From the NCBI RefSeq assembly GCF_026278345.1, contig NZ_CP111085.1:2616001-2680000 (forward strand): a DNA stretch of 64,000 nt. The letters are read 5' to 3'. Each line of letters begins with the position of its first letter. The first letter of the stretch is position 1. Shown here piece by piece: positions 1 to 64,000 of the stretch. The DNA is from Tellurirhabdus rosea. Lineage in GTDB: Bacteria; Bacteroidota; Bacteroidia; Cytophagales; Spirosomataceae. The notes beneath the pieces were generated by a model. The model made no database searches and was not told where the DNA came from. It saw only the letters and a program-made list of their open reading frames with translations. The translations under genes and the position numbers were made by a program.

Positions 1-2573
1 AACCCGATGAATCCGATCCGGCTCTCCCGTTTGTTGATCGACGTGGAGACGAAGTTGGACCCAAAGCTGGTGTTCTCAAACTGGAGCGTATTGAAAATGT
101 CGCTCACCCGCAGGTTGATCGTCCCGCGTCCTTTCAATACATCCTGTTTCAGCCCAAAGTCCACGTTGAAAAAGCCCTGAATCGTGCCCTGCGCCACGAT
201 GAACGGCGACCGGTAATTGACCGCAACCTGCAGATCCGTGCCTTTCCGGGGACTCATGTTGGACGTAATCCGGGTGGTCCAGCTCCGGTTGGTCCGTGTC
301 AGGATGTCCGGCACGCCCGGCAGCGCCTGAATGGTCCGCTGGAAAAACGAGAAGTTGCCGTTGACCTTCCACCATTTTAGAATGTCCTGATTCAGCACCA
401 GTTCGAGGCCGTAGTTCTGCGACCGGTTGAGGTTCAGGAACGTCTGTTCCGTGACGCCGTCGGAGCGCAGAGTCCGGAAACGGGTCACTTCGTTGTTGGT
501 CTGCCGGTAAAACAGGGACGACGTCAGCGACGTATTCTTGCCCGTCCAGAGGTGGCTCAGTTCAAACGAATTGATCAGCTCTGGATTCAGATTCGGGTTG
601 CCAAACGAGATGTTCAGCGGGTCGGCCAGGTCGATAAACGGATTCAAGGACCGCACCGAGGGCCGGTTGATGCGGCGGGTGTAATTGACCTGCAATTTCT
701 GACTCTGGCTCAGGTTGTAATTGACAAAAGCGCTCGGAAACAGGTAGATATAGTCCCGGTTGCTTTGCTGGCTGGTCGTCCGCTGGTCGGTCCGGATGCC
801 GGTATATTCCGTCCGCAGGCCCACCTGATAGCTGAAGCGTTTGAGTTCATTTCCAAAATTGACGTACGCGGCGCTCGTCCATTCGTCGTAGATAAAATTG
901 TTGGAAATCGTGTCGTTGCGAACGGGCTGGGTACCGACAATATTCTCGAAAACGTAATCCGTTCCGAGATGGCGATAGGTGTGTTTCAGGCCCGTTTCCA
1001 GCCGCTTTTTGCCTTTCAGCGGCTCCACAAAATCGAGCTGCAAAACCCCGACCCGGTTGTCCCGCGCGTTTCGGGCCTGCTGCCGCCCCACGCGCAGGTT
1101 GCCGGTCTGCAGTTCGACCGGGAGCGTGGTGGTGTTCTGAAAATTCTGGCTTTCGGTGGCGTTATTCGTGGAAAGGGTCGCGTCGAAGGTCAGTTCCCGG
1201 CCTTTTTTGGCAAAGCTGCGGCGGTAGCCAAAGGCGTAATCCAGGCCCCGTTCGGGTTCGCGTTCCTCCGTGGTGCGCAGCGTCCGGCCCAGCGAAAGCC
1301 GCTCGCCGGTCAGCGTATTGAAGTTTTCCACTTCCGTATCATAGCTGTATTCGGGCCGGTACAGCACCGAAGCCGTGATGTTGTCGCGGGAGGTCAGGCT
1401 ATAATCGAACCCGACCCGCAGGTTGTTGTTCACGCTCCGCCGGATGGCATCGTTCCGCTGGCTCAGGAAGCTCGTGGAGTCGTCGAACAGGTTCCGGCGC
1501 TCCGAAATCCGGTAGTTGAACCGCCGTTCGGCCCGGAAATTATAACTGCCAAACAGGTTCAGTTTGTTGAACCGGGCGTTGAGATTGACCGAGGCGTTGT
1601 ACTTGTCGCGCGTGCCGACGTTGACCTGCACGTTGCCGTTGAAGCCCGCGGCGCGTTCTTTTTTCAGAATAATGTTGATGATCCCGCCTGCCCCGTCGGC
1701 ATCGAAGCGGGAAGACGGGTTGGTAATGACTTCAATCCGTTCGATGTTGGAAGCCGGAATCTGCTCCAGAATCGCCTGCCGGTCGAGTCCCGTCAGCCCG
1801 GACGGCTTGCCGTCGACCAGCACAATGACGTTGGTACTGCCACGCAGGTTCAGCGTTCCGTCCACATCGACGGTCACCGAGGGCACGTTCTGGAGAATAT
1901 CAATCGCCGTTCCGCCCGTGGCAATGGGCAGGCGGTCTACGTTCACAATTTTCCGGTCGAGCGAATATTCATACGCTTCGCGCTGGCCCTGCACGGTCAC
2001 TTCCTGCAACTGCCGGGCGGTTTCCGACATCAGGACTTCGCCCAGATTGACCTCCGGTTGTTCCGGACTGACCACCACGCGGGGAATGCGCCGGTCGGCA
2101 AAGCCCAGCGACTGAATGATGAGATAATAGGCGCCCGGAGCCACGTTCTGCAACTGAAAAGCCCCTTTTTCGTCGGTCAGCGCCCCGGAGGCGGAAGTAG
2201 AATCCGCCGCCCGGAACAGGCCCACGCTGGCAAATTCAACGGGCTGGTTGCTGCCGTTGCGGGGCGCGACGAGCCGCCCGCGAATGCGTCCGCTGCCCGG
2301 CTGACCGCCGACCTGACGTTCCGTGGCCGTCGGCGCAGGTGTCGTGGCAGCCGGTTGCGGGCCGGGGGCGGGCTGGGCCGTGCGGACCGTATCCGGCCGG
2401 TCGGCCGTGTTAAACTGGGTCGTATCGGGGCGGGTTGGCGCGACCGGACGGGTGGTGTCGGGCGCGACGCCAATGGCTTCCAGTACGCCCGCGGAGGGCT
2501 GCTGCGCCCGTACCGGGATGCTGAGTAAACAGGCTAATACGCAAAGAATCAGTATGGATAGCTTTTGTGTCAT
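1..2573 (-). CDS. TonB-dependent receptor-like outer-membrane beta-barrel protein (3' end cut by window edge)
   Basis: The frame is open from ATG 2573 to the left edge, about 857 codons. Residues 1-23 form a signal peptide ending VRAQ. Residues 25-90 are a Pro/Thr/Gln-rich linker with repeated PDT words. A carboxypeptidase-D regulatory-like domain spans about 95-178 and a TonB plug about 200-305 (VLVDGKPSG, then ITNPSSRFDADGAGGIIN). The rest is beta-barrel. The last visible residues (SINKRESRIGFIG) look like the penultimate barrel strand, so only a few codons should be missing. This family sits in the outer membrane and imports large substrates with TonB. There is no SusD partner beside it, so the substrate cannot be named. 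The family call is firm from the domain order; the role is inferred. Confidence 0.9.
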   Translation of the reverse strand, partial: MTQKLSILILCVLACLLSIPVRAQQPSAGVLEAIGVAPDTTRPVAPTRPDTTQFNTADRPDTVRTAQPAPGPQPAATTPAPTATERQVGGQPGSGRIRGRLVAPRNGSNQPVEFASVGLFRAADSTSASGALTDEKGAFQLQNVAPGAYYLIIQSLGFADRRIPRVVVSPEQPEVNLGEVLMSETARQLQEVTVQGQREAYEYSLDRKIVNVDRLPIATGGTAIDILQNVPSVTVDVDGTLNLRGSTNVIVLVDGKPSGLTGLDRQAILEQIPASNIERIEVITNPSSRFDADGAGGIINIILKKERAAGFNGNVQVNVGTRDKYNASVNLNARFNKLNLFGSYNFRAERRFNYRISERRNLFDDSTSFLSQRNDAIRRSVNNNLRVGFDYSLTSRDNITASVLYRPEYSYDTEVENFNTLTGERLSLGRTLRTTEEREPERGLDYAFGYRRSFAKKGRELTFDATLSTNNATESQNFQNTTTLPVELQTGNLRVGRQQARNARDNRVGVLQLDFVEPLKGKKRLETGLKHTYRHLGTDYVFENIVGTQPVRNDTISNNFIYDEWTSAAYVNFGNELKRFSYQVGLRTEYTGIRTDQRTTSQQSNRDYIYLFPSAFVNYNLSQSQKLQVNYTRRINRPSVRSLNPFIDLADPLNISFGNPNLNPELINSFELSHLWTGKNTSLTSSLFYRQTNNEVTRFRTLRSDGVTEQTFLNLNRSQNYGLELVLNQDILKWWKVNGNFSFFQRTIQALPGVPDILTRTNRSWTTRITSNMSPRKGTDLQVAVNYRSPFIVAQGTIQGFFNVDFGLKQDVLKGRGTINLRVSDIFNTLQFENTSFGSNFVSTSINKRESRIGFIG

Positions 2574-2621
2574 ATTGAAATGTCGTCTACCTGGTATAAT
2601 ACCAAATGGGCGAAAAGGTTT

Positions 2622-2656
2622 AAACAAAAAGCCCGTCAGCAGCGGGGCTGACGGGC
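2622..2656 (-). terminator. Rho-independent terminator of asd
   Basis: The 10 bp perfect stem GCCCGTCAGC/GCTGACGGGC (2631-2640 and 2647-2656) has a 6 nt loop. On the minus strand it is followed by TTTTTGTTT. It lies about 57 nt past the asd stop codon and before the start of the receptor gene, so it separates the two co-directional genes. Confidence 0.85.
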
Positions 2657-2712
2657 TTCGAAGCGAATCGTTTCAACCGGAAAGCCGCTTAAACTTCCCG
2701 GCAGCGTATTTT

Positions 2713-3726
2713 TCAGGCGACTGCTTCTTCGACCTGAACGAGGTTATTTTTCATCAGGTATTCGGCGATCTGCACGGCGTTGGTGGCGGCGCCCTTACGC
2801 AGGTTATCAGCTACGATCCAGAGGTTCAGCGTTTTCGGCTGGCTCTCGTCGCGGCGGATACGGCCTACGAAGGTTTCGTCCTTGCCGTGAGCCGTCAGCG
2901 GCATCGGGTAGACGAAGTTTTTCGGATCGTCCTGCACCACCACGCCTTCGGCCTGCGACAGGATAGCGCGCACTTCGTCGAGGTCGAATTCGTTTTCAAA
3001 CTCGATGTTGACGGCTTCCGAGTGGCCACCGATGGTCGGGATGCGGACGGTCGTAGCGGTCACGGCGATGCTGTCGTCGCCCATGATTTTCTTCGTCTCG
3101 TTCGTCATCTTCATTTCCTCTTTCGTGTAACCGTTGTCGAGGAATACGTCGATATGCGGCAGCACGTTGAGGTCGATCGGGTGCGGGTACACTTTAGCGG
3201 CCTCTTTGTCGCCCGCGCGCTCGGCAAACAGCTGGTCCACGGCGGCTTTGCCCGTGCCCGTCACCGACTGGTAGGTCGAAACCACCACGCGCTTGACGCC
3301 GTATTTCTGGTGCAGCGGAGCCAGCACCACCACCATCTGAATGGTCGAACAGTTCGGGTTGGCGATGATTTTGTCTTCCGGCGTCAGCGTATTGGCGTTG
3401 ATTTCGGGCACAACCAGCTTCTTGGTCGGGTCCATGCGCCAGGCGGAGGAGTTGTCCACGACCGTAATGCCGGCCGCCGCGAATTCCGGAGCCAGCTTCA
3501 GCGAGGTGCCGCCGCCTGCCGAGAAAATTGCAATAGCCGGTTTAGCTTTGATGGCGTCCTCGAAGCTCACGACCGTAACCTGTTTACCCTTAAACGTAAC
3601 CTGTTTACCCACCGAACGCTCTGAAGCGACAGGAATCAGTTCCGTTACGGGGAAGTTACGCTCTTCCAACACCTTCATGATTTCGCCACCGACGAGGCCG
3701 GTTGCGCCAACTACGGCAATTTTCAT
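2713..3726 (-). CDS. asd: Aspartate-semialdehyde dehydrogenase
   Basis: 337 aa, the usual bacterial length. The enzyme reduces aspartyl phosphate to aspartate semialdehyde with NADPH, the branch point to lysine/diaminopimelate, threonine and methionine. The N-terminal Rossmann motif is VVGATGLVGGEI (residues 5-16). The catalytic cysteine is C126 in NPNCSTIQ, and the active-site histidine is H235 in TIGGHSEA. The reading frame is intact and starts at ATG 3726. It is a single-gene unit closed by a strong hairpin terminator at 2622-2656. A TATTTTTG box at 3783-3776 could be its promoter -7 element. Confidence 0.97.
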   Translation of the reverse strand: MKIAVVGATGLVGGEIMKVLEERNFPVTELIPVASERSVGKQVTFKGKQVTVVSFEDAIKAKPAIAIFSAGGGTSLKLAPEFAAAGITVVDNSSAWRMDPTKKLVVPEINANTLTPEDKIIANPNCSTIQMVVVLAPLHQKYGVKRVVVSTYQSVTGTGKAAVDQLFAERAGDKEAAKVYPHPIDLNVLPHIDVFLDNGYTKEEMKMTNETKKIMGDDSIAVTATTVRIPTIGGHSEAVNIEFENEFDLDEVRAILSQAEGVVVQDDPKNFVYPMPLTAHGKDETFVGRIRRDESQPKTLNLWIVADNLRKGAATNAVQIAEYLMKNNLVQVEEAVA

Positions 3727-3775
3727 TCTTGCATAAAATTTTGACTGTTAAACAAATCGGGTCCGAAACCCGGCG

Positions 3776-3783
3776 CAAAAATA
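3776..3783 (-). promoter_or_regulatory. Possible -7 element for asd (TATTTTTG)
   Basis: On the minus strand the bases read TATTTTTG, matching the Bacteroidota TAnnTTTG box, 50 nt before the asd start codon. No clear TTG/TTTG was found about 20 nt further upstream, so support is partial. Confidence 0.35.
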
Positions 3784-3806
3784 CGGGAAAGCGGGGGATT
3801 AATTAC

Positions 3807-4397
3807 CTAATTTTTTGGAAAACTGTAGAATTGCCCCGGCGTCACGCATCCGTCCAATCGGATGTCTCCCTCGTACACGTCGTCGATTTTCGCCACTGGC
3901 TCAAACAGCGACAAGCCCATTTTAACGCAATCCGGCCGGCACTGGTCCAGAAACCGGTCGTAATAGCCGCCGCCATAGCCCACCCGGTGGCCGCGCTGGT
4001 CGAAAGCGAGCAGGGGAACGAGGACGAGAGAGATTAATGAATAATGTATAATGAATAATGAATTGTCTGGAGGCTCGGGGATGCCGTAGGGGTTGGGGAT
4101 AAAAGGCGTATCGGGGAAAATTTCGTAGTGGGTGAGCGTGCCGTCCTGCGGGTTGGTAACCGAGGCGGCGATCCGCACGCCCGGCATTTGCCAGAGTCGG
4201 CGGACAATCGGCCAGGTGTTCACTTCCTTTTGCTTTTCAATTGGCAAAAAGGTGTGTACGACGGGGTTTGTGAAGTTCTGCCCGGTGAACCAGCGGAAGA
4301 AACTCTGCTCAATCGCGTTGCAGCGGGCCTGCCGGTCGGCTTCGGGCAGGTCGCGGCGGCGCTGGCGGTAAAGGCGGCGGAGGTCGGACTTGGTCAT
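3807..4397 (-). CDS. 5-formyltetrahydrofolate cyclo-ligase family protein with a repeat-derived internal segment
   Basis: 196 aa. This family converts 5-formyl-THF to 5,10-methenyl-THF with ATP. The N-terminus MTKSDLRRLYRQRRRDL carries the basic phosphate-binding stretch, and the C-terminal half has the signature VLVPLLAFDQRGHRVGYGGG followed by YYDRFL. Just before that signature, residues reading NSLFIIHYSLIS are encoded by a heptameric AATGAAT-type repeat (4034-4064) of the kind otherwise seen between genes. The frame stays open across it. The enzyme may tolerate the insertion in a loop; activity is not certain. The region immediately upstream of the start codon is another repeat array. Confidence 0.9.
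   Translation of the reverse strand: MTKSDLRRLYRQRRRDLPEADRQARCNAIEQSFFRWFTGQNFTNPVVHTFLPIEKQKEVNTWPIVRRLWQMPGVRIAASVTNPQDGTLTHYEIFPDTPFIPNPYGIPEPPDNSLFIIHYSLISLVLVPLLAFDQRGHRVGYGGGYYDRFLDQCRPDCVKMGLSLFEPVAKIDDVYEGDIRLDGCVTPGQFYSFPKN
4034..4064. repeat. Heptameric AATGAAT repeat lying in frame inside a gene
   Basis: Four tandem 7-nt units (AATGAAT, AATGTAT, AATGAAT, AATGAAT). The same word occurs in the purD-recQ gap at 37778-37852. Here it lies inside the 5-formyl-THF cyclo-ligase coding region and is translated as about 11 residues without breaking the frame. Confidence 0.8.
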
Positions 4398-4512
4398 GTG
4401 TTTCTCGCAGATTCTCGCAGATTTTTGACGCAGATTCTCGCAGATTTTTTCTGCGTCGCAGCAGCGAACCGAACATCTCCGAATTAAATCTGCGAGAATT
4501 TGCGAGAAATAA
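4398..4512. repeat. Intergenic TCTCGCAGAT repeat hairpin
   Basis: Tandem TCTCGCAGAT words near 4403-4445 are followed by the reverse complement (AAATCTGCGAGAATTTGCGA) near 4483-4508. The array fills the gap between the bshC stop codon (4515) and the start codon of the cyclo-ligase (4397), leaving no other sequence. Similar words appear at 21040-21130 and 54571-54655. Confidence 0.75.
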
Positions 4513-4514
4513 AC

Positions 4515-6056
4515 CTATTCACACAAAATCAGCATCCGATAATCCAGCGGATCGAAGGCCGATTTGAGTTTGCTGATAAATTCCGGGTCGTTGAGGTGGT
4601 AATTCAGGAAGTTTTCGCTCCGGTCCTGCGGGCCGCCGGGAAAAAGCTTCGTTTTCAGCCCCATCAATTGATTGACGACGGTATCGTGATTGCGCTCCTC
4701 GGCTTTTTTCAGGCGTTTTTCGAGGTTTTCAATGGCGTTCAACAATTTTGTCTTCTCGGCATTGACGGCGCCTTCCAGCGATTTGTCCACCCGAACAGCT
4801 TTCGCCAGAATGTCGGTGAAACAATCCTCAAAACACTTCTTTTCCGTATCCAGATCGAGCGAATTCTCCGTAATGCGTTCAATGTACGAGCGCCGCAGCT
4901 TGACCTCGTCCTGAAACAGTTCGTCGGCGGCCACGCCCAGCTTCTCCATCCGCTTCCGGCTGGCGGCGTTGATGTACATCGCAAAGTTGCGGGGAATCAG
5001 CATCGGGAACGGCAGGCTATAATGGTCGAAAACGCCCTTCAACTGCATCCAGTACGGCACTTCCGACGGACCGCCGATGTAGGCCAGATTGGGCAGGACC
5101 ACCTCCTGATACACCGGCCGAAGCACCACGTTCGGACTCAGCCGCTCGGGATGTTCCTGCAACAGCTTTTCCATTTCTTCGGGCGAAAAACGCAGGTCCG
5201 TGTTCAACACCCGGTAACTGCTGCCTTCTTTTACAATCCGCTCGCGCAGGTTGGTATCGAGGTAAAACAGATTCAGTTCGCGGGGCGTCACGGGCGGGCG
5301 GTAACCCATTTTTTCCAGCGCCTGGTTCGTTTGCTGAACCAGCGTACCGCTCGACAGGCTCCGCAGTTCGTCCTGCATGACGGGCACAAACAGCCGCTTC
5401 AGCTCCGTATCGTCCGCATCCAGACACACCAGGCCGTCGGCACCAAAAAGTTCATTGACGTAGTACCGGACCGCATCCGCGAGCGTGTTGTGCGTCAGGT
5501 ACGCCTTTTCGAAAAGTTCGACTTTTTCGGGAAGCTGGGTCAGCAGGTCTTCGAGTTCGGCAGGGTTGAACCGGCCCACGGCACCCTGCTGGGCGAACGT
5601 CCAGGAATACGTTTTTCCGAACAGATTGAAATGATTGATCTCGGCGGCGTCGTGGTCTTCGGTGGCCATCCAGTAAACCGGCACAAACCGGTACTCCGGA
5701 TAAGCCTCGTTCAGCTTTTTCGCCAAGTTGACCGTTGAAATCAGTTTGTAGATGACGTACAGCGGGCCGGTGAAGATGTTGAGCTGGTGGCCCGTCGTGA
5801 CCGTAAAGGTGTTGGGTTGGGCCAGGACCGAGAAATCGGGTTTGTTAGCAATTCCGGCGTACTGGCGCTGGAGCACCTGCACCAGCGTCTGCCGGTTTTC
5901 CTCGCTGAAAGGCCGGGTCTTTACCGCTTCGGCAAACGCATCAAGAGTGGGAAACTGACCGTAGAAGGGCTTTAAGGAAGGCTTCTGTTCGAGATAATCG
6001 AGGAACAAGGATGAAAACTGACCGGTGGCAGCAAGCGATAGGTACTGACAGTCCAT
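4515..6056 (-). CDS. bshC: Bacillithiol biosynthesis cysteine-adding enzyme BshC
   Basis: 513 aa from ATG 6056. BshC is the last step of bacillithiol synthesis, adding cysteine to glucosaminyl-malate. Family marks are TGHQLNIFTGPLYVIYK, then YWMATEDHDAAEINHF with the HIGH-like nucleotide region, and a long coiled-coil C-terminal part (EKTKLLNAIENLEKRLKKA). An upstream ATG at 6101 is in frame, but it lies in the loop of the nrdJ terminator and would add residues unlike the family; the MDCQYLSL start fits better. Bacillithiol is the usual low-molecular-weight thiol in this group. bshA and bshB are not in the window. Confidence 0.95.
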   Translation of the reverse strand: MDCQYLSLAATGQFSSLFLDYLEQKPSLKPFYGQFPTLDAFAEAVKTRPFSEENRQTLVQVLQRQYAGIANKPDFSVLAQPNTFTVTTGHQLNIFTGPLYVIYKLISTVNLAKKLNEAYPEYRFVPVYWMATEDHDAAEINHFNLFGKTYSWTFAQQGAVGRFNPAELEDLLTQLPEKVELFEKAYLTHNTLADAVRYYVNELFGADGLVCLDADDTELKRLFVPVMQDELRSLSSGTLVQQTNQALEKMGYRPPVTPRELNLFYLDTNLRERIVKEGSSYRVLNTDLRFSPEEMEKLLQEHPERLSPNVVLRPVYQEVVLPNLAYIGGPSEVPYWMQLKGVFDHYSLPFPMLIPRNFAMYINAASRKRMEKLGVAADELFQDEVKLRRSYIERITENSLDLDTEKKCFEDCFTDILAKAVRVDKSLEGAVNAEKTKLLNAIENLEKRLKKAEERNHDTVVNQLMGLKTKLFPGGPQDRSENFLNYHLNDPEFISKLKSAFDPLDYRMLILCE

Positions 6057-6086
6057 GAAGCGGGTGTTTTGTTGAGGGGGCAACAT

Positions 6087-6121
6087 CAAAAAAGGCGGCA
6101 TGGTTCACGCCGCCTTTTTTG
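6087..6121 (-). terminator. Rho-independent terminator of nrdJ
   Basis: The 13 bp perfect stem CAAAAAAGGCGGC/GCCGCCTTTTTTG (6087-6099 and 6109-6121) has a 9 nt loop and a T-run on either strand. It lies 12 nt past the nrdJ stop codon and before the start of bshC. Confidence 0.9.
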
Positions 6122-6132
6122 ATAACAGGGCT

Positions 6133-8709
6133 TTAGCCGCACTTTGAATACCCGCAATTCTTACATTTCAGGCAGCCTTCTTCGTAGATAAGGCCGTCCG
6201 GATCGCTGCATTCGGGGCAACGGCGGGAGGCAGCCCCCGGCCGGGTATCATTCGGCACGTAGCGTTTCAGGGCCCGCGCGACGCCGTTTTTCCAGGTGTT
6301 GATATGGTCGTCGTACAGGCTCAGGTTGTTCACCAGTTCGACCACATCGCCCAGCGGCATGCCGTGGCGCAGAATGCCCGACAGCAGCTTGGCGTAGTTC
6401 CAGAACTCCTTGTTGAACGAACGGGAAAGCCCCTCGATGGTGATTCGGTAGCCATCGCGGTCGAGATACTGGAAGTCATAGCGGGATGCGCCGTCGTGGC
6501 TCTTGTTTTTGATGACCCAGCCCCGCTCCACCCAGAGCGGCAGGTTGAAAGCGTCTTCCATTTTGCCGGTAAAAACCTCGTAGGGCTTGCCGTCGATGAG
6601 GCCGATCACGGCCAGCCATTTTTCGTAGTCGTTATTGAACCGAATCACCTCCGCTTCCAGCTTTTTGGGCCGTTTCGGGGCCGAGGTTTCCTGAATCGCC
6701 ACCACCGGCTTTGGTTTCGGTTCTTCTTTCTTCTCTTTCTCGCTTTCCGCCGCCACCAGCACGCCACTGCGCGACCCGTCGCGGTAGACCGTAATACCTT
6801 TCAGGCCTTGTTTCCACGATTCGACGTAGATTTCGCCCACTTTCTCCACCGGCACATCGTTGGGCAGGTTAATGGTCGAGCTGATCGAGTGCGTGGTGTA
6901 TTTCTGCACGAGCGCCTGAATCTCCACGCGCCGAATCCAGTCGATTTCGGGAGCCGTGGCTCCGAAGTACGGGCTTTCTTCCTGCTTCGTCCTGCCCGTC
7001 TGGTCCATCCAGACCTTCAGTTTAGGATGGTAAACGTCGAATTCTTCCCAGGCATCGCCCATATCGTCCACAAAAGTCGCTTTGGACTTATCCGCCCGGG
7101 CGTTCAGCTTGCGTCGGCGGCGATACGAAAGCAGAAAGACCGGCTCCAGGCCCGACGAGGTCTGCGCCAGCAGGCTGAGCGTGCCCGTCGGGGCGACGGT
7201 ACTCAGCGAAATGTTACGGCGGCCGTGCTTCATCATCCGTTCGTACACCGCCGGAACCTCTTTCTGCATCATCTGCACAAACTCCGACGTATTTTCGATC
7301 TCGGGATTAAATCCGGCAAACGACCCGCGCGTGACGGCCATGTCCACCGAGCTGTCGAACTCGCCCTGCAATTTGGTCCGCATGATTTCCTCGATGACGG
7401 GCAGCGCCTTGTCGCCGTCGAATTTCAGGCCCAGCGCCGCCAGCGCATCGGCCAGCGCCGTGAAGCCCAGGCCCGTGCGGCGGCCGCGTTTGCCGGTTTC
7501 GTACAGCAGTTTCCAGGTATTGATTTCCACCTGCTTGATTTCGTCCGGCTCCGGGTCGGCTTCCACCTTGGCCAGAATGCGTTCGATGGCTTCCAGTTCG
7601 AGGTCTACCAGATCGTCCATAAGCCGCTGTGATTCGTAGGTGATGCGGTAGAGCTTGTCGAAATTGAATTTTGCTTTCGGGGTAAACGGGTTGTCAATAA
7701 AGCTGTAGAGGTTGATCGCAATCAGGCGGCAGCTGTCTCCGCCCTGCATCGCGATTTCCGAACACGGATTGGTTGAGCTGTTGCGGAATTCGGGGTAAAC
7801 AGAGGAAGTTGAGTAGTGATGCTGGCGATCCCAGAAAATCAGACCCGGCTCGGCCGTGTTATGGGCGCAGCGGATAATGGTCTGCCACAGTTCACGCGCT
7901 TTGACGGTTTTTGTGCTTTTCGGCTCCGGGCTGTCGATGGGCCAGCGGTGGGTGTAATCCGTATCCTCCACGACGGCCTTCATGAATTCGTCGGACAGGC
8001 GGACGGAGATGTTCGCGCCGGTCACTTTCTTCAAATCCTGCTTGATGGTGATAAAATCCTCAACGTCCGGATGGGCAATGTCCATCGTGAGCATCAGGGC
8101 GCCCCGGCGGCCGTTCTGCGCCACTTCGCGGGTGGTGTTGGAGAAGCGCTCCATAAACGAAACGGCCCCCGTGGTGGTGCCCGCCGCGTTGGAAACGGCC
8201 ATGTTTTTGGGCCGCAGGTTCGACATATCGACGCCCACGCCGCAGCGCCTTTTGAAGAGCTGCGCCATCTGCTGGTCGGTCAGGAAAATACCGCCGTAGG
8301 AGTCGTAGGTAGGCGGAATGACCACGCAGTTGGACAGCGAAGCAATCATCGTCGGGTTGCCGAGCGCCGCCATGACGCTGCCCTGTGGAATAACGTACTT
8401 AAACTTCTGAAACAGTTCGTAGATCGCGTCCTCGTCCAGTTTTTCGCGTACCTGTCCGTAAGCCGAAAGAGTTTTGTCGGCCTTCGCCTCGTCATTATAC
8501 CTGTCTTCGATCCGGGCGAACTCGCGGGCCATGCGGCGGTGCATGTCCTCGGGAGTCCGTTCCTGAAACGTGCCGTCCTGGTTGCGGATGGCGTATTTGT
8601 GCATCCAGGTCGTAGCGGCCAGTTCGTCGCCGCTGAAGTACTCCAGACAGGCTTCCAGCACATCGGGATAAGCAAAACTTTCGGTTGCGGGTGGCGCGAT
8701 TGTTTCCAT
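6133..8709 (-). CDS. nrdJ: Adenosylcobalamin-dependent (class II) ribonucleotide reductase
   Basis: 858 aa. It reduces ribonucleotides to deoxyribonucleotides with a vitamin B12 radical and needs no oxygen. Active-site cysteines are visible at C128 (SNCVV), C316 (NPCSE, the radical cysteine) and C327 (GDSCRL); the 11-residue spacing of the last two matches the family. STVAPTGTLSLLAQTSSG is the substrate-phosphate loop. The C-terminal zinc-ribbon tail has CPEC and CLKCKNCGYSKC (about 829-857), which carries the redox-active cysteines that re-reduce the active site. Single-gene unit with its own terminator at 6087-6121. Confidence 0.96.
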   Translation of the reverse strand: METIAPPATESFAYPDVLEACLEYFSGDELAATTWMHKYAIRNQDGTFQERTPEDMHRRMAREFARIEDRYNDEAKADKTLSAYGQVREKLDEDAIYELFQKFKYVIPQGSVMAALGNPTMIASLSNCVVIPPTYDSYGGIFLTDQQMAQLFKRRCGVGVDMSNLRPKNMAVSNAAGTTTGAVSFMERFSNTTREVAQNGRRGALMLTMDIAHPDVEDFITIKQDLKKVTGANISVRLSDEFMKAVVEDTDYTHRWPIDSPEPKSTKTVKARELWQTIIRCAHNTAEPGLIFWDRQHHYSTSSVYPEFRNSSTNPCSEIAMQGGDSCRLIAINLYSFIDNPFTPKAKFNFDKLYRITYESQRLMDDLVDLELEAIERILAKVEADPEPDEIKQVEINTWKLLYETGKRGRRTGLGFTALADALAALGLKFDGDKALPVIEEIMRTKLQGEFDSSVDMAVTRGSFAGFNPEIENTSEFVQMMQKEVPAVYERMMKHGRRNISLSTVAPTGTLSLLAQTSSGLEPVFLLSYRRRRKLNARADKSKATFVDDMGDAWEEFDVYHPKLKVWMDQTGRTKQEESPYFGATAPEIDWIRRVEIQALVQKYTTHSISSTINLPNDVPVEKVGEIYVESWKQGLKGITVYRDGSRSGVLVAAESEKEKKEEPKPKPVVAIQETSAPKRPKKLEAEVIRFNNDYEKWLAVIGLIDGKPYEVFTGKMEDAFNLPLWVERGWVIKNKSHDGASRYDFQYLDRDGYRITIEGLSRSFNKEFWNYAKLLSGILRHGMPLGDVVELVNNLSLYDDHINTWKNGVARALKRYVPNDTRPGAASRRCPECSDPDGLIYEEGCLKCKNCGYSKCG

Positions 8710-8809
8710 TTTTTCGAAAAAATTTGAGGCGGCAACTTAAATTTTTTCGAATTTATTTTCAAAAAATTAGCCTATCCGTTTACTCGATTTTAGAAAAAAG
8801 CGTACGGAT

Positions 8810-8870
8810 AACGCAGATTGGGCGAATTCACACAGATAAGTTCTCCGTGTAAATCCGCCCAATCTGCGTT
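8810..8870. repeat. Intergenic ACGCAGATTG inverted repeat
   Basis: 24 nt arms at 8810-8833 and 8847-8870, starting AACGCAGATTGGGCG and ending CGCCCAATCTGCGTT, with about three mismatches and a 13 nt loop. It lies between the rimO stop codon (8892) and the nrdJ start (8709), both on the minus strand, so it would form in the rimO 3' end or the nrdJ leader. It belongs to the widespread CGCAGATT word family. Confidence 0.8.
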
Positions 8871-8891
8871 GTTTGCGGGTATTCGTCGCCG

Positions 8892-10208
8892 TTACTGCGC
8901 GACCACCTCGCCGAACAGGTCAAACTCATGCGCCTCGGTGATTTTTACCAGCGCAAAATCGCCCTGCCGGACATAGGTGCTATCGGCTTTTACCAGCACT
9001 TCGTTGTCTACTTCCGGGGAATCGGCTTCGGTACGGCCGATAAAATAGCCGCCTTCCTTCCGGTCGAACAGCACTTTGTAAAAATGGCCGACTTTTTCCT
9101 GGTTCAGTTCGTAGGAAATGCCCTGCTGCAGCCCCATGATTTCGTCGGCCCGCTCCTGCTTCACGTCGGCCGGAACATCGTCCTCCAAGCTAAACGAGTG
9201 CGTGTTTTCTTCGTGCGAGTAGGTAAACACGCCCAGCCGGTCGAAACGCATCCGTTCCACGAAGTCGTACGTTTCGTCGAACTGTTCCTCGGTTTCGCCG
9301 GGGTGACCGACGATGAGCGTCGTCCGCAGGGTGATGTTGGGTACTTTTTCGCGAATCGAGTGAATCAGGGCTTCGGTTTTTTCCCGCGTGATGCCCCGGC
9401 GCATGAGTTGAAGCTGGGCGGTCGAGCCGGTTTGCAGGGGCATGTCGAGGTAGTTGCAGATGTTCGGCCGCTCGTTCATCGCGTCGAGCACATCCATCGG
9501 GAAGCCCGACGGGTAGGCGTATTGCAGGCGAATCCAGTCGATGCCTTCCACGTCCGAGAGACGGCGCATCAGGTCGGCGAGGTTCCGCTTTTTGTACAAA
9601 TCCAGGCCGTAGTACGTCAGGTCCTGCGCAATCAGGATCAGCTCTTTCGTCCCGCGCCGGGCCAGCGACTGCGCTTCCTTCACCAGTTCGTCCATCGGGC
9701 GCGACACGTGCCCGCCGCGCATGAGCGGAATGGCGCAGAACGAACAGGGGCGGTCGCAGCCCTCGGCAATTTTCAGGTAGGCGAAGTGGGCGGGCGTCGT
9801 CAGCAGGCGTTCCCCGACGAGTTCGTGCTTGTAATCGGCCTTCAGCGTTTTGAGCAGGCGGGGTAGTTCATTGGTGCCAAACCAGGCATCGACGGTCGGA
9901 ATTTCAACCTCCAGTTCGTCCTTGTAGCGGTGCGACAGGCAGCCCGTCACGTAGACCTTATCCACCACACCGGCCTCTTTGGCGTCCACGTAGCGGAGAA
10001 TGGTGTTGACGGATTCTTCCTTGGCGTTGTCGATAAAGCCGCAGGTATTGATGACGACGATATTGGCATCGTCCTTTTTCGACTCGTGCGTCACGTTCAT
10101 GCCGTTGCCCTTCAGTTGCGTATACAGCACCTCCGAATCCACGAGGTTTTTCGAACAGCCGAGCGTGACGATGTTAATTTTATTGGTACGTAATCCTTTC
10201 GTTTTCAT
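8892..10208 (-). CDS. rimO: Ribosomal protein S12 methylthiotransferase
   Basis: 438 aa. A radical-SAM enzyme that methylthiolates the conserved aspartate of ribosomal protein S12. The N-terminal UPF0004 domain supplies C18, C56 and C90 for the second cluster. The radical-SAM motif is C151, C155, C158 in CDRPCSFC. A C-terminal TRAM domain starts near residue 375. The RGGHVSRP motif after the cluster favours RimO over MiaB. A GC-rich hairpin (10215-10235) lies 6 nt upstream of the start codon and could hide the ribosome entry site. Confidence 0.96.
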   Translation of the reverse strand: MKTKGLRTNKINIVTLGCSKNLVDSEVLYTQLKGNGMNVTHESKKDDANIVVINTCGFIDNAKEESVNTILRYVDAKEAGVVDKVYVTGCLSHRYKDELEVEIPTVDAWFGTNELPRLLKTLKADYKHELVGERLLTTPAHFAYLKIAEGCDRPCSFCAIPLMRGGHVSRPMDELVKEAQSLARRGTKELILIAQDLTYYGLDLYKKRNLADLMRRLSDVEGIDWIRLQYAYPSGFPMDVLDAMNERPNICNYLDMPLQTGSTAQLQLMRRGITREKTEALIHSIREKVPNITLRTTLIVGHPGETEEQFDETYDFVERMRFDRLGVFTYSHEENTHSFSLEDDVPADVKQERADEIMGLQQGISYELNQEKVGHFYKVLFDRKEGGYFIGRTEADSPEVDNEVLVKADSTYVRQGDFALVKITEAHEFDLFGEVVAQ

Positions 10209-10214
10209 CCTGTA

Positions 10215-10235
10215 AAGCGGGGCGTCGCCCCGCTT
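10215..10235. repeat. GC-rich palindrome just upstream of rimO
   Basis: 10 bp arms AAGCGGGGCG/CGCCCCGCTT flank a single base (10225). On the plus strand it is followed by AAATTTTTT. It ends 6 nt before the rimO ATG. It may be a REP-like unit, a leader hairpin of rimO, or a terminator for plus-strand readthrough; the sequence alone does not decide. Confidence 0.6.
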
Positions 10236-10366
10236 AAATTTTTTGAAGCGATAGCGTTCACCTATTCAAATCCGAACGCTCAATTTTTCCGCAAAGTTCG
10301 GAAAAGTACAAATGGGGATGAAATTAAACTGGCTTAATCCAGGGGATTTTCTGAAGCAATACCGAT

Positions 10367-10888
10367 CTAAAATACGGCCGCGTACGAGATTTCCACTTTG
10401 GCGGTTGATTTGCGGCCTTTTTCGATTTTGACGGGGAAAATATGGTTCTCTCCGTCGAACTCATTGGCATACAACCCCTTTTCTTCTTTCACAAAAACCG
10501 AATACGAGCCGGCGGGCAGACTGACGCAGAACCTGCCGTCCTTTCCGGATTTGACCGTTTTGATGAGCTTTGACGCCACCTCCGTGTAGAAGCCCTCGTC
10601 GTTGGCCTTTACCTGGTTCATTCCCGTCAGTTCATAGATCAGCACTTCGCGGGCTACGGGCTGGCCTTTCGGCTGCGGCCGGTCGACCGTAGGCATGTTG
10701 TTGCCGGATTTGAACAGTACCGTGCCGCAGAGGCCCTGGAACGGCGTTTTGGTGGTTGCCATCTTTTTGGCTTTGGTTACCGGTTTTTTCTGGGCAGTGG
10801 CCAAAAAACTGATGCCCAGCACGAGCATCAGCAAGATCAGCCAGGCAGACAGATTGCAGGCCCAGCGAGTGTGGCAGGTTCTAGGCAT
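10367..10888 (-). CDS. Secreted carboxypeptidase regulatory-like domain protein
   Basis: 173 aa from ATG 10888; an in-frame ATG at 10942 is possible but would place upstream sequence before the signal peptide. Residues 1-33 are an N-terminal signal (LSAWLILLMLVLGISFLATAQ). The mature part is Lys-rich at first, then has a carboxypeptidase-D regulatory-like fold at the C-terminal half (SGKDGRFCVSLPAGSYSVFV), the usual DGRF...LPAGSY pattern. It is likely a periplasmic or surface protein of unknown role. Its start overlaps the end of the decayed locus at 10881-11351. Confidence 0.75.
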   Translation of the reverse strand: MPRTCHTRWACNLSAWLILLMLVLGISFLATAQKKPVTKAKKMATTKTPFQGLCGTVLFKSGNNMPTVDRPQPKGQPVAREVLIYELTGMNQVKANDEGFYTEVASKLIKTVKSGKDGRFCVSLPAGSYSVFVKEEKGLYANEFDGENHIFPVKIEKGRKSTAKVEISYAAVF

Positions 10889-11046
10889 ATTTTTCTTTAA
10901 TAAACGAAGAGAAGTCCTCAACCATATGCAGGGCAGCGTCAATCATTAGGAAACTCGGAAGCCCTTGCAATCCGGGCTAGTGACATTTCTACCTCTGACT
11001 TACGTTGATACTCTGTAAAGGTTTCACTCAAAAAGGGTTTTGCCAT
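10881..11046 (-). pseudogene. Fragment downstream of the nucleotidyltransferase remnant, possibly a decayed HEPN partner
   Basis: ATG 11046 opens a frame (MAKPFLSETFTEYQRKSEVE...) that stops at 10939. A one-base shift near 10940 would continue it as LIDAALHMVEDFSSFIKEKY to a stop at 10881, about 54 residues. It overlaps the end of the nucleotidyltransferase remnant by 23 nt, as MNT/HEPN pairs often do. It is much shorter than a normal HEPN protein (about 120 aa), and the HEPN identity rests on position and weak helical pattern only. Confidence 0.4.
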
Positions 11047-11351
11047 CTTTTCGTACTTCCCGATAAAAAGGCTTTCTTGAAGAAAATAGATGTTCGTAGG
11101 CTACAGGTATGGCCGAAACATGAATACTACGCACCGTTGACAAGTCATTCATCTGGGGGGCTGAGCTGATGAATTTCTCTTGGAGTCGAGACTTCACTAT
11201 CTTTCAATACAATTAGATAATCAATATCCGACTCCTCGTCGAAATCCCCGCGCGCATAGGACCCGAAGAGGACAATTTTCGCCAGACGGTCGCCGTAGTG
11301 CCGTTTCATGATGGCAATGACCTCCCGGTTGATTTCCTCCAGATTCACCAT
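11024..11351 (-). pseudogene. Frameshifted MNT-type nucleotidyltransferase
   Basis: The N-terminal part is a clear minimal nucleotidyltransferase: KIVLFGSYARGDFDEESDID with the GSxARGD and DxD metal-binding motifs. The frame stops at 11145 right after a run of six C on the minus strand (11160-11155). Dropping one base there restores PQMNDLSTVRSIHVSAIPVA and on to KPFYREVRKDG, ending at 11024 with about 108 residues, the normal length. MNT proteins are antitoxins or AMPylators paired with HEPN toxins. The locus therefore looks inactivated by a one-base insertion in a homopolymer run, unless the run is a sequencing error. Confidence 0.7.
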
Positions 11352-11399
11352 GACCGCCCGCGTCTGTTGTCTCTCGTCTTTCCTCTTTTGTCTATAAAA

Positions 11400-12356
11400 T
11401 CATTTCTTAAAAAACGAATCCACAAACTCCGCCTTGTTGAACGTCTGCAGGTCCTCGATTTTCTCGCCTACGCCGATGTAGCGCACCGGAATTCTGAATT
11501 CATCCGAAATCCCGATCACCACGCCGCCTTTCGCCGTTCCGTCCAGTTTGGTAATCGCCAGGGCCGTCACGTCCGTCGCCTTCGTGAATTCGCGGGCCTG
11601 AATCACGGCGTTCTGACCCGTGGAGCCATCAAGCACCAGAAGCACCTCGTTCGGCGCATCGGCAATGACTTTCTGCATCACGCGCTTGATCTTCGACAGC
11701 TCGTTCATCAGGTTGACTTTGGTGTGCAGACGACCGGCGGTATCGATGATCACCACGTCCGCATCGGTTTCCACCGCTTTTTTCACCGCGTCGTAGGCCA
11801 CGGCCGAGGGGTCGGTGTTCATGCCGTGTTCGATGACGGGGACGCCCACGCGGTCGCCCCACAGCTTGAGCTGGGCCACGGCGGCGGCCCGGAACGTGTC
11901 GCCCGCGCCGAGCACGACTTTCTTGCCCCGTTTGTGAAACTGGGCCGCCAGCTTGCCGATGGTAGTCGTTTTGCCAACCCCGTTGACGCCGACCACCATG
12001 ATCACGTACGGCTTTTTACCGGCGGGCAGCGTAAATTCGTCCGTGACGTCCTCCGACTTGTTTTCGGACAGCAGCCCGGCGATTTCCTCGCGCAGAATCC
12101 GGTCGAGTTCGTCCGTGCCGACGTATTTATCCCGCGCCACGCGGTCCTCAATCCGTTTGATAATTTTAACGGTGGTTTCCACCCCGACGTCGGAGCTGAT
12201 GAGCACTTCTTCGAGTTCGTCGAGTACTTCCTCATCCACTTTCGACTTTCCGACCACGGCGCGGCTCAGCTTGGAGAAGAAGCTTTCCTTCGTTTTCTCC
12301 AGCCCTTTATCGAGCGATTCCTTTTTTTCTTTCGAGAAGAAATCAAATAATCCCAT
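11400..12356 (-). CDS. ftsY: Signal recognition particle receptor FtsY
   Basis: 318 aa from ATG 12356 ([13 protein letters not shown]). FtsY docks the SRP-ribosome complex at the inner membrane. It has an acidic/basic N-terminal helix region, an NG domain with the P-loop [15 protein letters not shown], then DTFRAAA, DTAGR and [10 protein letters not shown]. An upstream in-frame ATG at 12410 was rejected because the extra 18 residues are only translated repeat. The gene follows rpmG and the DUF4295 gene in the same direction, but a terminator and a long repeat hairpin lie between them. Confidence 0.96.
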
Positions 12357-12363
12357 TTCCTTA

Positions 12364-12498
12364 GACGATAGATGATAGACAAGAGAGTAGAGACAAGAGA
12401 CAAGAGACAAGAAACAGGTCGCAGGAGGGATGCTGTATTTTCATCTCTTGCCTTTTGTTTCCTGTCTTTTCTCTATTGTCTGTTCTCTTTCGTCTCTT
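12364..12498. repeat. AGACAAG heptamer hairpin in the ftsY leader
   Basis: The left half has three exact tandem AGACAAG units plus variants (12375-12413). The right half has the complementary words CTTGTCT/TCTCTTG/TCTGT (about 12440-12498). It begins 7 nt upstream of the ftsY ATG. Related words also directly follow the ftsY stop codon (about 11350-11395). Confidence 0.75.
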
Positions 12499-12503
12499 CC
12501 GAA

Positions 12504-12511
12504 CAAATATA
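12504..12511 (-). promoter_or_regulatory. Possible -7 element for ftsY (TATATTTG)
   Basis: On the minus strand the bases read TATATTTG, a match to TAnnTTTG, just after the terminator of the rpmG-DUF4295 unit. No good upstream TTG at about 20 nt was found. If real, the ftsY leader would contain the whole AGACAAG hairpin. Confidence 0.3.
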
Positions 12512-12539
12512 AAAACAAAAAAGTCCCTCATCGGGACTT
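12510..12539 (-). terminator. Rho-independent terminator after the DUF4295 gene
   Basis: The stem AAGTCCC/GGGACTT (12521-12527 and 12533-12539) has a 5 nt loop. On the minus strand it is followed by TTTTTTGTTTTTA. It ends transcripts from the rpmG-DUF4295 unit 33 nt past the stop codon. Confidence 0.8.
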
Positions 12540-12571
12540 TCACGCAGTGTCATACCAGAAAGGCTGAATGA

Positions 12572-12727
12572 TTAACCTTTCAGAGCGTTCTGAACTTCTT
12601 CCAGGGGCACCATTTCCTCCTTGAAGGTGTACGCGCCCGTTTTGTCAGACTTAACGGCTTTGATGATCTTCGCGAAGTTCTTGCCGCTGCCTTCTTTCTT
12701 CAGGGTTGCAACTACTTTCTTTGCCAT
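12572..12727 (-). CDS. DUF4295 small ribosome-associated-locus protein
   Basis: 51 aa, starting MAKKVVATLKKEGSGKNFAK and ending EEVQNALKG. It is a short basic protein found next to ribosomal protein genes L28/L33 in Bacteroidota. Function is not known; position suggests a ribosomal link. It is followed at once by a T-rich terminator. A 31 bp GTCAGTG heptamer array lies between it and rpmG upstream. Confidence 0.85.
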   Translation of the reverse strand: MAKKVVATLKKEGSGKNFAKIIKAVKSDKTGAYTFKEEMVPLEEVQNALKG

Positions 12728-12734
12728 GATTTGA

Positions 12735-12765
12735 AGTGGTCAGTGGTCAGTCGTCAGTGGTCAGA
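12735..12765. repeat. GTCAGTG heptamer array
   Basis: Direct units GTCAGTG, GTCAGTC, GTCAGTG and a partial GTCAG lie between rpmG and the DUF4295 gene. Unlike most arrays here, no complementary half is visible, so it would not form a hairpin on its own. Confidence 0.7.
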
Positions 12766-12803
12766 CCAAAAAGGTTGGGGGCCACGACACCTTAACCAGG
12801 TGA

Positions 12804-12986
12804 TTACTTAATTTCTTTGTGTACGGTTACTTTCCGCAGATACGGATTGAACTTCTTAAGTTCGATCCGGCTAGGAGTGTTCTTACGGTTCTTGGTCGTG
12901 ATATAACGAGACATGCCCGGTACGCCTGAATCCTTTTGCTCAGTGCACTCCAGAATGACCTGAATTCTATTGCCTTTCTTCGCCAT
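12804..12986 (-). CDS. rpmG: 50S ribosomal protein L33
   Basis: 60 aa: [17 protein letters not shown], then [20 protein letters not shown] and [11 protein letters not shown], the L33 pattern. The zinc cysteine pairs seen in some L33 proteins are absent (only C14 present), so this is the zinc-free form. In many Bacteroidota rpmB (L28) precedes it; here the next gene is a divergent nuoD. A well-formed promoter lies at 13016-13047. Confidence 0.95.
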
Positions 12987-13015
12987 TGCTGTACGTATTT
13001 TCTCAAATAGGAACG

Positions 13016-13047
13016 CAAAGGTAGTGAAAAGCCGTTGTTATCACAAA
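13016..13047 (-). promoter_or_regulatory. Promoter of rpmG-DUF4295
   Basis: On the minus strand there is TTTG (13047-13044), a 20 nt spacer and TACCTTTG (13023-13016), a full match to the Bacteroidota -33/-7 pattern, 30 nt before the rpmG start codon. Confidence 0.75.
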
Positions 13048-13155
13048 AAAGTTTTTCAGAAAAAGTGTGATTGATAGCTGGTTAAGCGCCAATTGTTGAC
13101 TTTTGCCCTTTGACGCCTGACCTTTGACGAAATTTCCTGAACGGGCCGACCACCA

Positions 13156-14388
13156 ATGACTGACCGACCGACGACGCAAACGATTCAATACGAATACAAA
13201 CCCGGCCATTTTCAGGCGTCGGAACCGAATAAACACAATGTGGAGACGCTCGGAGCCGGCGAGATGATCCTCAACATGGGCCCGCAGCACCCGTCGACCC
13301 ACGGCGTCCTGCGGCTGGAAGTGGTGACCGACGGCGAATTTATCGTCGATGTAGTGCCGCACCTCGGTTACCTCCACCGCTGTTTCGAGAAACATGCCGA
13401 ATCGCTGCCCTACAACCAGACCATTCCGTTTGTGGACCGGCTCGACTACCTGACGGCCATGTCCTCGGAGCACGTCTACGTCATGGGCGTCGAAAAAATG
13501 CTGGGCATTCAGAACGATATTCCGAAGCGCATTGAATACATCCGCGTGCTGGTTTCGGAGCTGAACCGCATGGCGGCGCATTTCGTGGCCATTGGCACCT
13601 ACGCGCTGGACATCGGGGCTTACACGCCCTTCCTGTGGTACATGCGCGACCGCGAACACCTCCAGCGCCTGCTCGAATGGGCCAGCGGCTCGCGGATGTT
13701 GTACAATTACATCTGGATCGGCGGGCTGTATTACGACCTGCCCGTGGGCTTTGAAGAACGCTGCGCCGAGTTCCTGCGCTACCTGAAACCGAAGCTGCTC
13801 GAATTGCAGCAACTGGTGATGGAAAACAAGATTTTCGTCCAGCGGACGGCCAATGTCGGCGTGCTGCCGCTGCCGGTGGCGATTGATTACGGCTGTACGG
13901 GGCCGATGCTCCGCGGCTCGGGCCTGGCCTACGACCTCCGGCGGGTGGACGGCTATTCGGTTTACCCCGAACTCGATTTCGATATTCCGATTGGTGAAGG
14001 ACTCGTGGGCACCGTGGGAGACTGCTGGGACCGTAACTACGTCCGCGTCCGCGAGTGCTGGGAATCGCTCCGCATCGCCGAGCAGTGCCTTGAACGCCTG
14101 ACCACCGACCTGAAACGGACCCGAGATTTTGACCCGCAGGCGATTGTTCCCAAGAAAATCCGTCCGAAAGCGCAGGAAATGTACGTGCGTGGCGAGACAT
14201 CGAAGGGTGAACTGGGCTTCTTCTTCCGCGCCGACGGCCGTTCGGACGTGCCTTTCCGCTGCCACTGCCGCTCGGGCTGTTATCATAACCTGTCGGTCAT
14301 GAGCGAAATTGCCAAAGGCTCGATGATTGCGGACCTCGTCGCCATCATGGGGTCGATTGATGTGGTGATGGGCGAGGTGGACCGTTAG
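13156..14388 (+). CDS. nuoD: NADH-quinone oxidoreductase subunit D (lone gene)
   Basis: 410 aa. It is the 49 kDa-type subunit of respiratory complex I that helps form the quinone pocket. Marks are MGPQHPSTHGVLRLEV (H residues near the quinone), GYLHRCFEK, DRLDYLTAMSSEH and the C-terminal IMGSIDVVMGEVDR. The length and both ends are normal. No other nuo gene is adjacent: upstream is rpmG on the other strand, and downstream is a receptor gene. Either the complex I genes are scattered in this genome or this is an extra copy. Confidence 0.95.
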   Translation: MTDRPTTQTIQYEYKPGHFQASEPNKHNVETLGAGEMILNMGPQHPSTHGVLRLEVVTDGEFIVDVVPHLGYLHRCFEKHAESLPYNQTIPFVDRLDYLTAMSSEHVYVMGVEKMLGIQNDIPKRIEYIRVLVSELNRMAAHFVAIGTYALDIGAYTPFLWYMRDREHLQRLLEWASGSRMLYNYIWIGGLYYDLPVGFEERCAEFLRYLKPKLLELQQLVMENKIFVQRTANVGVLPLPVAIDYGCTGPMLRGSGLAYDLRRVDGYSVYPELDFDIPIGEGLVGTVGDCWDRNYVRVRECWESLRIAEQCLERLTTDLKRTRDFDPQAIVPKKIRPKAQEMYVRGETSKGELGFFFRADGRSDVPFRCHCRSGCYHNLSVMSEIAKGSMIADLVAIMGSIDVVMGEVDR

Positions 14389-14460
14389 CCTTTCAGCATC
14401 CATACAATCCACTCATCCTTATCCCCCACTCTGGAGGATGAGAGTAGCGCTTTACCAGAC

Positions 14461-14468
14461 TAATTTTG
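14461..14468 (+). promoter_or_regulatory. Possible -7 element for the second receptor (TAATTTTG)
   Basis: TAATTTTG fits TAnnTTTG and lies 22 nt before the receptor ATG at 14491. No TTG was found at the expected upstream distance, so the call is weak. Confidence 0.35.
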
Positions 14469-14490
14469 GAAATAAATCAAATCCGAAACG

Positions 14491-16971
14491 ATGGGGAAGC
14501 GCTACTTTATTCTTTTTTTCTGCCTGTTAACCAGCTCCGTAATCGCCCAGACAGCGGCTTATCGCGGGAAAATTACGGGGCAAATCAGCGATAACAACCA
14601 GAAAGTCGTCGAATTTGCGACCGTGACCCTGCACCGGGCGGCTGATTCGACCTTAGTGAAAGGTGCTTTGTCAGACGAGCGGGGACTTTTTGAATTTGAA
14701 GAAGTCGGCGAAGGCCGGTACTATGTGCAGGTCTCGCAGGTCGGCTACCAGCGCTTCCGGACGCCGCTTTTCCAACTCAATGCCGCCAACCCAACCATCA
14801 GACTCACCAACATCCAGGTACAGGAAGAAACCCGAACGCTGAACGAGGTCAACGTCCGGACCGCGAAGCCGTTCGTCGAGCGGCAACTGGACAAGATCAT
14901 CGTCAACGTCGAGAACAGCATCGTGAGTGCGGGGGCGGCGGCGATGGACGTGCTGGAACGGGCACCGGGCATCCGGGTCGATCAGGACGGCCGCATCAGT
15001 CTGAAGGGCAAACAGGGCGTCATCATCATGATCGACGGCAAACCCTCTCAGCTCGCTGCCTCGGACCTCGACAACTACCTCCGCAGCCTGCCGTCCAACG
15101 CCATTGATAAAATCGAAATCATTACGAACCCTTCGGCCCGCTACGATGCCGCCGGAAACGCCGGCATCATCAACATCCGGATGAAAAAAGACCAGCGGCT
15201 GGGTATGAACGGCAACCTGACGGCCAGCTACGGCAGCGGTCGGTATGGCAAGGCCAACGCGGGTTTCAGCCTCAATTACCGGAACAAAAAGTGGAATTAC
15301 TTCGGCAACTACAATTACTCGTACCGGAAAGCCTTTACACATCTAATCATCAACCGGCGGTATTTCACCGGCAACGAGGTAGCCGAACGGCAGGTGCTGG
15401 ACAACTACCTCAAGTTTCCGTTCAAAACGCACACGGTTCGGGCGGGTATGGACTTTTTTGCGACGAAAAAAACGACCGTCGGCCTGCTGCTGAACGGCGT
15501 TTCGAACGCGTTTACCCCGAACGGCTTTAACGAAACCTTCCGGTATGCTCCGACCGGCGCGCTCCGCGACCGCTACACGACGCAGAACAACTCCAGTGAC
15601 CTGTGGCAGAACGGTTCCGTTAACCTCAATTTCAAGCATACCTTTGATAGTACGGGGAACGGAGGTTCAGGACGCGAACTGACCGCCGACCTCGACTACG
15701 TCCGTTACCAGAGCAGCACCGACCAGCTTTTTACGACGAATCTGTACAACATAACCACAAACGCCCTGCTGGCCCGCGAACTGCTGATTGGCGATCTGGG
15801 CGGCCATATCAACATCCGCTCGCTGAAGGCCGATTACGTTAACCCGCTGAAAAACAAGGGCCGCCTGGAAGCCGGGTTCAAGCTCAGCTATGTGACGACC
15901 GATAACGATGTCCGTTTCTACGACCGCCTCGACAACCGCGACGTGCTGAACACCAACATGTCCAACCATTTTGTCTACGAAGAAAACATCAACGCGGCGT
16001 ACCTCAATTTCAACCGGCCGGTCGGCAAGCTGACGATGCAGTTCGGGCTGCGGGGCGAACAGACGCTGGCCAAAGGGCGGCAGCTAACCACTGGGCAGAC
16101 CTTCGACCGGAATTATTTCCAGTTGTTCCCAAGTCTGGCCGTGACGCAGAAATTGACCAAAAACCACGAACTGAATTACACCCTCAGCCGCCGCATCGAC
16201 CGGCCGAGTTACCGGCAGCTGAACCCGTTCCGGTTCTTCATCAACCGCACGACGTATTCGGAGGGCAACCCGTACCTGCTCCCGCAGCTGACGTACGCGG
16301 CCGAAGTATCGCATACGTACAAGCAGCGGTTCACCACCACGGTGTCGTACAGTCGGACCACCAACAACATTACAAACGTATTGCTGCGGCAGACGGGCAA
16401 TTTCGGCGGCTCCCGCGATACGCTCGTGACCTTCCAGACCGACCGCAACATCGCGAATTTTGAGTACCTCGGCCTGACGGTGAGCGCCCCGGCCCAACTC
16501 ACCAAATGGTGGAACACGAACGCCAACCTGACAGCCTATTACGGTAAATACACCGGCAATCTTGGCAACACCAACATCCGCAACGCCCTGCCGACCTTCA
16601 ACCTCAATGTCACCAATTCGTTTACGCTCCCCAAAGGGCTGACGGCCGAACTGACGGGCTTCTATCAGGCCAAAGAAGTGTACGGCATCATGACAATTCA
16701 GCGGCTGGGCAGCGTCTCGGCGGGTTTGCAGGCTCCGGTTCTGCAGCGCAAGGGCACATTGCGCCTAAACGTAAGCGACGTTTTCCTGACCAGCATTGTC
16801 AACGGCGCGTCGGCGGCGGCGGGCGTGGATGAGAAATTCTGGCAGCGCCGTGATTCACGCGTGGGTACGCTGGCCTTTACGTACCGCTTTGGCAAAGGCA
16901 CGGTCGCCCCGGCGCGTCGGCGCAGCACCGGCTCGGAATCGGAGCAGCGTCGGGTGCAGATGGGAAGCTGA
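14491..16971 (+). CDS. TonB-dependent receptor-like outer-membrane protein with carboxypeptidase-like domain
   Basis: 826 aa. A signal peptide (residues 1-20, VIAQ) is followed by a carboxypeptidase-D regulatory-like domain (about 23-110, KITGQISDNNQKVVEFATV), a plug with IIMIDGKPSQL and ITNPSARYDAAGNAGIINIR (ending about 230), and an outer membrane beta-barrel. The barrel ends at TLAFTYRFGKG; about 25 basic/Ser-rich residues follow. It shares its domain plan with the receptor at the left edge but lacks the Pro/Thr linker. No SusD gene lies nearby. The likely role is TonB-linked uptake; the substrate is unknown. Confidence 0.92.
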   Translation: MGKRYFILFFCLLTSSVIAQTAAYRGKITGQISDNNQKVVEFATVTLHRAADSTLVKGALSDERGLFEFEEVGEGRYYVQVSQVGYQRFRTPLFQLNAANPTIRLTNIQVQEETRTLNEVNVRTAKPFVERQLDKIIVNVENSIVSAGAAAMDVLERAPGIRVDQDGRISLKGKQGVIIMIDGKPSQLAASDLDNYLRSLPSNAIDKIEIITNPSARYDAAGNAGIINIRMKKDQRLGMNGNLTASYGSGRYGKANAGFSLNYRNKKWNYFGNYNYSYRKAFTHLIINRRYFTGNEVAERQVLDNYLKFPFKTHTVRAGMDFFATKKTTVGLLLNGVSNAFTPNGFNETFRYAPTGALRDRYTTQNNSSDLWQNGSVNLNFKHTFDSTGNGGSGRELTADLDYVRYQSSTDQLFTTNLYNITTNALLARELLIGDLGGHINIRSLKADYVNPLKNKGRLEAGFKLSYVTTDNDVRFYDRLDNRDVLNTNMSNHFVYEENINAAYLNFNRPVGKLTMQFGLRGEQTLAKGRQLTTGQTFDRNYFQLFPSLAVTQKLTKNHELNYTLSRRIDRPSYRQLNPFRFFINRTTYSEGNPYLLPQLTYAAEVSHTYKQRFTTTVSYSRTTNNITNVLLRQTGNFGGSRDTLVTFQTDRNIANFEYLGLTVSAPAQLTKWWNTNANLTAYYGKYTGNLGNTNIRNALPTFNLNVTNSFTLPKGLTAELTGFYQAKEVYGIMTIQRLGSVSAGLQAPVLQRKGTLRLNVSDVFLTSIVNGASAAAGVDEKFWQRRDSRVGTLAFTYRFGKGTVAPARRRSTGSESEQRRVQMGS

Positions 16972-17023
16972 TCTTCAGGCTAACCGATCAAACAGCGGGC
17001 GCGGCGGGGAAACCAGTCGCGCC

Positions 17024-17293
17024 TTATTGCTGCGGCAGATTCCGGTAATACTGGTCAATTTTCTTCCGGTGGGCCACGAACCGGTACAGGCCAACGGTCA
17101 AAAACAGGCCCGACAGGATAAGCAGTCCGTAGCCCAGGGTTGTCAGCGGCGCCAGCACTTCCAGACGGAGGATGGAGAGGCCGGAGGTCAGCAGGAAGAT
17201 GCTCGTCCGAAGATACGCCAGTAAAGTGCGCTCGTTCGCCAGATGTGTTCGTTCAAGGGCGAGGTGGTCGCGAAGAATCAGGTCGTCAGGCAT
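17024..17293 (-). CDS. DUF202 membrane protein
   Basis: 89 aa. The N-terminal motif LALERTHLANERTLLAYLRT is the DUF202 signature, followed by two hydrophobic helices (about 30-47 and 52-72) and a basic tail RFVAHRKKIDQYYRNLPQQ. It is a small inner-membrane protein of unknown function, found widely in bacteria and yeast vacuoles. It stands alone between convergent and divergent neighbours. Confidence 0.88.
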   Translation of the reverse strand: MPDDLILRDHLALERTHLANERTLLAYLRTSIFLLTSGLSILRLEVLAPLTTLGYGLLILSGLFLTVGLYRFVAHRKKIDQYYRNLPQQ

Positions 17294-17378
17294 TGGGGAT
17301 AACAGGGGATTACCCGGTAAACCGCTCCCCGGCGGGTTTGTTTTTCGCTTACCTTTGCGGTTTGTTATCGGACATTCT

Positions 17379-19019
17379 ATGCTGAAAATACAACCCCGCC
17401 GCTACCCGCTGCTTCTGGCTTTTCTTGGTATTCTTTTCTATATCCCGTTTCTGGGAGCCGTTCACCTTTTCGACTGGGACGAAATCAACTTCGCCGAATC
17501 GGCGCGGGAGATGCTTGTGACGGGCAACTACACCCGGGTTCAGATCAACTTCCAGCCGTTCTGGGAAAAACCGCCCCTGTTTTTCTGGATGCAGGCGCTT
17601 TGCATGAAGATCTTCGGCGTGGGCGAATTTGCCGCCCGGCTGCCGAACGCACTGATTGGTATCGTTACGTTGCAGGTGCTTTATTCGTTCGGCCGAAAAC
17701 TCGTCAATGAGCGCTTCGGACTCATCTGGGCACTGGCCTACTTTGCCTCCCTGACGCCGCATCTGTATTTCAAAACCGGCATCATCGACCCGACATTCAA
17801 CCTGTTCATCTTTATAGGAACGTGGCAAATGGCTGGGGCCGTGGCCGCTTACGGCACTTCGGCGGCGACCCGGCGGGCGGCTTTTTCCGGCCTGTTCATC
17901 GGGCTGGCGGTCCTGACCAAAGGTCCGGTCGGCGGTCTGCTGCTCGGCCTCACGTTCCTGATTTACTGGGGTCTTCAGCGATTCCGACCGATTCTGAGTT
18001 TCAAAAACGGCCTCCTTTTCGTCGGCTGTGCCTTGCTGGTGGCTTCGCTCTGGTTCGGACTGGAGGTGGCCAAAAACGGCTTCTGGTTTCTCGAAGAATT
18101 CATCACGTACCAAATCCGGCTGTTCTCGACGCCCGATGCCGGGCACGCGCAGCCGTTTTATTACCATTTCGTCGTCGTACTGCTGGGTTGTTTTCCGATG
18201 TCCCTTTTTGCCATCAAAGGACTGGCAAAACCGACCGAAGCCTCGCCGCTGGATTTTCGCCGCTGGATGGTGATCCTGTTCTGGGTAGTGATGATTCTGT
18301 TTTCTATCGTGAAAACGAAAATAGTGCACTATTCGTCGATGGCCTGGTTTCCGGTGTCGTTTCTGGCGGCTTCGGTGATTTACGGCTATCTCGAAGGCAA
18401 GGTAAAGTGGAACCGCGGGCTGACGGCCGGGCTGGCTTCCATCGGTATTCTGCTGGCGATTCTGCTGACGGCACTGCCCATTGTCGGCATGAACGCCAAC
18501 GCGCTGATTCCGTACGTGAAAGACCGTTTCGCTGCCGCCAACCTCACCGCCCCGGTGGAGTGGATGGGCTGGGAATGGATGATCGGGGCGCTTTTCGGCC
18601 TAGCAATTGTCTGGTCGCTGGTGCAGCACGCCCGAAAGCCCGCCAAAGCCTTGCTGACGATGGCCTTTGCCGTTCCCGTCATGCTGTGGCTGCTGCTTCC
18701 GCTGGTGGTGCCCAACATCGAACGCTACGTGCAGGGAGCGGTCATCGACTTCTACGAAGCCCGGCAGGGGCAGGATATTTACATGGAACCAATTGGCTAC
18801 AAGAGCTACGCCCACCTGTTCTATTTCCGCAAACAGCCGCCCCAAAATCCCAAAAGCTACGACGAATCCTGGCTCGTCAACGGCCCCGTCGACAAACCCG
18901 CCTACTTCGTCACCCGCAATATCAACGCCGACGACTACCGCTACAATCCGAACCTGGAAGTCATCGGGGAGGAAGCTGGTTGGGTGTTCTTCCGGCGGAA
19001 ACCGGGATTTAAAGAATGA
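17379..19019 (+). CDS. ArnT-like GT-C glycosyltransferase
   Basis: 546 aa from ATG 17379. An integral membrane enzyme of the ArnT/PMT (GT39/GT83) type that moves a sugar from a polyprenyl carrier. The first periplasmic loop has the catalytic acidic pair in FDWDEINFAESAREM, followed by NFQPFWEKPPLFFW, the typical first loop. About 11-12 transmembrane helices follow, then a soluble C-terminal part. The longer frame from 17172 was rejected because its added residues read through the divergent DUF202 gene. A TACCTTTG box at 17350-17357 precedes the start. The stop codon TGA (19017-19019) is part of the repeat at 19015-19116. Confidence 0.88.
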   Translation: MLKIQPRRYPLLLAFLGILFYIPFLGAVHLFDWDEINFAESAREMLVTGNYTRVQINFQPFWEKPPLFFWMQALCMKIFGVGEFAARLPNALIGIVTLQVLYSFGRKLVNERFGLIWALAYFASLTPHLYFKTGIIDPTFNLFIFIGTWQMAGAVAAYGTSAATRRAAFSGLFIGLAVLTKGPVGGLLLGLTFLIYWGLQRFRPILSFKNGLLFVGCALLVASLWFGLEVAKNGFWFLEEFITYQIRLFSTPDAGHAQPFYYHFVVVLLGCFPMSLFAIKGLAKPTEASPLDFRRWMVILFWVVMILFSIVKTKIVHYSSMAWFPVSFLAASVIYGYLEGKVKWNRGLTAGLASIGILLAILLTALPIVGMNANALIPYVKDRFAAANLTAPVEWMGWEWMIGALFGLAIVWSLVQHARKPAKALLTMAFAVPVMLWLLLPLVVPNIERYVQGAVIDFYEARQGQDIYMEPIGYKSYAHLFYFRKQPPQNPKSYDESWLVNGPVDKPAYFVTRNINADDYRYNPNLEVIGEEAGWVFFRRKPGFKE

Positions 19020-19116
19020 TTGAATTTTGAATGATTGATAGGTTGATTAGGGCTTCGCTATCGAGGAACATACTGGCGAAGCCATCAACCTATCAGTCAT
19101 TCAAAATTCAATCATT
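19015..19116. repeat. Two-layer hairpin between convergent genes
   Basis: The outer arms are 33 nt (19015-19047 and 19084-19116), start AATGATTGAATTTTGAATGA, and differ at one position. The inner module is GGCTTCGC/GCGAAGCC. Both neighbouring genes take their TGA stop codon from the arms: the glycosyltransferase at 19017-19019 and the CPBP protease at 19108-19110. Confidence 0.85.
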
Positions 19117-20046
19117 CAGCATTTGCAAAAACGCGGCCGCTTCCATCAGCCACGCCACGCCGAGGTGGACGATGATGCCGCCCCAGACGCTGCGGGTTTT
19201 CAACGCAAAAACGCCCAGGATGTAGCCGCCGATGACGGAGCTGATTGTCTCGCCGGGCGGCTTGCCGAAGTGAATAAAGGCGTAGGTCACGACCATCGGC
19301 AGCACGGCTCCGCGGCCCAGAATGTGCGTCATGCCGATGACCAGAAAGCCCCGGAACAGCAGTTCCGTCGGGATGAAGTCCCAGCCGTAGGCCAGTTCAA
19401 AGCCCAGCGCCGTGACCCACTCCGGCACGGCCAAAAATTCGTTGGCATTCGTGTCGCGGTAAGACGGGTAGCTTTGCAGGAACGAAGGCTGGAAAGACGC
19501 AATCGCCACCAGCGGCAGCATGAGGAGCAGGAGCCAGCCGTAGAGCCGCAGACCGCTCCATTTGGGCTTTAAGCCGTAAAAATCACTGTCCGGCTGCGGC
19601 ACAAAACGGTAAAAGAGAATCAGCGGCAGCAGCACCGTCAGCAGGGAATGCAGGTTACTCAGGAGGTAGAAGGCATAGGTGTAAATTTCTCCGCCGAACA
19701 ACTGGCTGCTCCAGCGCTCGTATTCGTAAAATCCCGCGTAAATCGAAAAAATCCCGAGCCCAAACAGGCTGAATAGCCAGAAATCGCGTTGCCGCAGAAT
19801 GTCTTTCCGGCGGTTAAAATGCGTCCAGAAAAAGGCCGTCGGGTAGTAGGCGCAGGCGTACAGCAGGAAATACAGACCCATGCGCTTCAACGGCTCGGAA
19901 CGGTACGCGTCGATCACGCTGTCCTCCAGGTCCACGTAATAGTTGACGCTGATGGCCAGCGCCAGAAAAAGCAAAACGAGTCCGTACAGGTCCGGGCGAA
20001 AGTCGGCCCGCCAGTGGTCACGGACGAAGCGGATCAGTTGTTTCAT
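19108..20046 (-). CDS. CPBP-family intramembrane metalloprotease
   Basis: 312 aa with about eight transmembrane helices. CPBP/Abi motifs in the C-terminal half are PTELLFRGFL (E and R), YAFIHFGKP (H) and GGIIVHLGVAWLME (H). The usual EE pair is TE here, so one acidic residue is replaced; catalysis may still use the remaining Glu. Family members cleave prenylated or membrane substrates or act in peptide immunity. The last residues LND and the TGA stop are encoded by the intergenic hairpin repeat. Confidence 0.88.
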   Translation of the reverse strand: MKQLIRFVRDHWRADFRPDLYGLVLLFLALAISVNYYVDLEDSVIDAYRSEPLKRMGLYFLLYACAYYPTAFFWTHFNRRKDILRQRDFWLFSLFGLGIFSIYAGFYEYERWSSQLFGGEIYTYAFYLLSNLHSLLTVLLPLILFYRFVPQPDSDFYGLKPKWSGLRLYGWLLLLMLPLVAIASFQPSFLQSYPSYRDTNANEFLAVPEWVTALGFELAYGWDFIPTELLFRGFLVIGMTHILGRGAVLPMVVTYAFIHFGKPPGETISSVIGGYILGVFALKTRSVWGGIIVHLGVAWLMEAAAFLQMLND

Positions 20047-20252
20047 GCGGGGCGAAGATGGCGCAAAGCCGCGGGCGAATCAAGGCATCTGCGGACGTAG
20101 CGGGTCCAGTCGCGGTTGAATCGTTTAAAATGGGGGCTGTACCGACGATGGCCCGTTTTCAAAAAAGCCTTTCCGGTCCGGATGCGCCGGACGCCAGCCC
20201 GATTTATCGTAAAAACCCTTACTTTACCGGCTCCATCTTACACCGTACTCCT

Positions 20253-21011
20253 ATGTCCTCGTTTCAGAATCAGGTTGCCTTGATCACCGGTGCCGGTGCC
20301 GGAATCGGCCGGGCCACGGCGCTGGCCTTTGCCGCGGAAGGTGCGCGCGTCGTGGTTTCGGACGTCAACGAAGCCGGCGGGGCCGAAACCGTTTCGCAGA
20401 TCGAAGCCGCAGGTGGCGAAGCCGTTTTTGTGCGCTGTAACGTCGCCCGTCCGGAAGAGGTCGAAGCGGCCGTCCGGCAAACTGTCGAAACCTTTGGCCG
20501 CCTCGATATCGGCATCAACAATGCGGGCATCGGCGGCGATTTCGCCCGGCTGCACGAACAGTCGCCCGACGCCTGGAACCAGATGCTGGCCGTTAACCTC
20601 AGCGGCGTTTTCTACTGCATGCAGTCCGAGATCCGGCAGATGCTGGCGCAGGGCGGCGGCAAGATTGTCAACATTTCGTCCATTGCCGGAATACGCGGCA
20701 TGCCGATGGGTGGACCCTACAGCGCGGCCAAGCACGGCGTGATCGGCCTGACCAAAACGGCGGCGCTCGAATACGCCCGTAAAAACATCCGCGTCAACGC
20801 CGTTTGCCCGGTGTATACCCACTCGGCGATGGTCGACGGGCTGATCGCCGTAGCGCCGGGCATGGAAGAACGCATGCGGAAAATGATTCCGATCGGGCGA
20901 CTCGGCCAGCCGGAAGAAATCGCCCAGGCCATTCTGTGGCTTTGTGCCGACGAAAACGCCTTCTGCACCGGACAGGCCATTCAGATGGACGGCGGGCTGA
21001 TGGCGGGCTGA
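20253..21011 (+). CDS. Short-chain dehydrogenase/reductase
   Basis: 252 aa from ATG 20253 (MSSFQNQVALITGAGAGIG). Classical SDR: cofactor motif TGAGAGIG, NNAG at about 89-92, catalytic Ser in NISSIAG and the YSAAK pair, and a C-terminal AIQMDGGLMAG. The DV at the end of strand 2 (VVVSDVNEAGG) favours NAD(H). The next gene, 139 bp downstream, is an acyl-CoA dehydrogenase, so a role in acyl-CoA or alcohol oxidation is plausible. The substrate is not shown. Confidence 0.9.
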   Translation: MSSFQNQVALITGAGAGIGRATALAFAAEGARVVVSDVNEAGGAETVSQIEAAGGEAVFVRCNVARPEEVEAAVRQTVETFGRLDIGINNAGIGGDFARLHEQSPDAWNQMLAVNLSGVFYCMQSEIRQMLAQGGGKIVNISSIAGIRGMPMGGPYSAAKHGVIGLTKTAALEYARKNIRVNAVCPVYTHSAMVDGLIAVAPGMEERMRKMIPIGRLGQPEEIAQAILWLCADENAFCTGQAIQMDGGLMAG

Positions 21012-21039
21012 TTTATTTCCCGCCGATTGGCGGGGATTA

Positions 21040-21130
21040 AAAGCAGATTTTCGAAGAATTGTCGGACCGTCCGCGTTCTTCTGCGGAAAAATCTGCGTCG
21101 CAACGGCGAACCGTAAATCTGCGAGAACTT
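21040..21130. repeat. Imperfect GCAGATTTT/AAATCTGCG intergenic repeat
   Basis: Words of the CGCAGATT family (GCAGATTTTCG, AAAAATCTGCG, AAATCTGCGAGAA) lie between the SDR and the acyl-CoA dehydrogenase. The array is more degenerate than those at 4398-4512 and 54571-54655. Confidence 0.5.
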
Positions 21131-21150
21131 TTACCGAAACCCAATTCATC

Positions 21151-22365
21151 ATGGAAGACCTTTTTGCCACCGAACGTACCCGCGAACTGCTCCCCCGTAT
21201 CCGTGACTTTGTGCAGAACGAACTTTACCCCCTTGAGACAACCGAAAACCTGACCCATCACTTTTCCCATGTAGAACCCATCCTCCAGCAAAAGCGGCAA
21301 TTGGTCAAAAAAGCGGGCCTCTGGGGACTGCACCTGCCCGAAGAAGATGGTGGCCTGAACCTGACGCTCTGCGAATTCGGCCAGATCAGTGAGGTGCTGG
21401 CGAGTTCGCCGTTCGGGCATTTCGTGTTCAACACACAGGCTCCGGATATCGGCAATACGGAACTGATGCACAAATACGCCCCCGGACACCTGAAGGACCG
21501 GTACCTGAAGCCGCTGATGGAAGGCGACATCCGTTCCTGCTTCAGCATGACCGAGCCGGAGTTTGCGGGTTCCAATCCCGTCCGGATGGGCACAACCGCC
21601 GAAAAAGACGGCGACGCCTACGTCATCAACGGACACAAATGGTTCACGTCCTCGGCCGATGGAGCGGCGTTTGCCATTGTCATGGCCGTGACCAATCCGG
21701 AGGCCGCGCCGCACAAGCGGGCCAGCCAGATTCTGGTGCCGATGGACACGCCGGGCGTGACGCTGGTGCGCAATATCCCGATTATGGGCCATACGGGCGA
21801 TAGCTGGGCGAGCCATGCCGAAATGCGCTACGAGAATGTCCGGGTGCCGCTGGCCAACCTCATCGGCCCCGAGGGCGGCGGATTTCTGCTGGCCCAGGAG
21901 CGCCTCGGACCGGGCCGTATCCACCACTGCATGCGGTTTATCGGCATTGCCGAACGCAGTTTTGACCTGATGTGTCGTTACGCCGTCAGCCGCGAACTGG
22001 ACGAAGGCCGGGCGCTGGGCGAAATGCAGTTCATCCAGGGCTTCATCGCCGAAAGCCGGGCCGAAATCGACGCCGCGCGGCTGCTGGTCCTGCGAACGGC
22101 CAAACACATCGACGAGCGGGGAGCGGCGGCCGTTCGGGACGAAATTTCGATGATTAAGTTCTCGACCGCCAACATGATGCTGCGGGTCATCGACCGGGCC
22201 ATCCAGACCCACGGGGCCTTGGGCATGACCAACGACGTGCTGCTCTCCTACTGGTACGCCCATGAACGCGCCGCCCGGATCTACGACGGAGCCGACGAAG
22301 TGCACAAATCCGCCCTGGCGCGGAGCATTCTGAAAGGATACGGGCTGGATGTGCGGAAAAAATAG
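21151..22365 (+). CDS. Acyl-CoA dehydrogenase family protein
   Basis: 404 aa. A flavoprotein that introduces the alpha-beta double bond in acyl-CoA. Marks are FSMTEPEFAGSNPVRMGTTA (flavin/substrate loop), NGHKWFTSSADGA, QERLGPGRIHHCMRFIG and the C-terminal QTHGALGMTNDVLLSYWY with HERAARIYDGADEVHKSALAR. The ACAD10/11-like wording (the RIYDGADEVHK end) suggests a long- or hydroxy-acyl-CoA type. An ACAD10/11-type phosphotransferase is encoded far away at 54663-55724. Probably co-expressed with the SDR upstream. Confidence 0.93.
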   Translation: MEDLFATERTRELLPRIRDFVQNELYPLETTENLTHHFSHVEPILQQKRQLVKKAGLWGLHLPEEDGGLNLTLCEFGQISEVLASSPFGHFVFNTQAPDIGNTELMHKYAPGHLKDRYLKPLMEGDIRSCFSMTEPEFAGSNPVRMGTTAEKDGDAYVINGHKWFTSSADGAAFAIVMAVTNPEAAPHKRASQILVPMDTPGVTLVRNIPIMGHTGDSWASHAEMRYENVRVPLANLIGPEGGGFLLAQERLGPGRIHHCMRFIGIAERSFDLMCRYAVSRELDEGRALGEMQFIQGFIAESRAEIDAARLLVLRTAKHIDERGAAAVRDEISMIKFSTANMMLRVIDRAIQTHGALGMTNDVLLSYWYAHERAARIYDGADEVHKSALARSILKGYGLDVRKK

Positions 22366-22462
22366 TACAGCGGCGCGGCGCAGGTCACCGGGCCGGAACG
22401 GGTTAAATCCACGTAACTCGGAAAGAAATCGTTAAACGCATTCTAAAAGAGAAGGCTATCCG

Positions 22463-22470
22463 TATTTTTG
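22463..22470 (+). promoter_or_regulatory. -7 element TATTTTTG upstream of the MetF-like gene
   Basis: TATTTTTG matches TAnnTTTG and lies 74 nt before ATG 22545. The -33 region has no clear TTG, so only half of the promoter pattern is visible. Confidence 0.4.
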
Positions 22471-22544
22471 CTCGTTCACTGGAGAACAAACCGGCAGGAT
22501 GCTCGTACCTGGAACCGACCTAAGTGTATTGACAGATATTGAAG

Positions 22545-23504
22545 ATGTTTTTTGAAAAGATTAAATCGGCAGAATCCGGCGTGCTGCTTTACGGTATCAC
22601 CCCACCCAAAGTAACTACAGAGGCAGACCGGGTAGCGGAGATTGCCCAAAAAACCGTTGAGCGACTGGCTACACTGGACATCGACGCCTTAGTGGTGTAT
22701 GATGTGCAGGACGAATCGGCCCGGACCTCAGAAGAAAGACCCTTTCCGTTTATCAATGCGCTCGACCCGCTGGATTTTGCCGCCAATTATCTGGAGGCGT
22801 TATCCATTCCCAAAATCATCTATCGCCCTGCCGGGAAATTTTCGCCCGATGAGTTGGCTGAGTGGCTGGAAGCACTTCATGCCCACCGCTTTTACCCCGT
22901 TTTCGTCGGTGTTCCAGCACCGGATTTTCCGGTAAAGACGAGTCTGCCCGAAGCGTATAGAATCTGGAGCAAACACCGGGACACATCGGTGATTGGCGCA
23001 ATAACCATCCCGGAAAGGCATTATGTCCTGAAGGATGAAGAAGTCCGGATGCTGGATAAAATGAGCTGCGGGGTATCGTACTTCATTTCTCAATGTGTCT
23101 TTAACCTCGACTATGCCCGGCAGGTGATCGACGATCTGGCGCTTCGCTGTGCCCAGCAGCAGGTGCCTCCTCCAACCCTTATTTTTACGCTGACGGCCTG
23201 TGGCTCCGTAAAAACGCTCCACTTCATGGAGTGGCTGGGAATTCATGTTCCTGACGAATTAAAAGAAGAGCTGAAGGTGTCGGAAAACATTCTTGACAAA
23301 TCGGTACAACTCTGTCTGAACATTGCCTCAGCCCTGATCGACGTTTGCCTGGAACGCGCCATTCCGTTTGGTTTCAATATTGAAAGTGTAGCGATCCGAA
23401 AAGCCGAAATCGAAGCCTCCGTCGAAATGGCCCGTGCCATCGGACAGATGCTGAAAGAAAAAGGCGTCAGAAAGACTAACGCCGAAAAGATGGCAACGAA
23501 TTAG
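22545..23504 (+). CDS. Methylenetetrahydrofolate reductase-like protein
   Basis: 319 aa from ATG 22545; a TTG six bases upstream is in frame but not needed. The sequence fits a MetF-like TIM barrel: GVLLYGITPPKV at strand 1, VYDVQDESART, RPAGKF, TACGSVKTLHFMEWLGIHVP and FGFNIESVAIRKAEIEAS. It is a side branch of the methylenetetrahydrofolate reductase family rather than a standard MetF, and whether it reduces methylene-THF is not shown. It runs into a sodium/solute symporter 29 bp downstream, probably one operon. Confidence 0.7.
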   Translation: MFFEKIKSAESGVLLYGITPPKVTTEADRVAEIAQKTVERLATLDIDALVVYDVQDESARTSEERPFPFINALDPLDFAANYLEALSIPKIIYRPAGKFSPDELAEWLEALHAHRFYPVFVGVPAPDFPVKTSLPEAYRIWSKHRDTSVIGAITIPERHYVLKDEEVRMLDKMSCGVSYFISQCVFNLDYARQVIDDLALRCAQQQVPPPTLIFTLTACGSVKTLHFMEWLGIHVPDELKEELKVSENILDKSVQLCLNIASALIDVCLERAIPFGFNIESVAIRKAEIEASVEMARAIGQMLKEKGVRKTNAEKMATN

Positions 23505-23533
23505 CGGCTTCTGCACAAAGAGTCCATACGCCC

Positions 23534-24931
23534 ATGCTCCTCCTTTTCATCGGAATCTATCTGCTTTCCAACATTGCCGTCGGGGCCTGGGCGGCCCGGC
23601 GGGTGACCAATACGCAGGACTTTGTGCTGGCGGGGCGGAGTCTGCCGCTGGTGCTGGCCGCTTCGGCGACGTTTGCGACCTGGTTCGGCTCGGAGACCAT
23701 CATGGGCGCTCCGGCGACGTTTGTCGAAAATGGCGTTCTGGGCATCATTGAAGAGCCCTTCGGCTCCGCGCTCTGCCTGTTTCTGGTGGGCGCGTTTTAC
23801 GCCCGGCCCCTGTACCGGCTCGGCATCACCACTTTCTGCGATTATTTCCGGCTGCGGTTCGGGCGGTCGGCGGAGCTGATTTCGGCCCTGCTGATTATTC
23901 CGTCGTATTTTAGCTGGATTGCGGCGCAGTTTATCGCCATCGGCATCGTGATGAACGTCGTGACGGGGCTGCCGATTTTCTGGTGCGTTTCGTCGAGCGC
24001 CCTGATTGTGATGATTTACACCATTCTGGGCGGCATGTGGTCCATCTCGGTCACCGATTTTTTCCACAACATCATCATAGTTATTGCCCTCGTAATCATT
24101 GCCGTGATGCTGTACGGGCAATTGGGCAGTCTGGAGGCTCTGACCAGTAAGGTACGGCCCGGCTTTTTTCAGTTCTTCCCCAATCTTACGCTCAAACACA
24201 GCCTGGAATGGGTGGCGGCCTGGATGACCATCGGCCTCGGCTCCATTCCGCAGCAGGATATTTTTCAGCGCGTGATGGCGGCCAAGGACGAGCCGACGAC
24301 GGTGCGGGCGTCCTACCTGGCGTCCTTTCTGTACCTGACGGTGGCGATGCTGCCACTGTTCATCGGCCTCAGCGGACGGATTCTGTACCCGAACCTGAAC
24401 ATCGACAACCAGATGCTCATTCCGAACATGGTTCTCCAGCACGGCGGACTGCCGCTGCAAATCCTGTTTTTCGGCGCGCTGACGTCGGCGATCCTGAGCG
24501 TTTCGAGCGGGGCAATTCTGGCTCCGGCCACGGTTTTCGGCGAAAATATCTACAAATTCTTCCGCCCGGAGGTAACCGACGCGGCGCTGCTGCGCACCAT
24601 CCGGCTGGCGGTGGTGGTCATTACGCTGATCAGCGTCTGGATGTCGACGCAGCGGGATGTGAGCATTTTTGAACTGGTGAGCGAGTCGTCGGCCTTCAGT
24701 CTGGTTTCGCTGTTTGTGCCGCTGACGGCGGGGCTGTACTGGAAACGGGCCACCAACGCGGGCTGTCTGCTGTCGATGCTGGCCGGTATCGGGGTCTGGC
24801 TCTTGTGCCTGAAGCTGGAAACGGACTACCCGCCGATGCTGTACGGGCTGCTGGCGAGTGTCGGCGGGATGGTAGCAGGGAGTGTGGTCAGAAAAACCGC
24901 TGGTCAATTTTCCCCACATATTCCAGATTGA
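23534..24931 (+). CDS. Sodium:solute symporter family protein
   Basis: 465 aa, about 12-13 transmembrane helices. The first helices carry the SSS pattern (RRVTNTQDFVLAGRSLPL, then TWFGSETIMGAPA), and helix 8 region has SSGAILAPATVFGENIY. The family uses a sodium gradient to import sugars, amino acids, proline or similar solutes; the substrate cannot be read from sequence. The C-terminus overlaps the convergent NUDIX gene by 44 bp. Confidence 0.9.
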   Translation: MLLLFIGIYLLSNIAVGAWAARRVTNTQDFVLAGRSLPLVLAASATFATWFGSETIMGAPATFVENGVLGIIEEPFGSALCLFLVGAFYARPLYRLGITTFCDYFRLRFGRSAELISALLIIPSYFSWIAAQFIAIGIVMNVVTGLPIFWCVSSSALIVMIYTILGGMWSISVTDFFHNIIIVIALVIIAVMLYGQLGSLEALTSKVRPGFFQFFPNLTLKHSLEWVAAWMTIGLGSIPQQDIFQRVMAAKDEPTTVRASYLASFLYLTVAMLPLFIGLSGRILYPNLNIDNQMLIPNMVLQHGGLPLQILFFGALTSAILSVSSGAILAPATVFGENIYKFFRPEVTDAALLRTIRLAVVVITLISVWMSTQRDVSIFELVSESSAFSLVSLFVPLTAGLYWKRATNAGCLLSMLAGIGVWLLCLKLETDYPPMLYGLLASVGGMVAGSVVRKTAGQFSPHIPD

Positions 24932-25325
24932 CCTGCCCGAGCAGCCACCGCTGAATCTGCCGCCCGACGTTGGGGTACATGTTCAGGGCATCCAGTTCTT
25001 CCAGGGGCTTCCAGAGGACGGCCAAAGCCGAGGTATGTTCGGGATTGAGCCGGGGCAGGCCGCCGATGAGCTGCCCGACGAACACCAGGTGCAGCATGTC
25101 TTCCTTTTCTTCCGGAGAAATCACCTCCCCCGCAAAGGCGACGGGGCCGATTTCGACTTCCACGCCCAGTTCTTCCTGAAGCTCGCGGATGAGGGTCATG
25201 TCCAGCGTTTCGCCTTTATCCGGATTCCCGCCGGGCAGCGCGTAAACGTCGTTGCCGCCGTAGCGGTAGTGCATCAGCAGCACGTGGTTGTTTTCAATCA
25301 GCAGAATCGCGGGGCGGACTTTCAT
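24888..25325 (-). CDS. NUDIX hydrolase
   Basis: 145 aa. The Nudix box is GGNPDKGETLDMTLIRELQE followed by ELGVE (about residues 32-56), matching GX5EX7REUXEEXGU. It hydrolyses nucleoside diphosphates linked to another group; the exact substrate is unknown. The 3' end overlaps the symporter gene by 44 bp in opposite orientation. A CGTAGAGACGCA hairpin lies immediately upstream of the start. Confidence 0.92.
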   Translation of the reverse strand: MKVRPAILLIENNHVLLMHYRYGGNDVYALPGGNPDKGETLDMTLIRELQEELGVEVEIGPVAFAGEVISPEEKEDMLHLVFVGQLIGGLPRLNPEHTSALAVLWKPLEELDALNMYPNVGRQIQRWLLGQVNLEYVGKIDQRFF

Positions 25326-25342
25326 AAAGCGAAGTTACGCAA

Positions 25343-25372
25343 CGTAGAGACGCAAAATCCTGCGTCTCTACG
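25343..25372. repeat. GTAGAGACGCA inverted repeat
   Basis: 12 bp perfect arms CGTAGAGACGCA/TGCGTCTCTACG flank AAATCC. Further TTGCGT and TTTTGCGTC words follow to about 25405. This AGAGACGC word is a common intergenic repeat in cyanobacteria and Bacteroidota. Confidence 0.75.
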
Positions 25373-25388
25373 ATTAAATCTTGCGTTC

Positions 25389-26528
25389 TTACGACAATTG
25401 AATTTTGCGTCCCGTTTCGGCAGCCCGGTAAATGGCCTGCATCAGCCGGACATCCCGCTTGCCTTCTTCGCCGGTGATGTGGTCCGGCAGGGGCTGACCG
25501 GCCAGCAGCGTGGCGCAAACGCCGTCCATATGCGCGGCCTGGTGGTTGACGACGGGCTTGTCGATGGGGCCTTTGCTGGTCTGCCCTTTCAGCGGACCGT
25601 ACCCAAAGGCCGGGCGCAGTTCGAACCAGCCGTTTTCGGCCGAAACGTACAGCCGTTCGACCCCCGCCGCGTAGCTCGTGGTGGAGGTCGAGGTGATGCC
25701 GCTCGGGAACTGAAACTGCCAGTACAGCGTCTCTTCGACTTCTTTGAACTTCTGCGGATCGGTTTTCGGCGCAAACTGGGCCGTTACGGAAATCGGCTCC
25801 TCGCCCGTCACGAGCCGGACACCCTGAATGGCGTAGATGCCCACGTCCATCAGCGGACCGCCGCCCGCCATGGCTTTTTTCAGCCGCCACTGGTTAGGGT
25901 TGCCCGCCCGGAAACCGTCGCTGGCTTCCACGAATTTGATGTTGCCAAACACCTTTTCGCGTCCAAGCCGCATCATTTCCTGCGTAAACGGTTCGTAATG
26001 CAGCCGGTAGCCGACAGCCAGTTGCCGGTTCGCCTTTTTACAGGCGTCGATCATCTCCTGACACTCTTTTTCGGTGATGGCCAGCGGCTTCTCGCAGATG
26101 ACGTGTTTGCCCGCCTTTGCCGCCCGGATCACGTACTCGGCATGCATCGAATTGGGCAGAACTACATACACGACATCGATTGCCGGGTTGTCGGCAATCC
26201 GGTCGAAGGTTTTGTAGTCGTACACATTTTCTTTGGGAATGTTGTACTTCTTCATCCACTCCTCGGCCTTCGACGGCGTCCCGGTGACGATACCCGTCAG
26301 CTGGCAGTTTTTGGTCTGCTGCAGAGCGGGAGCGAGCTGGTTGGCACTGTAGCTGCCGAGTCCGACGAGGGCGATACCGAGTTTTCGGCCTTGTCCGAGC
26401 CGGTCGAGCTGGGCGGCCACTTCGGCGTAGTGCTTTTCGTAACCGGCAAAGCTGGTCAGCGGCAGGGACACGGCCGTAGCGCCCAGGCCGGACAATTTCT
26501 GCAAAAATTCGCGGCGCGATGCGTCCAT
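25389..26528 (-). CDS. Tat-exported Gfo/Idh/MocA-family oxidoreductase
   Basis: 379 aa. The N-terminus has a twin-arginine signal (SRREFLQKL then a hydrophobic GATAVSLPLTSFAG), so the protein folds with its cofactor and is exported. The Rossmann motif is GIALVGLGSYSANQLAP (about 50-66), and the catalytic-site motif is CEKPLAITEKE. The C-terminal half is the GFO_IDH_MocA beta-sheet domain. The members act on sugars or inositols, or as glycosidases. A Dabb protein gene precedes it in the same direction (37 bp gap). Confidence 0.92.
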   Translation of the reverse strand: MDASRREFLQKLSGLGATAVSLPLTSFAGYEKHYAEVAAQLDRLGQGRKLGIALVGLGSYSANQLAPALQQTKNCQLTGIVTGTPSKAEEWMKKYNIPKENVYDYKTFDRIADNPAIDVVYVVLPNSMHAEYVIRAAKAGKHVICEKPLAITEKECQEMIDACKKANRQLAVGYRLHYEPFTQEMMRLGREKVFGNIKFVEASDGFRAGNPNQWRLKKAMAGGGPLMDVGIYAIQGVRLVTGEEPISVTAQFAPKTDPQKFKEVEETLYWQFQFPSGITSTSTTSYAAGVERLYVSAENGWFELRPAFGYGPLKGQTSKGPIDKPVVNHQAAHMDGVCATLLAGQPLPDHITGEEGKRDVRLMQAIYRAAETGRKIQLS

Positions 26529-26565
26529 ATCAGGGTAGGAAGTATGGGGTTTAGGAATGATCTGC

Positions 26566-26865
26566 TTAGGCTACGGCGTCGTAGACCTGCACGCGTTCCC
26601 AGTAGCGGGCGCAATCGTCGACGAACTTCAGATGCGTCGGATGCTCCTGGTAGGCATCGTGGGCGGCTTTGTCTTTGAAAATCAGCGTCAGCGACCAGTC
26701 GTAGCTATGATCGATGACCGGACGGCGGGTTTCGGCCGGGGCACCTACGTAGCAGGCGTCGGCGTGATCGATGGTTTTGAGGGTTTCGAGGCCCGCACGC
26801 AGGGCCTGGCGATCGTCGGCGCTGGCCGGGTTATTCAGCCAGAAAAATACAGTATGAACGAACAT
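26566..26865 (-). CDS. Dabb (stress-responsive A/B barrel) protein
   Basis: 99 aa. MFVHTVFFWLNNPASADDRQ and the LKFVDDCARYWERVQVYD end fit the Dabb ferredoxin-like fold, usually a small dimer. In Bacteroidota these genes often accompany sugar oxidoreductases, as here with the Gfo/Idh/MocA gene. The function is not defined. A 49 bp gap separates it from the divergent gene at 26915. Confidence 0.88.
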   Translation of the reverse strand: MFVHTVFFWLNNPASADDRQALRAGLETLKTIDHADACYVGAPAETRRPVIDHSYDWSLTLIFKDKAAHDAYQEHPTHLKFVDDCARYWERVQVYDAVA

Positions 26866-26914
26866 ATTTACAGGGTATAATCAGTATGTTTAAGCGGTTA
26901 AAACGCGATTCTGC

Positions 26915-27355
26915 ATGAATGTAAAGCTTTTCGGCGCGGCCTTTCTACTGATGGCCGGCTTACTCCCCTTCTCTGGTAATGCTCAAAGTCCTGCGCGCAC
27001 GGTCGCCTCTGTACGGGAGGAAGTCGAGAAATTTGAAAACGAATCTTTAAAGCAAATCATCACCACGAAAGTGAGGACAAGACGCCGGAAAACCATCATC
27101 ATCGGGTACGATAAACCGGGTGGGAAGCCGGTTCTTCGCGAAAAAATAAAATATTACCGCAGCGGTGCCGTCTTTCACCGACGGCGGATTGACAACCCGC
27201 TTATGGATAGCTTCAACAGGCAAGTTATGCTTGTTCGGCGGATGAACAATAAAATTGTGGAGGCAACTTTTTTAGGGGCCGACGGGCGACCCTACCGCTG
27301 GCTGAACGAAACCATCCTAACCTCGCCCCGCAAGCCCCCCGTCTTCACCCGTTAA
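26915..27355 (+). CDS. Secreted protein of unknown function
   Basis: 146 aa. A signal peptide (residues 1-23, ending GNAQ) is followed by a basic mature part (KVRTRRRKTIIIGYDKPGG, RRIDNPLMDSFNRQVMLVRR). I do not recognise a family. It is monocistronic and shares its stop with the convergent RluA-type gene: the two stop codons overlap within TTAA at 27352-27355. Confidence 0.65.
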   Translation: MNVKLFGAAFLLMAGLLPFSGNAQSPARTVASVREEVEKFENESLKQIITTKVRTRRRKTIIIGYDKPGGKPVLREKIKYYRSGAVFHRRRIDNPLMDSFNRQVMLVRRMNNKIVEATFLGADGRPYRWLNETILTSPRKPPVFTR

Positions 27356-28074
27356 AGCGCGTATTTTTCCAGCTGTTTCACCACCACGTCGAAATCCTTT
27401 GGATACGGCGCTTCGAACTGGGTCCGCTCGCCGTTGGGCAGGGCAAACGTCAGCGAACGGGCGTGCAGCGCCACCCGCTGGATAAGCGGCTGCTCTTCGG
27501 TGCCCTGCTTGAGGTTGAATTTCCGCTTGAAGGACGACAGAAAGATGGGTTTGCCGCCGTAGGTCGGGTCGGCCACAATGGGCGCTTTCAGACACATCAG
27601 GTGCACCCGAATCTGGTGCATCCGGCCCGTAATCGGAATGCATTCCACCAGCGTATAGTCGCGGTAGGCTTTCAGGGTGTTGAAAATCGTCTCGGCCAGT
27701 TTGCCTTTCACCCGGTCGATCCGGACGGCCGTTCCGTCTTTGATGGGCGCAATCGGCAGGTAGACGGAAATCCCTTCAAAATCATGCACCCCGTTCACGA
27801 CGGCGTGGTAGCGCTTGGTCACTTCGCGGTGTTCGAACTGGATGGCCAGATGGCGGTACGCCTCGGGATTTTTGGCAATGGCCATGATTCCGGACGTCTC
27901 TTTATCGAGGCGGTGACAAAGCTGGGCGTCGGCATGGTAGGCTTTCGCCATCCGCAGGATGCTGACCGATTTGTCGGCATTGCGTTCGTCGAGCGAAGCC
28001 AGATGCGGCGGCTTGTTAATCAGGATATAGTCTTCGTTTTCAAAAACGATGAAGTCTTCAAAGGCTAATTTCAT
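27352..28074 (-). CDS. RluA-family pseudouridine synthase
   Basis: 240 aa. The catalytic motif is CHRLDKETSG with D57. ITGRMHQIRVHL and the PTYGGKP loop are RluA-type. The enzyme isomerises uridines in rRNA or tRNA. There is no S4 domain at the N-terminus (it starts with the active-site domain at MKLAFEDFIVFENEDYILIN), so it is a short form. The exact RNA target cannot be assigned. A REP-like element lies directly upstream. Confidence 0.93.
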   Translation of the reverse strand: MKLAFEDFIVFENEDYILINKPPHLASLDERNADKSVSILRMAKAYHADAQLCHRLDKETSGIMAIAKNPEAYRHLAIQFEHREVTKRYHAVVNGVHDFEGISVYLPIAPIKDGTAVRIDRVKGKLAETIFNTLKAYRDYTLVECIPITGRMHQIRVHLMCLKAPIVADPTYGGKPIFLSSFKRKFNLKQGTEEQPLIQRVALHARSLTFALPNGERTQFEAPYPKDFDVVVKQLEKYAL

Positions 28075-28091
28075 AACGCAAAGATAATGTA

Positions 28092-28213
28092 CCCGCGGGC
28101 TTTAGCCCGTGAGCACCAGCACTTAATTTGGGCAGCCTGTATTAACAGGCTTTAGCCCGTGAGTGGGCGGATGTGGGTTAGTCAGTTGCAGTTCACGGGT
28201 TAAAGCCCGCGGA
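28092..28213. repeat. REP-like element with inverted copies
   Basis: Three copies of a GGGCTTTAGCCCGTGA-type unit occur: 28092-28115, 28144-28163 and, in the opposite orientation, 28191-28213. The outer two form an inverted pair as in REPINs. The same unit occurs at 51870-51950, with the same flanking GTACCCGCGGGCTTTA start. No RAYT-type transposase gene is in the window. Confidence 0.75.
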
Positions 28214-28229
28214 TACATGAGGCCCGCGG

Positions 28230-29270
28230 TTACGGGGTTTCGATCTTATCCAGCTTGAAACTGAACGTGGTGCCTTTTTCAAGCTTGCTTTCGACCGTGA
28301 TGCGGGTTTTGTGCGCATTGAGGATGTGTTTGACGATGGCCAGCCCCAGCCCCGTACCGCCGCGTTCCTTCGAACGGCTTTTGTCGACCCGGTAAAACCG
28401 CTCGAAAATGCGGCTCAGGTGTTCGGGCGGGATGCCGGGACCGTCGTCCTTGACCGAAACCAGAATGTGTTTTTTGGCTTCTTCGAGCGTGACGAGGACT
28501 TTTCCGTCTTCGTTCCCGTACTTGATGGCGTTTTCGACCAGGTTGGTCATCACCTGCGAGATGCGCTGCGGATCGGCCTTCACCCAGAACGGGCCGGAAT
28601 GGTCGGTCTTCAGTTTCAGCACGGTATGCCGCTTCTGGGCGACGCGTTCCAGCTGCTCGAAGACCTCATGCGTGACGTGATGCAGGTCTACTTTCTCGAA
28701 ATGCATCTTGATTTCTCCGGTCTCCAGTTGTGAAAGCGCCACGAGGTCTTTCACCAGCGCGTCGAGGCCGTCGAGGCTTTTGGCGGCTTTGTTCAGAAAC
28801 TTATCGCGGACTTTTTCGTCGTCAATGGCCCCGTCGATGAGCGTATGAATAAAGCCCTGGGCCGCAAAAATGGGCGTTTTCAGTTCGTGGGACACGTCCG
28901 CCAGAAACTCGCGCCGGAAGAGTTCGAGCCGTTTCAGCTCTTCGATTTCTTTCTGCTTTTTGGCGACATACACAAAAATCTCGTCGTTCAGCTTCTTGAA
29001 CGGGTTGTTGCTCTTGACCAGATTTTTGCGGGAAATCGTGAAGTCGCGGATGCGGAGTTTATGAATCGTCTTGTACATCTTGTTGACCTCCCGGTACACC
29101 AGAAACTCAATCGCGTACAGAACCAGGAAGAACGAAACGGCAAAGGACGACACGCCTACCACAAACAGCATGCTGTTCGTTACGCCTTCGACAAAGGTGA
29201 GAAACACCACCGTGACCGCCGAAATCAGACAGGCCAGCAGCAGCGCAATAATGCGGGGACTCAGGGACAT
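28230..29270 (-). CDS. Sensor histidine kinase, PhoR-like
   Basis: 346 aa from ATG 29270. Two N-terminal membrane helices (about 7-29 and 36-58) have almost no periplasmic loop between them. The DHp helix has FLADVSHELKTPIFAAQG with phospho-acceptor H128. The ATPase part shows NLVENAIKYG, DDGPGIPPEHL and GGTGLGLAIVKHIL. The longer frame to 29399 only adds translated repeat. The response regulator lies just upstream in the same direction, separated by the 155 bp hairpin, so the pair is likely co-transcribed. Confidence 0.92.
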   Translation of the reverse strand: MSLSPRIIALLLACLISAVTVVFLTFVEGVTNSMLFVVGVSSFAVSFFLVLYAIEFLVYREVNKMYKTIHKLRIRDFTISRKNLVKSNNPFKKLNDEIFVYVAKKQKEIEELKRLELFRREFLADVSHELKTPIFAAQGFIHTLIDGAIDDEKVRDKFLNKAAKSLDGLDALVKDLVALSQLETGEIKMHFEKVDLHHVTHEVFEQLERVAQKRHTVLKLKTDHSGPFWVKADPQRISQVMTNLVENAIKYGNEDGKVLVTLEEAKKHILVSVKDDGPGIPPEHLSRIFERFYRVDKSRSKERGGTGLGLAIVKHILNAHKTRITVESKLEKGTTFSFKLDKIETP

Positions 29271-29281
29271 GAGGTAAAGAT

Positions 29282-29436
29282 AATGATTGAATGATTGATT
29301 GACTGAATGATTGAATAGGCTCCGCCAAATTTTACCCTTTGTCGGCCTGGTCAACCGCGGCGGCGGATCGCCATTCACCGCGGCGGACCGCTCATTCAAA
29401 ATTCAATCATTCAGTCATTCAATCATTGAGTCATTC
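29282..29436. repeat. Two-layer hairpin between response regulator and kinase
   Basis: The outer arms are GATTGAATGATTGATTGACT (start) and the complementary TCATTCAAAATTCAATCATT with AGTCATTCAATCATTGAG. The inner GC module has GGCTCCGCC and GCGGCGGACCGC. The words repeat every 4 or 8 nt here. The stop codon of the response regulator (29431-29433) lies inside the arm. Confidence 0.8.
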
Positions 29437-30138
29437 CGGCTGGTCGGTGAACATGTAGCCGACGCCTTTAAGAGTCTTGATGTAGTTTTCGCCGATTTTT
29501 TCGCGGAGTTTGCGGATGTGGACGTCTACGGTGCGTTCGAGGACGTAGATGTCGGCGCCCCAGATTTTTTGCAGCAGTTCCTCGCGGCTGAACACCTTGT
29601 TGGGCGACTGGGCCAGGAAGAACAGCAGTTCGAATTCCTTTTTCGGAAGCACCACCGACTTATCGGCCTGCGTGACGGTGTAATTTTTACGGCTGATGGT
29701 CAGGTCGGCCACTTCCACCTGCTCGCCCGGGTCGGCCTTCTGAGCTTCGCGGCGGAACAGGGCGTTGATGCGGCTCATCAGGGCGCGGGGCTTGATGGGC
29801 TTGGTCAGGTAATCGTCCGCGCCGATTTCAAAAGCGGCCACTTCGGAGTACTCTTCCGAGCGGGCGGTCAGGTACAGGATGTACGTTTGGCGAAGTTCGG
29901 GCATTTCGCGGAGCTGGCGGCCCGTTTCGATGCCGTCCATCTGCGGCATCATGATGTCCAGCAGCACCAGTTCGGGCAGGAAGCCCCGGGCAGTTTCGAG
30001 GGCCTTGCGGCCATCCCCGGCAGTCCGGACTTCATACCCTTCTTTTTCCAGGTTGTATTGCAGCAGTTCGACGATGTCCGGGTCGTCATCGACGACCATA
30101 ACACGGTGAGGTTGTTGCGAAGCTTTGGCTGCACTCAT
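29431..30138 (-). CDS. OmpR/PhoB-family response regulator
   Basis: 235 aa from ATG 30138. The receiver domain has the acidic D17-D19 cluster (VVDDDPD), phospho-acceptor D61 (LVLLDIMMP), T91 and K113 (LTKP). The C-terminal winged helix covers about 140-233 (VLPKKEFELLFFLAQSPNKV, RTVDVHIRKLREKIG, VGYMF). It pairs with the PhoR-like kinase immediately downstream. Target genes are not evident. Confidence 0.94.
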   Translation of the reverse strand: MSAAKASQQPHRVMVVDDDPDIVELLQYNLEKEGYEVRTAGDGRKALETARGFLPELVLLDIMMPQMDGIETGRQLREMPELRQTYILYLTARSEEYSEVAAFEIGADDYLTKPIKPRALMSRINALFRREAQKADPGEQVEVADLTISRKNYTVTQADKSVVLPKKEFELLFFLAQSPNKVFSREELLQKIWGADIYVLERTVDVHIRKLREKIGENYIKTLKGVGYMFTDQPE

Positions 30139-30248
30139 TAGAATAGGATCTTGTGTTAGTGACCCGAAATTACGCACAGTGAAGTCTGTTTTACCAAGAA
30201 ATAACCGGCACTTAACAAAAAGTTAATTTTGTAGGCCAGCCTGTTGCT

Positions 30249-31106
30249 TCACCGGCTCGCGTTTTTTCGCTGCACCCGATAAATCCCTCCCTTTTCGTTT
30301 GTCATCACCAAATCGGTGTTGTTGATAAACGAAATTGCCTCCGTCTGTCCGCGGGGCAGCCGCACGCAGCGCGTCGGGTGGCGAAGCGTAATTCGGCCGT
30401 CCGGAAGGTCAAACAGCAGGATTTTTCCGTACGTCAGCACGGCCAGCGTCCGGCGGTCGGGACTGACGCTGGCGTCCGTCACCATGCTTTTGATCCAGAC
30501 GCTGTCGCGGGGCGAAAGGGCGTAACTGCCGGGTTCTGCCGGGAAACCATACAGGCTGACGGGCCGCCGCGGCCGGGAACGGTTCTTGGAAAGCAGGAAC
30601 AGGGAATCCCGGGCAAAAAGGAGAGCCTCACTATCAAAATTCCGTGTATCTTTCGTCGCCGGAAAACTTGTTTGGTTAGCAAAACGAACGGTAATCGGCT
30701 GGGGCGGGTTGGCCTTAAGGAGGTTCACCCGGTAAACGGTTAGGTTCGGGCGGGTATTGGCGTTGTTGCCGATGTCGCCCACGTAAAGCACCGTTGAGTC
30801 CTGCGCGGCGAGCGCCTCCCAGTCGGTGTTGGCGACACCCGGCAGCGGCAGCGAATCGAGCAGTGCGCCGTTCATGGCCACCTCGTACAGCACCGGGCGG
30901 CCGCCGCTGTCGTTATGCGTCCAAAACGTACCGCGACCGGGCCGAAACGCCAGTCCCGAGCTTTCGGGCACGGCGGCGGGCATCCGGCCGAGGCGTTCGA
31001 TGCGGTACTGCGACCGGCCGCTGCGGAAGCCGCTCCGCTTTTTCTCGAACTGACAGGAGCAGAACGCCACTTTAAGCGAAAACAGAAAGATAATCAGTGA
31101 ATTCAT
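30249..31106 (-). CDS. Predicted lipoprotein with beta-propeller-like repeats
   Basis: 285 aa. A short hydrophobic N-terminus with SLKVAFCSCQ could be a lipobox (C17 or C19). The body has short repeats such as SSGLAFRPGRGTFWTHNDSG, DWEALAAQDSTVLYVGDIGN and DTRNFDSEALLFARDSLFLL, each looking like a propeller blade. The function is unknown. Its start codon is only 9 bp from the divergent AI-2E family gene, so their promoters must overlap coding sequence. Confidence 0.7.
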   Translation of the reverse strand: MNSLIIFLFSLKVAFCSCQFEKKRSGFRSGRSQYRIERLGRMPAAVPESSGLAFRPGRGTFWTHNDSGGRPVLYEVAMNGALLDSLPLPGVANTDWEALAAQDSTVLYVGDIGNNANTRPNLTVYRVNLLKANPPQPITVRFANQTSFPATKDTRNFDSEALLFARDSLFLLSKNRSRPRRPVSLYGFPAEPGSYALSPRDSVWIKSMVTDASVSPDRRTLAVLTYGKILLFDLPDGRITLRHPTRCVRLPRGQTEAISFINNTDLVMTNEKGGIYRVQRKNASR

Positions 31107-31115
31107 ACGGTACGA

Positions 31116-32240
31116 ATGGACAACAAATCACCCGAAATTAATCTGCCGGCCTCGGTAAAAACAGCCGCCGTGCTGATTTCACTCGTTATCCTCGTTTTTG
31201 GCCTGCAACTGCTGCAAAGCACGCTGGTGCCGCTGATCTTTGCCATTCTGCTCGCCATGATTCTGTACCCCATCAACTGGCGGCTCGAAAAGTGGCGCGT
31301 TCCGCGGGTGGCGGCGATTCTGATTTCGCTGGTTCTGGTCATTACGCTGCTCTACGGGCTGTTTTACCTGGTATCGGTCCAGATCATCACCTTTACCGAA
31401 GAAGCGCCCAAACTCCTCGACCGCGGGAACACCATTCTGGACAATCTGCAGCGGTTTGCGGAAGAGCGCCTGCGGTTGAGCCGCACCCGACAGGTCAGCG
31501 AAGCGCGGCGTTACCTCAACGACCTCATCCGACAGGGCGGTTCCATTGTCACGTCTACCCTGCTGGCCACGACCAACACGCTCTCGACGATCTCGCTCAT
31601 TCCGCTGTACGTCTTTTTCATGCTGCTGTACCGCGATTTCTTCCGGTCATTTCTGTACAAGGTTTTTCACAGCACGCGCCGCCACAAGCTCGACATCATT
31701 TTCGGCCGGATTTACAACGTCGTCAAGGACTACCTCGTGGGCCTGGTTTCGGTCATTATCATTGTCGGCGTACTCAATACCGTCGGCCTGCTGATCCTGA
31801 ACGTGGATTATGCGGTCTTCTTCGGCTTTTTCGGGGCGTTCATGATCCTCATTCCGTACATCGGTATTCTGATCGGCTCCCTGCTGCCCGCGCTGTTTAC
31901 CCTCCTGACGAACGAAAACCCGCTGGTCGCGCTGGGCGTGATCGGCGTCTTCACGTTTGTGCAGGTACTGGAGGGGAACTTCATCACCCCGTATATCGTC
32001 GGGTCCAAAGTCAGCATCAACCCGCTGGCGGCCATCATCGTCCTCCTGTTGTGGGGGCAGTTGTGGGGCGTGGCCGGTCTGGTGCTCGCTCTGCCGCTGA
32101 CGGCCATCCTGAAAGTCATTTTCGACGCCGTGGAGCCGCTCCGCCCCTACGGCTTCCTGCTCGGCGAAGCCGAACACGTCCGTACCGAGCCGGTGAAGGT
32201 GAAGGATATTGAGCGGAAGGTGAAGAAATTGGTTGAATAA
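31116..32240 (+). CDS. AI-2E family transporter
   Basis: 374 aa. A polytopic membrane protein with about eight helices: two N-terminal hairpins, a long cytoplasmic coiled part (about 85-150, RLSRTRQVSEARRYLND), and the conserved C-terminal block with PLAAIIVLLLWGQLWGVAGL. Family members export small solutes or act in Na+/H+ exchange; the AI-2 link is not proven for most. Starts 9 bp from the divergent lipoprotein gene. Confidence 0.92.
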   Translation: MDNKSPEINLPASVKTAAVLISLVILVFGLQLLQSTLVPLIFAILLAMILYPINWRLEKWRVPRVAAILISLVLVITLLYGLFYLVSVQIITFTEEAPKLLDRGNTILDNLQRFAEERLRLSRTRQVSEARRYLNDLIRQGGSIVTSTLLATTNTLSTISLIPLYVFFMLLYRDFFRSFLYKVFHSTRRHKLDIIFGRIYNVVKDYLVGLVSVIIIVGVLNTVGLLILNVDYAVFFGFFGAFMILIPYIGILIGSLLPALFTLLTNENPLVALGVIGVFTFVQVLEGNFITPYIVGSKVSINPLAAIIVLLLWGQLWGVAGLVLALPLTAILKVIFDAVEPLRPYGFLLGEAEHVRTEPVKVKDIERKVKKLVE

Positions 32241-32246
32241 GACAAA

Positions 32247-32353
32247 TGACTGAATGATTGATTGACTGAATGACTGAATTGGTAGTCCCGTAATCAGTCA
32301 TTCAGTCAATCAGTCATTCAGTCAATCAATCATTCAGTCATTCAAAAATTCAA
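32247..32353. repeat. GACTGAAT-type hairpin
   Basis: The left half is GACTGAATGATTGATTGACT with further GACTGAAT units; the right half is the complement (CAGTCATTCAGTCAATCAAT). The centre is GGTAGTCCCGTAA. It lies between two convergent genes. The stop codon of the LON-domain gene (32342-32344) is formed by the repeat. Confidence 0.82.
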
Positions 32354-32971
32354 CGGGTCCAGGTTCTTGAAATGGCCGTTCATCCGGATGCGGTCTTTGG
32401 TTTTTTCCATTTCCGAAACAATGGGCAGGACGCGGTCGAGGTGGCGGATCAGGTATTGCTGCCGCTCGTCTTCGGTTTCGATGGTCAGCAGTTCGTATTC
32501 TTCGTCAACCGACAGCCCGATTTTGTGAGCCACCCGAAACGACAGCAGACTGACCTGGGCGTCCAGATCGCTTTCCACCTTCAGCAGTTCGTAGAGGCGC
32601 ATAACCTTTCCGTGTAAGGCAAGCGCATACTCGCCGCTCTCGACGGGCGTTTCCACGGTTTCGACCTGTCCGCCGGCATAGAGCTTTCCCGGAGTCGGAT
32701 TCTGGTAATCGATCAGCCGGAAAATGCCTACACCCTTCGTTTTGATGTCCATGCGTCCGTCCTCGTACCGTTTGTGCAGGGCGGTTACCCGCATTTCGGT
32801 GCCGTAGCCGGGCATTTTGTTGTTGATAAATGCCGGGATGCCGAAGGTCGTTTCGTCCTCCAGGCACTCGTTGACGAGCTGGCGATACCGCTGTTCGAAA
32901 ATGTGCAGGTTCAGTTCTTCGTCGGGATAGACGACGAGGTTCAGCGGGAAGAGAGGCAGGTACTTGTCCAT
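32342..32971 (-). CDS. LON peptidase substrate-binding-domain protein
   Basis: 209 aa. LPLFPLNLVVYPDEELNLHI and FEQRYRQLVNECLEDE are the Lon N-terminal (PUA-like) domain start. The mid part is GVGIFRLIDYQNPTPGKLYA. There is no ATPase or protease domain, so it is a stand-alone substrate-binding domain. The role is unknown. The last residues and TGA stop come from the adjacent repeat array. Confidence 0.92.
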   Translation of the reverse strand: MDKYLPLFPLNLVVYPDEELNLHIFEQRYRQLVNECLEDETTFGIPAFINNKMPGYGTEMRVTALHKRYEDGRMDIKTKGVGIFRLIDYQNPTPGKLYAGGQVETVETPVESGEYALALHGKVMRLYELLKVESDLDAQVSLLSFRVAHKIGLSVDEEYELLTIETEDERQQYLIRHLDRVLPIVSEMEKTKDRIRMNGHFKNLDPLNF

Positions 32972-33080
32972 AGGGTCTTGAACCTGGATTCAGCAGAGTA
33001 AAGGATTTACCTGGAAATGTGGATTGAACTTTTCAAAGTAAACACTTAATGGGTGGAATCCTGTCGGGCCGCCGTTCGGT

Positions 33081-33551
33081 TCAGATTTCTTTTTCAACAC
33101 TAATGCCGACACTGTAAATCTCCGGGAGCGGATTCTGCCGCATGTACTGCCGCAGGCGGATGGTGTACTGGCCTCGGCGAGGAAACCGGTATTTGTCGGC
33201 TACCTTGATTTTATGGTCGAACAGATCCCCCAGGCCGTCCCCGTACGGTTTGCCGCTTTTGGGGTCGAGCAGAATCAGTTCGTCCAGTTTGGATTCCACC
33301 GTTTTTCCGGCCGAATCCAGCAGAACCCGGCTGATATACAGGTTGTAATAGGGGTACGACAGGCTGTTCCGGATGTTGTAAAAGATGGAATACGTCTGGG
33401 TCGTGTCCTCGATCTGAAATGTAAACGTTGGCGACTGCCTGACGAACCAACGCCCATCTTCAATGTCTTCAATATCTTTAAATACCGCATTGGAGTCGCA
33501 GCCGCCCACGAGCAGCAGCAAACCGATCAGCAAAGCGCCGATGTATTTCAT
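33081..33551 (-). CDS. gldH: Gliding motility lipoprotein GldH
   Basis: 156 aa. A lipoprotein signal with LLLLVGGCDSNAVFKD (lipobox cysteine C18) is followed by GldH-type text: GRWFVRQSPTFTFQIEDT, YNIRNSLSYPYYNLYI and RQYMRQNPLPEIYSVGISVE. In Flavobacterium GldH is needed for gliding and type IX secretion. A well-formed promoter precedes it at 33571-33601. Monocistronic. Confidence 0.9.
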   Translation of the reverse strand: MKYIGALLIGLLLLVGGCDSNAVFKDIEDIEDGRWFVRQSPTFTFQIEDTTQTYSIFYNIRNSLSYPYYNLYISRVLLDSAGKTVESKLDELILLDPKSGKPYGDGLGDLFDHKIKVADKYRFPRRGQYTIRLRQYMRQNPLPEIYSVGISVEKEI

Positions 33552-33570
33552 CTGAATTCAGCTGTTTTCA

Positions 33571-33601
33571 CAAAGCTACGATTGCCCTGCTAATAGTCAA
33601 A
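33571..33601 (-). promoter_or_regulatory. Promoter of gldH
   Basis: On the minus strand TTTG (33601-33598), a 19 nt spacer and TAGCTTTG (33578-33571) match the Bacteroidota consensus. The -7 box is 20 nt upstream of the gldH ATG. Confidence 0.75.
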
Positions 33602-33639
33602 CGAAGCAGCGGGCGGAACCGATTTAACGTTCCTAAATA

Positions 33640-33684
33640 AACTACAGAAATAGTTTTCCAACTAGAAAAATAGTTCTATGTTTG
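33640..33684 (+). promoter_or_regulatory. Two BlaI-type operators and a promoter
   Basis: Two identical-arm dyads AACTA-N6-TAGTT occur at 33640-33655 and 33660-33675, with centres exactly 20 bp apart (two helical turns). A TATGTTTG -7 box follows at 33677-33684. The second dyad fills the spacer and the first covers the -33 region. This is what an autorepressing BlaI/MecI operator should look like; the gene for such a repressor starts 66 bp downstream. Confidence 0.75.
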
Positions 33685-33750
33685 GGGCAGGTTCGTGCAT
33701 CCTGGCAAACGCCTGTTTTTAAAAGCTGTACACGGATCGACCCAGGTAAA

Positions 33751-34119
33751 ATGGAAAAGATAACCGCCAAGGAGGAAGAGATCATGCAGGTGCTCTGGAA
33801 ACTGGAATACGCCTTTATCAAGGAAATGCTGCCGTTTTTCACCGATCCGCCGCTGCACTACAACACCGTATCGACCATTGTCCGGAATCTGGAAGAGAAA
33901 GGCTACGTCGGGCACCGCGAGTTCGGCAACACCTACCAGTATTACCCCATCATCAACCGCGAGGACTACCAGAACCGCTTCGTGCTGACAAAGGTGGTGG
34001 CCGATTATTTTGATAATTCGTACAAAAACCTGGTCAGTTATTTTGCCCGGCAAGAGAAAGTCTCGGTCGAAGATCTGAAGGAAGTGATTCGGATGATTGA
34101 AAACGACGGCAAACCATGA
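33751..34119 (+). CDS. BlaI/MecI/CopY-family transcriptional repressor
   Basis: 122 aa from ATG 33751 (MEKITAKEEEIMQVLWKLEY). The winged helix has TVSTIVRNLEEKGYVGHREF as the recognition region, and the C-terminal helices (about 85-120) make the dimer. In the family, a membrane M56 peptidase (BlaR1/MecR1) cleaves the repressor in response to a signal. Here the stop codon overlaps the start of an M56-like stump by 4 nt, but no full partner remains. Two matching operators lie just upstream, so self-repression is likely. Confidence 0.9.
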   Translation: MEKITAKEEEIMQVLWKLEYAFIKEMLPFFTDPPLHYNTVSTIVRNLEEKGYVGHREFGNTYQYYPIINREDYQNRFVLTKVVADYFDNSYKNLVSYFARQEKVSVEDLKEVIRMIENDGKP

Positions 34120-34208
34120 TCGCCTACCTGCTTCAGGCCAGCCTCATTCTGGCCGCTCTAACCACCGGTTACTACGTGTTCAGTCCGTTCTATTCCGGTG
34201 ATTTTTGA
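34116..34208 (+). pseudogene. Truncated M56/BlaR1-like partner of the repressor
   Basis: ATG 34116 overlaps the repressor stop (ATGA). It encodes only 30 residues: MIAYLLQASLILAALTTGYY and a short tail ending FYSGDF at a TGA. The text matches the first transmembrane helix of M56 sensor peptidases, which normally follow BlaI in this overlapping way. The remaining protein is absent; the next 76 bp and the following gene are unrelated. Likely a deletion remnant. Confidence 0.6.
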
Positions 34209-34284
34209 CGGGCAGGGCTAATTTTTTCGGTTCGGTCGAAACAGGATTATCGGGAATGTACGTTTTCAGGTTTTATCTTCTCGT

Positions 34285-35046
34285 ATGAAAATCCAGTGGT
34301 TTGTCTTTCTGCTTTGCTGGCTCGCCGGGCAGGCGGTTGCGCAGTCGCTGCCGGGGCGCATCGTTGACGGACAAAGTGCAAAGCCCATACCGGCGGCTAC
34401 CATCCTGAATCAGAACACAAGGCGCGTATCCATTAGCGGCGAGGAAGGCGCCTTTCGAACGGTAGCCTCTCCGGGCGACATTCTGCGCGTGACCTGTGTC
34501 GGCTATCAGGAAATGCGGTATGTGGTGCCCGACACGGTGCAGGAACTGCGCATTGCACTTTGGCCGCAGACCGTGCAGCTTCAGGAGGTGACCGTCCGGG
34601 GCGTGGGCGGCGACCCGTTTGACCCCAATTTTTTAAAAGAAAAAGTCCCGGAAAAGCCCTCCATTCAACTGGGAACCCCGCCCGAATTGCAGGGTGTTCA
34701 GTTGACGAAAGACGTCCGCGTTAGCTCAGACCCGGTCTCGAAGGTTCCGGTAATTACCATCACCGGGCCGTTTACGCTGGCCTACAACACTTTCAGCCGA
34801 AAGGCCCGCAGTGACCGCAAGCTGAAAAAGCTGATTGAAGAAAATCGCCGGCGCAAAATCTTCAATGCCCGCCTGAATCCCGCCTGGGTGGTTCGCATTA
34901 CCGACCTGACGGACGACGAACTGGAACCGTTTATCGATTACTGCGCCTTTTCGGAGGAGTTTGTGCTGACGGCGACGGAGTACGAACTGATTCGGGCGGT
35001 CCAGAAAAAGGTGCCCCAGTTTCGCGGCAATCACGCCCAGCCTTAA
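34285..35046 (+). CDS. Carboxypeptidase-like regulatory domain protein
   Basis: 253 aa. A signal peptide (residues 1-20, AVAQ) is followed by a carboxypeptidase-D-like domain (about 22-95: GRIVDGQSAKPIPAATILNQ, EEGAFRTVASPGDILRVTCV). The C-terminal part (about 150-245) has no recognised fold. It is likely a periplasmic or outer-membrane-facing protein of unknown role. The last two codons (Gln-Pro) and the stop lie in the 34 bp palindrome shared with the convergent ricT. Confidence 0.85.
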   Translation: MKIQWFVFLLCWLAGQAVAQSLPGRIVDGQSAKPIPAATILNQNTRRVSISGEEGAFRTVASPGDILRVTCVGYQEMRYVVPDTVQELRIALWPQTVQLQEVTVRGVGGDPFDPNFLKEKVPEKPSIQLGTPPELQGVQLTKDVRVSSDPVSKVPVITITGPFTLAYNTFSRKARSDRKLKKLIEENRRRKIFNARLNPAWVVRITDLTDDELEPFIDYCAFSEEFVLTATEYELIRAVQKKVPQFRGNHAQP

Positions 35047-35108
35047 ACAATAAACAAGAAATGCCATATCTCACAGATATGGCATTTCTTGTTTATTGTT
35101 TAAGGCTG
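35038..35108. terminator. Perfect 34 bp palindrome serving two convergent genes
   Basis: The arms 35038-35071 and 35075-35108 are exact reverse complements with a 3 nt loop (CAC). The left arm starts CAGCCTTAAACAATAAACAA. Each arm encodes the last Gln-Pro codons and the TAA stop of its own gene (the carboxypeptidase-like gene on plus, ricT on minus). T-rich tracts lie inside the stem, so it can act as a bidirectional terminator. Confidence 0.85.
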
Positions 35109-36350
35109 CGACTTGGTCCGGTCCGCGGGCGGGTTGCGCCGGGGACGTTCCGGAGCCTTGGCGGCCGGGGCCGCAGGTGGCGGCGCGGCAGCCGACGCTT
35201 CAGCCGGTTTCTTCTTCTTTTTCTTCTTTTTCTTCACATCGACCCGGTTGCTGAATTTTTTGTCCAGCTTTTCCAGATCGCTGTTCAGCGAAGTGCCTTT
35301 TTGGGCTTCCTTGCGTTCCCCAATCGGCTCCAGTACGTCGAACGACTCAGGAATAACGCCCTGTTTGTTCAGTTCGATAATCTGCTGAACGCGGGCGATG
35401 GGCAACGGATACCAGGTGCTTTCGGTGCTGTAGCCAAACCACATGATGCGCCGGAAAATGTCCGTTTTCTGGAGAGTCGCGCGGCCTTTCTGAGTTTCCA
35501 GCGGCTTTTCCACCTGCGGAATATCGCGCAGCGCGTCCATGTAGGTTTCCAGCTCGTAGTTCAGGCAGCACTTCAGCCGACCGCACTGCCCCGACAGTTT
35601 GCTGGGGTTGAGCGACAGGTTCTGGTAACGCGCCGCCGAAGTCGTGATGTTCTTGAAGTCCGTCAGCCACGTAGAGCAGCACAGTTCACGTCCGCAGGAC
35701 CCGATGCCGCCGAGGCGGCCGGCCTCCTGCCGCAGGCTGATCTGCCGCATTTCTACCCGAATCTTGAACTCGGATGCCAGCAGTTTGATCAGTTCGCGGA
35801 AGTCTACCCGTTCGTCGGACGAGTAATAAAACGTCGCTTTCGTATTGTCGGATTGAAACTCCACATCCGACAATTTCATGTTCAGTTTCAGTTCCTTGAT
35901 GATTTCGCGGGTGCGGTACATCGTCGGCAGGTCGCGGGCAATGGCCTGTTCGTGCTTTTCGAGGTCCTTCTGGTTGGCCGTCCGGTGAATCACTTTCAGT
36001 TCGTCGTTGTACTGAACGCTTTTCTTCAGCATTTGCAGCCGGACCAGTTCACCCTGCAGGGACACGCAGCCGATATGAAAACCGGTCTGCATTTCCACCA
36101 CCACAAAATCACCCGTCGTCAGTTCCAACTGGTGCGGATTGCGGTAATATTCCTTCCGTCCGCCCTTGAACTTGACTTCCACCACATCGAACCGGCGCAC
36201 GGAAGGAGCTTCCATGTTACTCAGCCAGTCGAATACGTTCATCTTGTTGCAGCCACCCGTGCTGCAGGCTCCGTTATTGTTGCAACCCGACACGGTTCCG
36301 TCCTTCGTACGAGTTCCGCATCCGCCAGTTGTACATGATTTGCATGCCAT
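35100..36350 (-). CDS. ricT: RicT/PSP1-family protein
   Basis: 416 aa. The N-terminus is Cys-rich (ACKSCTTGGCGTRTKDG, about residues 2-35), as in Bacteroidota RicT. The PSP1 domain (about 55-285) has GCGRELCCSTWL and SGQCGRLKCCLNYE, the cluster-binding cysteines. A Lys-rich then Ala/Pro-rich tail follows (from about 360). In Bacillus, RicT with RicA/RicF controls RNase Y and biofilm genes. The stop is shared with the palindrome at 35038-35108. Confidence 0.9.
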   Translation of the reverse strand: MACKSCTTGGCGTRTKDGTVSGCNNNGACSTGGCNKMNVFDWLSNMEAPSVRRFDVVEVKFKGGRKEYYRNPHQLELTTGDFVVVEMQTGFHIGCVSLQGELVRLQMLKKSVQYNDELKVIHRTANQKDLEKHEQAIARDLPTMYRTREIIKELKLNMKLSDVEFQSDNTKATFYYSSDERVDFRELIKLLASEFKIRVEMRQISLRQEAGRLGGIGSCGRELCCSTWLTDFKNITTSAARYQNLSLNPSKLSGQCGRLKCCLNYELETYMDALRDIPQVEKPLETQKGRATLQKTDIFRRIMWFGYSTESTWYPLPIARVQQIIELNKQGVIPESFDVLEPIGERKEAQKGTSLNSDLEKLDKKFSNRVDVKKKKKKKKKPAEASAAAPPPAAPAAKAPERPRRNPPADRTKSQP

Positions 36351-36358
36351 AACTCTTT

Positions 36359-36492
36359 ATAGTTAAGAGTTAAAAGTTATGAGTTAAGAGTTATGAGTTA
36401 TGAGTTGAAGGTTAGTTACGTGCCTTCTGGTAAGCGGGCAAACTAACTTCTAACTCATAACTCTTAACTCATAATTCATAACTTGATAACTC
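36359..36492. repeat. AGTTATG heptamer hairpin
   Basis: The left half is AGTTAAG, AGTTAAA, AGTTATG, AGTTAAG, AGTTATG, AGTTATG in tandem. The right half is the complement (AACTCATAACTCTTAACTCA, ATAATTCATAACTTGATAAC). The centre is GTTACGTGCCTTCTGGTAAG. It spans the whole gap from the purD stop codon (36491) to just upstream of the ricT start codon (36350). Confidence 0.85.
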
Positions 36493-37780
36493 AGTCAGGG
36501 TACCGGATCAGGTCGAGCCCGATGTCTTTCCGGTAATATTTCCCGTCAAACTGCACCGTTCGGGCCGCTTTCTGGGATTTCTGCACGGCATTTTCCAGCG
36601 AGTTGGCAAGGGCTGTCAGGGCCAGTACCCGCCCGCCGTTGGTCAGCACGTGTCCGTTGTGGCCCGGAGAGGTTCCGGCATGAAAAGCCGTGACATCTTC
36701 CAGACCCGTAAGTTCGGTAATTTCCTTGCCTTTTTCATAGGCATCCGGATACCCGCCGGATACGACCACGGTGGTAACGGCAGTCTGGGGCGAAACCTGC
36801 AGTTGGACCTTATCCAGTTCGCCATCGGCCGCCGCCGTCAGCAGTTCTGCCAGATCGCTCTGAATGCGGGGCAGGACCACTTCGGTCTCCGGGTCGCCCA
36901 TCCGGGCGTTGTACTCGATAACGTAGGGCTCCTCCTTGACGTTCATTAGTCCAATAAAGATAAAACCTACGTACCGGATTCCTTCTTTCTGCAAACCGGC
37001 CAGCGTCGGTTTAACGACTTTCTCTTCTACTTTTTGCAGAAATTTAGCCGTTGCAAACTTCACCGGCGACACGGCACCCATCCCGCCCGTGTTCGGTCCG
37101 GTATCGCCTTCGCCGATGCGCTTGTAGTCTTTCGCTTCCGGCAGAATTTTGTAATTGACACCGTCCGACAGCACAAACACGGACAGTTCGATCCCGCGCA
37201 GGAACTGCTCCACGACGACTTTGCTGCCCGCCTCGCCGAACTTCTCACCGCTCAGCATGGTCCGCAGGACGTCCTGGGCTTCGGTCACGTTTTCGGTGAT
37301 AATCACGCCTTTACCGGCTGCCAGCCCGTCAGCTTTGAGCACAATGGGCAGCGAATGGCCGGACAGGTACTCCAGCCCTTCGTCCAGCGTTTCCGGCGTA
37401 AAGGTGCGGGAGGCCGCCGCCGGAATGCCGTGGCGAACCATAAACTGCTTCGAAAAGTCCTTGCTGCCTTCGAGCTGGGCGCCCACCGAGTCAGGACCGA
37501 TGATGCGGAGAGAAGAAAATTCAGGTTTGTTTCGGAAGTAATCGACCACGCCTTTGACCAGCGGCTCTTCCGGCCCGACCAGCAGCAGGTCTATGGCGTT
37601 TGTACGAACAGCCTCCGCGATCGCTTCAAAATCGGTGGCTGCAATGTTCAGGTTGGTGGCGTTTAGGGCCGTTCCGGCGTTCCCCGGCGCGACAAACAGG
37701 TTATCACAAAGAGGACTCTGGGCCAATTTCCACGCAAATGCATGCTCCCGTCCCCCGGAACCGAGTATTAGTATATTCAT
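36491..37780 (-). CDS. purD: Phosphoribosylamine--glycine ligase
   Basis: 429 aa. It is the second step of purine synthesis, joining glycine to phosphoribosylamine. Clear marks are MNILILGSGGREHAFAWKLA, VGPEEPLVKGVVD, the ATP-grasp DGLAAGKGVI and GFIFIGLMNVKEEPYVIEYN. The start is ATG 37780, which abuts a heptamer array, and the stop abuts another. There is no other pur gene adjacent. Confidence 0.97.
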   Translation of the reverse strand: MNILILGSGGREHAFAWKLAQSPLCDNLFVAPGNAGTALNATNLNIAATDFEAIAEAVRTNAIDLLLVGPEEPLVKGVVDYFRNKPEFSSLRIIGPDSVGAQLEGSKDFSKQFMVRHGIPAAASRTFTPETLDEGLEYLSGHSLPIVLKADGLAAGKGVIITENVTEAQDVLRTMLSGEKFGEAGSKVVVEQFLRGIELSVFVLSDGVNYKILPEAKDYKRIGEGDTGPNTGGMGAVSPVKFATAKFLQKVEEKVVKPTLAGLQKEGIRYVGFIFIGLMNVKEEPYVIEYNARMGDPETEVVLPRIQSDLAELLTAAADGELDKVQLQVSPQTAVTTVVVSGGYPDAYEKGKEITELTGLEDVTAFHAGTSPGHNGHVLTNGGRVLALTALANSLENAVQKSQKAARTVQFDGKYYRKDIGLDLIRYPD

Positions 37781-37852
37781 TGAATGAATAATGAATAATG
37801 AACAATGAATGAGCCTTTATAGTCGTCATCCCTTGTTCATTATTCATTCAAA
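37778..37852. repeat. AATGAAT heptamer hairpin between recQ and purD
   Basis: The left half is AATGAAT, AATGAAT, AATGAAC, AATGAAT; the right half is TTGTTCATTATTCATTCA. It abuts the purD start codon on one side and the recQ stop codon on the other. The same word is found inside the coding region at 4034-4064. Confidence 0.8.
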
Positions 37853-40069
37853 TTAGTTTGCTACTTCCGATAAAAACTTAATCCGCATCAGCCGCAGTTC
37901 TTCCTCCGTGACATCGTCGCCGCCAAAGTTGCGCAGGGCCACGGCGATGTTGTCGGTCTCGGCCGTCATGAAGTAATCGTAGATTTCCTCCTGCCGGTCG
38001 CGGTCCATAATCTGATTGATGTAGTAATCGAGGTTCAGACGGGTGCCCGAGTAGCAGATGTGCTCGATCTCCTCGATCAGGTCTTCCATCGACAGGTCTT
38101 TGGCTTCGGCGATCTCCTCCAGGTCCACTTTCCGGTCAATCTGCTGAATGATGAAAATCTTCACCTTCGATTTGTTGACCATCGATTTCACGACCACGTC
38201 CTTCGCCGTTTCGATGTCGTTTTCCTCGACGTATTTGGCGATCAGCTCGATGAACGGGCGGCCAAACTTAGCCACTTTTCCCATCCCGACGCCATTGATC
38301 TGCGCCATTTCCTCGCGGGTGGTCGGGTAGGTCGTCGCCATTTCTTCCAGCGACGGGTCCTGGAAAATCACGTACGGCGGCAGGCCCTTTTCTTTGGCGA
38401 CCTTCTTCCGCATGGCCTTCAGCAGACCGAGCAGCGCTTCGTCGTACGCGTTGCCCGAGCCCGAAGCCGTGGCCGAATTATCATCATCGTCGTTCTTGGT
38501 TTCTTCGACGATTTCGTAGTTATGATCTTTGGAAAGAGTAACCGGATACGGGTCTTCGAGGTAGGCGCGGCCCCGCTTGCTGAGCTTCAGAACGCCGTAA
38601 TTGTCGACGTCTTTGTCAATGTAGCCGTAAATGGTCACCTGCCGGACGAGCGAGCACCAGAAATCCCGGCTCTCGTTCAGCTCGGTTCCTTTGCCGTAAA
38701 CGGGGAGTTTGTTGTGTTCGTAGCTGGTGACGTACTGGTTTTCGGTGGCTGTCAGCACGTCGGCGATGTGATCGGTATCAAACCGCTGGTCGGTCTGGAG
38801 CACGGTCTGCAGGGCCAGCACCACTTCGTCCTGCGCCTTGAAACGCTCGGTATGCTTCACGCAGTTGTCGCAGAAGCCGCAGTCCTTGTCCATGTACTCG
38901 CCGAAATAGCCCAGCAGCTGGCGGCGGCGGCAGACCCCGAGGTTGGCGTACGACACCATTTCCATCAGCAGATGGCGGGCATTGTCGCGCTCGGTCACCG
39001 ACTTATCCTTGTTGAATTTCTCCAGCTTGACGATGTCGTCGTAGGTGTAGAACATCACGCAGTTGCCTTCCAGCCCGTCGCGGCCCGCCCGGCCGGTCTC
39101 CTGGTAATAGCCTTCCAGCGACTTCGGGGCGTCGTAGTGAATCACAAAACGCACGTCCGGCTTGTCGATGCCCATTCCGAAGGCAATCGTAGCCACGATA
39201 ACGTCCACTTCCTCGTTCAGGAAGGCGTCCTGGTTGTTCATCCGCGTCTGCGGGTCCAGTCCGGCATGGTACGGCAGCGCCTTGATATCGTTGACATTCA
39301 GCAGTTCGGCAATTTCCTCTACCGATTTGCGGCTGAGGCAGTAGACGATACCCGACTTGCCTTTGTTATTTTTAATGTATTTGATGAGCTGCTTTTTCTC
39401 GTCGATTTTCGGCCGGACCTCGTAGTACAGGTTTTTCCGGTTAAACGACGTTTTGAAGACCGAGGCGTCTTCCATCTGCAGGTTCTTGATGATGTCCAGC
39501 TGCACTTTCGGCGTGGCGGTGGCCGTCAGGGCGATGACCGGCAGGTTGCCGATGCTGTCGATGATTCCCCGGATTTTGCGGTATTCCGGCCGGAAATCGT
39601 GGCCCCATTCCGAGATACAGTGCGCCTCGTCGATGGCGACAAAGCAGATGTTGGCCCGTTTCAGAAAATCGAGGTTTTCTTCCTTGGTCAGGGACTCCGG
39701 AGCGATGTAAAGCAGTTTCAGCGTGCCGTCGAGCGTATCCCGCTTGACCTTGTTCATTTCCGCCTTCGTCAGCGTCGAGTTCAGAAACTGCGCGTTGATG
39801 CCGAACGCGTTGAGCTGGTCGACCTGGTTTTTCATCAGGGCGATGAGCGGGGAAATGACAATTGCCGTACCATCGCACACCAGCGCGGGCAGTTGGTAGC
39901 AAAGCGACTTACCGGCTCCGGTGGGCATAATGACGAACGTATTCTGTCCACCCAGGATGCTGCTGATAATAGCCTCCTGATCGCCCCGGAACTGGCTGAA
40001 GCCAAAAATTTCTTTAAGTTTTTCTTTCAGAGTGACTTGTACCGTCTGGTCTGCCTGCTGCGTTATCAT
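37853..40069 (-). CDS. recQ: ATP-dependent DNA helicase RecQ
   Basis: 738 aa, 3'-5' helicase in recombination and fork repair. Walker A is [17 protein letters not shown], Walker B is [20 protein letters not shown]. The zinc site [20 protein letters not shown]...CDNC is present (about 395-420), then RQC. An HRDC domain follows near 540-615 after an acidic DDDDN stretch. A further C-terminal region extends past HRDC. Start ATG 40069. A strong divergent promoter for kdsD lies in the upstream gap. Confidence 0.96.
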
Positions 40070-40167
40070 CTCAAATCACGGAGGTTACTTGTCTTAGTTA
40101 TGATCGTTTGTGTGCGTTACATATGGCCTTCCAAAACAATATCCGGCCGAGGCCGGACGGCATCTTC

Positions 40168-40197
40168 TTGAAGACCCTGGGTTTTGCTGTATCTTTG
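40168..40197 (+). promoter_or_regulatory. Promoter of kdsD
   Basis: TTG (40168-40170), a 19 nt spacer and TATCTTTG (40190-40197) form a full Bacteroidota-type promoter. It lies 39 nt before the TTG start codon of kdsD. Confidence 0.8.
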
Positions 40198-40236
40198 TCT
40201 TATAAAATTAGTTAATCCATTTCGACAAAAGCAACG

Positions 40237-41214
40237 TTGAAACTAGTTAAAAAAAATATTCGCTCAACGGCACAGGCGGTTCTGCTTGCAGAATCGGAGG
40301 CAATCCGTCAGGCTGTTGAAAGTATTGATGAAGAATTTGAACGAATTGTAGAGACTATCCTGCAAAGTTCGGGCCGGGTTGTCGTGACAGGCATTGGAAA
40401 AAGTGCCATTATCGGGCAAAAAATTGTGGCCACCCTCAATTCGACCGGAACGCCCGCCCTTTTTATGCACGCCGCCGATGCTATTCACGGCGACCTGGGT
40501 ATGATCCAGTCCGACGATGTGGTCATCTGCATTTCCAAAAGCGGCAACACGCCCGAAATAAAAGTACTGGTTCCCCTGCTAAAACGCACGGGCGTCCGGC
40601 TGATTGGCTTTGTCAGCCAGACGAATTCCTATCTGGCGGCCCACGCCGACTTTGTGCTGCCCGCTCCCTGCGAGCGCGAGGCCGACCCGCTCGACCTGGC
40701 CCCCACCACCAGCACCACCGTCACGCTGGCCATTGGCGACGCCCTGGCCGTCAGCCTGCTCGAAGCGCGGGGCTTCACCCGGCAGGATTTTGCCCGCTAC
40801 CATCCCGGCGGCTCGCTCGGCAAAAAACTTTACCTCAAAGTCTGCGACCTTTACCCGCACCACCAGGTGCCGCAGGTGCCGCTCGCCGCGACGGTTCACG
40901 AAGTGATTCTGGAAATGACGTCGAAGCGGCTGGGCGCAACCGCCGTGGTTGATGAAGCAGGCTTACTGGCCGGTATCGTGACGGATGGCGACCTGCGCCG
41001 CATGCTGAGCCGCCACGGCACCCTGCACCTCGAAGGGCTGCACGCCCGGGACATCATGACGCCCTCCCCTGTGAGCGTCGCCCCCGACGATTACGCCAGC
41101 GAAGCCCTGCAAATCATGCAGAGCCGCAGCATCACCCAGCTCGTCGTCGTCGAAAACGGCCGGGTGCTCGGCTTCGTGCACCTGCACGACCTGCTGAAGG
41201 AAGGACTCGTCTAG
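40237..41214 (+). CDS. kdsD: Arabinose-5-phosphate isomerase (KdsD/KpsF)
   Basis: 325 aa with a TTG start at 40237 (translated as Met); no in-frame ATG occurs near the N-terminus. The SIS domain (about 30-175) has VTGIGKSAIIGQKIVATLNS and CISKSGNTPEI. Two CBS motifs follow (about 205-325). It converts ribulose-5-phosphate to arabinose-5-phosphate for Kdo in lipopolysaccharide. The rare start codon may keep expression low. The downstream gap is a two-layer hairpin. Confidence 0.95.
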   Translation: MKLVKKNIRSTAQAVLLAESEAIRQAVESIDEEFERIVETILQSSGRVVVTGIGKSAIIGQKIVATLNSTGTPALFMHAADAIHGDLGMIQSDDVVICISKSGNTPEIKVLVPLLKRTGVRLIGFVSQTNSYLAAHADFVLPAPCEREADPLDLAPTTSTTVTLAIGDALAVSLLEARGFTRQDFARYHPGGSLGKKLYLKVCDLYPHHQVPQVPLAATVHEVILEMTSKRLGATAVVDEAGLLAGIVTDGDLRRMLSRHGTLHLEGLHARDIMTPSPVSVAPDDYASEALQIMQSRSITQLVVVENGRVLGFVHLHDLLKEGLV

Positions 41215-41220
41215 AAGTAA

Positions 41221-41308
41221 AGAATTATGAGTTATGAATTAAGAGTTGGCTCCGCCGGTTAGCTTACTCTTCGGCGGAGCCAACTCCTAATTCATAACTC
41301 CTAATTAT
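41221..41308. repeat. Two-layer hairpin, GAGTTAT outer and GGCTCCGCC inner
   Basis: The outer half has GAATTAT, GAGTTAT, GAATTAA, GAG units and its complement (TCCTAATTCATAACTCCTAA). The inner stem is 13 bp perfect, GTTGGCTCCGCCG/CGGCGGAGCCAAC (41245-41257 and 41272-41284). It lies between the convergent kdsD and DUF4293 genes. Confidence 0.82.
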
Positions 41309-41787
41309 CTGAGTCGATTAGACTCCTGCACCAGCTTTTCGTCGCGGCGGATGAAGCGGTTGGCGAACATGTTGCAAAGCAGGGCAACGACGATGGCGTA
41401 GAAGCCGGTCGTGAACTGTCCCTGGTCGCTGGGGTTGAAAAAGTCCTTGCCCTTGTAGAGCGTCAGGTACAGCACAGAACCCATCAAACCCGTCAGCAGC
41501 AGCGCGTTGACGGCACACATGCCCATTTGCAGAACCCGGTTACGGTACTGGAAGATGGTGTAAATGGATACGCCAATAATCAGCGCCGCCAGAATGGCGA
41601 CGTAGTAAGCGGGCGTCACCACGGAAGAGGCCGTAGCGCCAACCATTTTGGTATGCGTGAGCCGGAGGGCCGTCAGTTCGGCCACTTCGTTATTGACGCC
41701 CAGTTTCTGCCAGATCGTCGTGCTGAGTACGACGCCCATCGCGACGGCAATTACGGCAAGAAACAGGGTCTGAATGCGTTGAATCAT
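41305..41787 (-). CDS. DUF4293 membrane protein
   Basis: 160 aa with four transmembrane helices (about 3-22, 58-78, 88-108, 124-145) and a short charged C-terminus (RRDEKLVQESNRLR). MIQRIQTLFLAVIAVAM is the DUF4293 start. The family is restricted to Bacteroidota and has no known function. It stands alone; the mnmD gene is divergent upstream. Confidence 0.85.
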   Translation of the reverse strand: MIQRIQTLFLAVIAVAMGVVLSTTIWQKLGVNNEVAELTALRLTHTKMVGATASSVVTPAYYVAILAALIIGVSIYTIFQYRNRVLQMGMCAVNALLLTGLMGSVLYLTLYKGKDFFNPSDQGQFTTGFYAIVVALLCNMFANRFIRRDEKLVQESNRLR

Positions 41788-41789
41788 GA

Positions 41790-41880
41790 TGTTAGTTTGT
41801 AGTTTCCTGTTTATGGTTTATAGTTCGGAGGAAGTATCTATCTCTAAATGATAAACGATAAACCCTAAATTTTTCCGGTC
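41790..41880. repeat. Weak GTTTATG heptamer array
   Basis: Units GTTTGTA, GTTTCCT, GTTTATG, GTTTATA, GTTCGG are followed by partly complementary words (AAATGATAAACGATAAACCC). It fills the gap between the divergent DUF4293 and mnmD starts. The pairing is imperfect. Confidence 0.6.
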
Positions 41881-41894
41881 GCGAAGATACAAGG

Positions 41895-42569
41895 ATGAAC
41901 TTGGAAAATAAAACAGAAAGCCGTCTGGTAGTTACCGCCGACGGCTCGCATTCGGTCTGGAAGCCTGAGACCGGCCAATATTACCATTCCGTGCTGGGCG
42001 CGTTGCAGGAATCGCAGCGGGTTTTTATCGAACTGGGTCTGGAGGCGGCTTTCGAGCGGTTCGAGGAAGTACGCCTGTTCGAGATGGGCTTCGGCACGGG
42101 GCTCAATGCCTTGCTGACGCTGCTCGAAGCCGAAAAACGGCAGAAACGGGTGAAATATACGACCGTGGAAGCCTATCCCCTGCCGCTTCTGGAAGCCCGC
42201 TTGCTGAACTTTGATGAAGTATTGGATACGCACTTCACCGTCGCCCTGCACGAAACGCCCTGGGGCGAGCCGGCTGAACTGAGCCCCTTTTTCAGCCTGA
42301 CCAAATACCAGACCCGTTTGCAGGACTTCCGGATGGGCAAGCGGTTTAATCTCGTATACTTCGATGCCTTCGCTCCCAGCAGCCAGCCCGAACTCTGGAA
42401 CGTCGATGTTTTCCAGCAGCTTGCCCGGATGATGCTCCCCGGCGGCCTGCTGACGACCTACTGCTCGAAAGGGTACGTGCAGCGCAACCTGAAAGCCGCC
42501 GGATTTACCGTCGAAAAGCATCCCGGTCCGGCGCGGAAACGGGAAGTGCTGCGGGCGATTTTACAGTAA
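41895..42569 (+). CDS. mnmD: tRNA 5-methylaminomethyl-2-thiouridine methyltransferase MnmD
   Basis: 224 aa. It is the stand-alone methyltransferase half of MnmC that finishes mnm5s2U at the tRNA wobble base. EMGFGTGLNALLTLLEAE is the SAM-binding loop and YFDAFAPSSQPELW the active-site loop, with YHSVLGALQES near the N-terminus. No FAD domain is attached, as usual outside the gammaproteobacteria. The last 9 bp overlap the convergent sulfoxide reductase gene. Confidence 0.93.
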   Translation: MNLENKTESRLVVTADGSHSVWKPETGQYYHSVLGALQESQRVFIELGLEAAFERFEEVRLFEMGFGTGLNALLTLLEAEKRQKRVKYTTVEAYPLPLLEARLLNFDEVLDTHFTVALHETPWGEPAELSPFFSLTKYQTRLQDFRMGKRFNLVYFDAFAPSSQPELWNVDVFQQLARMMLPGGLLTTYCSKGYVQRNLKAAGFTVEKHPGPARKREVLRAILQ

Positions 42570-43046
42570 CTTCGTAATCAGCGCGGCTACTTTCTCCAGT
42601 TCGCGGGCGTCCACTTCGCTGAAATCGGCTAGTTTGTCGCTGTCCACGTCGAGTACCATCGCCACTTCGCCCGCCTGGTCGAAAACGGGCACGACAACCT
42701 CCGATTGGGAGAGCGAACTGCACGCGATATGCCCCGGAAACTGCTCTACGTCCGGCACCAGAATGGTTTCCCGGCGGGAATACGCCGCGCCGCAGACGCC
42801 CTTGTCGAAGTTGATGCGCGTGCAGGCAATCGGTCCCTGAAACGGGCCAAGTACCAGTTGAGACCCTTTTTTGAGGTAAAAACCGACCCAGAAGAAACCG
42901 AAAGCTTCTTTCAGTGCGGCGGCGATATTGGCCAGATTGGCCGTCAGGTCCGGCTCGCCGGTGGTCAGGGCTTCCAGTTGAGGCAGCAGGCTGTCGTATT
43001 TGTCCTGCCGGTTGTCTGTTTGAGGAATAAGGAGTGTTTCGGCCAT
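42561..43046 (-). CDS. Free methionine (R)-sulfoxide reductase, GAF-domain type
   Basis: 161 aa from ATG 43046; the longer frame adds nine residues. A single GAF domain carries the three catalytic cysteines C75, C85 and C109 (PIACTRI, GVCGAA, HIACSS) with the same 10 and 24 residue spacing as the E. coli enzyme (C84, C94, C118). It repairs oxidised free methionine. The gene overlaps mnmD by 9 bp at the 3' end. Confidence 0.93.
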   Translation of the reverse strand: MAETLLIPQTDNRQDKYDSLLPQLEALTTGEPDLTANLANIAAALKEAFGFFWVGFYLKKGSQLVLGPFQGPIACTRINFDKGVCGAAYSRRETILVPDVEQFPGHIACSSLSQSEVVVPVFDQAGEVAMVLDVDSDKLADFSEVDARELEKVAALITKLL

Positions 43047-43067
43047 GTCGAAGAAGTTGGTTGGTTC

Positions 43068-43161
43068 AACCACGGAGTAGCGCGGAGTTTTGCACCGAGT
43101 TGAATAGAGTTTTTAACCCCTCTGTGTCACTCTGTGAAAAACTCCGCGCCACTCTGTGGTT
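43068..43161. repeat. CACAGAGTG-type hairpin
   Basis: The left arm is AACCACGGAGTAGCGCGGAG and the right arm ACTCCGCGCCACTCTGTGGT, with CTCTGTGTCACTCTGTG words in between. It lies between the sulfoxide reductase start and the stop of the next gene. Confidence 0.75.
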
Positions 43162-43167
43162 AAAAAA

Positions 43168-43662
43168 TTACACAGTTTGCGTTTTGAAATACCGCTTTAA
43201 CCACGAGTCGCCCGCCCGGACCTGCCAGTTTACCAATTCCCCTTTTGTCGCAATCAGATTGTTGAAAATGGGCGTTTCGGGCGTCAGCTGACAATCAGCG
43301 ACGGCGGCTTTGATCTGGGGCAGCGGCAGCGTATGGACCACCCCATCAGCCGAAACAAAGGCGACCGAACGGTCGAAGAAGTCCGTTTGCAGCGCCAGCC
43401 CCAACTCCCGGACCCAGCGGACGGACGCATCGATGGAGCAGCCGCTGGGCGGGTGGTGCTGTTCGTCCACGGCAATCAGGATGAAGCGGTGGTGCAGCAC
43501 GGCCGCCGAAGCGAGCAACGGAGTCCCGTGAGCGGCCCAGTTGTTGACGGCCGGTTGAAGTTCGGCTTCCAGCGACGCTACCTCGGCGTCGGTCAGCGGG
43601 CGCGACGACTGGTAAATCCACAGCCGCGCGGTATCGGGGAGGTTGTTGAAAGCGGTATGCAT
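43168..43662 (-). CDS. Conserved Bacteroidota protein of unknown function
   Basis: 164 aa, soluble, no signal peptide. The text NNLPDTARLWIYQSSRPLTD, then FILIAVDEQHHPPSGCSIDA (C and S/D pattern) and IFNNLIATKGELVNWQVRAG looks like a conserved small family that I recall being labelled as an ABC-transporter ATPase by error: there is no Walker A or B motif. Function unknown. Its stop is a few bases from the hairpin at 43068-43161. Confidence 0.7.
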   Translation of the reverse strand: MHTAFNNLPDTARLWIYQSSRPLTDAEVASLEAELQPAVNNWAAHGTPLLASAAVLHHRFILIAVDEQHHPPSGCSIDASVRWVRELGLALQTDFFDRSVAFVSADGVVHTLPLPQIKAAVADCQLTPETPIFNNLIATKGELVNWQVRAGDSWLKRYFKTQTV

Positions 43663-43677
43663 GAGAGTACGTTTTAA

Positions 43678-43780
43678 AGTCGTAAGTCATTTAGTCGTAA
43701 GTGGCTTCGCCAAATTCTCATCTGGCGGAGCGACTTACGACCGCAGCGGAGGACCGCTTACGACTAAATGACTTACGACT
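43678..43780. repeat. Two-layer hairpin with AGTCGTA outer word
   Basis: The outer arms are 24 bp, perfect: 43678-43701 and 43757-43780, starting AGTCGTAAGTCATTTAGTCG. Inside are GGCTTCGCC and GGCGGAGC, and then CCGCAGCGGAGGACCGCTT. It lies directly after the stop of the CCG-domain gene. Confidence 0.85.
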
Positions 43781-43783
43781 CCT

Positions 43784-44584
43784 TTACAACCCCTGCCCCT
43801 GCGCTACGAGTTCCGCCAGGTCGTAGACTTTCACGGAATCTTCGCGCTCCTTGTTTTTCACGCCGTCAGACATCATGGTCATGCAGAACGGGCAGGCGAC
43901 GGCGATGGTATCGGCGCCCGTCGCCAGGGCCTCTTCGGTCCGTTCGATGTTGACGTCCTTCTTGCCCGGCTCCGGCTCTTTGAAGTACTGCGCCCCGCCG
44001 GCCCCGCAGCAGAGTCCTTTGGTGCGGCAGCGTTTCATTTCGACCAGTTCGGCATCCAGCGCTTCCAGCACTTCGCGGGGCGCTTCGTAGATTTTGTTAG
44101 CCCGGCCGAGGTAGCACGAATCGTGGAAGGTTATTTTGCGGCCTTTAAACGTACCTCCGCCCTTCAGGGCTACTTTTCCCTCGTTGATCAGCTGCTGCAG
44201 GTATTGAGAATGGTGAATCACCTCGTACGTGCCGCCCAGCTCGGGATACTCGTTTTTCAGCGTATTGAAGCAGTGCGGGCAGGCTGTCACGATTTTCTTT
44301 ACGCCGTATCCGTTGAGCACCTGGATGTTGGCCGTGGCCTGCATCTGAAACAGAAACTCATTGCCGGCGCGGCGGGCCGGATCGCCCGTACAGCCTTCTT
44401 CGGTGCCCAGAACGGCGAATCGGATGCCGACATGGTTCAGAATCTTGACGAAAGCAATCGTTACTTTTTTATACCGGTCGTCGAACGAACCGGCACAGCC
44501 GACCCAGAACAACACTTCCGGCTCTTCGCCCCGGGCAGCCATTTCGGCCATAGTAGGGACTTTGTAGGTTATTTCGGTTGTCAT
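43784..44584 (-). CDS. CCG-domain iron-sulfur protein (GlpC/LutA/HdrB-like)
   Basis: 266 aa. Two cysteine-rich CCG motifs are visible: ACPHCFNTLKNEYPE and HDSCYLGRANKIY with CRTKGLCCGAGG, preceded by VLFWVGCAGSFDDRY. Such proteins carry a cluster in redox complexes of the heterodisulfide reductase or lactate-utilisation type. Its usual membrane partner, a 4Fe-4S dicluster protein, is encoded at 46080-47423, but a GT-C gene lies between. Soluble, no signal. The electron donor and acceptor are not shown. Confidence 0.9.
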   Translation of the reverse strand: MTTEITYKVPTMAEMAARGEEPEVLFWVGCAGSFDDRYKKVTIAFVKILNHVGIRFAVLGTEEGCTGDPARRAGNEFLFQMQATANIQVLNGYGVKKIVTACPHCFNTLKNEYPELGGTYEVIHHSQYLQQLINEGKVALKGGGTFKGRKITFHDSCYLGRANKIYEAPREVLEALDAELVEMKRCRTKGLCCGAGGAQYFKEPEPGKKDVNIERTEEALATGADTIAVACPFCMTMMSDGVKNKEREDSVKVYDLAELVAQGQGL

Positions 44585-44614
44585 TGCTTTAAAATCAGTT
44601 AGGTAACAGTCTGG

Positions 44615-44724
44615 GGTTTAGAGTTTATGGTTTATAGCGGTCCGCCGCAGCGGTTGCTCTGCTATACGTTGATCTGGTGTAGCAACCGCTGCGGCGGACC
44701 GCTATAAACCATAAACTCTAAACC
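44615..44724. repeat. Perfect 44 bp inverted repeat
   Basis: The arms 44615-44658 and 44681-44724 are exact reverse complements around a 22 nt loop. Each arm combines an outer heptamer part (GGTTTAG, AGTTTAT, GGTTTAT) and an inner GC module (AGCGGTCCGCCGCAGCGG). It occupies the gap between the GT-C gene stop (44733) and the CCG-domain gene start (44584). Confidence 0.9.
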
Positions 44725-44732
44725 TTCCCCAA

Positions 44733-45986
44733 CTAAACAGAGCCCAGTCGGCCGGGCTGGTAGACGAGGTTCCGGTACAGCAGCACCAGAAAATACACCA
44801 GACAGCCCACGACCGTCAGCTCCATTCCGTATTCGATCAGGTGGCGCGGCGTCAGCACCATCGCCCAGTTGGTGAAAACGGGTGTCCCCAGTCCCCACCA
44901 GTACGTGGGCTGCACCACGACCGCCGCGTTGAACAGCAGCAGCGCCAGGAGCTGCCGTCTGCTCGATAAATTCAGGATACCCAGCACAAAAGGCATCATG
45001 AAAATGAACGCGTAATTGCTGAATGAGCTTTTATGAAAAAACATCATAAAGCTGAAACACAGCGAAAACAGGACGGGTAATGCCTTTTCGTAAGTCGTTT
45101 TCTGCTTCAGAAAAGCGGCTGCCAGACAGGCAACGCCCATCGTCGCGGCCAGCCCGACCCAGCTCAGCGTTTTGGCATACGGCCGGAAATCGCCGATGAT
45201 GGGGCTGACCACCGTCCACAGGTTTGGCGCAAACGGCATATCGGCAAACATCAGCGGCGTCAGAAACTTCTCACCCACCAGCCAGACCAGCAGCGCAAAC
45301 GACGGAATGCCCACCAGAAGCAGCCCGGCCAGGTATTTGAACGGCCTTTCGACCAGAAAAAACAGCGAAACCACCAGCAGCACCGCCAGCGCCTTCGTCG
45401 TAATCAGCGCCAGCGCCATTACCACGCCCACCCAGAAGCTGTTTCGGGTCCGTTGCCAGACCAGCGCCGAAATGACCACAAAGAGCCACATCCAGATGTC
45501 CTCCTGACCACCCAGCACGCAGAGCACCAGCGGTCCCGGCAGCATCAGGTATACCAGCACCCGGATCAGCGCGTCCCGTCCCAGCAGCGGGCGGTAAAAT
45601 CGCCAGGTCAGCCAGAGCGCCAGCCCTTCCATCAGAATCATGAGCGCCACGACCGCCTTGGCGCTTTGCCAGAAAAGCACCGGCAGGGCCGTCATGTAGG
45701 CAAAGAGCGGGGAGTACGGCGACCAGAAATCCCGGTACACTACCTGCCCCCGGCTCGCTTGCAGGGCGGCGTCGAAAAAGACCGGAACGTCCGAACGAGG
45801 CTCCAGACCCAGCACCAGATAAACCAGCACAAAAGGGATTACCCGCAGGAAAACAAAGAACAAGGCAATGAGCGACCCGTGCTGGCTTTCCGAGAATCGG
45901 TTCAGGTACTTTCGAAGCCACAGCAGCAGCACCACGGCCACCGACAAAAAAAGAGCTATTCCAATTTTTACGCTTAATACATCCAT
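44733..45986 (-). CDS. GT-C-type polytopic membrane protein (GT87-like)
   Basis: 417 aa with about 10-11 transmembrane helices. The first large loop has LGLEPRSDVPVFFDAALQAS and VVYRDFWSPYSPLF, an acidic/aromatic pattern as in polyprenyl-phosphate-sugar glycosyltransferases of the GT87/DUF2029 kind. Other hits are GQEDIWMWLFVVISAL and TTKALAVLLVVSLFFL. The family call is from the general layout, not a full motif. It splits an Fe-S gene pair that is usually adjacent. Confidence 0.65.
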   Translation of the reverse strand: MDVLSVKIGIALFLSVAVVLLLWLRKYLNRFSESQHGSLIALFFVFLRVIPFVLVYLVLGLEPRSDVPVFFDAALQASRGQVVYRDFWSPYSPLFAYMTALPVLFWQSAKAVVALMILMEGLALWLTWRFYRPLLGRDALIRVLVYLMLPGPLVLCVLGGQEDIWMWLFVVISALVWQRTRNSFWVGVVMALALITTKALAVLLVVSLFFLVERPFKYLAGLLLVGIPSFALLVWLVGEKFLTPLMFADMPFAPNLWTVVSPIIGDFRPYAKTLSWVGLAATMGVACLAAAFLKQKTTYEKALPVLFSLCFSFMMFFHKSSFSNYAFIFMMPFVLGILNLSSRRQLLALLLFNAAVVVQPTYWWGLGTPVFTNWAMVLTPRHLIEYGMELTVVGCLVYFLVLLYRNLVYQPGRLGSV

Positions 45987-46079
45987 TCTAACACGGGCTG
46001 GCCCATTTGCACTGAGTAATTGGGGCCGAAGTTAGCCCGGTTGTCGGCAAATCACCAACGAAAAGTTAGCCAGGTGTTT

Positions 46080-47423
46080 TTATGAGTTCACCTGATCAGC
46101 CCAGTTGAACCGGTCGCTCGGGGAGAATTTCCACGGAGCCATGTTGTTTTCGACGTTGCTGAACATGGCGTTCCACGAAGCCGGTGCCTGCGCCTCGTCC
46201 ATGATTTTGTAGCGCCGAAGCTGCAGAATGATCTCCAGCGGATTGATATTCACCGGGCATTCCTGCACACAAGCCTGGCAAGTGGTGCAAGCGTTAATTT
46301 CCTCGACGGTGATGTAGTCGTTGATGAGCGTCTTGCCGTCGTCCACGAACGTGCCGCCGTTGGCGTCCCGGTTCCGGCCCACTTCCTCCACCCGGTCGCG
46401 GGTATCCATCATGATTTTGCGCGGCGACAGTTTTTTGCCCGTGATGTTGGCCGGGCAGGCCGCCGTACAGCGCCCGCACTCGGTGCAGGTGTAGGCATCC
46501 ATCAGGTTTTTCCAACTCAGGTCGAACACGTCTTTGGCCCCGAAAGTCCCGATTTCGGCCGGCACCTCATTCGGATCAGGCTGCGTAATGCCCAGCGCCA
46601 GCTGTACTTCCTTCGTGATTTCGGGCATGTTTTTCATTTCGCCTTTCGGCTCCAGCTTCGAGAAGTACGTATTCGGGAAGGCCAGAATGATGTGCAGGTG
46701 CTTCGAATAGGTCACGTACACGGCGAAGAACAGGATACCCAAAATGTGAAACCACCAGGCAAACCGCTCGTAGGCAATCAGAGCCGTTGTGTTCCAGCCC
46801 TCAAACAGGGGCGTCAGCAGTCCGCTGATGAGAAAATCACCGGCCACAGGCACGTCGTAATGCGCCACGCCTTGGGCGCGCAGGACCGTGTCGGCGGCAT
46901 TCCAGGTCAGAAAGGCCGTCATGAGCAGGATTTCGAACGTCAGAATCAGCGTAGCGTCCAGTTGCGGCCAGCGCCAGCTCATTTCTTCGTGCCGACTCCC
47001 CTGCAGGCGACCGACGCGCGTCACGTAGCGACGGGTTAGAAAGCCCACGCAGACCAGCCAGACGCCCAGCGCAAACACTTCAAAGACGTTGATCAGGAAC
47101 GGATACACGGCGCCGAGGTAAGGCGCAAAAAGCCGGTGCGTGCCGAAAATCCCGTCCAGCACGATTTCTACGATCTCGATATTGATGATGACGAAGCCCA
47201 CGTAAATCACGAAGTGCATCAGTCCGACGGTTACGTTGGTCATCATTTTCTTCTGCCCGAACGCCACCCGCAGCATGATGCTGAGTCGCTCGGACGGCCG
47301 GTCCTTCCGGTTTTCGGGCTTGCCCAGATTGATGTTGTCCCGAATGAACTTGTAGCGTTTCGTCACAAACCAGGCCGCTACGGCCAGGGCTGCCACAAAC
47401 AAAATTTGCTGAATTATTGCCAT
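46080..47423 (-). CDS. Membrane 4Fe-4S dicluster redox protein
   Basis: 447 aa. Six N-terminal helices (about 5-25, 63-83, 100-130, 155-175, 210-230, 235-260) resemble a cytochrome b-like (NarI/HdrE) anchor, followed by two ferredoxin motifs CTECGRCTAACPANITGKKL (about 312-331) and CTTCQACVQECPVNINPLE (about 380-398). The partner is likely the CCG protein at 43784-44584. Together they probably move electrons between the quinone pool and a cytoplasmic donor. Substrate not known. Confidence 0.9.
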   Translation of the reverse strand: MAIIQQILFVAALAVAAWFVTKRYKFIRDNINLGKPENRKDRPSERLSIMLRVAFGQKKMMTNVTVGLMHFVIYVGFVIINIEIVEIVLDGIFGTHRLFAPYLGAVYPFLINVFEVFALGVWLVCVGFLTRRYVTRVGRLQGSRHEEMSWRWPQLDATLILTFEILLMTAFLTWNAADTVLRAQGVAHYDVPVAGDFLISGLLTPLFEGWNTTALIAYERFAWWFHILGILFFAVYVTYSKHLHIILAFPNTYFSKLEPKGEMKNMPEITKEVQLALGITQPDPNEVPAEIGTFGAKDVFDLSWKNLMDAYTCTECGRCTAACPANITGKKLSPRKIMMDTRDRVEEVGRNRDANGGTFVDDGKTLINDYITVEEINACTTCQACVQECPVNINPLEIILQLRRYKIMDEAQAPASWNAMFSNVENNMAPWKFSPSDRFNWADQVNS

Positions 47424-47494
47424 AAATTAATCGCTGTTTATCAGGCATTTCGGCCTGAGGACAGATTTTTATTAAATTTATTTCAGGAAAATAG

Positions 47495-47526
47495 TTGCAA
47501 ACAAGCCGAAAGTTACGCTACCTTTG
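47495..47526 (+). promoter_or_regulatory. Promoter of tRNA-Phe
   Basis: TTG (47495-47497), a 21 nt spacer and TACCTTTG (47519-47526) match the Bacteroidota pattern. The tRNA begins 22 nt further on. Confidence 0.7.
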
Positions 47527-47547
47527 CACCCACAAAACAAGACCGAC

Positions 47548-47620
47548 GGTGATGTAGCTCAGTTGGTAGAGCAAAGGACTGAAAATCCTTGTGTCGGCGG
47601 TTCGACTCCGTCCATCACCA
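47548..47620 (+). tRNA. tRNA-Phe (GAA)
   Basis: 73 nt. The acceptor stem GGTGATG/CATCACC is fully paired, the D-arm is GCTCAGTTGGTAGAGC, the anticodon stem-loop is AAGGACTGAAAATCCTT with anticodon GAA, and the T-arm is GGCGGTTCGACTCCGTC. The discriminator base is A. The genome does not encode the CCA end (CCG follows). Confidence 0.97.
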
Positions 47621-47626
47621 CCGTCC

Positions 47627-47660
47627 AAAGCCCCGCAGCCATGCGGGGCTTTCTTGTTTT
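47627..47660 (+). terminator. Terminator of tRNA-Phe
   Basis: The 11 bp perfect stem AAAGCCCCGCA/TGCGGGGCTTT has loop GCCA and is followed by CTTGTTTT. It begins 6 nt after the tRNA. Confidence 0.85.
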
Positions 47661-47927
47661 ACGGCGATCCGGCCCGAAAACAGGACCCTGCAACCGTAAC
47701 CGTCTGTGGCGTTCGTTTGTTGACAAAAGGTATGCGTGCATACTATTTTCTGTTGAGCAAATATAGTACATCTCCGGGCGATAACAAGCATATTTCCGGA
47801 AAAAATAGGACAATGATTGGGTAAGCCTTTCGCTCCGTTCAACGTATACACAGCCGAGCGTATATAGACAAAATACATTCTTTTCTATAAATAGTAACAT
47901 TCTATTAAAGCAGAAGGTTATCTGGTC
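47661..47927. other. AT-richer leader region upstream of crtY
   Basis: 267 bp without a credible gene. It holds the dyad at 47730-47746 and a TTTG at 47716-47719. The last 120 bp are AT-rich. No repeat array of the kind seen in other gaps was found. It most likely carries the crtY control region. Confidence 0.5.
47730..47746. promoter_or_regulatory. Operator-like dyad GTATGC-N2-GCATAC upstream of crtY
   Basis: GTATGCGTGCATACTAT has 6 bp inverted arms around GT. An almost identical dyad, GTATGCTTGCATACTAT, lies upstream of the acyl-CoA dehydrogenase at 62166-62182. The symmetric 6-2-6 form is typical of TetR or MarR-type operators. It is 182 bp upstream of crtY. Confidence 0.5.
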
Positions 47928-49064
47928 ATGCACCCGGATACCTACGACATCGGCATTATCGGCGCGGGCTGTGCAGGCCTCAGCCTGGCGCGGGAACTGG
48001 TGGGCCGTTATGGCGGCGACCTTCGCATTGCCCTGCTCGACCCGGCCCTGCTGCAACATCCCGAAAAAACCTGGTCTTTCTGGACCCACGAGCCCGATCG
48101 CTACGCCGCTCTCGCCGAAGGTATCTGGCATAAAGTCTCGTTTGCCGACCACCGAGGCGCCCTGACCGAGCCCATTGCTCCTTACAGCTACGTTAGCATC
48201 CCCGCCCGCCGCTACCGGCAGCACATCCTTGACGAACTGTTTCGCCTGCCCAGCGTGCACCTGCGCACCGAAGCTTCGCGGCGGTACGGACCCAGTGGCC
48301 GCAACTACCTGATTCAGACCGAAGGGGCCGAAATCCGCTGCGAACGGCTTTTCAGCAGCGTTCACCCGCCCGCTACCCGCCCGGCCCGGTACGCTCTGCA
48401 ACAGCATTTTCTGGGCTGGTTTGTAGAAACGCCCGAGCCCGCTTTTGAGTCCGACACGGTCACGCTGATGGATTTCCGCACCGAACCGGGCAGCGGAGCC
48501 GAGTTTGTGTACGTGCTGCCTTACTCCGACCGGCGGGCGCTGGTGGAATACACCGTTTTTTCGCCCCGACCATGGCCGGTTGGGACGTACGAAGAAAAAC
48601 TAAAGGCGTATCTGCACCGGCGGAGCATCGACCGCTACAACGTCACCGCCTCCGAGCAGGGAAGCATCCCGATGACCGACTACCCGTTTCCGCAGCAAAC
48701 CGCCGACGGCCTGCACCACATCGGTCTGGCGGGCGGACTGGCCCGGCCCGCCACGGGTTACGCCTTTCGGTTCATCGAACAGGACTCGGCCCTCATTGCG
48801 GCTTCGCTTCAGGACGGGCAGGTCAGCCGGTTTTCCGCGGCGGGACGCCACCAGTTTTACGACCGGCTGCTACTGCACCTCATCGACCGCTTTCCGGAGC
48901 GGGTCCCCGGCATTATGAGCGCCCTCTTTCGCCGGAACCGCTTTGCCGACATTCTGGCATTTCTGGACCGCTCGTCGGCCCCGCTCGACGAAGCCCGGAT
49001 TTTCTGGCGATTACCCTGGTCTCCCTTTCTCCGCGTCCTGTATGAAAGCTACCTCCGCCCCTGA
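47928..49064 (+). CDS. crtY: Lycopene beta-cyclase
   Basis: 378 aa. It is the CrtY-type flavoprotein that closes the beta-ionone rings of lycopene to give beta-carotene. The dinucleotide fold is DIGIIGAGCAGLSLARELV, followed by EKTWSFW, YSYVSIPARRYRQHI and FVYVLPYSDRRALVEYT. The GLAGGLARPATGYAF block is the second family signature. The last 23 bp overlap the start of blh, so the two genes are translated together. Upstream phytoene synthase/desaturase genes are not in the window. Confidence 0.94.
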   Translation: MHPDTYDIGIIGAGCAGLSLARELVGRYGGDLRIALLDPALLQHPEKTWSFWTHEPDRYAALAEGIWHKVSFADHRGALTEPIAPYSYVSIPARRYRQHILDELFRLPSVHLRTEASRRYGPSGRNYLIQTEGAEIRCERLFSSVHPPATRPARYALQQHFLGWFVETPEPAFESDTVTLMDFRTEPGSGAEFVYVLPYSDRRALVEYTVFSPRPWPVGTYEEKLKAYLHRRSIDRYNVTASEQGSIPMTDYPFPQQTADGLHHIGLAGGLARPATGYAFRFIEQDSALIAASLQDGQVSRFSAAGRHQFYDRLLLHLIDRFPERVPGIMSALFRRNRFADILAFLDRSSAPLDEARIFWRLPWSPFLRVLYESYLRP

Positions 49065-49974
49065 CTACCGGCTTCCTGCGCTGCAACTGGCTCTTTCGGG
49101 CCTGCTGTGGCTCCTCTGGGCATTGCTGCCCGCCGACTCTTACCGCGACTGGGTGCTACTGGGGCCGGTGCTGCTGCTCGTCGGTATTCCGCACGGGGCC
49201 AACGATTTGCTGTTGCTGCGCAAACGCTTCCCACAATTGCCGCCGCGGCGGGCGTTTGGGCTGTACCTGGCCGTTTTTCTGGCTTCGGCCGGGCTAATGC
49301 TCTGGCTGCCTTTGCCGGGTCTGGTGCTATTTCTGGTCATTACCGCCTATCATTTCGGGCAGGGCGACCTGCACGACCACCTGCGTCCCCGGGCCGCCCG
49401 CCGCGCCGACGGCCTGTACGTAGCCTGGGGTGCCAACCTGCTGGCGGCGCTGCTGGCACTGCGTGCCCACGAACTGCCCGGCTACCTGCCCGACGGATAC
49501 GGGTTTGCGGCGATTACGGACTTTTTTGTAGCCCTGCCGAATACGCCCCTGGCCTACGGAGCCGTGGCGGCCGGACTGCTGGCGGGGGCCGCGGCGGGGG
49601 GCTGGCTGAGCTGGCCGGAAGCGGGACTGCGGCTGGCGGCTACGGTTTTTCTGCTGCTGCTTTTTACTCACACGCGGCTGCTGGTTGGCTTTGCGGTTTA
49701 TTTCGGCATCTGGCACAGCGTAGATTCTATCCGGTTGTTTAGCCGAAGCCTGTACCCGCCGGACGGGGCGGCGGGTTTCCGGCAATTTTACCGGGACGCG
49801 CTGCCGATTACCGTTCTGGCGTTCCTGTTTCTGGGCGGACTGCTGTGGCTCAGTGCGCAGATCGAGCTGCCTTACCCGCTTACGTTTGTGCTGTTCATCT
49901 TCATTTTTGCCATAACGGTTCCGCACGTGTTCGTGACCGAGCCGATTTACCGCCGTTCGCGGGGGGTGGAATGA
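49042..49974 (+). CDS. blh: Beta-carotene 15,15'-dioxygenase, Brp/Blh family
   Basis: 310 aa from ATG 49042. A membrane protein with about 8-9 helices that cleaves beta-carotene into two retinal molecules. The iron-binding histidines are visible in GIPHGANDLLLL, VITAYHFGQGDLHDHL, YFGIWHSVDSIRLF and TVPHVFVTEP. The crtY-blh overlap (23 bp) forms a lycopene-to-retinal unit. Retinal is normally used by a microbial rhodopsin, but no rhodopsin gene is present here. Confidence 0.93.
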   Translation: MKATSAPDYRLPALQLALSGLLWLLWALLPADSYRDWVLLGPVLLLVGIPHGANDLLLLRKRFPQLPPRRAFGLYLAVFLASAGLMLWLPLPGLVLFLVITAYHFGQGDLHDHLRPRAARRADGLYVAWGANLLAALLALRAHELPGYLPDGYGFAAITDFFVALPNTPLAYGAVAAGLLAGAAAGGWLSWPEAGLRLAATVFLLLLFTHTRLLVGFAVYFGIWHSVDSIRLFSRSLYPPDGAAGFRQFYRDALPITVLAFLFLGGLLWLSAQIELPYPLTFVLFIFIFAITVPHVFVTEPIYRRSRGVE

Positions 49975-49990
49975 TTTCGGCCGACGTTCG

Positions 49991-49998
49991 TACCTTTG
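49991..49998 (+). promoter_or_regulatory. -7 element TACCTTTG next to a GTG start
   Basis: TACCTTTG fits TAnnTTTG perfectly, but ends only 4 nt before the GTG start at 50003. Transcription would begin at or just after the GTG, implying a leaderless message or a later start. No TTG lies about 20 nt upstream. Confidence 0.4.
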
Positions 49999-50002
49999 CG
50001 CT

Positions 50003-50872
50003 GTGCTGACCGATGACCTGCTTTCTTTTTTATCCGCTGAAAAAATCGACGCTGAACCGGTGGCGGTCGGGGCCGAAACCCCCTTTCCGCTGCTGAAACT
50101 GGCCGGCAAAGCCCTTTTTCTGCACCTGATTGTCGTGAAAAGGTACCGGGAGCAACCGACGGAGCCGTTTTTCTTCCAGCACCTTTCGGATAACTTTGGG
50201 CAGCGAGGCGAGCGCATCATACACCTGTGGGAAGATGTCTGGCGGCTGAAAAAAGAGGTGGTTCAGTCACGGCTCCGGGCACTGGCGGGACAATCCCAAC
50301 GGATTCCGGCGCGTCTGACGCAGGTCCGGCGCCTTGACCGGCCAACCACGGCGGCCTTTCTCGACCACAACCATTTGCAGGTCGTCACGCTCTCGAAATA
50401 CAAGTATGGACTGTTTCTGCCCGCCCGTTATTTTCGCGTGTTATCGGACGATTACCAGAAAACGGTCGATTCCGGCGCGACGGAACTGCTGGTGGCCGTA
50501 GCTACGTTCAGCCACCCCCGCACCATTCCGCGGAACGGAAAGCTTTCGCGCTCGGTTGAGCTGGTGCGCTTTGCAAACCGGTTAAACTGCACCGTCGTCG
50601 GCGGGCTCGACAAGCTGTTGAAAGCGTTTATCCAGGAACAGCATCCCGGCGACATCATGACCTACGCCGACCGCGACTGGTCGGACGGGCGGAGTTACGA
50701 GAAACTAGGCTTCGAGCGCGTGGGAACGACCGCCCCGCAGGAATTCTGGCTCGATGCGGAAACGCTCGTCCGCCACTACCCGCACCGGCTGGCGGAAGAA
50801 AGCGAAGAACTGATACCGGTGCATAATGCCGGAAGCCTCAAATTTGTTCTGAACCTGGATTACACGGATTAA
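50003..50872 (+). CDS. Uncharacterised protein resembling phage-type endonuclease-associated domain
   Basis: 289 aa with a GTG start at 50003; no ATG is in frame until residue 219. The C-terminal half has a pattern I recall from phage and homing-endonuclease-like proteins: a VVGGLDKLLKAFIQEQHPGD stretch, then MTYADRDWSDGRSYEKLGFE and the PQEFWLD region. The N-terminal half has an acidic/basic text without a known motif. The function is unknown. The last residues NLDYTD and the TAA stop are encoded by the intergenic repeat at 50849-50945. Confidence 0.6.
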   Translation: MLTDDLLSFLSAEKIDAEPVAVGAETPFPLLKLAGKALFLHLIVVKRYREQPTEPFFFQHLSDNFGQRGERIIHLWEDVWRLKKEVVQSRLRALAGQSQRIPARLTQVRRLDRPTTAAFLDHNHLQVVTLSKYKYGLFLPARYFRVLSDDYQKTVDSGATELLVAVATFSHPRTIPRNGKLSRSVELVRFANRLNCTVVGGLDKLLKAFIQEQHPGDIMTYADRDWSDGRSYEKLGFERVGTTAPQEFWLDAETLVRHYPHRLAEESEELIPVHNAGSLKFVLNLDYTD

Positions 50873-50945
50873 TAGATTTACCGGGATGCGCTGCCTCAAT
50901 TAGACAATCCTGATAAATCCGTTAATCCGTGTAATCCAGGTTCAG
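50849..50945. repeat. GGATTACACGG inverted repeat spanning a gene end
   Basis: 24 bp perfect arms: 50849-50872 and 50922-50945, starting CTGAACCTGGATTACACGGA. The left arm is the coding end of the upstream gene, and the right arm ends 17 bp before the miaA start. A related copy follows fbp at 60972-61052. Confidence 0.85.
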
Positions 50946-50962
50946 GACCGTTTCCACTTTCT

Positions 50963-51883
50963 ATGATCATCATCCTCGGCCCCACCGCTTCCGGAAAAAC
51001 TCGCCTTGCCGTACAGTTGGCCCACCGACTCAACGGAGAAATCATCAGCGCCGACTCGCGCCAGGTCTACCGCGACATGGACATCGGTACGGGCAAAGAT
51101 CTGGACGAATACCGGGTCGGCGACGCCCCCGTGCCCTATCACCTCATCAACATCGTGGACGCCGGAACGGAGTATAACCTGTACGAATTTCAGAAGGACT
51201 TTCACGCCGCCCTGGCCAACATTCAGCAGCGGAAAAAACTGCCGGTTGTCTGCGGCGGAACGGGATTGTATCTGGAGGCGGTCCTGAAAGGCCATCAGTT
51301 TACGGCCATTCCCATCGATGAAGCCGCCCGGCGTGCGCTGGAATCGTTACCTGATGAGGAACTGCACCGGATTTTCCGCGAAACGCCGTCTGCCTACACC
51401 CCGCTGGCCGACACTTCCACGCGCAAACGGCTCATCCGGGCCATCGAGATTTCGCGGCACCTGCAACAGCATCCGGATGCCGCAACGGCCACGACGCCCG
51501 AACTGACCGACTTTCTGGTGGTTGGTCTGAACCCGCCGGTCGAACTGCGCCGGGAGCGCATCAGCCGCCGCCTGCACGAACGGCTCCGGAACGGCATGAT
51601 CGAGGAGGTGGAGACGCTGCTGAAACGGGGCATTCCGGCCGAAAGATTAATTTACTACGGCCTCGAATACAAATTCATTACGCAATACCTGACCGGCGAC
51701 CTCGACTACGACACCCTGAGCAGCCGCCTGGAAACGGCCATTCACCAGTTTGCCAAGCGCCAGATGACCTATTTTCGCAAGATGGAACGCGACGGCCTCC
51801 CCATTCACTGGCTCGACGGGACCAGGCCAACGCCCGAACTGTGTGAGGACGTCGTTCGTTTATACCGTACCCGCGGGCTTTAA
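50963..51883 (+). CDS. miaA: tRNA dimethylallyltransferase
   Basis: 306 aa. It transfers a dimethylallyl group to A37 of tRNAs that read codons starting with U. The P-loop is GPTASGKT (residues 6-13), followed by ISADSRQVYRDMDIGTGK and VVCGGTGLYLEAVL. The C-terminal part has YYGLEYKFITQYL and FAKRQMTYFRKME. The C-terminus TRGL and the TAA stop are formed by a REP-like unit, so the normal tail may have been replaced. It follows a gene with the same direction. Confidence 0.95.
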   Translation: MIIILGPTASGKTRLAVQLAHRLNGEIISADSRQVYRDMDIGTGKDLDEYRVGDAPVPYHLINIVDAGTEYNLYEFQKDFHAALANIQQRKKLPVVCGGTGLYLEAVLKGHQFTAIPIDEAARRALESLPDEELHRIFRETPSAYTPLADTSTRKRLIRAIEISRHLQQHPDAATATTPELTDFLVVGLNPPVELRRERISRRLHERLRNGMIEEVETLLKRGIPAERLIYYGLEYKFITQYLTGDLDYDTLSSRLETAIHQFAKRQMTYFRKMERDGLPIHWLDGTRPTPELCEDVVRLYRTRGL

Positions 51884-51950
51884 CCCAGACCAAACCCGAC
51901 GAAGTGCAAAACCTTTCCATCCAGTTCACGGGCTGAAGCCCGTGGTTACC
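51870..51950. repeat. REP-like inverted pair (REPIN-type)
   Basis: The left unit CCCGCGGGCTTTAACCC (51870-51886) and the right unit GTTCACGGGCTGAAGCCCGT (from 51924) are in opposite orientation. The left flank GTACCCGCGGGCTTTA is the same as at 28090-28105. The left unit supplies the end of miaA, and the right unit ends 3 bp before the start of the esterase gene. Confidence 0.8.
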
Positions 51951-51953
51951 AAA

Positions 51954-53024
51954 ATGCCTGTCCACTTTCATCTTCAAACGCCGGAAGGCGACGACCGCCC
52001 GGTTTACGTTTCGGGAAATTTCTGCCGCTGGTATCCCGACGTGCCGGTGTTTCAAATGCAGCCCACCGCTCCGGGTGCTTACGAACTGGTTTTGCCCGAC
52101 GGCCTTGCGCTGCCCGACCTCATCGAGTACAAATACAACCGCGGCGGCTGGGATTCCGTCGAGCTCAGCAATACGGGCGAAGGCGTGCACAACCGAACGC
52201 TGTCGGTTACGGAGGGCACTGCGACGGACTACGTACCCCACTGGCGTCTGAGCGGGCGGCCTTTCAACCCCGAGTTTTTGCCTAAAGTCGAACTGCTCAG
52301 CGACGAGTTTGACGTACCGCAGTTGCAGACAACCCGCCGGATCAACGTTCTGCTGCCCTACGACTACCACGAAACCGACAAGCAATACCCGGTGCTGTAC
52401 CTGCACGACGGGCAGAACCTCTTCGGCGAGGGCGTGGGCTTCGGCAGCTGGAACATCGACCAGCGGATGGCCGTTCTGGCCGCCCGGCGGCGTCATGAAG
52501 TCATTCTGGTGTCCATCGACCACGGCGAAGAGGAACGAATCAAGGAGTTTTCGCCCTACCGGACCCGCTTCGGACGGGGCAAGGGACGGCAGTACCTGGA
52601 GTTTATCGCCCGGACGCTCAAACCCGCCGTGGATGCCCGCTACCGCACCCGTTCCGACCACGCCAGCACCGGCATCGGCGGCAGTTCGATGGGCGGCCTC
52701 ATCAGCATTTACGCCGGACTGATGTACCCGGACGTGTTCGGAAGGCTAATGATTTTTTCGCCTTCGCTCTGGCTCTCGCCCAAGATTTACTTCGATGCCA
52801 TTCATTTTCACAAAGCCGAACAGACGAAAGTCTACATTTACGGCGGCGAGGCCGAATCGACCTACATGGTGCCCAACATCCAGCGGCTGCATGACGCGGT
52901 CCGGCGGCAGGGCATCGATGATGAAAGCATCCAGTTCGAAGTGTCCGTTGATCCCGCCGGCGAACATAACGAAGCCCACTGGAGCCGGGAGTTTCCGAAA
53001 GCGGTCGAGTGGCTGTTTTATTGA
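51954..53024 (+). CDS. Esterase of the PF00756 alpha/beta-hydrolase type
   Basis: 356 aa from ATG 51954; the frame from 51843 reads through the REP-like unit and was rejected. The N-terminal about 85 residues (MPVHFHLQTPEGDDRPVYVS...) are a carbohydrate-binding or E-set-like module. The hydrolase part has PVLYLHDGQNLFGEG, the nucleophile elbow GGSSMGGLISIYAG, and a late HNEAHWSREFPKA with the histidine. It has no signal peptide. It likely deacylates a sugar ester or siderophore; the substrate is unknown. Confidence 0.85.
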   Translation: MPVHFHLQTPEGDDRPVYVSGNFCRWYPDVPVFQMQPTAPGAYELVLPDGLALPDLIEYKYNRGGWDSVELSNTGEGVHNRTLSVTEGTATDYVPHWRLSGRPFNPEFLPKVELLSDEFDVPQLQTTRRINVLLPYDYHETDKQYPVLYLHDGQNLFGEGVGFGSWNIDQRMAVLAARRRHEVILVSIDHGEEERIKEFSPYRTRFGRGKGRQYLEFIARTLKPAVDARYRTRSDHASTGIGGSSMGGLISIYAGLMYPDVFGRLMIFSPSLWLSPKIYFDAIHFHKAEQTKVYIYGGEAESTYMVPNIQRLHDAVRRQGIDDESIQFEVSVDPAGEHNEAHWSREFPKAVEWLFY

Positions 53025-53104
53025 TTTCTGATTTAAACCGCAGGGGCGCTTTAGCCCGCTCTGTGCCCAATAAGATTACACATTGCTTTTTCGGTTAAAT
53101 AACT

Positions 53105-54565
53105 ATGAAAATTAGCATCACCACGCAGGTTGACCAGGCCGTCACGATACAGCCGCTCCTCCAGACCGACGAGCTTGCCCAGAAATTATCCCTTCTGGCC
53201 GCCAGCCTAAACCTGCCTGCCGAAACGCTGCAACAGGATTTTAAAGCCGAAGCCAAAGAAGTCCTGCCGATTTATAGCCCCGACGGCCGCAAGACCTTCC
53301 TGCTTGGTCTGGGTAAAGAACCGGGCGCTCTGGATTGGGTTAAGATTTTCCGGGAGTTCTTTTTTCGAAATAAAACCCGCCTGACCGGCCCGGTGGCCGT
53401 TGACCTGACCGAATTTACAGCCGAAACGGTCGAAAACATCGTGCAGGGCATTTTCTGGGGCGGCTATGACCTCCGGCTTTATGTGACGGATAAACCCGCC
53501 GCTACCGGCTTTTTTGCCGCCGACCCGGAACTGGTGCTTGTTTTGCCCCAAGAACGGCACCAAATGGCCCAAAAGGCCGCCGACCGCGCCCTTGCCCTTG
53601 CCACCACCCACCGCGAAATCCTTGATCTGCTCAACGCGCCTTCCAACTACCAGGCGCCGCAGACGCTGGCGGACTGGGCCGTAGAATCCGGCCGGAAGCA
53701 CGGCTATTCGGTGACTGTTTTCGATAAGGCCGAAATCGAGCGGCAGGGCCTGCACGCACTGCTGGCCGTCAACCGGGGCAGCGACCTCGAACCGCGTTTC
53801 ATCATCCTGGAATACCGGGCGGAGGGCGTTGAGAACCCTAAAAAGGTTGGACTCGTGGGGAAGGGCATTACGTTCGATACGGGCGGCATTTCGATCAAGC
53901 CATCGACCAACATGCACCTGATGAAAAGCGACATGGGCGGCGCGGCGGCCGTACTCGGGACGCTCGAAGCGGCGGCCAAACTGAAATTGCCCGTGCATCT
54001 GGTCGGCCTCATTCCGAGCACTGAAAACATGGTGGACGGTAGCGCGACCAAGCCCGGCGACGTCATCGGCTCGTATCTGGGCAAAACCATTGAAGTCATC
54101 GACACCGACGCCGAGGGCCGCATCATTCTGGCCGATGGACTCGGCTACGCCATCCGCAACTTCCAGCCGGACGTTCTGATTGATCTGGCGACGCTGACGG
54201 GCAACGTCATCGCCGCGCTGGGCTACCATGCCGCCGGGCTTTTTTCTCAGAACGACCAACTGAGCGCCGACCTGCTGGCCGCCTCCGAGCGCACGGGCGA
54301 GCGGCTGTGGCGGCTGCCGATCTGGGATGTTTACAAAGAAGACATTAAATCCGACGTGGCCGACCTCAAAAATTACAGCGGGAAGCCGTTCGCCGGGGCC
54401 ATCAGCGCCGCCAAGTTTCTGGAAGTCTTTACGGAAAATCACCCCGCCTGGGCGCATCTGGATATTGCGGGCATGGCCTACGGCGATACGGAGTTCGGCT
54501 CGCAGAAAAACGGAACGGGTTTTGGAATCCGGCTGCTGATTGATTTTCTGGGTCGTTTAGGATGA
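53105..54565 (+). CDS. Leucyl aminopeptidase (M17)
   Basis: 486 aa. A cytoplasmic two-metal aminopeptidase of the PepA type. The metal and active-site text is GKGITFDTGGISIKPST, KSDMGGAAAV and DTDAEGRIILADGLGY; the family usually has NTDAEGR, so one residue differs. The N-terminal about 160 residues are the macrodomain-like part. It recycles peptides, with possible DNA-binding roles in some relatives. The stop codon abuts a long hairpin. Confidence 0.95.
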   Translation: MKISITTQVDQAVTIQPLLQTDELAQKLSLLAASLNLPAETLQQDFKAEAKEVLPIYSPDGRKTFLLGLGKEPGALDWVKIFREFFFRNKTRLTGPVAVDLTEFTAETVENIVQGIFWGGYDLRLYVTDKPAATGFFAADPELVLVLPQERHQMAQKAADRALALATTHREILDLLNAPSNYQAPQTLADWAVESGRKHGYSVTVFDKAEIERQGLHALLAVNRGSDLEPRFIILEYRAEGVENPKKVGLVGKGITFDTGGISIKPSTNMHLMKSDMGGAAAVLGTLEAAAKLKLPVHLVGLIPSTENMVDGSATKPGDVIGSYLGKTIEVIDTDAEGRIILADGLGYAIRNFQPDVLIDLATLTGNVIAALGYHAAGLFSQNDQLSADLLAASERTGERLWRLPIWDVYKEDIKSDVADLKNYSGKPFAGAISAAKFLEVFTENHPAWAHLDIAGMAYGDTEFGSQKNGTGFGIRLLIDFLGRLG

Positions 54566-54570
54566 GTTCT

Positions 54571-54655
54571 CGCAGATTAACGCGGATTTTAAACGCAGAT
54601 TTTCGCTGATAATCTGTGAAAAATCTGCGCCTAAAATCCGCGTTAATCCGCGGGA
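54571..54655. repeat. CGCAGATTAACGCGG hairpin
   Basis: The left half CGCAGATTAACGCGGATTTT (with AACGCAGATTTT) pairs with the right half AAAATCTGCGCCTAAAATCC (with CGCGTTAATCCGCG). It fills the gap between the convergent aminopeptidase and phosphotransferase genes. Confidence 0.8.
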
Positions 54656-54662
54656 AAACAGC

Positions 54663-55724
54663 TCAGATTGTCCCCTTGTCAACCGCCTGCACCGCCACAC
54701 CCGATAGCGCCTGCACGCCCCACAACAGCCCGGCAAAACGTTCGTCGTTGGTCAGGCCCTTTTTGTACCGGGTGTAAATCTGCTGAATCACCACGGAGTT
54801 TTTGAACAGCCCGAAAACGTAGTAGTACACGATGTTCGACACGTCGCGGCCGCTGCGCTCGGCATAGCGGTCAGCCACCTCGCGGCGGGTAAGGTTTCCC
54901 GGCAGGTGCGTCAGGTTGAAGGATTTGCGGAAGAGGTCGTCGGTGCTTTCGGCCCAGTACGAAAGCGAGGTGCCGAGGTCCATCAGCGGGTCGCCCACGG
55001 TGCACATTTCCCAGTCCAGCACGGCGCGGATGTCGGGCAAATCGTCCGGATTCAGAACGACGTTATCGTATTTGAAATCGTTGTGCAGCAGCGTCGGGGC
55101 GTTTTCGGCGGGCAGAGCGTCGGTCAGCCAGCGGGCTAGTTCAGTCATGGCGGGCACGTCGTCGGTCTGGGCCGCGAGGTAGCGTTTGTGCCAGCCTTCC
55201 ACCTGCCGCCGGATGTAGCCTTCGGGCTTCCCGAGATGCACCAGCCCCGTCTGCTGAATGTCCAGCGCGTGCAACTCGACCAGCGTATCGACCAGCGACT
55301 CCGACAGCCGCCGCATCGTTTCCGGCGAAATCCCAAGCTTCGGGGCCGTCTGCGCCCGCAGAATGACGCCCGGCACTCGTTCCATGACGTAGAACGGGCA
55401 GTTCATCACCGTTTCGTCTTCGCAGAAAATCACCGGCTCCGGAATGGTCCGGTAGCCCGCCGCCTTCAGCATCGACAGCACCCGGAACTCGCGATCCATG
55501 TCGTGCCCGCCTTTGATGTCTTTGGCCCCAAACGGCGGGCGGCGCAGCACGTATTCCTTTGCCGGCGTTTTCAGTAAATACGTCAGGTTGGAGTAGCCGC
55601 CGGGAAACTGGGCGATGTCCGTTATTTCGCCAAAACCGGGAAAAGCGTCATTCAGGTAGGCTTGCAGGGCCGTTAGGTCCAGCTCTTCGCCGGGGCGGAT
55701 GGTGGTGGGGCGGTCGGGGGTCAT
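54663..55724 (-). CDS. Phosphotransferase of the APH/ACAD10-11 type
   Basis: 353 aa. A kinase-like fold: YVLRRPPFGAKDIKGGHDMD (the ATP Lys region), the HxDxxxxN loop in LLHNDFKYDNVVL and the metal motif LDWEMCTVGDPLMDLG. In ACAD10/11 the same domain phosphorylates 4-hydroxyacyl-CoA before an acyl-CoA dehydrogenase acts. Here the acyl-CoA dehydrogenases are far away (21151 and 62238), so the link is a hypothesis. The gene lies between two intergenic hairpins. Confidence 0.85.
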   Translation of the reverse strand: MTPDRPTTIRPGEELDLTALQAYLNDAFPGFGEITDIAQFPGGYSNLTYLLKTPAKEYVLRRPPFGAKDIKGGHDMDREFRVLSMLKAAGYRTIPEPVIFCEDETVMNCPFYVMERVPGVILRAQTAPKLGISPETMRRLSESLVDTLVELHALDIQQTGLVHLGKPEGYIRRQVEGWHKRYLAAQTDDVPAMTELARWLTDALPAENAPTLLHNDFKYDNVVLNPDDLPDIRAVLDWEMCTVGDPLMDLGTSLSYWAESTDDLFRKSFNLTHLPGNLTRREVADRYAERSGRDVSNIVYYYVFGLFKNSVVIQQIYTRYKKGLTNDERFAGLLWGVQALSGVAVQAVDKGTI

Positions 55725-55747
55725 GGAGTGGTCAACGGGTTAAAAAT

Positions 55748-55842
55748 TTGTATCGCAGCGACTAAGGGAGAAAAACAGCCTTTAGCCGGGATGGTTCAGC
55801 ACCTCCGCCCGGCTCTTTTCTCCGCTAAACGCTGCGATACAA
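55748..55842. repeat. Three-stem intergenic hairpin
   Basis: The outer arms are 13 bp perfect, TTGTATCGCAGCG/CGCTGCGATACAA (55748-55760 and 55830-55842). Inner pairs are GGAGAAAA/TTTTCTCC and AGCCGGG/CCCGGCT. It lies between the lhgO stop and the start of the phosphotransferase gene. Confidence 0.8.
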
Positions 55843-55847
55843 CTTAT

Positions 55848-57047
55848 TTAATCAAACCTTGCCAAAACTTTCTCTGAAACGGTCAGGCCAATCGAGAGGG
55901 AGGAGGTGGCCGCCGGGGAGGGCGCGTTGCAGACGTTGACAGCCCGTTCGGTTTCCAGAATGGCGAAATCGTCGAGCAGGCCGCCGGTGCGGTCACAGGC
56001 CTGCGCCCGCACCCCCGCGCCGCCGTCTTCCAGATCGTCTTCCTGAATTTCCGGAATCAGCTGCTGCAACGCTTTGGTGAAGGCCGCTTTGGAGAACGAG
56101 CGGTAATACTCGCCCATGCCGGTCTGCCAGAATTTACCGGCTACTTTCTGGAAGCCCGGCCAGGTCAGCGTTTCGTAAAGTTCCTTAAAATCCACGTCCA
56201 GCTTTTTGTAGCCTTCGCGCCGGAACGCCAGCACGGCATTCGGCCCGGCCTCCACGCCGCCGCCGATCATGCGGGTAAAGTGCACGCCGAGGAACGGGAA
56301 GTTCGGATCCGGCACGGGGTAAATCAGGTGTTTGACGAGGTGCTGGCGGTGCGGCTTGATCTTGTAGTATTCGCCCCGGAACGGAATGATCCGCAGGTCG
56401 ATGTCCTGCCGCTGCGTCATCTGGGCCACTTTATCCGAATACAGCCCGGCGCAGTTGACCACCAGCCGGGTTTCGTAGGTTCCCCGTTCGGTGACGACCA
56501 CCGAAAGCGTGTTGCCCGTGGTCACCTGCACGACTTTTTCGCCCAGCCGCAGTTCGCCGCCCAGTTCGCGGAACTTCTGCGCGTATTTCTCCGTCACGGC
56601 GGCATAGTCCACAATGCCCGTGTACGGCACCCGGATGCCTTCCACGCCGGCCACGTGCGGCTCGATTTCGCGCATTTCCGCCGCCGACACTTTCTGAATA
56701 TCTTTCAGACCGTTTTGCAGGCCGCGTTCGTACAGGTTGTTCAGAAGCGGCACCTCCTGCGGGTTGGTTGCCACGACGAGCTTGCCGCAGAGGTCGAACG
56801 GAATGCCTTCTTCGCGGCAGAACTGCACCAGCATGTCGTAGCCCCGGATGCAGTTCAGCGCCTTCAGGCTGCCGGGTTTGTAATACAGCCCGGAGTGAAT
56901 CACGCCGCTGTTGTGGCCGGTCTGGTGCCGGGCTACTCCGGTTTCTTTTTCGATTACCGTTACGGTGAGGCCGGGGCGCTGCCGCTTGATTTGCAGAGCC
57001 GTTGCCAGTCCGACAATGCCCCCGCCGATGATGATGATGTCGGTCAT
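55848..57047 (-). CDS. lhgO: L-2-hydroxyglutarate oxidase
   Basis: 399 aa. It is a FAD enzyme that oxidises L-2-hydroxyglutarate to 2-oxoglutarate, a metabolite-repair step feeding electrons to quinone. The FAD fold is IIIIGGGIVGLATALQIKRQ, then VARHQTGHNSGVIHSGLYYK. Later parts are IRVPYTGIVDYAAVTEKYA and GVRAQACDRTGGLLDDF. The 3' end ends in LARFD and a TAA that abuts a hairpin. The region upstream of the start is a heptamer array. Confidence 0.93.
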   Translation of the reverse strand: MTDIIIIGGGIVGLATALQIKRQRPGLTVTVIEKETGVARHQTGHNSGVIHSGLYYKPGSLKALNCIRGYDMLVQFCREEGIPFDLCGKLVVATNPQEVPLLNNLYERGLQNGLKDIQKVSAAEMREIEPHVAGVEGIRVPYTGIVDYAAVTEKYAQKFRELGGELRLGEKVVQVTTGNTLSVVVTERGTYETRLVVNCAGLYSDKVAQMTQRQDIDLRIIPFRGEYYKIKPHRQHLVKHLIYPVPDPNFPFLGVHFTRMIGGGVEAGPNAVLAFRREGYKKLDVDFKELYETLTWPGFQKVAGKFWQTGMGEYYRSFSKAAFTKALQQLIPEIQEDDLEDGGAGVRAQACDRTGGLLDDFAILETERAVNVCNAPSPAATSSLSIGLTVSEKVLARFD

Positions 57048-57051
57048 ATTC

Positions 57052-57175
57052 CGTTTTCTGTTTTCCGTTTTCAGTTTTCGGTTGTCCGTTTTCTGTTTTC
57101 GGTTTCCAAATCCACGCTTTGCGGAGCAACAGAAAACTGAAAACGGACAACAGAAAACTGAAAACGGTTACTGGT
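57052..57175. repeat. GTTTTCN heptamer hairpin, left flank of the four-helix-bundle gene
   Basis: Tandem units GTTTTCT, GTTTTCC, GTTTTCA, GTTTTCG, GTTGTCC, GTTTTCT, GTTTTCG follow each other without a break. The complement follows as CAGAAAACTGAAAACGGACA with a second copy. The stop codon of the four-helix-bundle gene (57168-57170) lies within it. Confidence 0.9.
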
Positions 57176-57554
57176 TGTATCTTTTTCCTTTTATATCTGA
57201 TGTGTTGAGGTATTTCAAAAGTCCGGCTATTAGCTTTCCGACGTCGTCAGCTTGTTGATATAAGTGATCGAACTCTTCTTTAGTGATATAGATATTATCA
57301 AGTGCCCGGTAAAGTTGGGATTTCACCTCTTCGGCTGAGCCTTTTGCGATACCAAGAAACTGAACGAACTCACCCCGACTTCCTCTTCCGAAACCTTCTG
57401 CGATATTATCCATGGCAGAGCCGGAAGATTTTCTGATCTGCCGTTTCAAATCGAAATCATCTTCAAACCTCCGGGTAACCTCATGTATCTCTTTGGCAAG
57501 GAGTCGGGCTTTCTGCCATGACTTCAATTCCTCAAATGTGTTTACGGTAGGCAT
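57168..57554 (-). CDS. Four-helix-bundle protein (23S rRNA intervening-sequence type)
   Basis: 128 aa. Helical protein with FEELKSWQKARLLAKEIHEV, RQIRKSSGSAMDNIAEGFGR and FVQFLGIAKGSAEEVKSQLY, the S23/IVP signature. The family was first found in spirochaete 23S rRNA insertions and is related to the Avd protein of diversity-generating retroelements; its cell role is unclear. The gene is AT-richer than its neighbours and is flanked on both sides by arrays of the same GTTTTCN word. No reverse transcriptase is near. Confidence 0.93.
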   Translation of the reverse strand: MPTVNTFEELKSWQKARLLAKEIHEVTRRFEDDFDLKRQIRKSSGSAMDNIAEGFGRGSRGEFVQFLGIAKGSAEEVKSQLYRALDNIYITKEEFDHLYQQADDVGKLIAGLLKYLNTSDIKGKRYNQ

Positions 57555-57557
57555 AAG

Positions 57558-57663
57558 TTGTTTTCTGTTTTCTGTCTTCCGTTTTCTATTGTATGTAAAA
57601 GTAAAGTATCAAACGAGAAACAGAAGACAGAAAACGCAAAACAGAAAACTCAAAACGGAAAAC
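57558..57663. repeat. GTTTTCT heptamer hairpin, right flank of the four-helix-bundle gene
   Basis: Units GTTTTCT, GTTTTCT, GTCTTCC, GTTTTCT are followed by complementary AGAAACAGAAGACAGAAAAC and CAGAAAACTCAAAACGGAAA. It covers the last codons and the TGA stop of anmK, and ends just before the start codon of the four-helix-bundle gene. Confidence 0.88.
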
Positions 57664-58846
57664 TAATCTTTCCCATGCTGACTGTCGGAACGCCCTGTCG
57701 GTCACCAAACGAGGTGGTTCCGCCCGCTACGGCTTCGTTGGCAAGGACGGCAAACAGAACGGCTTCTTTGGCGTCGCCCGAAATGCCCAGTTCGTCCGTG
57801 GAAGAAAACCGGGCTTCCGGCAGTTGCTCCCGAATGGCACCGGTCAGCACGGGGTTGTGCATCCCGCCTCCGCTCATGTAGATATGGTAGGTTTCGCCGG
57901 GCTGGATGGCGGATTTCAATGCGTCGGCGATGGTGTCGGCGCTGAAACGGGTCAGGGTTGCCATCAGATCTTCGGCCGTCAGCGAGGTGGTCTGGCTGCG
58001 TTGCTGCGCCTGCCGGACGTAGTCGAGGCTGAACAACTCCGGGCCCGTCGTTTTGGGGAAGGCCGTCGTGAAAAACGGGTCTTTTTTCAGAATCCGCAGC
58101 AGGTCTTCGTTCACCCGGCCCCGGGCGGCAATGCGTCCGCCTTCGTCGAAGGGCTGGTCGAAAAAGCGGCGGGCAAAGGCGTCGATGAGCGTATTGCCCG
58201 GCCCGGTATCGGTCGTGAACACCTCCGCCGCGTTGAGGCTGCCCGGCAGATACGTGAAGTTGGCAATGCCGCCCATGTTCAGCATCAGCCGGTTTTCGCC
58301 GCGTTTCGAAAAAATGAAATAGTCCCCGTACACCGCCAGCGGCGCGCCTTCCCCGCCTTTCGCCAGATGTTTCTGCCGAAAATCGCTGAGGGTGATAATG
58401 CCCGACGTGACGGCCACGTGGTCGCCGTCGCCGATCTGGAGCGTGGCATTGGGAAATTTGGCGAGCCCGTGCTGGCTTTTGGGCGCGTGGAAGACCGTCT
58501 GGCCGTGGCTGGCCACGAGGTCCACGTCGTCGGGCGTAAGGTTCCAGCGGTTCAGGCAATCCAGAATCATCCGGCCGTGGATCTGCCCGATGTACGGGTT
58601 CAGCAGGCACAGGTGCTGGAAATCAATGTCTTTTTTGGCAAAAACCTTCCGGATTTCGGCTTTAAGGTCGTCGGTATACGGTACGGTAGCAAAATGCGTC
58701 AGCGTCACGTTGGTATCCTCGCCGCTGCCGCTGATGCGACAGAGCGCCACGTCGAGGCCGTCGAGCGAGGTGCCGGACATAAGGCCGATGATGCGGCGTT
58801 CGGAGCGGGAAGCCAGTTCCGTGAGGCGTTGGAGGTTTCGGTTCAT
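57650..58846 (-). CDS. anmK: Anhydro-N-acetylmuramic acid kinase
   Basis: 398 aa from ATG 58846. AnmK phosphorylates and opens anhydroMurNAc during cell-wall recycling. Marks are IIGLMSGTSLDGLDVALC, VASHGQTVFHAP, LNMGGIANFTYLPG, TTDTGPGNTLIDAFARRFF and YMSGGGMHNPVL. The C-terminal residues SFPF and the TGA stop are repeat-derived (57650-57661), so the natural tail may be lost. The rest of the protein is complete. The divergent fructosamine-kinase gene lies upstream. Confidence 0.94.
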   Translation of the reverse strand: MNRNLQRLTELASRSERRIIGLMSGTSLDGLDVALCRISGSGEDTNVTLTHFATVPYTDDLKAEIRKVFAKKDIDFQHLCLLNPYIGQIHGRMILDCLNRWNLTPDDVDLVASHGQTVFHAPKSQHGLAKFPNATLQIGDGDHVAVTSGIITLSDFRQKHLAKGGEGAPLAVYGDYFIFSKRGENRLMLNMGGIANFTYLPGSLNAAEVFTTDTGPGNTLIDAFARRFFDQPFDEGGRIAARGRVNEDLLRILKKDPFFTTAFPKTTGPELFSLDYVRQAQQRSQTTSLTAEDLMATLTRFSADTIADALKSAIQPGETYHIYMSGGGMHNPVLTGAIREQLPEARFSSTDELGISGDAKEAVLFAVLANEAVAGGTTSFGDRQGVPTVSMGKISFPF

Positions 58847-58955
58847 ACAGCACAAATCACTTCGGCGGTAAAATTAGCAGATGCTAAATAAGTTATTGGC
58901 AGGATTCGGCGGCGAACCCAATATTTTTGACGAAAACAAGATACCCGCCCCCGGC

Positions 58956-59840
58956 ATGATGTGGTTAGGAGACGAGCAAACTGATTTTTTCGAAAGTATT
59001 CTGTTTCAGGCCCTGGGCCGCCCGGTCGACGTCCTGGAAGCCCGGTTCCTGTCGGGCGGAGACATCAACACGGCCGCGCAGGTTTTCACCTCCGAACAGC
59101 TTTTTTTCATCAAATGGAATACCGCCGGGCAGGAAGGGATGTTTGAAGCCGAAGCCCGGGGTCTTGAGCTGCTGCGGAAGACCGACACGCTGCAGATTCC
59201 GGCCGTCGTCGGGCACGGGCAGCAGCAGGACAAAGCCTACCTGATCCTGGAATACATCGATTCGGCGCCGGCGGGTCCGGATTACTGGGAAAAACTGGGC
59301 CAGTCGCTGGCCGAACTGCATTCGCATACCCAGCCGCGGTTTGGCCTGGAGTTCGATAACTTCATCGGTCTGCTGCCCCAGCAGAATACCTTAACCGACA
59401 ATGGCATCCGCTTCTTCATCGAACAGCGGCTGCATCCGCAGGCCGGACTGGCGCTGTACAAAGGCCTGATTGACAAAAAACTCTACGACCGCTTTGCGCG
59501 GCTTTACCAGCGGCTGCCCGAACTTCTGCCCGCCGAACGCCCGGCCCTGCTGCACGGCGATCTTTGGTCGGGCAATGTGATGGTGAACGAAGACGGCCAG
59601 CCCACGCTGATCGACCCGGCGGTCTATTACGGCTTCCGGGAGGCCGAACTGGCCTTCACCACCCTTTTCGGCGGCTTCGACGAGCGGTTCTACGCTGCCT
59701 ACCACGAGGCATTTCCGCTGGAAGACGGTTTTCGGGAGCGGATTCCGATCTACAACCTCTACCCGTTGCTGGTTCATGTCAACCTGTTTGGGACGGGTTA
59801 TGTCAGTGGCGTTGAGCGAATCCTGAAAGCATTCGGTTAG
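58956..59840 (+). CDS. Fructosamine kinase family protein
   Basis: 294 aa from ATG 58956 (a second ATG follows at 58959); an in-frame ATG at 58881 would add 25 residues unlike the family, and a TATTTTTG box (58922-58929) lies inside that stretch. The kinase-like fold has LSGGDINTAAQVF, LLHGDLWSGNVMV (the HGDxxxxN loop) and LIDPAVYYGFREAELAFTTL. Members phosphorylate ketosamines on glycated proteins so they can be repaired. Substrate here unknown. fbp follows 129 bp downstream. Confidence 0.88.
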   Translation: MMWLGDEQTDFFESILFQALGRPVDVLEARFLSGGDINTAAQVFTSEQLFFIKWNTAGQEGMFEAEARGLELLRKTDTLQIPAVVGHGQQQDKAYLILEYIDSAPAGPDYWEKLGQSLAELHSHTQPRFGLEFDNFIGLLPQQNTLTDNGIRFFIEQRLHPQAGLALYKGLIDKKLYDRFARLYQRLPELLPAERPALLHGDLWSGNVMVNEDGQPTLIDPAVYYGFREAELAFTTLFGGFDERFYAAYHEAFPLEDGFRERIPIYNLYPLLVHVNLFGTGYVSGVERILKAFG

Positions 59841-59847
59841 TAACATT

Positions 59848-59864
59848 TACGCAATCGATTGCGC
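59848..59864. promoter_or_regulatory. LacI-family-like operator upstream of fbp
   Basis: CGCAATCGATTGCG is a 14 bp perfect palindrome (59850-59863) centred on CG, the shape of LacI/PurR-type sites. It is 105 bp upstream of the fbp start and 10 bp past the kinase stop. Confidence 0.45.
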
Positions 59865-59968
59865 AGATTTACTGGTTCCGGATACTCATTTTTCGCCCTT
59901 GCGGACGGAAATCTTTCGTAACTTTTCCCCTCTTCGCCGACCGAAGAAAATTTTAACAGAGAAGTCCT

Positions 59969-60970
<1,002 letters not shown>

Positions 60971-60971
60971 A

Positions 60972-61052
60972 CTTGGATTACACGGATTAATTGATTTACT
61001 ATGAAGTTCTGATGGTGTCGTCACCGTCAATTTACTAATCCGTGTAATAGCC
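60972..61052. repeat. GGATTACACGG repeat after fbp
   Basis: The left part is ACTTGGATTACACGGATTAA and the right part is CTAATCCGTGTAATAGCCAG. It is a more degenerate relative of 50849-50945. It separates fbp from fabG. Confidence 0.75.
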
Positions 61053-61060
61053 AGTCAACA

Positions 61061-61795
61061 ATGCGTCTTCAAAACAAAATTGCAATCATCACCGGAGCGG
61101 CCCGCGGCATCGGCCGGGCCGCCGCCGAAATTTTTGCCCGCGAGGGAGCTACCGTTCTTATCTGGGACATGCTCGACGGCGAGCCGACCGCCCAGGCCAT
61201 CCGCGAGGCAGGCGGCCGGGCCGAATTCATGAAAGTCAGCGTCACGGACGTGCCCGGCGTGGAAGCCGCCGCCCGAACCGTCGCCGAACAATACGGCCGC
61301 ATCGACATCCTCATCAACAACGCCGGAATCACCCGCGACCGCACTTTGCTGAAAATGTCGCACGACGAATGGCAGCAGGTGCTCGACGTGAACCTGACGG
61401 GCGTGTTCAACTGCACCAAAGCCGTCGTGCCGTACATGGTCGAACAGAAGTACGGCCGGATTATCTGCACCTCGTCCGTGGTGGGCGTGCACGGCAATTT
61501 CGGGCAGACGAATTATTCGGCGACCAAAGCGGGCGTGATCGCCATGTGCCGGACCTGGGCCAAAGAACTAGGGTCGAAAGGCATAACCGCCAACGCCGTC
61601 GCACCCGGTTTCATCGCGACCGACATGACCGACGCCATGCCCGAAGAAGTCCGCCAGGCGACGATCCAGACGATTCCGGCCAGACGGATGGGCGAACCGG
61701 AGGATATTGCCTATGCGTATCTATATCTGGCCTCAGACGAAGCCTCCTTCGTCAACGGGCAGGTGCTGGGCGTCAACGGTGGCCAGTCTTCTTAA
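61061..61795 (+). CDS. fabG: 3-oxoacyl-[ACP] reductase FabG-type SDR
   Basis: 244 aa. Classical SDR with IITGAARGIGRAAAEIF, NNAGITRDRTLLKMSHDEWQ, the catalytic CTSSVVG (Ser), NYSATKAGV (Tyr/Lys) and a C-terminal GQVLGVNGGQSS. The TRDRTLLKM text is close to FabG and to acetoacetyl-CoA reductase (PhaB). It is 12 bp upstream of a DoxX-like gene, probably one operon, and near an acyl-CoA dehydrogenase. FabG or PhaB activity cannot be told apart by sequence alone. Confidence 0.9.
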   Translation: MRLQNKIAIITGAARGIGRAAAEIFAREGATVLIWDMLDGEPTAQAIREAGGRAEFMKVSVTDVPGVEAAARTVAEQYGRIDILINNAGITRDRTLLKMSHDEWQQVLDVNLTGVFNCTKAVVPYMVEQKYGRIICTSSVVGVHGNFGQTNYSATKAGVIAMCRTWAKELGSKGITANAVAPGFIATDMTDAMPEEVRQATIQTIPARRMGEPEDIAYAYLYLASDEASFVNGQVLGVNGGQSS

Positions 61796-61807
61796 CCGAA
61801 TCAGACG

Positions 61808-62149
61808 ATGGGTTTATACCTCATGGCGGCGCTGTATGTCGTCGCCGGTATCCTGCACTTTACCGCCACCCGGTTTTATGTCCGGAGCATGCCGCCCTAC
61901 CTCCCGGCGCATCAGTTGCTGGTTTATGTGAGCGGCGTTGCCGAAATCGTGCTAGGTCTCGGCCTGCTGTTTCCGGCCGTTCGGTCGCTGGCGGCCTGGG
62001 GCATTATTCTGCTGCTGATCGCGGTTTTTCCGGCCAATGTGTACATGCTCACTTCGGGTAGGTTTACCAACCTTCCGACTTGGGCGCTGGTTTTACGATT
62101 ACCGCTGCAACTGGTCCTGATCTGGTGGGCCTATCAGTATACAAAGTAG
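61808..62149 (+). CDS. DoxX-like membrane protein
   Basis: 113 aa with four transmembrane helices (about 3-18, 36-56, 61-80, 88-108). The text HFTATRFYVRSMPPYLPAHQ and VYVSGVAEIVLGLGLLFP fits the DoxX family. It follows fabG by 12 bp on the same strand and is probably co-transcribed. The function is unknown. Confidence 0.85.
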   Translation: MGLYLMAALYVVAGILHFTATRFYVRSMPPYLPAHQLLVYVSGVAEIVLGLGLLFPAVRSLAAWGIILLLIAVFPANVYMLTSGRFTNLPTWALVLRLPLQLVLIWWAYQYTK

Positions 62150-62165
62150 GCCGAAGGATAAGGTA

Positions 62166-62202
62166 GTATGCTTGCATACTATACAAAGTTGCCTTATTTT
62201 TG
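62166..62202 (+). promoter_or_regulatory. Promoter and operator-like dyad of the acyl-CoA dehydrogenase
   Basis: TTG (62172-62174), a 20 nt spacer and TATTTTTG (62195-62202) form a full promoter. The TTG lies inside the dyad GTATGCTTGCATAC (62166-62179), nearly the same as the site at 47730-47743 upstream of crtY. A bound regulator would cover the -33 element. Confidence 0.65.
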
Positions 62203-62237
62203 GATATTCGTGGACAGATTCACTAAATCAACAACAC

Positions 62238-63407
62238 ATGGCATCTTCAACGCTGGAATTGACCGGCTTAAACTTTAACCTGACGGAAGAGCACCTGGCA
62301 GTTCAGGAAGCGGCGCGGGACTTCGCCCAGAACGATCTTCTGCCGGGCGTCATCGAGCGCGACTCCGAAGCGAAATTTCCCGCCGAGCAGGTCAAAAAAA
62401 TGGGCGAACTGGGTTTTCTGGGCATGATGGTCGCCCCGGAATACGGCGGCGGCGGCATGGATACCGTTTCCTACGTCATCGCCATGGAAGAGATTTCCAA
62501 GGTCGATGCGTCATGCTCGGTCATTATGTCCGTCAACAACTCGCTGGTCTGCTGGGGTCTGGAGACCTACGGCAGCGAAGAGCAAAAGCAGAAGTACCTG
62601 ACCCGGCTTGCTTCGGGCGAAATCATCGGGGCCTTCTGTCTGTCCGAGCCGGAAGCGGGTTCGGACGCCACCTCGCAAACCACGACGGCTTTCGACCAGG
62701 GCGACCATTACCTGCTTAACGGCACCAAAAACTGGATTACCAACGGCAACTCGTCAGGCGTTTGCCTCGTGATGGCCCAGACGGACGTCGAAAAGAAGCA
62801 CAAAGGCATCAACTGCCTGATTGTGGAGAAGGGCCAGCCGGGCTTTGTGGTTGGGAAAAAGGAGGACAAAATGGGCATCCGGGCTTCGGATACGCACTCG
62901 CTCATGTTCACGGACGTGAAGGTGCCGAAGGAAAACCGCATCGGTCCCGAAGGCTTCGGTTTCAAGTTTGCCATGTCCACCCTCAACGGCGGCCGGATCG
63001 GGATTGCGGCCCAGGCCCTCGGCATTGCGGCCGGCGCTTACGAACTCGCGCTGAAATACAGTCAGGAGCGCAAATCGTTTGGCCGCCGGATTTTCGACCA
63101 CCAGGCCATCCAGTTCAAGCTTGCCGAAATGGCGACCCGCATTGAAGCCGCCCGGCTGCTGGTCTACAAAGCGGCCCGGCTGAAGGACGAAGGCAAGGAT
63201 TACGTGCAGGCCGCCGCCATGGCGAAACTGTACGCTTCAGACGTGGCCATGTGGGCCACTACGGAGGCCGTTCAGGTGCACGGAGGCTACGGATACGTGA
63301 AGGAATTTCATGTGGAGCGCCTGATGCGGGACGCCAAAATTACCCAGATTTATGAAGGGACTTCAGAAATACAAAAATTAGTTATTGCCCGCGAACTGGT
63401 CAAATAG
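62238..63407 (+). CDS. Acyl-CoA dehydrogenase (short/branched chain type)
   Basis: 389 aa from ATG 62238; the upstream ATG 62172 lies within the promoter. The flavin and substrate motifs are FCLSEPEAGSDATSQTT, NGTKNWITNGN, GRRIFDHQAIQFKLAEM and the C-terminal VQVHGGYGYVKEFHVERLMR with DAKITQIYEGTSEIQKLV, where EGTSE holds the catalytic Glu. It acts in fatty or branched-chain acyl-CoA oxidation, donating electrons through ETF. A perfect promoter and dyad precede it, and a terminator follows. Confidence 0.95.
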   Translation: MASSTLELTGLNFNLTEEHLAVQEAARDFAQNDLLPGVIERDSEAKFPAEQVKKMGELGFLGMMVAPEYGGGGMDTVSYVIAMEEISKVDASCSVIMSVNNSLVCWGLETYGSEEQKQKYLTRLASGEIIGAFCLSEPEAGSDATSQTTTAFDQGDHYLLNGTKNWITNGNSSGVCLVMAQTDVEKKHKGINCLIVEKGQPGFVVGKKEDKMGIRASDTHSLMFTDVKVPKENRIGPEGFGFKFAMSTLNGGRIGIAAQALGIAAGAYELALKYSQERKSFGRRIFDHQAIQFKLAEMATRIEAARLLVYKAARLKDEGKDYVQAAAMAKLYASDVAMWATTEAVQVHGGYGYVKEFHVERLMRDAKITQIYEGTSEIQKLVIARELVK

Positions 63408-63440
63408 CACTTCCTTATACCGTTTACACAATTTTTTTTC

Positions 63441-63480
63441 AAAAGATGCATGTATCCTTGGCGGGCACGTGCATCTTTTT
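63441..63480 (+). terminator. Terminator of the acyl-CoA dehydrogenase gene
   Basis: The stem AAAAGATGCA/TGCATCTTTT (63441-63450 and 63470-63479, extended by wobble pairs) is followed by TTTTTTATATTTT. It begins 34 nt past the stop codon. Confidence 0.8.
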
Positions 63481-63503
63481 TTATATTTTCACGGGATAAA
63501 CAC

Positions 63504-63535
63504 TTGTATTAGTTTTGTCCAATTTATTAGATTTG
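63504..63535 (+). promoter_or_regulatory. Promoter of the cupin/AraC-type gene
   Basis: TTG (63504-63506), a 21 nt spacer and TAGATTTG (63528-63535) match the Bacteroidota pattern, 57 nt upstream of the ATG at 63592. Confidence 0.6.
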
Positions 63536-63591
63536 TGCAATAAACACGATACACCACCTAAAGCTATAGATAGGACTTAGCGTTTACCGTC

Positions 63592-64000
63592 ATGGAAGAT
63601 TATAACAAAATCATCGAATCGCTGGGCGTCAAATTCATTAAAGCGCGTAACATCCGGATTCTTCAGCCGATTACGATCAAGAATTACTACGATGTGGAGA
63701 ACTCGTTGATGATTCTTTACAACGGCGAAGTATCGTTTGGGGAGGAGCTGCAGCAGGTTGAACCGGGGGATATGCTCTTTATTCCGGGCGGCAAACACGT
63801 GACCGTCACCTACGGCGATCCGACCTCTCCGAAGACCGTGACGAACGAAGAGTTCATGACCCACCGCGAACTGTATTTCGAAGCCAACCGGGATACGCAG
63901 AAGATCGGCAACATGCCCAACTCGTTCGGCTACGTCTCCTTTGAGGCCAAGGTCTTCGACTCGGTAAACTTCTTCAACTCGCTGGACATTCCGCCCTTCA
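63592..64000 (+). CDS. Probable AraC-family regulator with N-terminal cupin (3' end cut by window edge)
   Basis: 136 codons are visible from ATG 63592 and the frame is open at the right edge. The N-terminal part is cupin-like: SLMILYNGEVSFGEELQQVE, then PGDMLFIPGGKHVTVTYGD. A histidine within it (GGKH) fits. In Bacteroidota this N-terminus usually precedes an AraC helix-turn-helix pair, which would lie beyond the window; that part is inference. A well-formed promoter precedes it. Confidence 0.65.
   Translation, partial: MEDYNKIIESLGVKFIKARNIRILQPITIKNYYDVENSLMILYNGEVSFGEELQQVEPGDMLFIPGGKHVTVTYGDPTSPKTVTNEEFMTHRELYFEANRDTQKIGNMPNSFGYVSFEAKVFDSVNFFNSLDIPPF

Follow-up and report, generated by a model that had tools for sequence, protein, structure and literature searches.

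Short tandemly repeated repetitive (STRR) heptamers form arrays between the genes of cyanobacteria, and the arrays described here are likened to them by description and not by sequence, the host group also being a different one. Heptamer direct repeats of the word TAACTGA occur in Beggiatoaceae, Cyanobacteria and some Bacteroidetes (MacGregor 2015, PMC4679880); in the sections of that paper cited here they are mostly intergenic, in one genome mostly placed just ahead of start codons, and within ORFs mainly found in the stop-free orientation, the asymmetry between the stop and no-stop strands and a possible mobility being remarked upon. One Bacteroidetes case lies in the purC gene, near its end (PMC4679880). 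The array of the present study is located within fthC, the gene of 5-formyltetrahydrofolate cyclo-ligase, in a 64,000-nucleotide stretch of the Tellurirhabdus rosea genome (the window), and is like the TAACTGA repeats in being made of 7-base direct repeats with the stop-free strand in the ORF, the sense strand TTCATTA being open, but the word is AATGAAT/TTCATTA and not TAACTGA (PMC4679880). According to the same sections the main genome described there contains direct repeats in 169 sets but just a single inverted repeat, whereas paired inverted arms are found here at 38 of 52 loci; the repeats within ORFs are there mostly near protein ends, whereas that of FthC is in a conserved internal loop, and a series of orthologs with changing words, as found for fthC, is not described in them (PMC4679880).

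The palindromic elements of Rickettsia and Wolbachia resemble the fthC array in being in-frame repeats within intact genes (cited parts of PMC10969869 and PMC4224334), but those of Rickettsia are described as insertions of about 150 bases (PMC10969869), whereas the fthC array is a 28-base single-arm direct array with no added length; neither a net insertion (47 of 47 orthologs) nor a palindrome of about 150 bases is found in it. The tandem repeats of the archaeal Borgs are, in the part of PMC9879509 cited here, likewise both intergenic and in ORFs and fast evolving, and the proteins that bear them are enriched in signal peptides, but the repeat units in their ORFs are all divisible by three and the unit here is 7. 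With the MacGregor heptamers and the Rickettsia and Wolbachia elements the general idea of in-frame repeats within genes is thus already known, and what looks new is equal-length replacement combined with turnover of the word. No report was found in the open-licence literature of a replacement of equal length that keeps its place while the word turns over, nor of AATGAAT hairpins or repeat-derived signal peptides of such type.

The product of fthC is assigned to PF01812 by its profile score (E 1.4e-22, 80.9 bits against a cut-off of 27, residues 3–182), its enzyme activity is predicted, and 2jcb (E 4.3e-13), 1wkc, 1ydm and others are solved relatives. Alignments that include the window FthC have 30 invariant columns with 11 rows and 17 with 24 rows. 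The original prediction was that four AATGAAT-type units encode NSLFIIHYSLI just before the conserved VLVPLLAFD, and they are indeed located there, one unit being imperfect: exact AATGAAT is present at 4036, 4050 and 4057 and AATGTAT at 4043, TRF gives a period of 7 with 4.1 copies and 90% matches, and none of 300 shuffles had as good a period-7 signal (z 5.5). In the translation the array peptide is followed by SL and then by VLVPLLAFD. The AlphaFold2 model, made from 24 sequences with a mean pLDDT of 96, has residues 112–122 mostly as loop with one short turn, just ahead of a strand, and block 111–120 has the lowest mean of the 10-residue blocks (88).

The fthC array consists of tandem copies of the AATGAAT word of the genome, with no inverted 8-mer partner within 260 bases, and it is unfolded as RNA in the folding prediction; it is a lone arm and does not form the paired hairpin typical of the other AATGAAT arrays. 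The intergenic hairpin that had been claimed for the same word, between the putative purD and recQ genes, is also found in the window (Table 1). Most of the gap upstream of fthC is occupied by an inverted array of another word with a similar layout. Inverted arrays with an 8-base unit (AATGATTG / AATGACTG) and a layout like that of the heptamer hairpins are seen at 29282–29435 and 32245–32344 of the window, and further ones, mostly with 7-base units and with other words (AGTTATG, TTTTCAG-like and others), at 36356–36483, 57049–57167, 57559–57656 and 41202–41327. Two further inverted repeats are perfect, one of 44 nt with a 22-nt gap at 44615–44724 and one of 34 nt with a 3-nt gap at 35038–35108.

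Table 1. Location of the fthC gene, its heptamer array and related repeats in the window, in other loci of the genome and in related species
Feature	Location	Strand	Basis or remark
fthC, 5-formyltetrahydrofolate cyclo-ligase gene (196 aa)	3807..4397	-	ORF, PF01812 and PDB relatives
Heptamer array, sense TTCATTA TTCATTA TACATTA TTCATTA	4035..4063	-	TRF
Codons 112–122 (NSLFIIHYSLI), loop before strand 124–128	4032..4064	-	Translation and AlphaFold2 model
Inverted array, 10-base unit (CTCGCAGATT-type), other word, similar layout	4401..4509	.	Arms 80% complementary
Intergenic hairpin of the AATGAAT heptamer, two arms	37783..37848	.	Fold z -5.2
Outer-membrane efflux protein, PF02321	L111:2420-2516		Arm as candidate signal-peptide core
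Glutaminase A-like protein, PF16335	L072:2475-2501		Arm as candidate signal-peptide core
Lipoprotein-like protein with ..LFIQSC, no Pfam match	L093:2529-2619		Arm as candidate signal-peptide core
320-residue protein, no Pfam match	L099:2463-2489		Arm as candidate signal-peptide core
(TTCATCA)4	fthC linker of G588, G586		
TTCATCG	fthC linker of G079		
TTCATCA/TCCATCA	fthC linker of G589		
TTCGTTA/TTCGCTA-like	fthC linkers of G590, G591		
Degenerate heptamer arrays	fthC linkers of G587, G065		

Counted singly, AATGAAT shows no enrichment in the window (11 occurrences against 7.57 expected, with 15 of 100 shuffles reaching 11), and tandem patterns were therefore counted instead. Over the 5.58 Mb of the genome the tandem pattern AATGAANAATGAA has 157 sites, against none for the reversed control, and the 14-mer AATGAATAATGAAT with at most one mismatch has 144 sites, again with none for the control. 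Since the tandem word is common and the reversed control absent, the in-gene array belongs to a repeat family of the whole genome, and to this extent the heptamer was read correctly from the start. The family was sampled as 52 genome stretches, consisting of the clusters among the first 100 AATGAANAATGAA sites and of exact 14-mers beyond these, inexact repeat sites being covered up to 3.46 Mb. The 38 paired loci have an AATGAAT-type arm to the left and the complement to the right, 8–154 bases apart, the opposite order occurs once among neighbouring arms, and the remaining 14 loci, with the fthC array among them, have no pair. Variants of the seventh base match between the two arms in 60 cases against a mean of 47.5 after shuffling, a value reached in 0 of 2000 arm shuffles, and one hairpin of the genome has a predicted energy of -54.2 kcal/mol (fold z -11.9). 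The unit words of the genome loci, which were chosen with the AATGAA word, are TTCATTA in 78 of 153 and TTCATCA in 14.

With a rough codon-score gene caller, at least one arm is within 25 bases of a gene edge at 36 of the 39 loci classed as pairs, and both arms are so at 21 of them; these 39 include L095, which is no true pair in the arm-by-arm count. The paired arrays are co-directional in 30 of 39 cases, no clear excess over the 39 of 58 obtained with the same caller for the window itself. Only the fthC array was flagged by this caller as being inside a gene, and it is the only one found deep within a conserved gene. A query made up from FIIHYSL gave 19 matches in the own genome, the fthC array not being among them, and the longer frames obtained are arrays ahead of a start codon, or doubtful frames.

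Pure AATGAAT repeats contain TAA or TGA in all three frames, and TTCATTA repeats read as FIIHYSL, stop-free and hydrophobic, in every frame. The latter strand is the reading strand of the fthC array and of four candidate signal-peptide cores, both strands having been looked at in one pass and the TTCATTA strand alone in the pass for candidate signal peptides. That 7 is prime to 3 would thus be the reason why the array is tolerated.

The array was originally taken as an insertion that had entered the gene without breaking the frame, and a gap of 11–13 residues was expected in the orthologs. A fthC match was found in 48 of 59 genomes, the own included, and in all of the resulting 47 orthologs there are, by a column-based count, 9–13 residues of other sequence opposite the 11 array residues and no such gap; an unrelated sequence of like length is just what the prediction itself had named as speaking against insertion. 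The array therefore stands in place of a like-sized loop. None of the 47 orthologs has a linker more than two residues shorter than that of the window, the EP-to-VPLL spacing of 17 residues in the window is the commonest one (25 of 48 rows, range 15–24), and the fthC DNA of the window aligns through the linker without a gap to that of G001, the one further genome compared from the window's genus. What survives of the coding claim is that the arrays occupy coding sequence unbroken, and a frame-preserving insertion in fthC is not supported, in view of the 47 of 47 orthologs and the gapless alignment.

A gain of length is seen in a more distant species, G599 of genus g3, which has 21 residues opposite the 11 and heptamer-like DNA (z 4.1), against 10 residues in its congener G003. 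Judged from the alignment, this loop (L332) is a net in-frame gain of about 10 residues, not with the TTCATTA word, and no word matching the insert was found in 91.5 kb of G599 contigs, of which some 5 kb, in 2 of 20 stretches, consists of N. This gain, and the different heptamer words that occupy the same codons in related species, would fit the suggested mobility, but no net insertion is seen in the fthC of the window; mobility or rewriting of the heptamer arrays is likely.

In the family fthC was found in 216 of 222 genomes, and the best-scoring loci were aligned in 29 rows with the window (L330, one of 27 new loci, absent); 150 of 155 rows of the combined set passed the motif filter, at least two genomes being present twice (L004 and L220, L024 and L231), and an earlier alignment set comprises the best 80 of 465 loci. 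The linker has a period of 7 with z of at least 3 in nine of the 150 rows, namely the window, seven of the eight loci L315–L322 of the neighbouring genus g17, and L332; the eighth g17 locus, L321, has a z of 2.9. Heptamer arrays, some of them degenerate, are located at the same place of fthC in eight of the nine g17 species examined, and fthC has no array in the ninth, G017, nor in G001 of the window's own genus. The eight linkers have the same length as that of the window, except in G590 with one codon fewer ahead of the array, the heptad phase is identical in all nine arrays, and the loop protein pattern S-x-F-I-I-H-x-S-x-F is similar across the clade.

Differences between the arrays tend to fall in one heptad column: 4 of the 5 differences in 28 bases between the window and G588 do so (P about 0.002), 4 of 6 between the window and G589 (P 0.005), and 3 of 3 between G588 and G079 (P about 0.009), with weaker values for the window and G079 (4 of 8, P 0.024), G079 and G589 (3 of 5, P 0.08), and G588 and G589 (2 of 2, P 0.11), in a test that covers the five cleaner of the nine arrays and in which the pairs are not independent.

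The main words (TTCATTA; TTCATCA together with TTCATCG; and the TTCGCTA-like word) recur as arrays elsewhere within the respective genus. TTCATCG/TTCATCA arms are present elsewhere in G586, and TTCGCTA-like arrays in contig stretches of G590 and G591. The TTCATNNTTCATNNTTCAT matches listed extend to only a minor part of G588 and not to G589, G590, G591 or the window genome. Among them, no unit other than TTCATT is present at 2 of 74 sites for G586 and at 5 of 51 for G079, and the other sites have TTCATC or other units, two sites per genome being fthC itself; many of the sites listed are close pairs on opposite strands. The word in fthC and the words elsewhere do not agree in two species: G590 has mostly TTCATC-type arrays elsewhere and TTCGTTA/TTCGCTA-like units in fthC, and G589 has TTCATTA in 40 kb elsewhere and TTCATCA/TCCATCA in fthC.

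The exact 14-mer TTCATTATTCATTA is present in 24 of 99 relatives, in many of them at one or two sites, and its distribution is patchy, with 23 sites in the own genome, 82 in G029 and 0 in G001, which is of the same genus as the window. In G029, from another genus of the family, an uninterrupted TTCATTA run of at least about 30 units is found (contig C335, 8449–8658). A strict AATGAAT hairpin pattern matched one of 395 genomes of the phylum, the own, but is too strict to judge the spread because the g17 arrays carry other words. In 305 kb of relatives' loci unselected for repeats there are seven tandem runs of period 7, five of period 12, two of period 13 and one of period 6, and none of the other periods from 4 to 11.

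Taken together, we read the fthC array as an old occupant of the loop with a single entry, which replaced a segment of equal length and whose units were homogenised under selection for frame and length, with a probability of roughly 0.55. The array would have entered the loop once, before the window and g17 lineages parted, or would have been exchanged between them, and it would have replaced old codons and added none. Slippage, or else template switching and gene conversion, may later have made its units alike, a step proposed from the comparison of species rather than of strains, while selection would have kept the frame and the length, loop length presumably mattering more than loop sequence. 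Outside fthC the same words form hairpins that often lie next to a stop or start codon, and a few arms appear to have become cores of signal peptides. The g17 arrays have the same place and phase and mostly other words, and the array is therefore probably old, its word having probably turned over since. In a tree made without the linker columns the window groups with G001, G017 and the eight carriers (support 96/88), the first forks of this clade being poorly separated. Since G001 and G017 are without the array, it may have been gained once and lost twice, or there may have been separate gains; the shared phase and length of the linkers favour one origin.

The separate gains would mean that each lineage copied its own repeat word into the same loop, at equal length every time, which is unlikely although several observations fit it. 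Besides the two species without array, the in-gene words belong to families found elsewhere in genomes of the same genus, the distant G599 has heptamer-like DNA and about 10 extra residues at this very loop, and the linker of G590 is far less like those of the closely related G588 and G586 (DNA identity 0.69 and 0.67) than is the rest of the gene (0.89 and 0.90). Phase and, bar one codon, length are however alike in nine of nine arrays, which is unexpected if they arose separately, and every one of the eight species in the supported g17 clade carries the array when the degenerate ones are counted. Linker and rest also disagree between G589 and G591 (0.60 against 0.83), and these conflicts would fit either exchange of segments between species or repeated rewriting. 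The linkers of G590 (L318) and G591 (L322) are more alike than the rest (0.85 against 0.80), though the gene tree sets them apart, which hints at segment exchange. Between the window and the eight carriers the linker identity (0.52–0.67) is about that of the rest (0.60–0.66), and this, with the similar loop peptides across the clade, would be expected if the loop were ordinary coding sequence, conserved as protein and resembling the repeat word by descent and coincidence. As an account of the whole array this is a little less likely still, because 28 bases with nearly perfect period 7, in a word with 157 tandem sites against 0, and changes piled up in one heptad column are not expected from selection at the codon level, but from the similarity of the loop pattern some of the persistence may be plain protein conservation.

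The earlier view can be saved if a mobile heptamer element was inserted in frame and a later deletion restored the length; the word is identical to that of the genome's repeat family, and, judging by G599, the loop may tolerate being longer by about 10 residues, but with 0 of 47 orthologs having a linker more than two residues shorter, and with a lone arm in fthC against a paired element at 38 of 52 loci, such a history is improbable. Very improbable is a phase-variation switch, where one 7-base unit gained or lost would put the gene out of frame and so silence the enzyme, since there are only four units, one of them imperfect, the same frame is kept in nine species, and a folate repair enzyme is to our knowledge no usual contingency gene. 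The argument for a switch is a proposal that slippage occurs readily in heptamer repeats (Mrazek et al., after the summary in the cited part of MacGregor 2015, PMC4679880).

In four genes other than fthC an array seems to supply the hydrophobic core of the N-terminal signal (Table 1), as judged by position, hydrophobicity by eye, family and orthologs. At L093, L099 and L111 at least 34 residues pass without another start codon, and at L072 a further one is located at the end of the array. The left arm at L093 and L111 has other seventh bases, an open frame and candidate ATG codons. Rows L200 and L202 are not counted in the ortholog comparison. The N-termini of the orthologs compared for L111 and L099 are unlike the repeat peptide, with the exception of G009, whose ortholog of L099 (L305) has a heptamer hairpin with a right arm that encodes FIIQCTFFILHSS; in the G007 ortholog of L099 (L311) another heptamer array is in frame ahead of the core. 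L305 and L311 are from different genera and have other heptamer words at the N-terminus of the same gene, upstream of it and within it. The ortholog of L072 in G001 (71% identical) has a signal-like sequence at that spot, and its DNA shares CTCTTCATTG with the array, so that at L072 the array may as well have grown in place out of a similar sequence as have arisen by replacement.

A wider reading, which we put forward tentatively and as rather doubtful, is that heptamer arrays in this Bacteroidota family evolve concertedly and overwrite coding sequence at equal length, that the fthC array is rewritten as the word of the lineage changes, and that new signal peptides arise repeatedly from the arms of border hairpins, where the ATG can come from the left arm and the hydrophobic core from the right. 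If the signal-peptide cases are a guide, non-coding repeats at gene borders may become functional protein segments by a simple route, simple because the 7-base unit gives the same peptide in every frame. If the in-gene word truly follows the repeats of its genome, the fthC array would serve as a natural record of the spread and homogenisation of short repeats in bacterial genomes, usable as such because the codon alignment fixes its length and phase.
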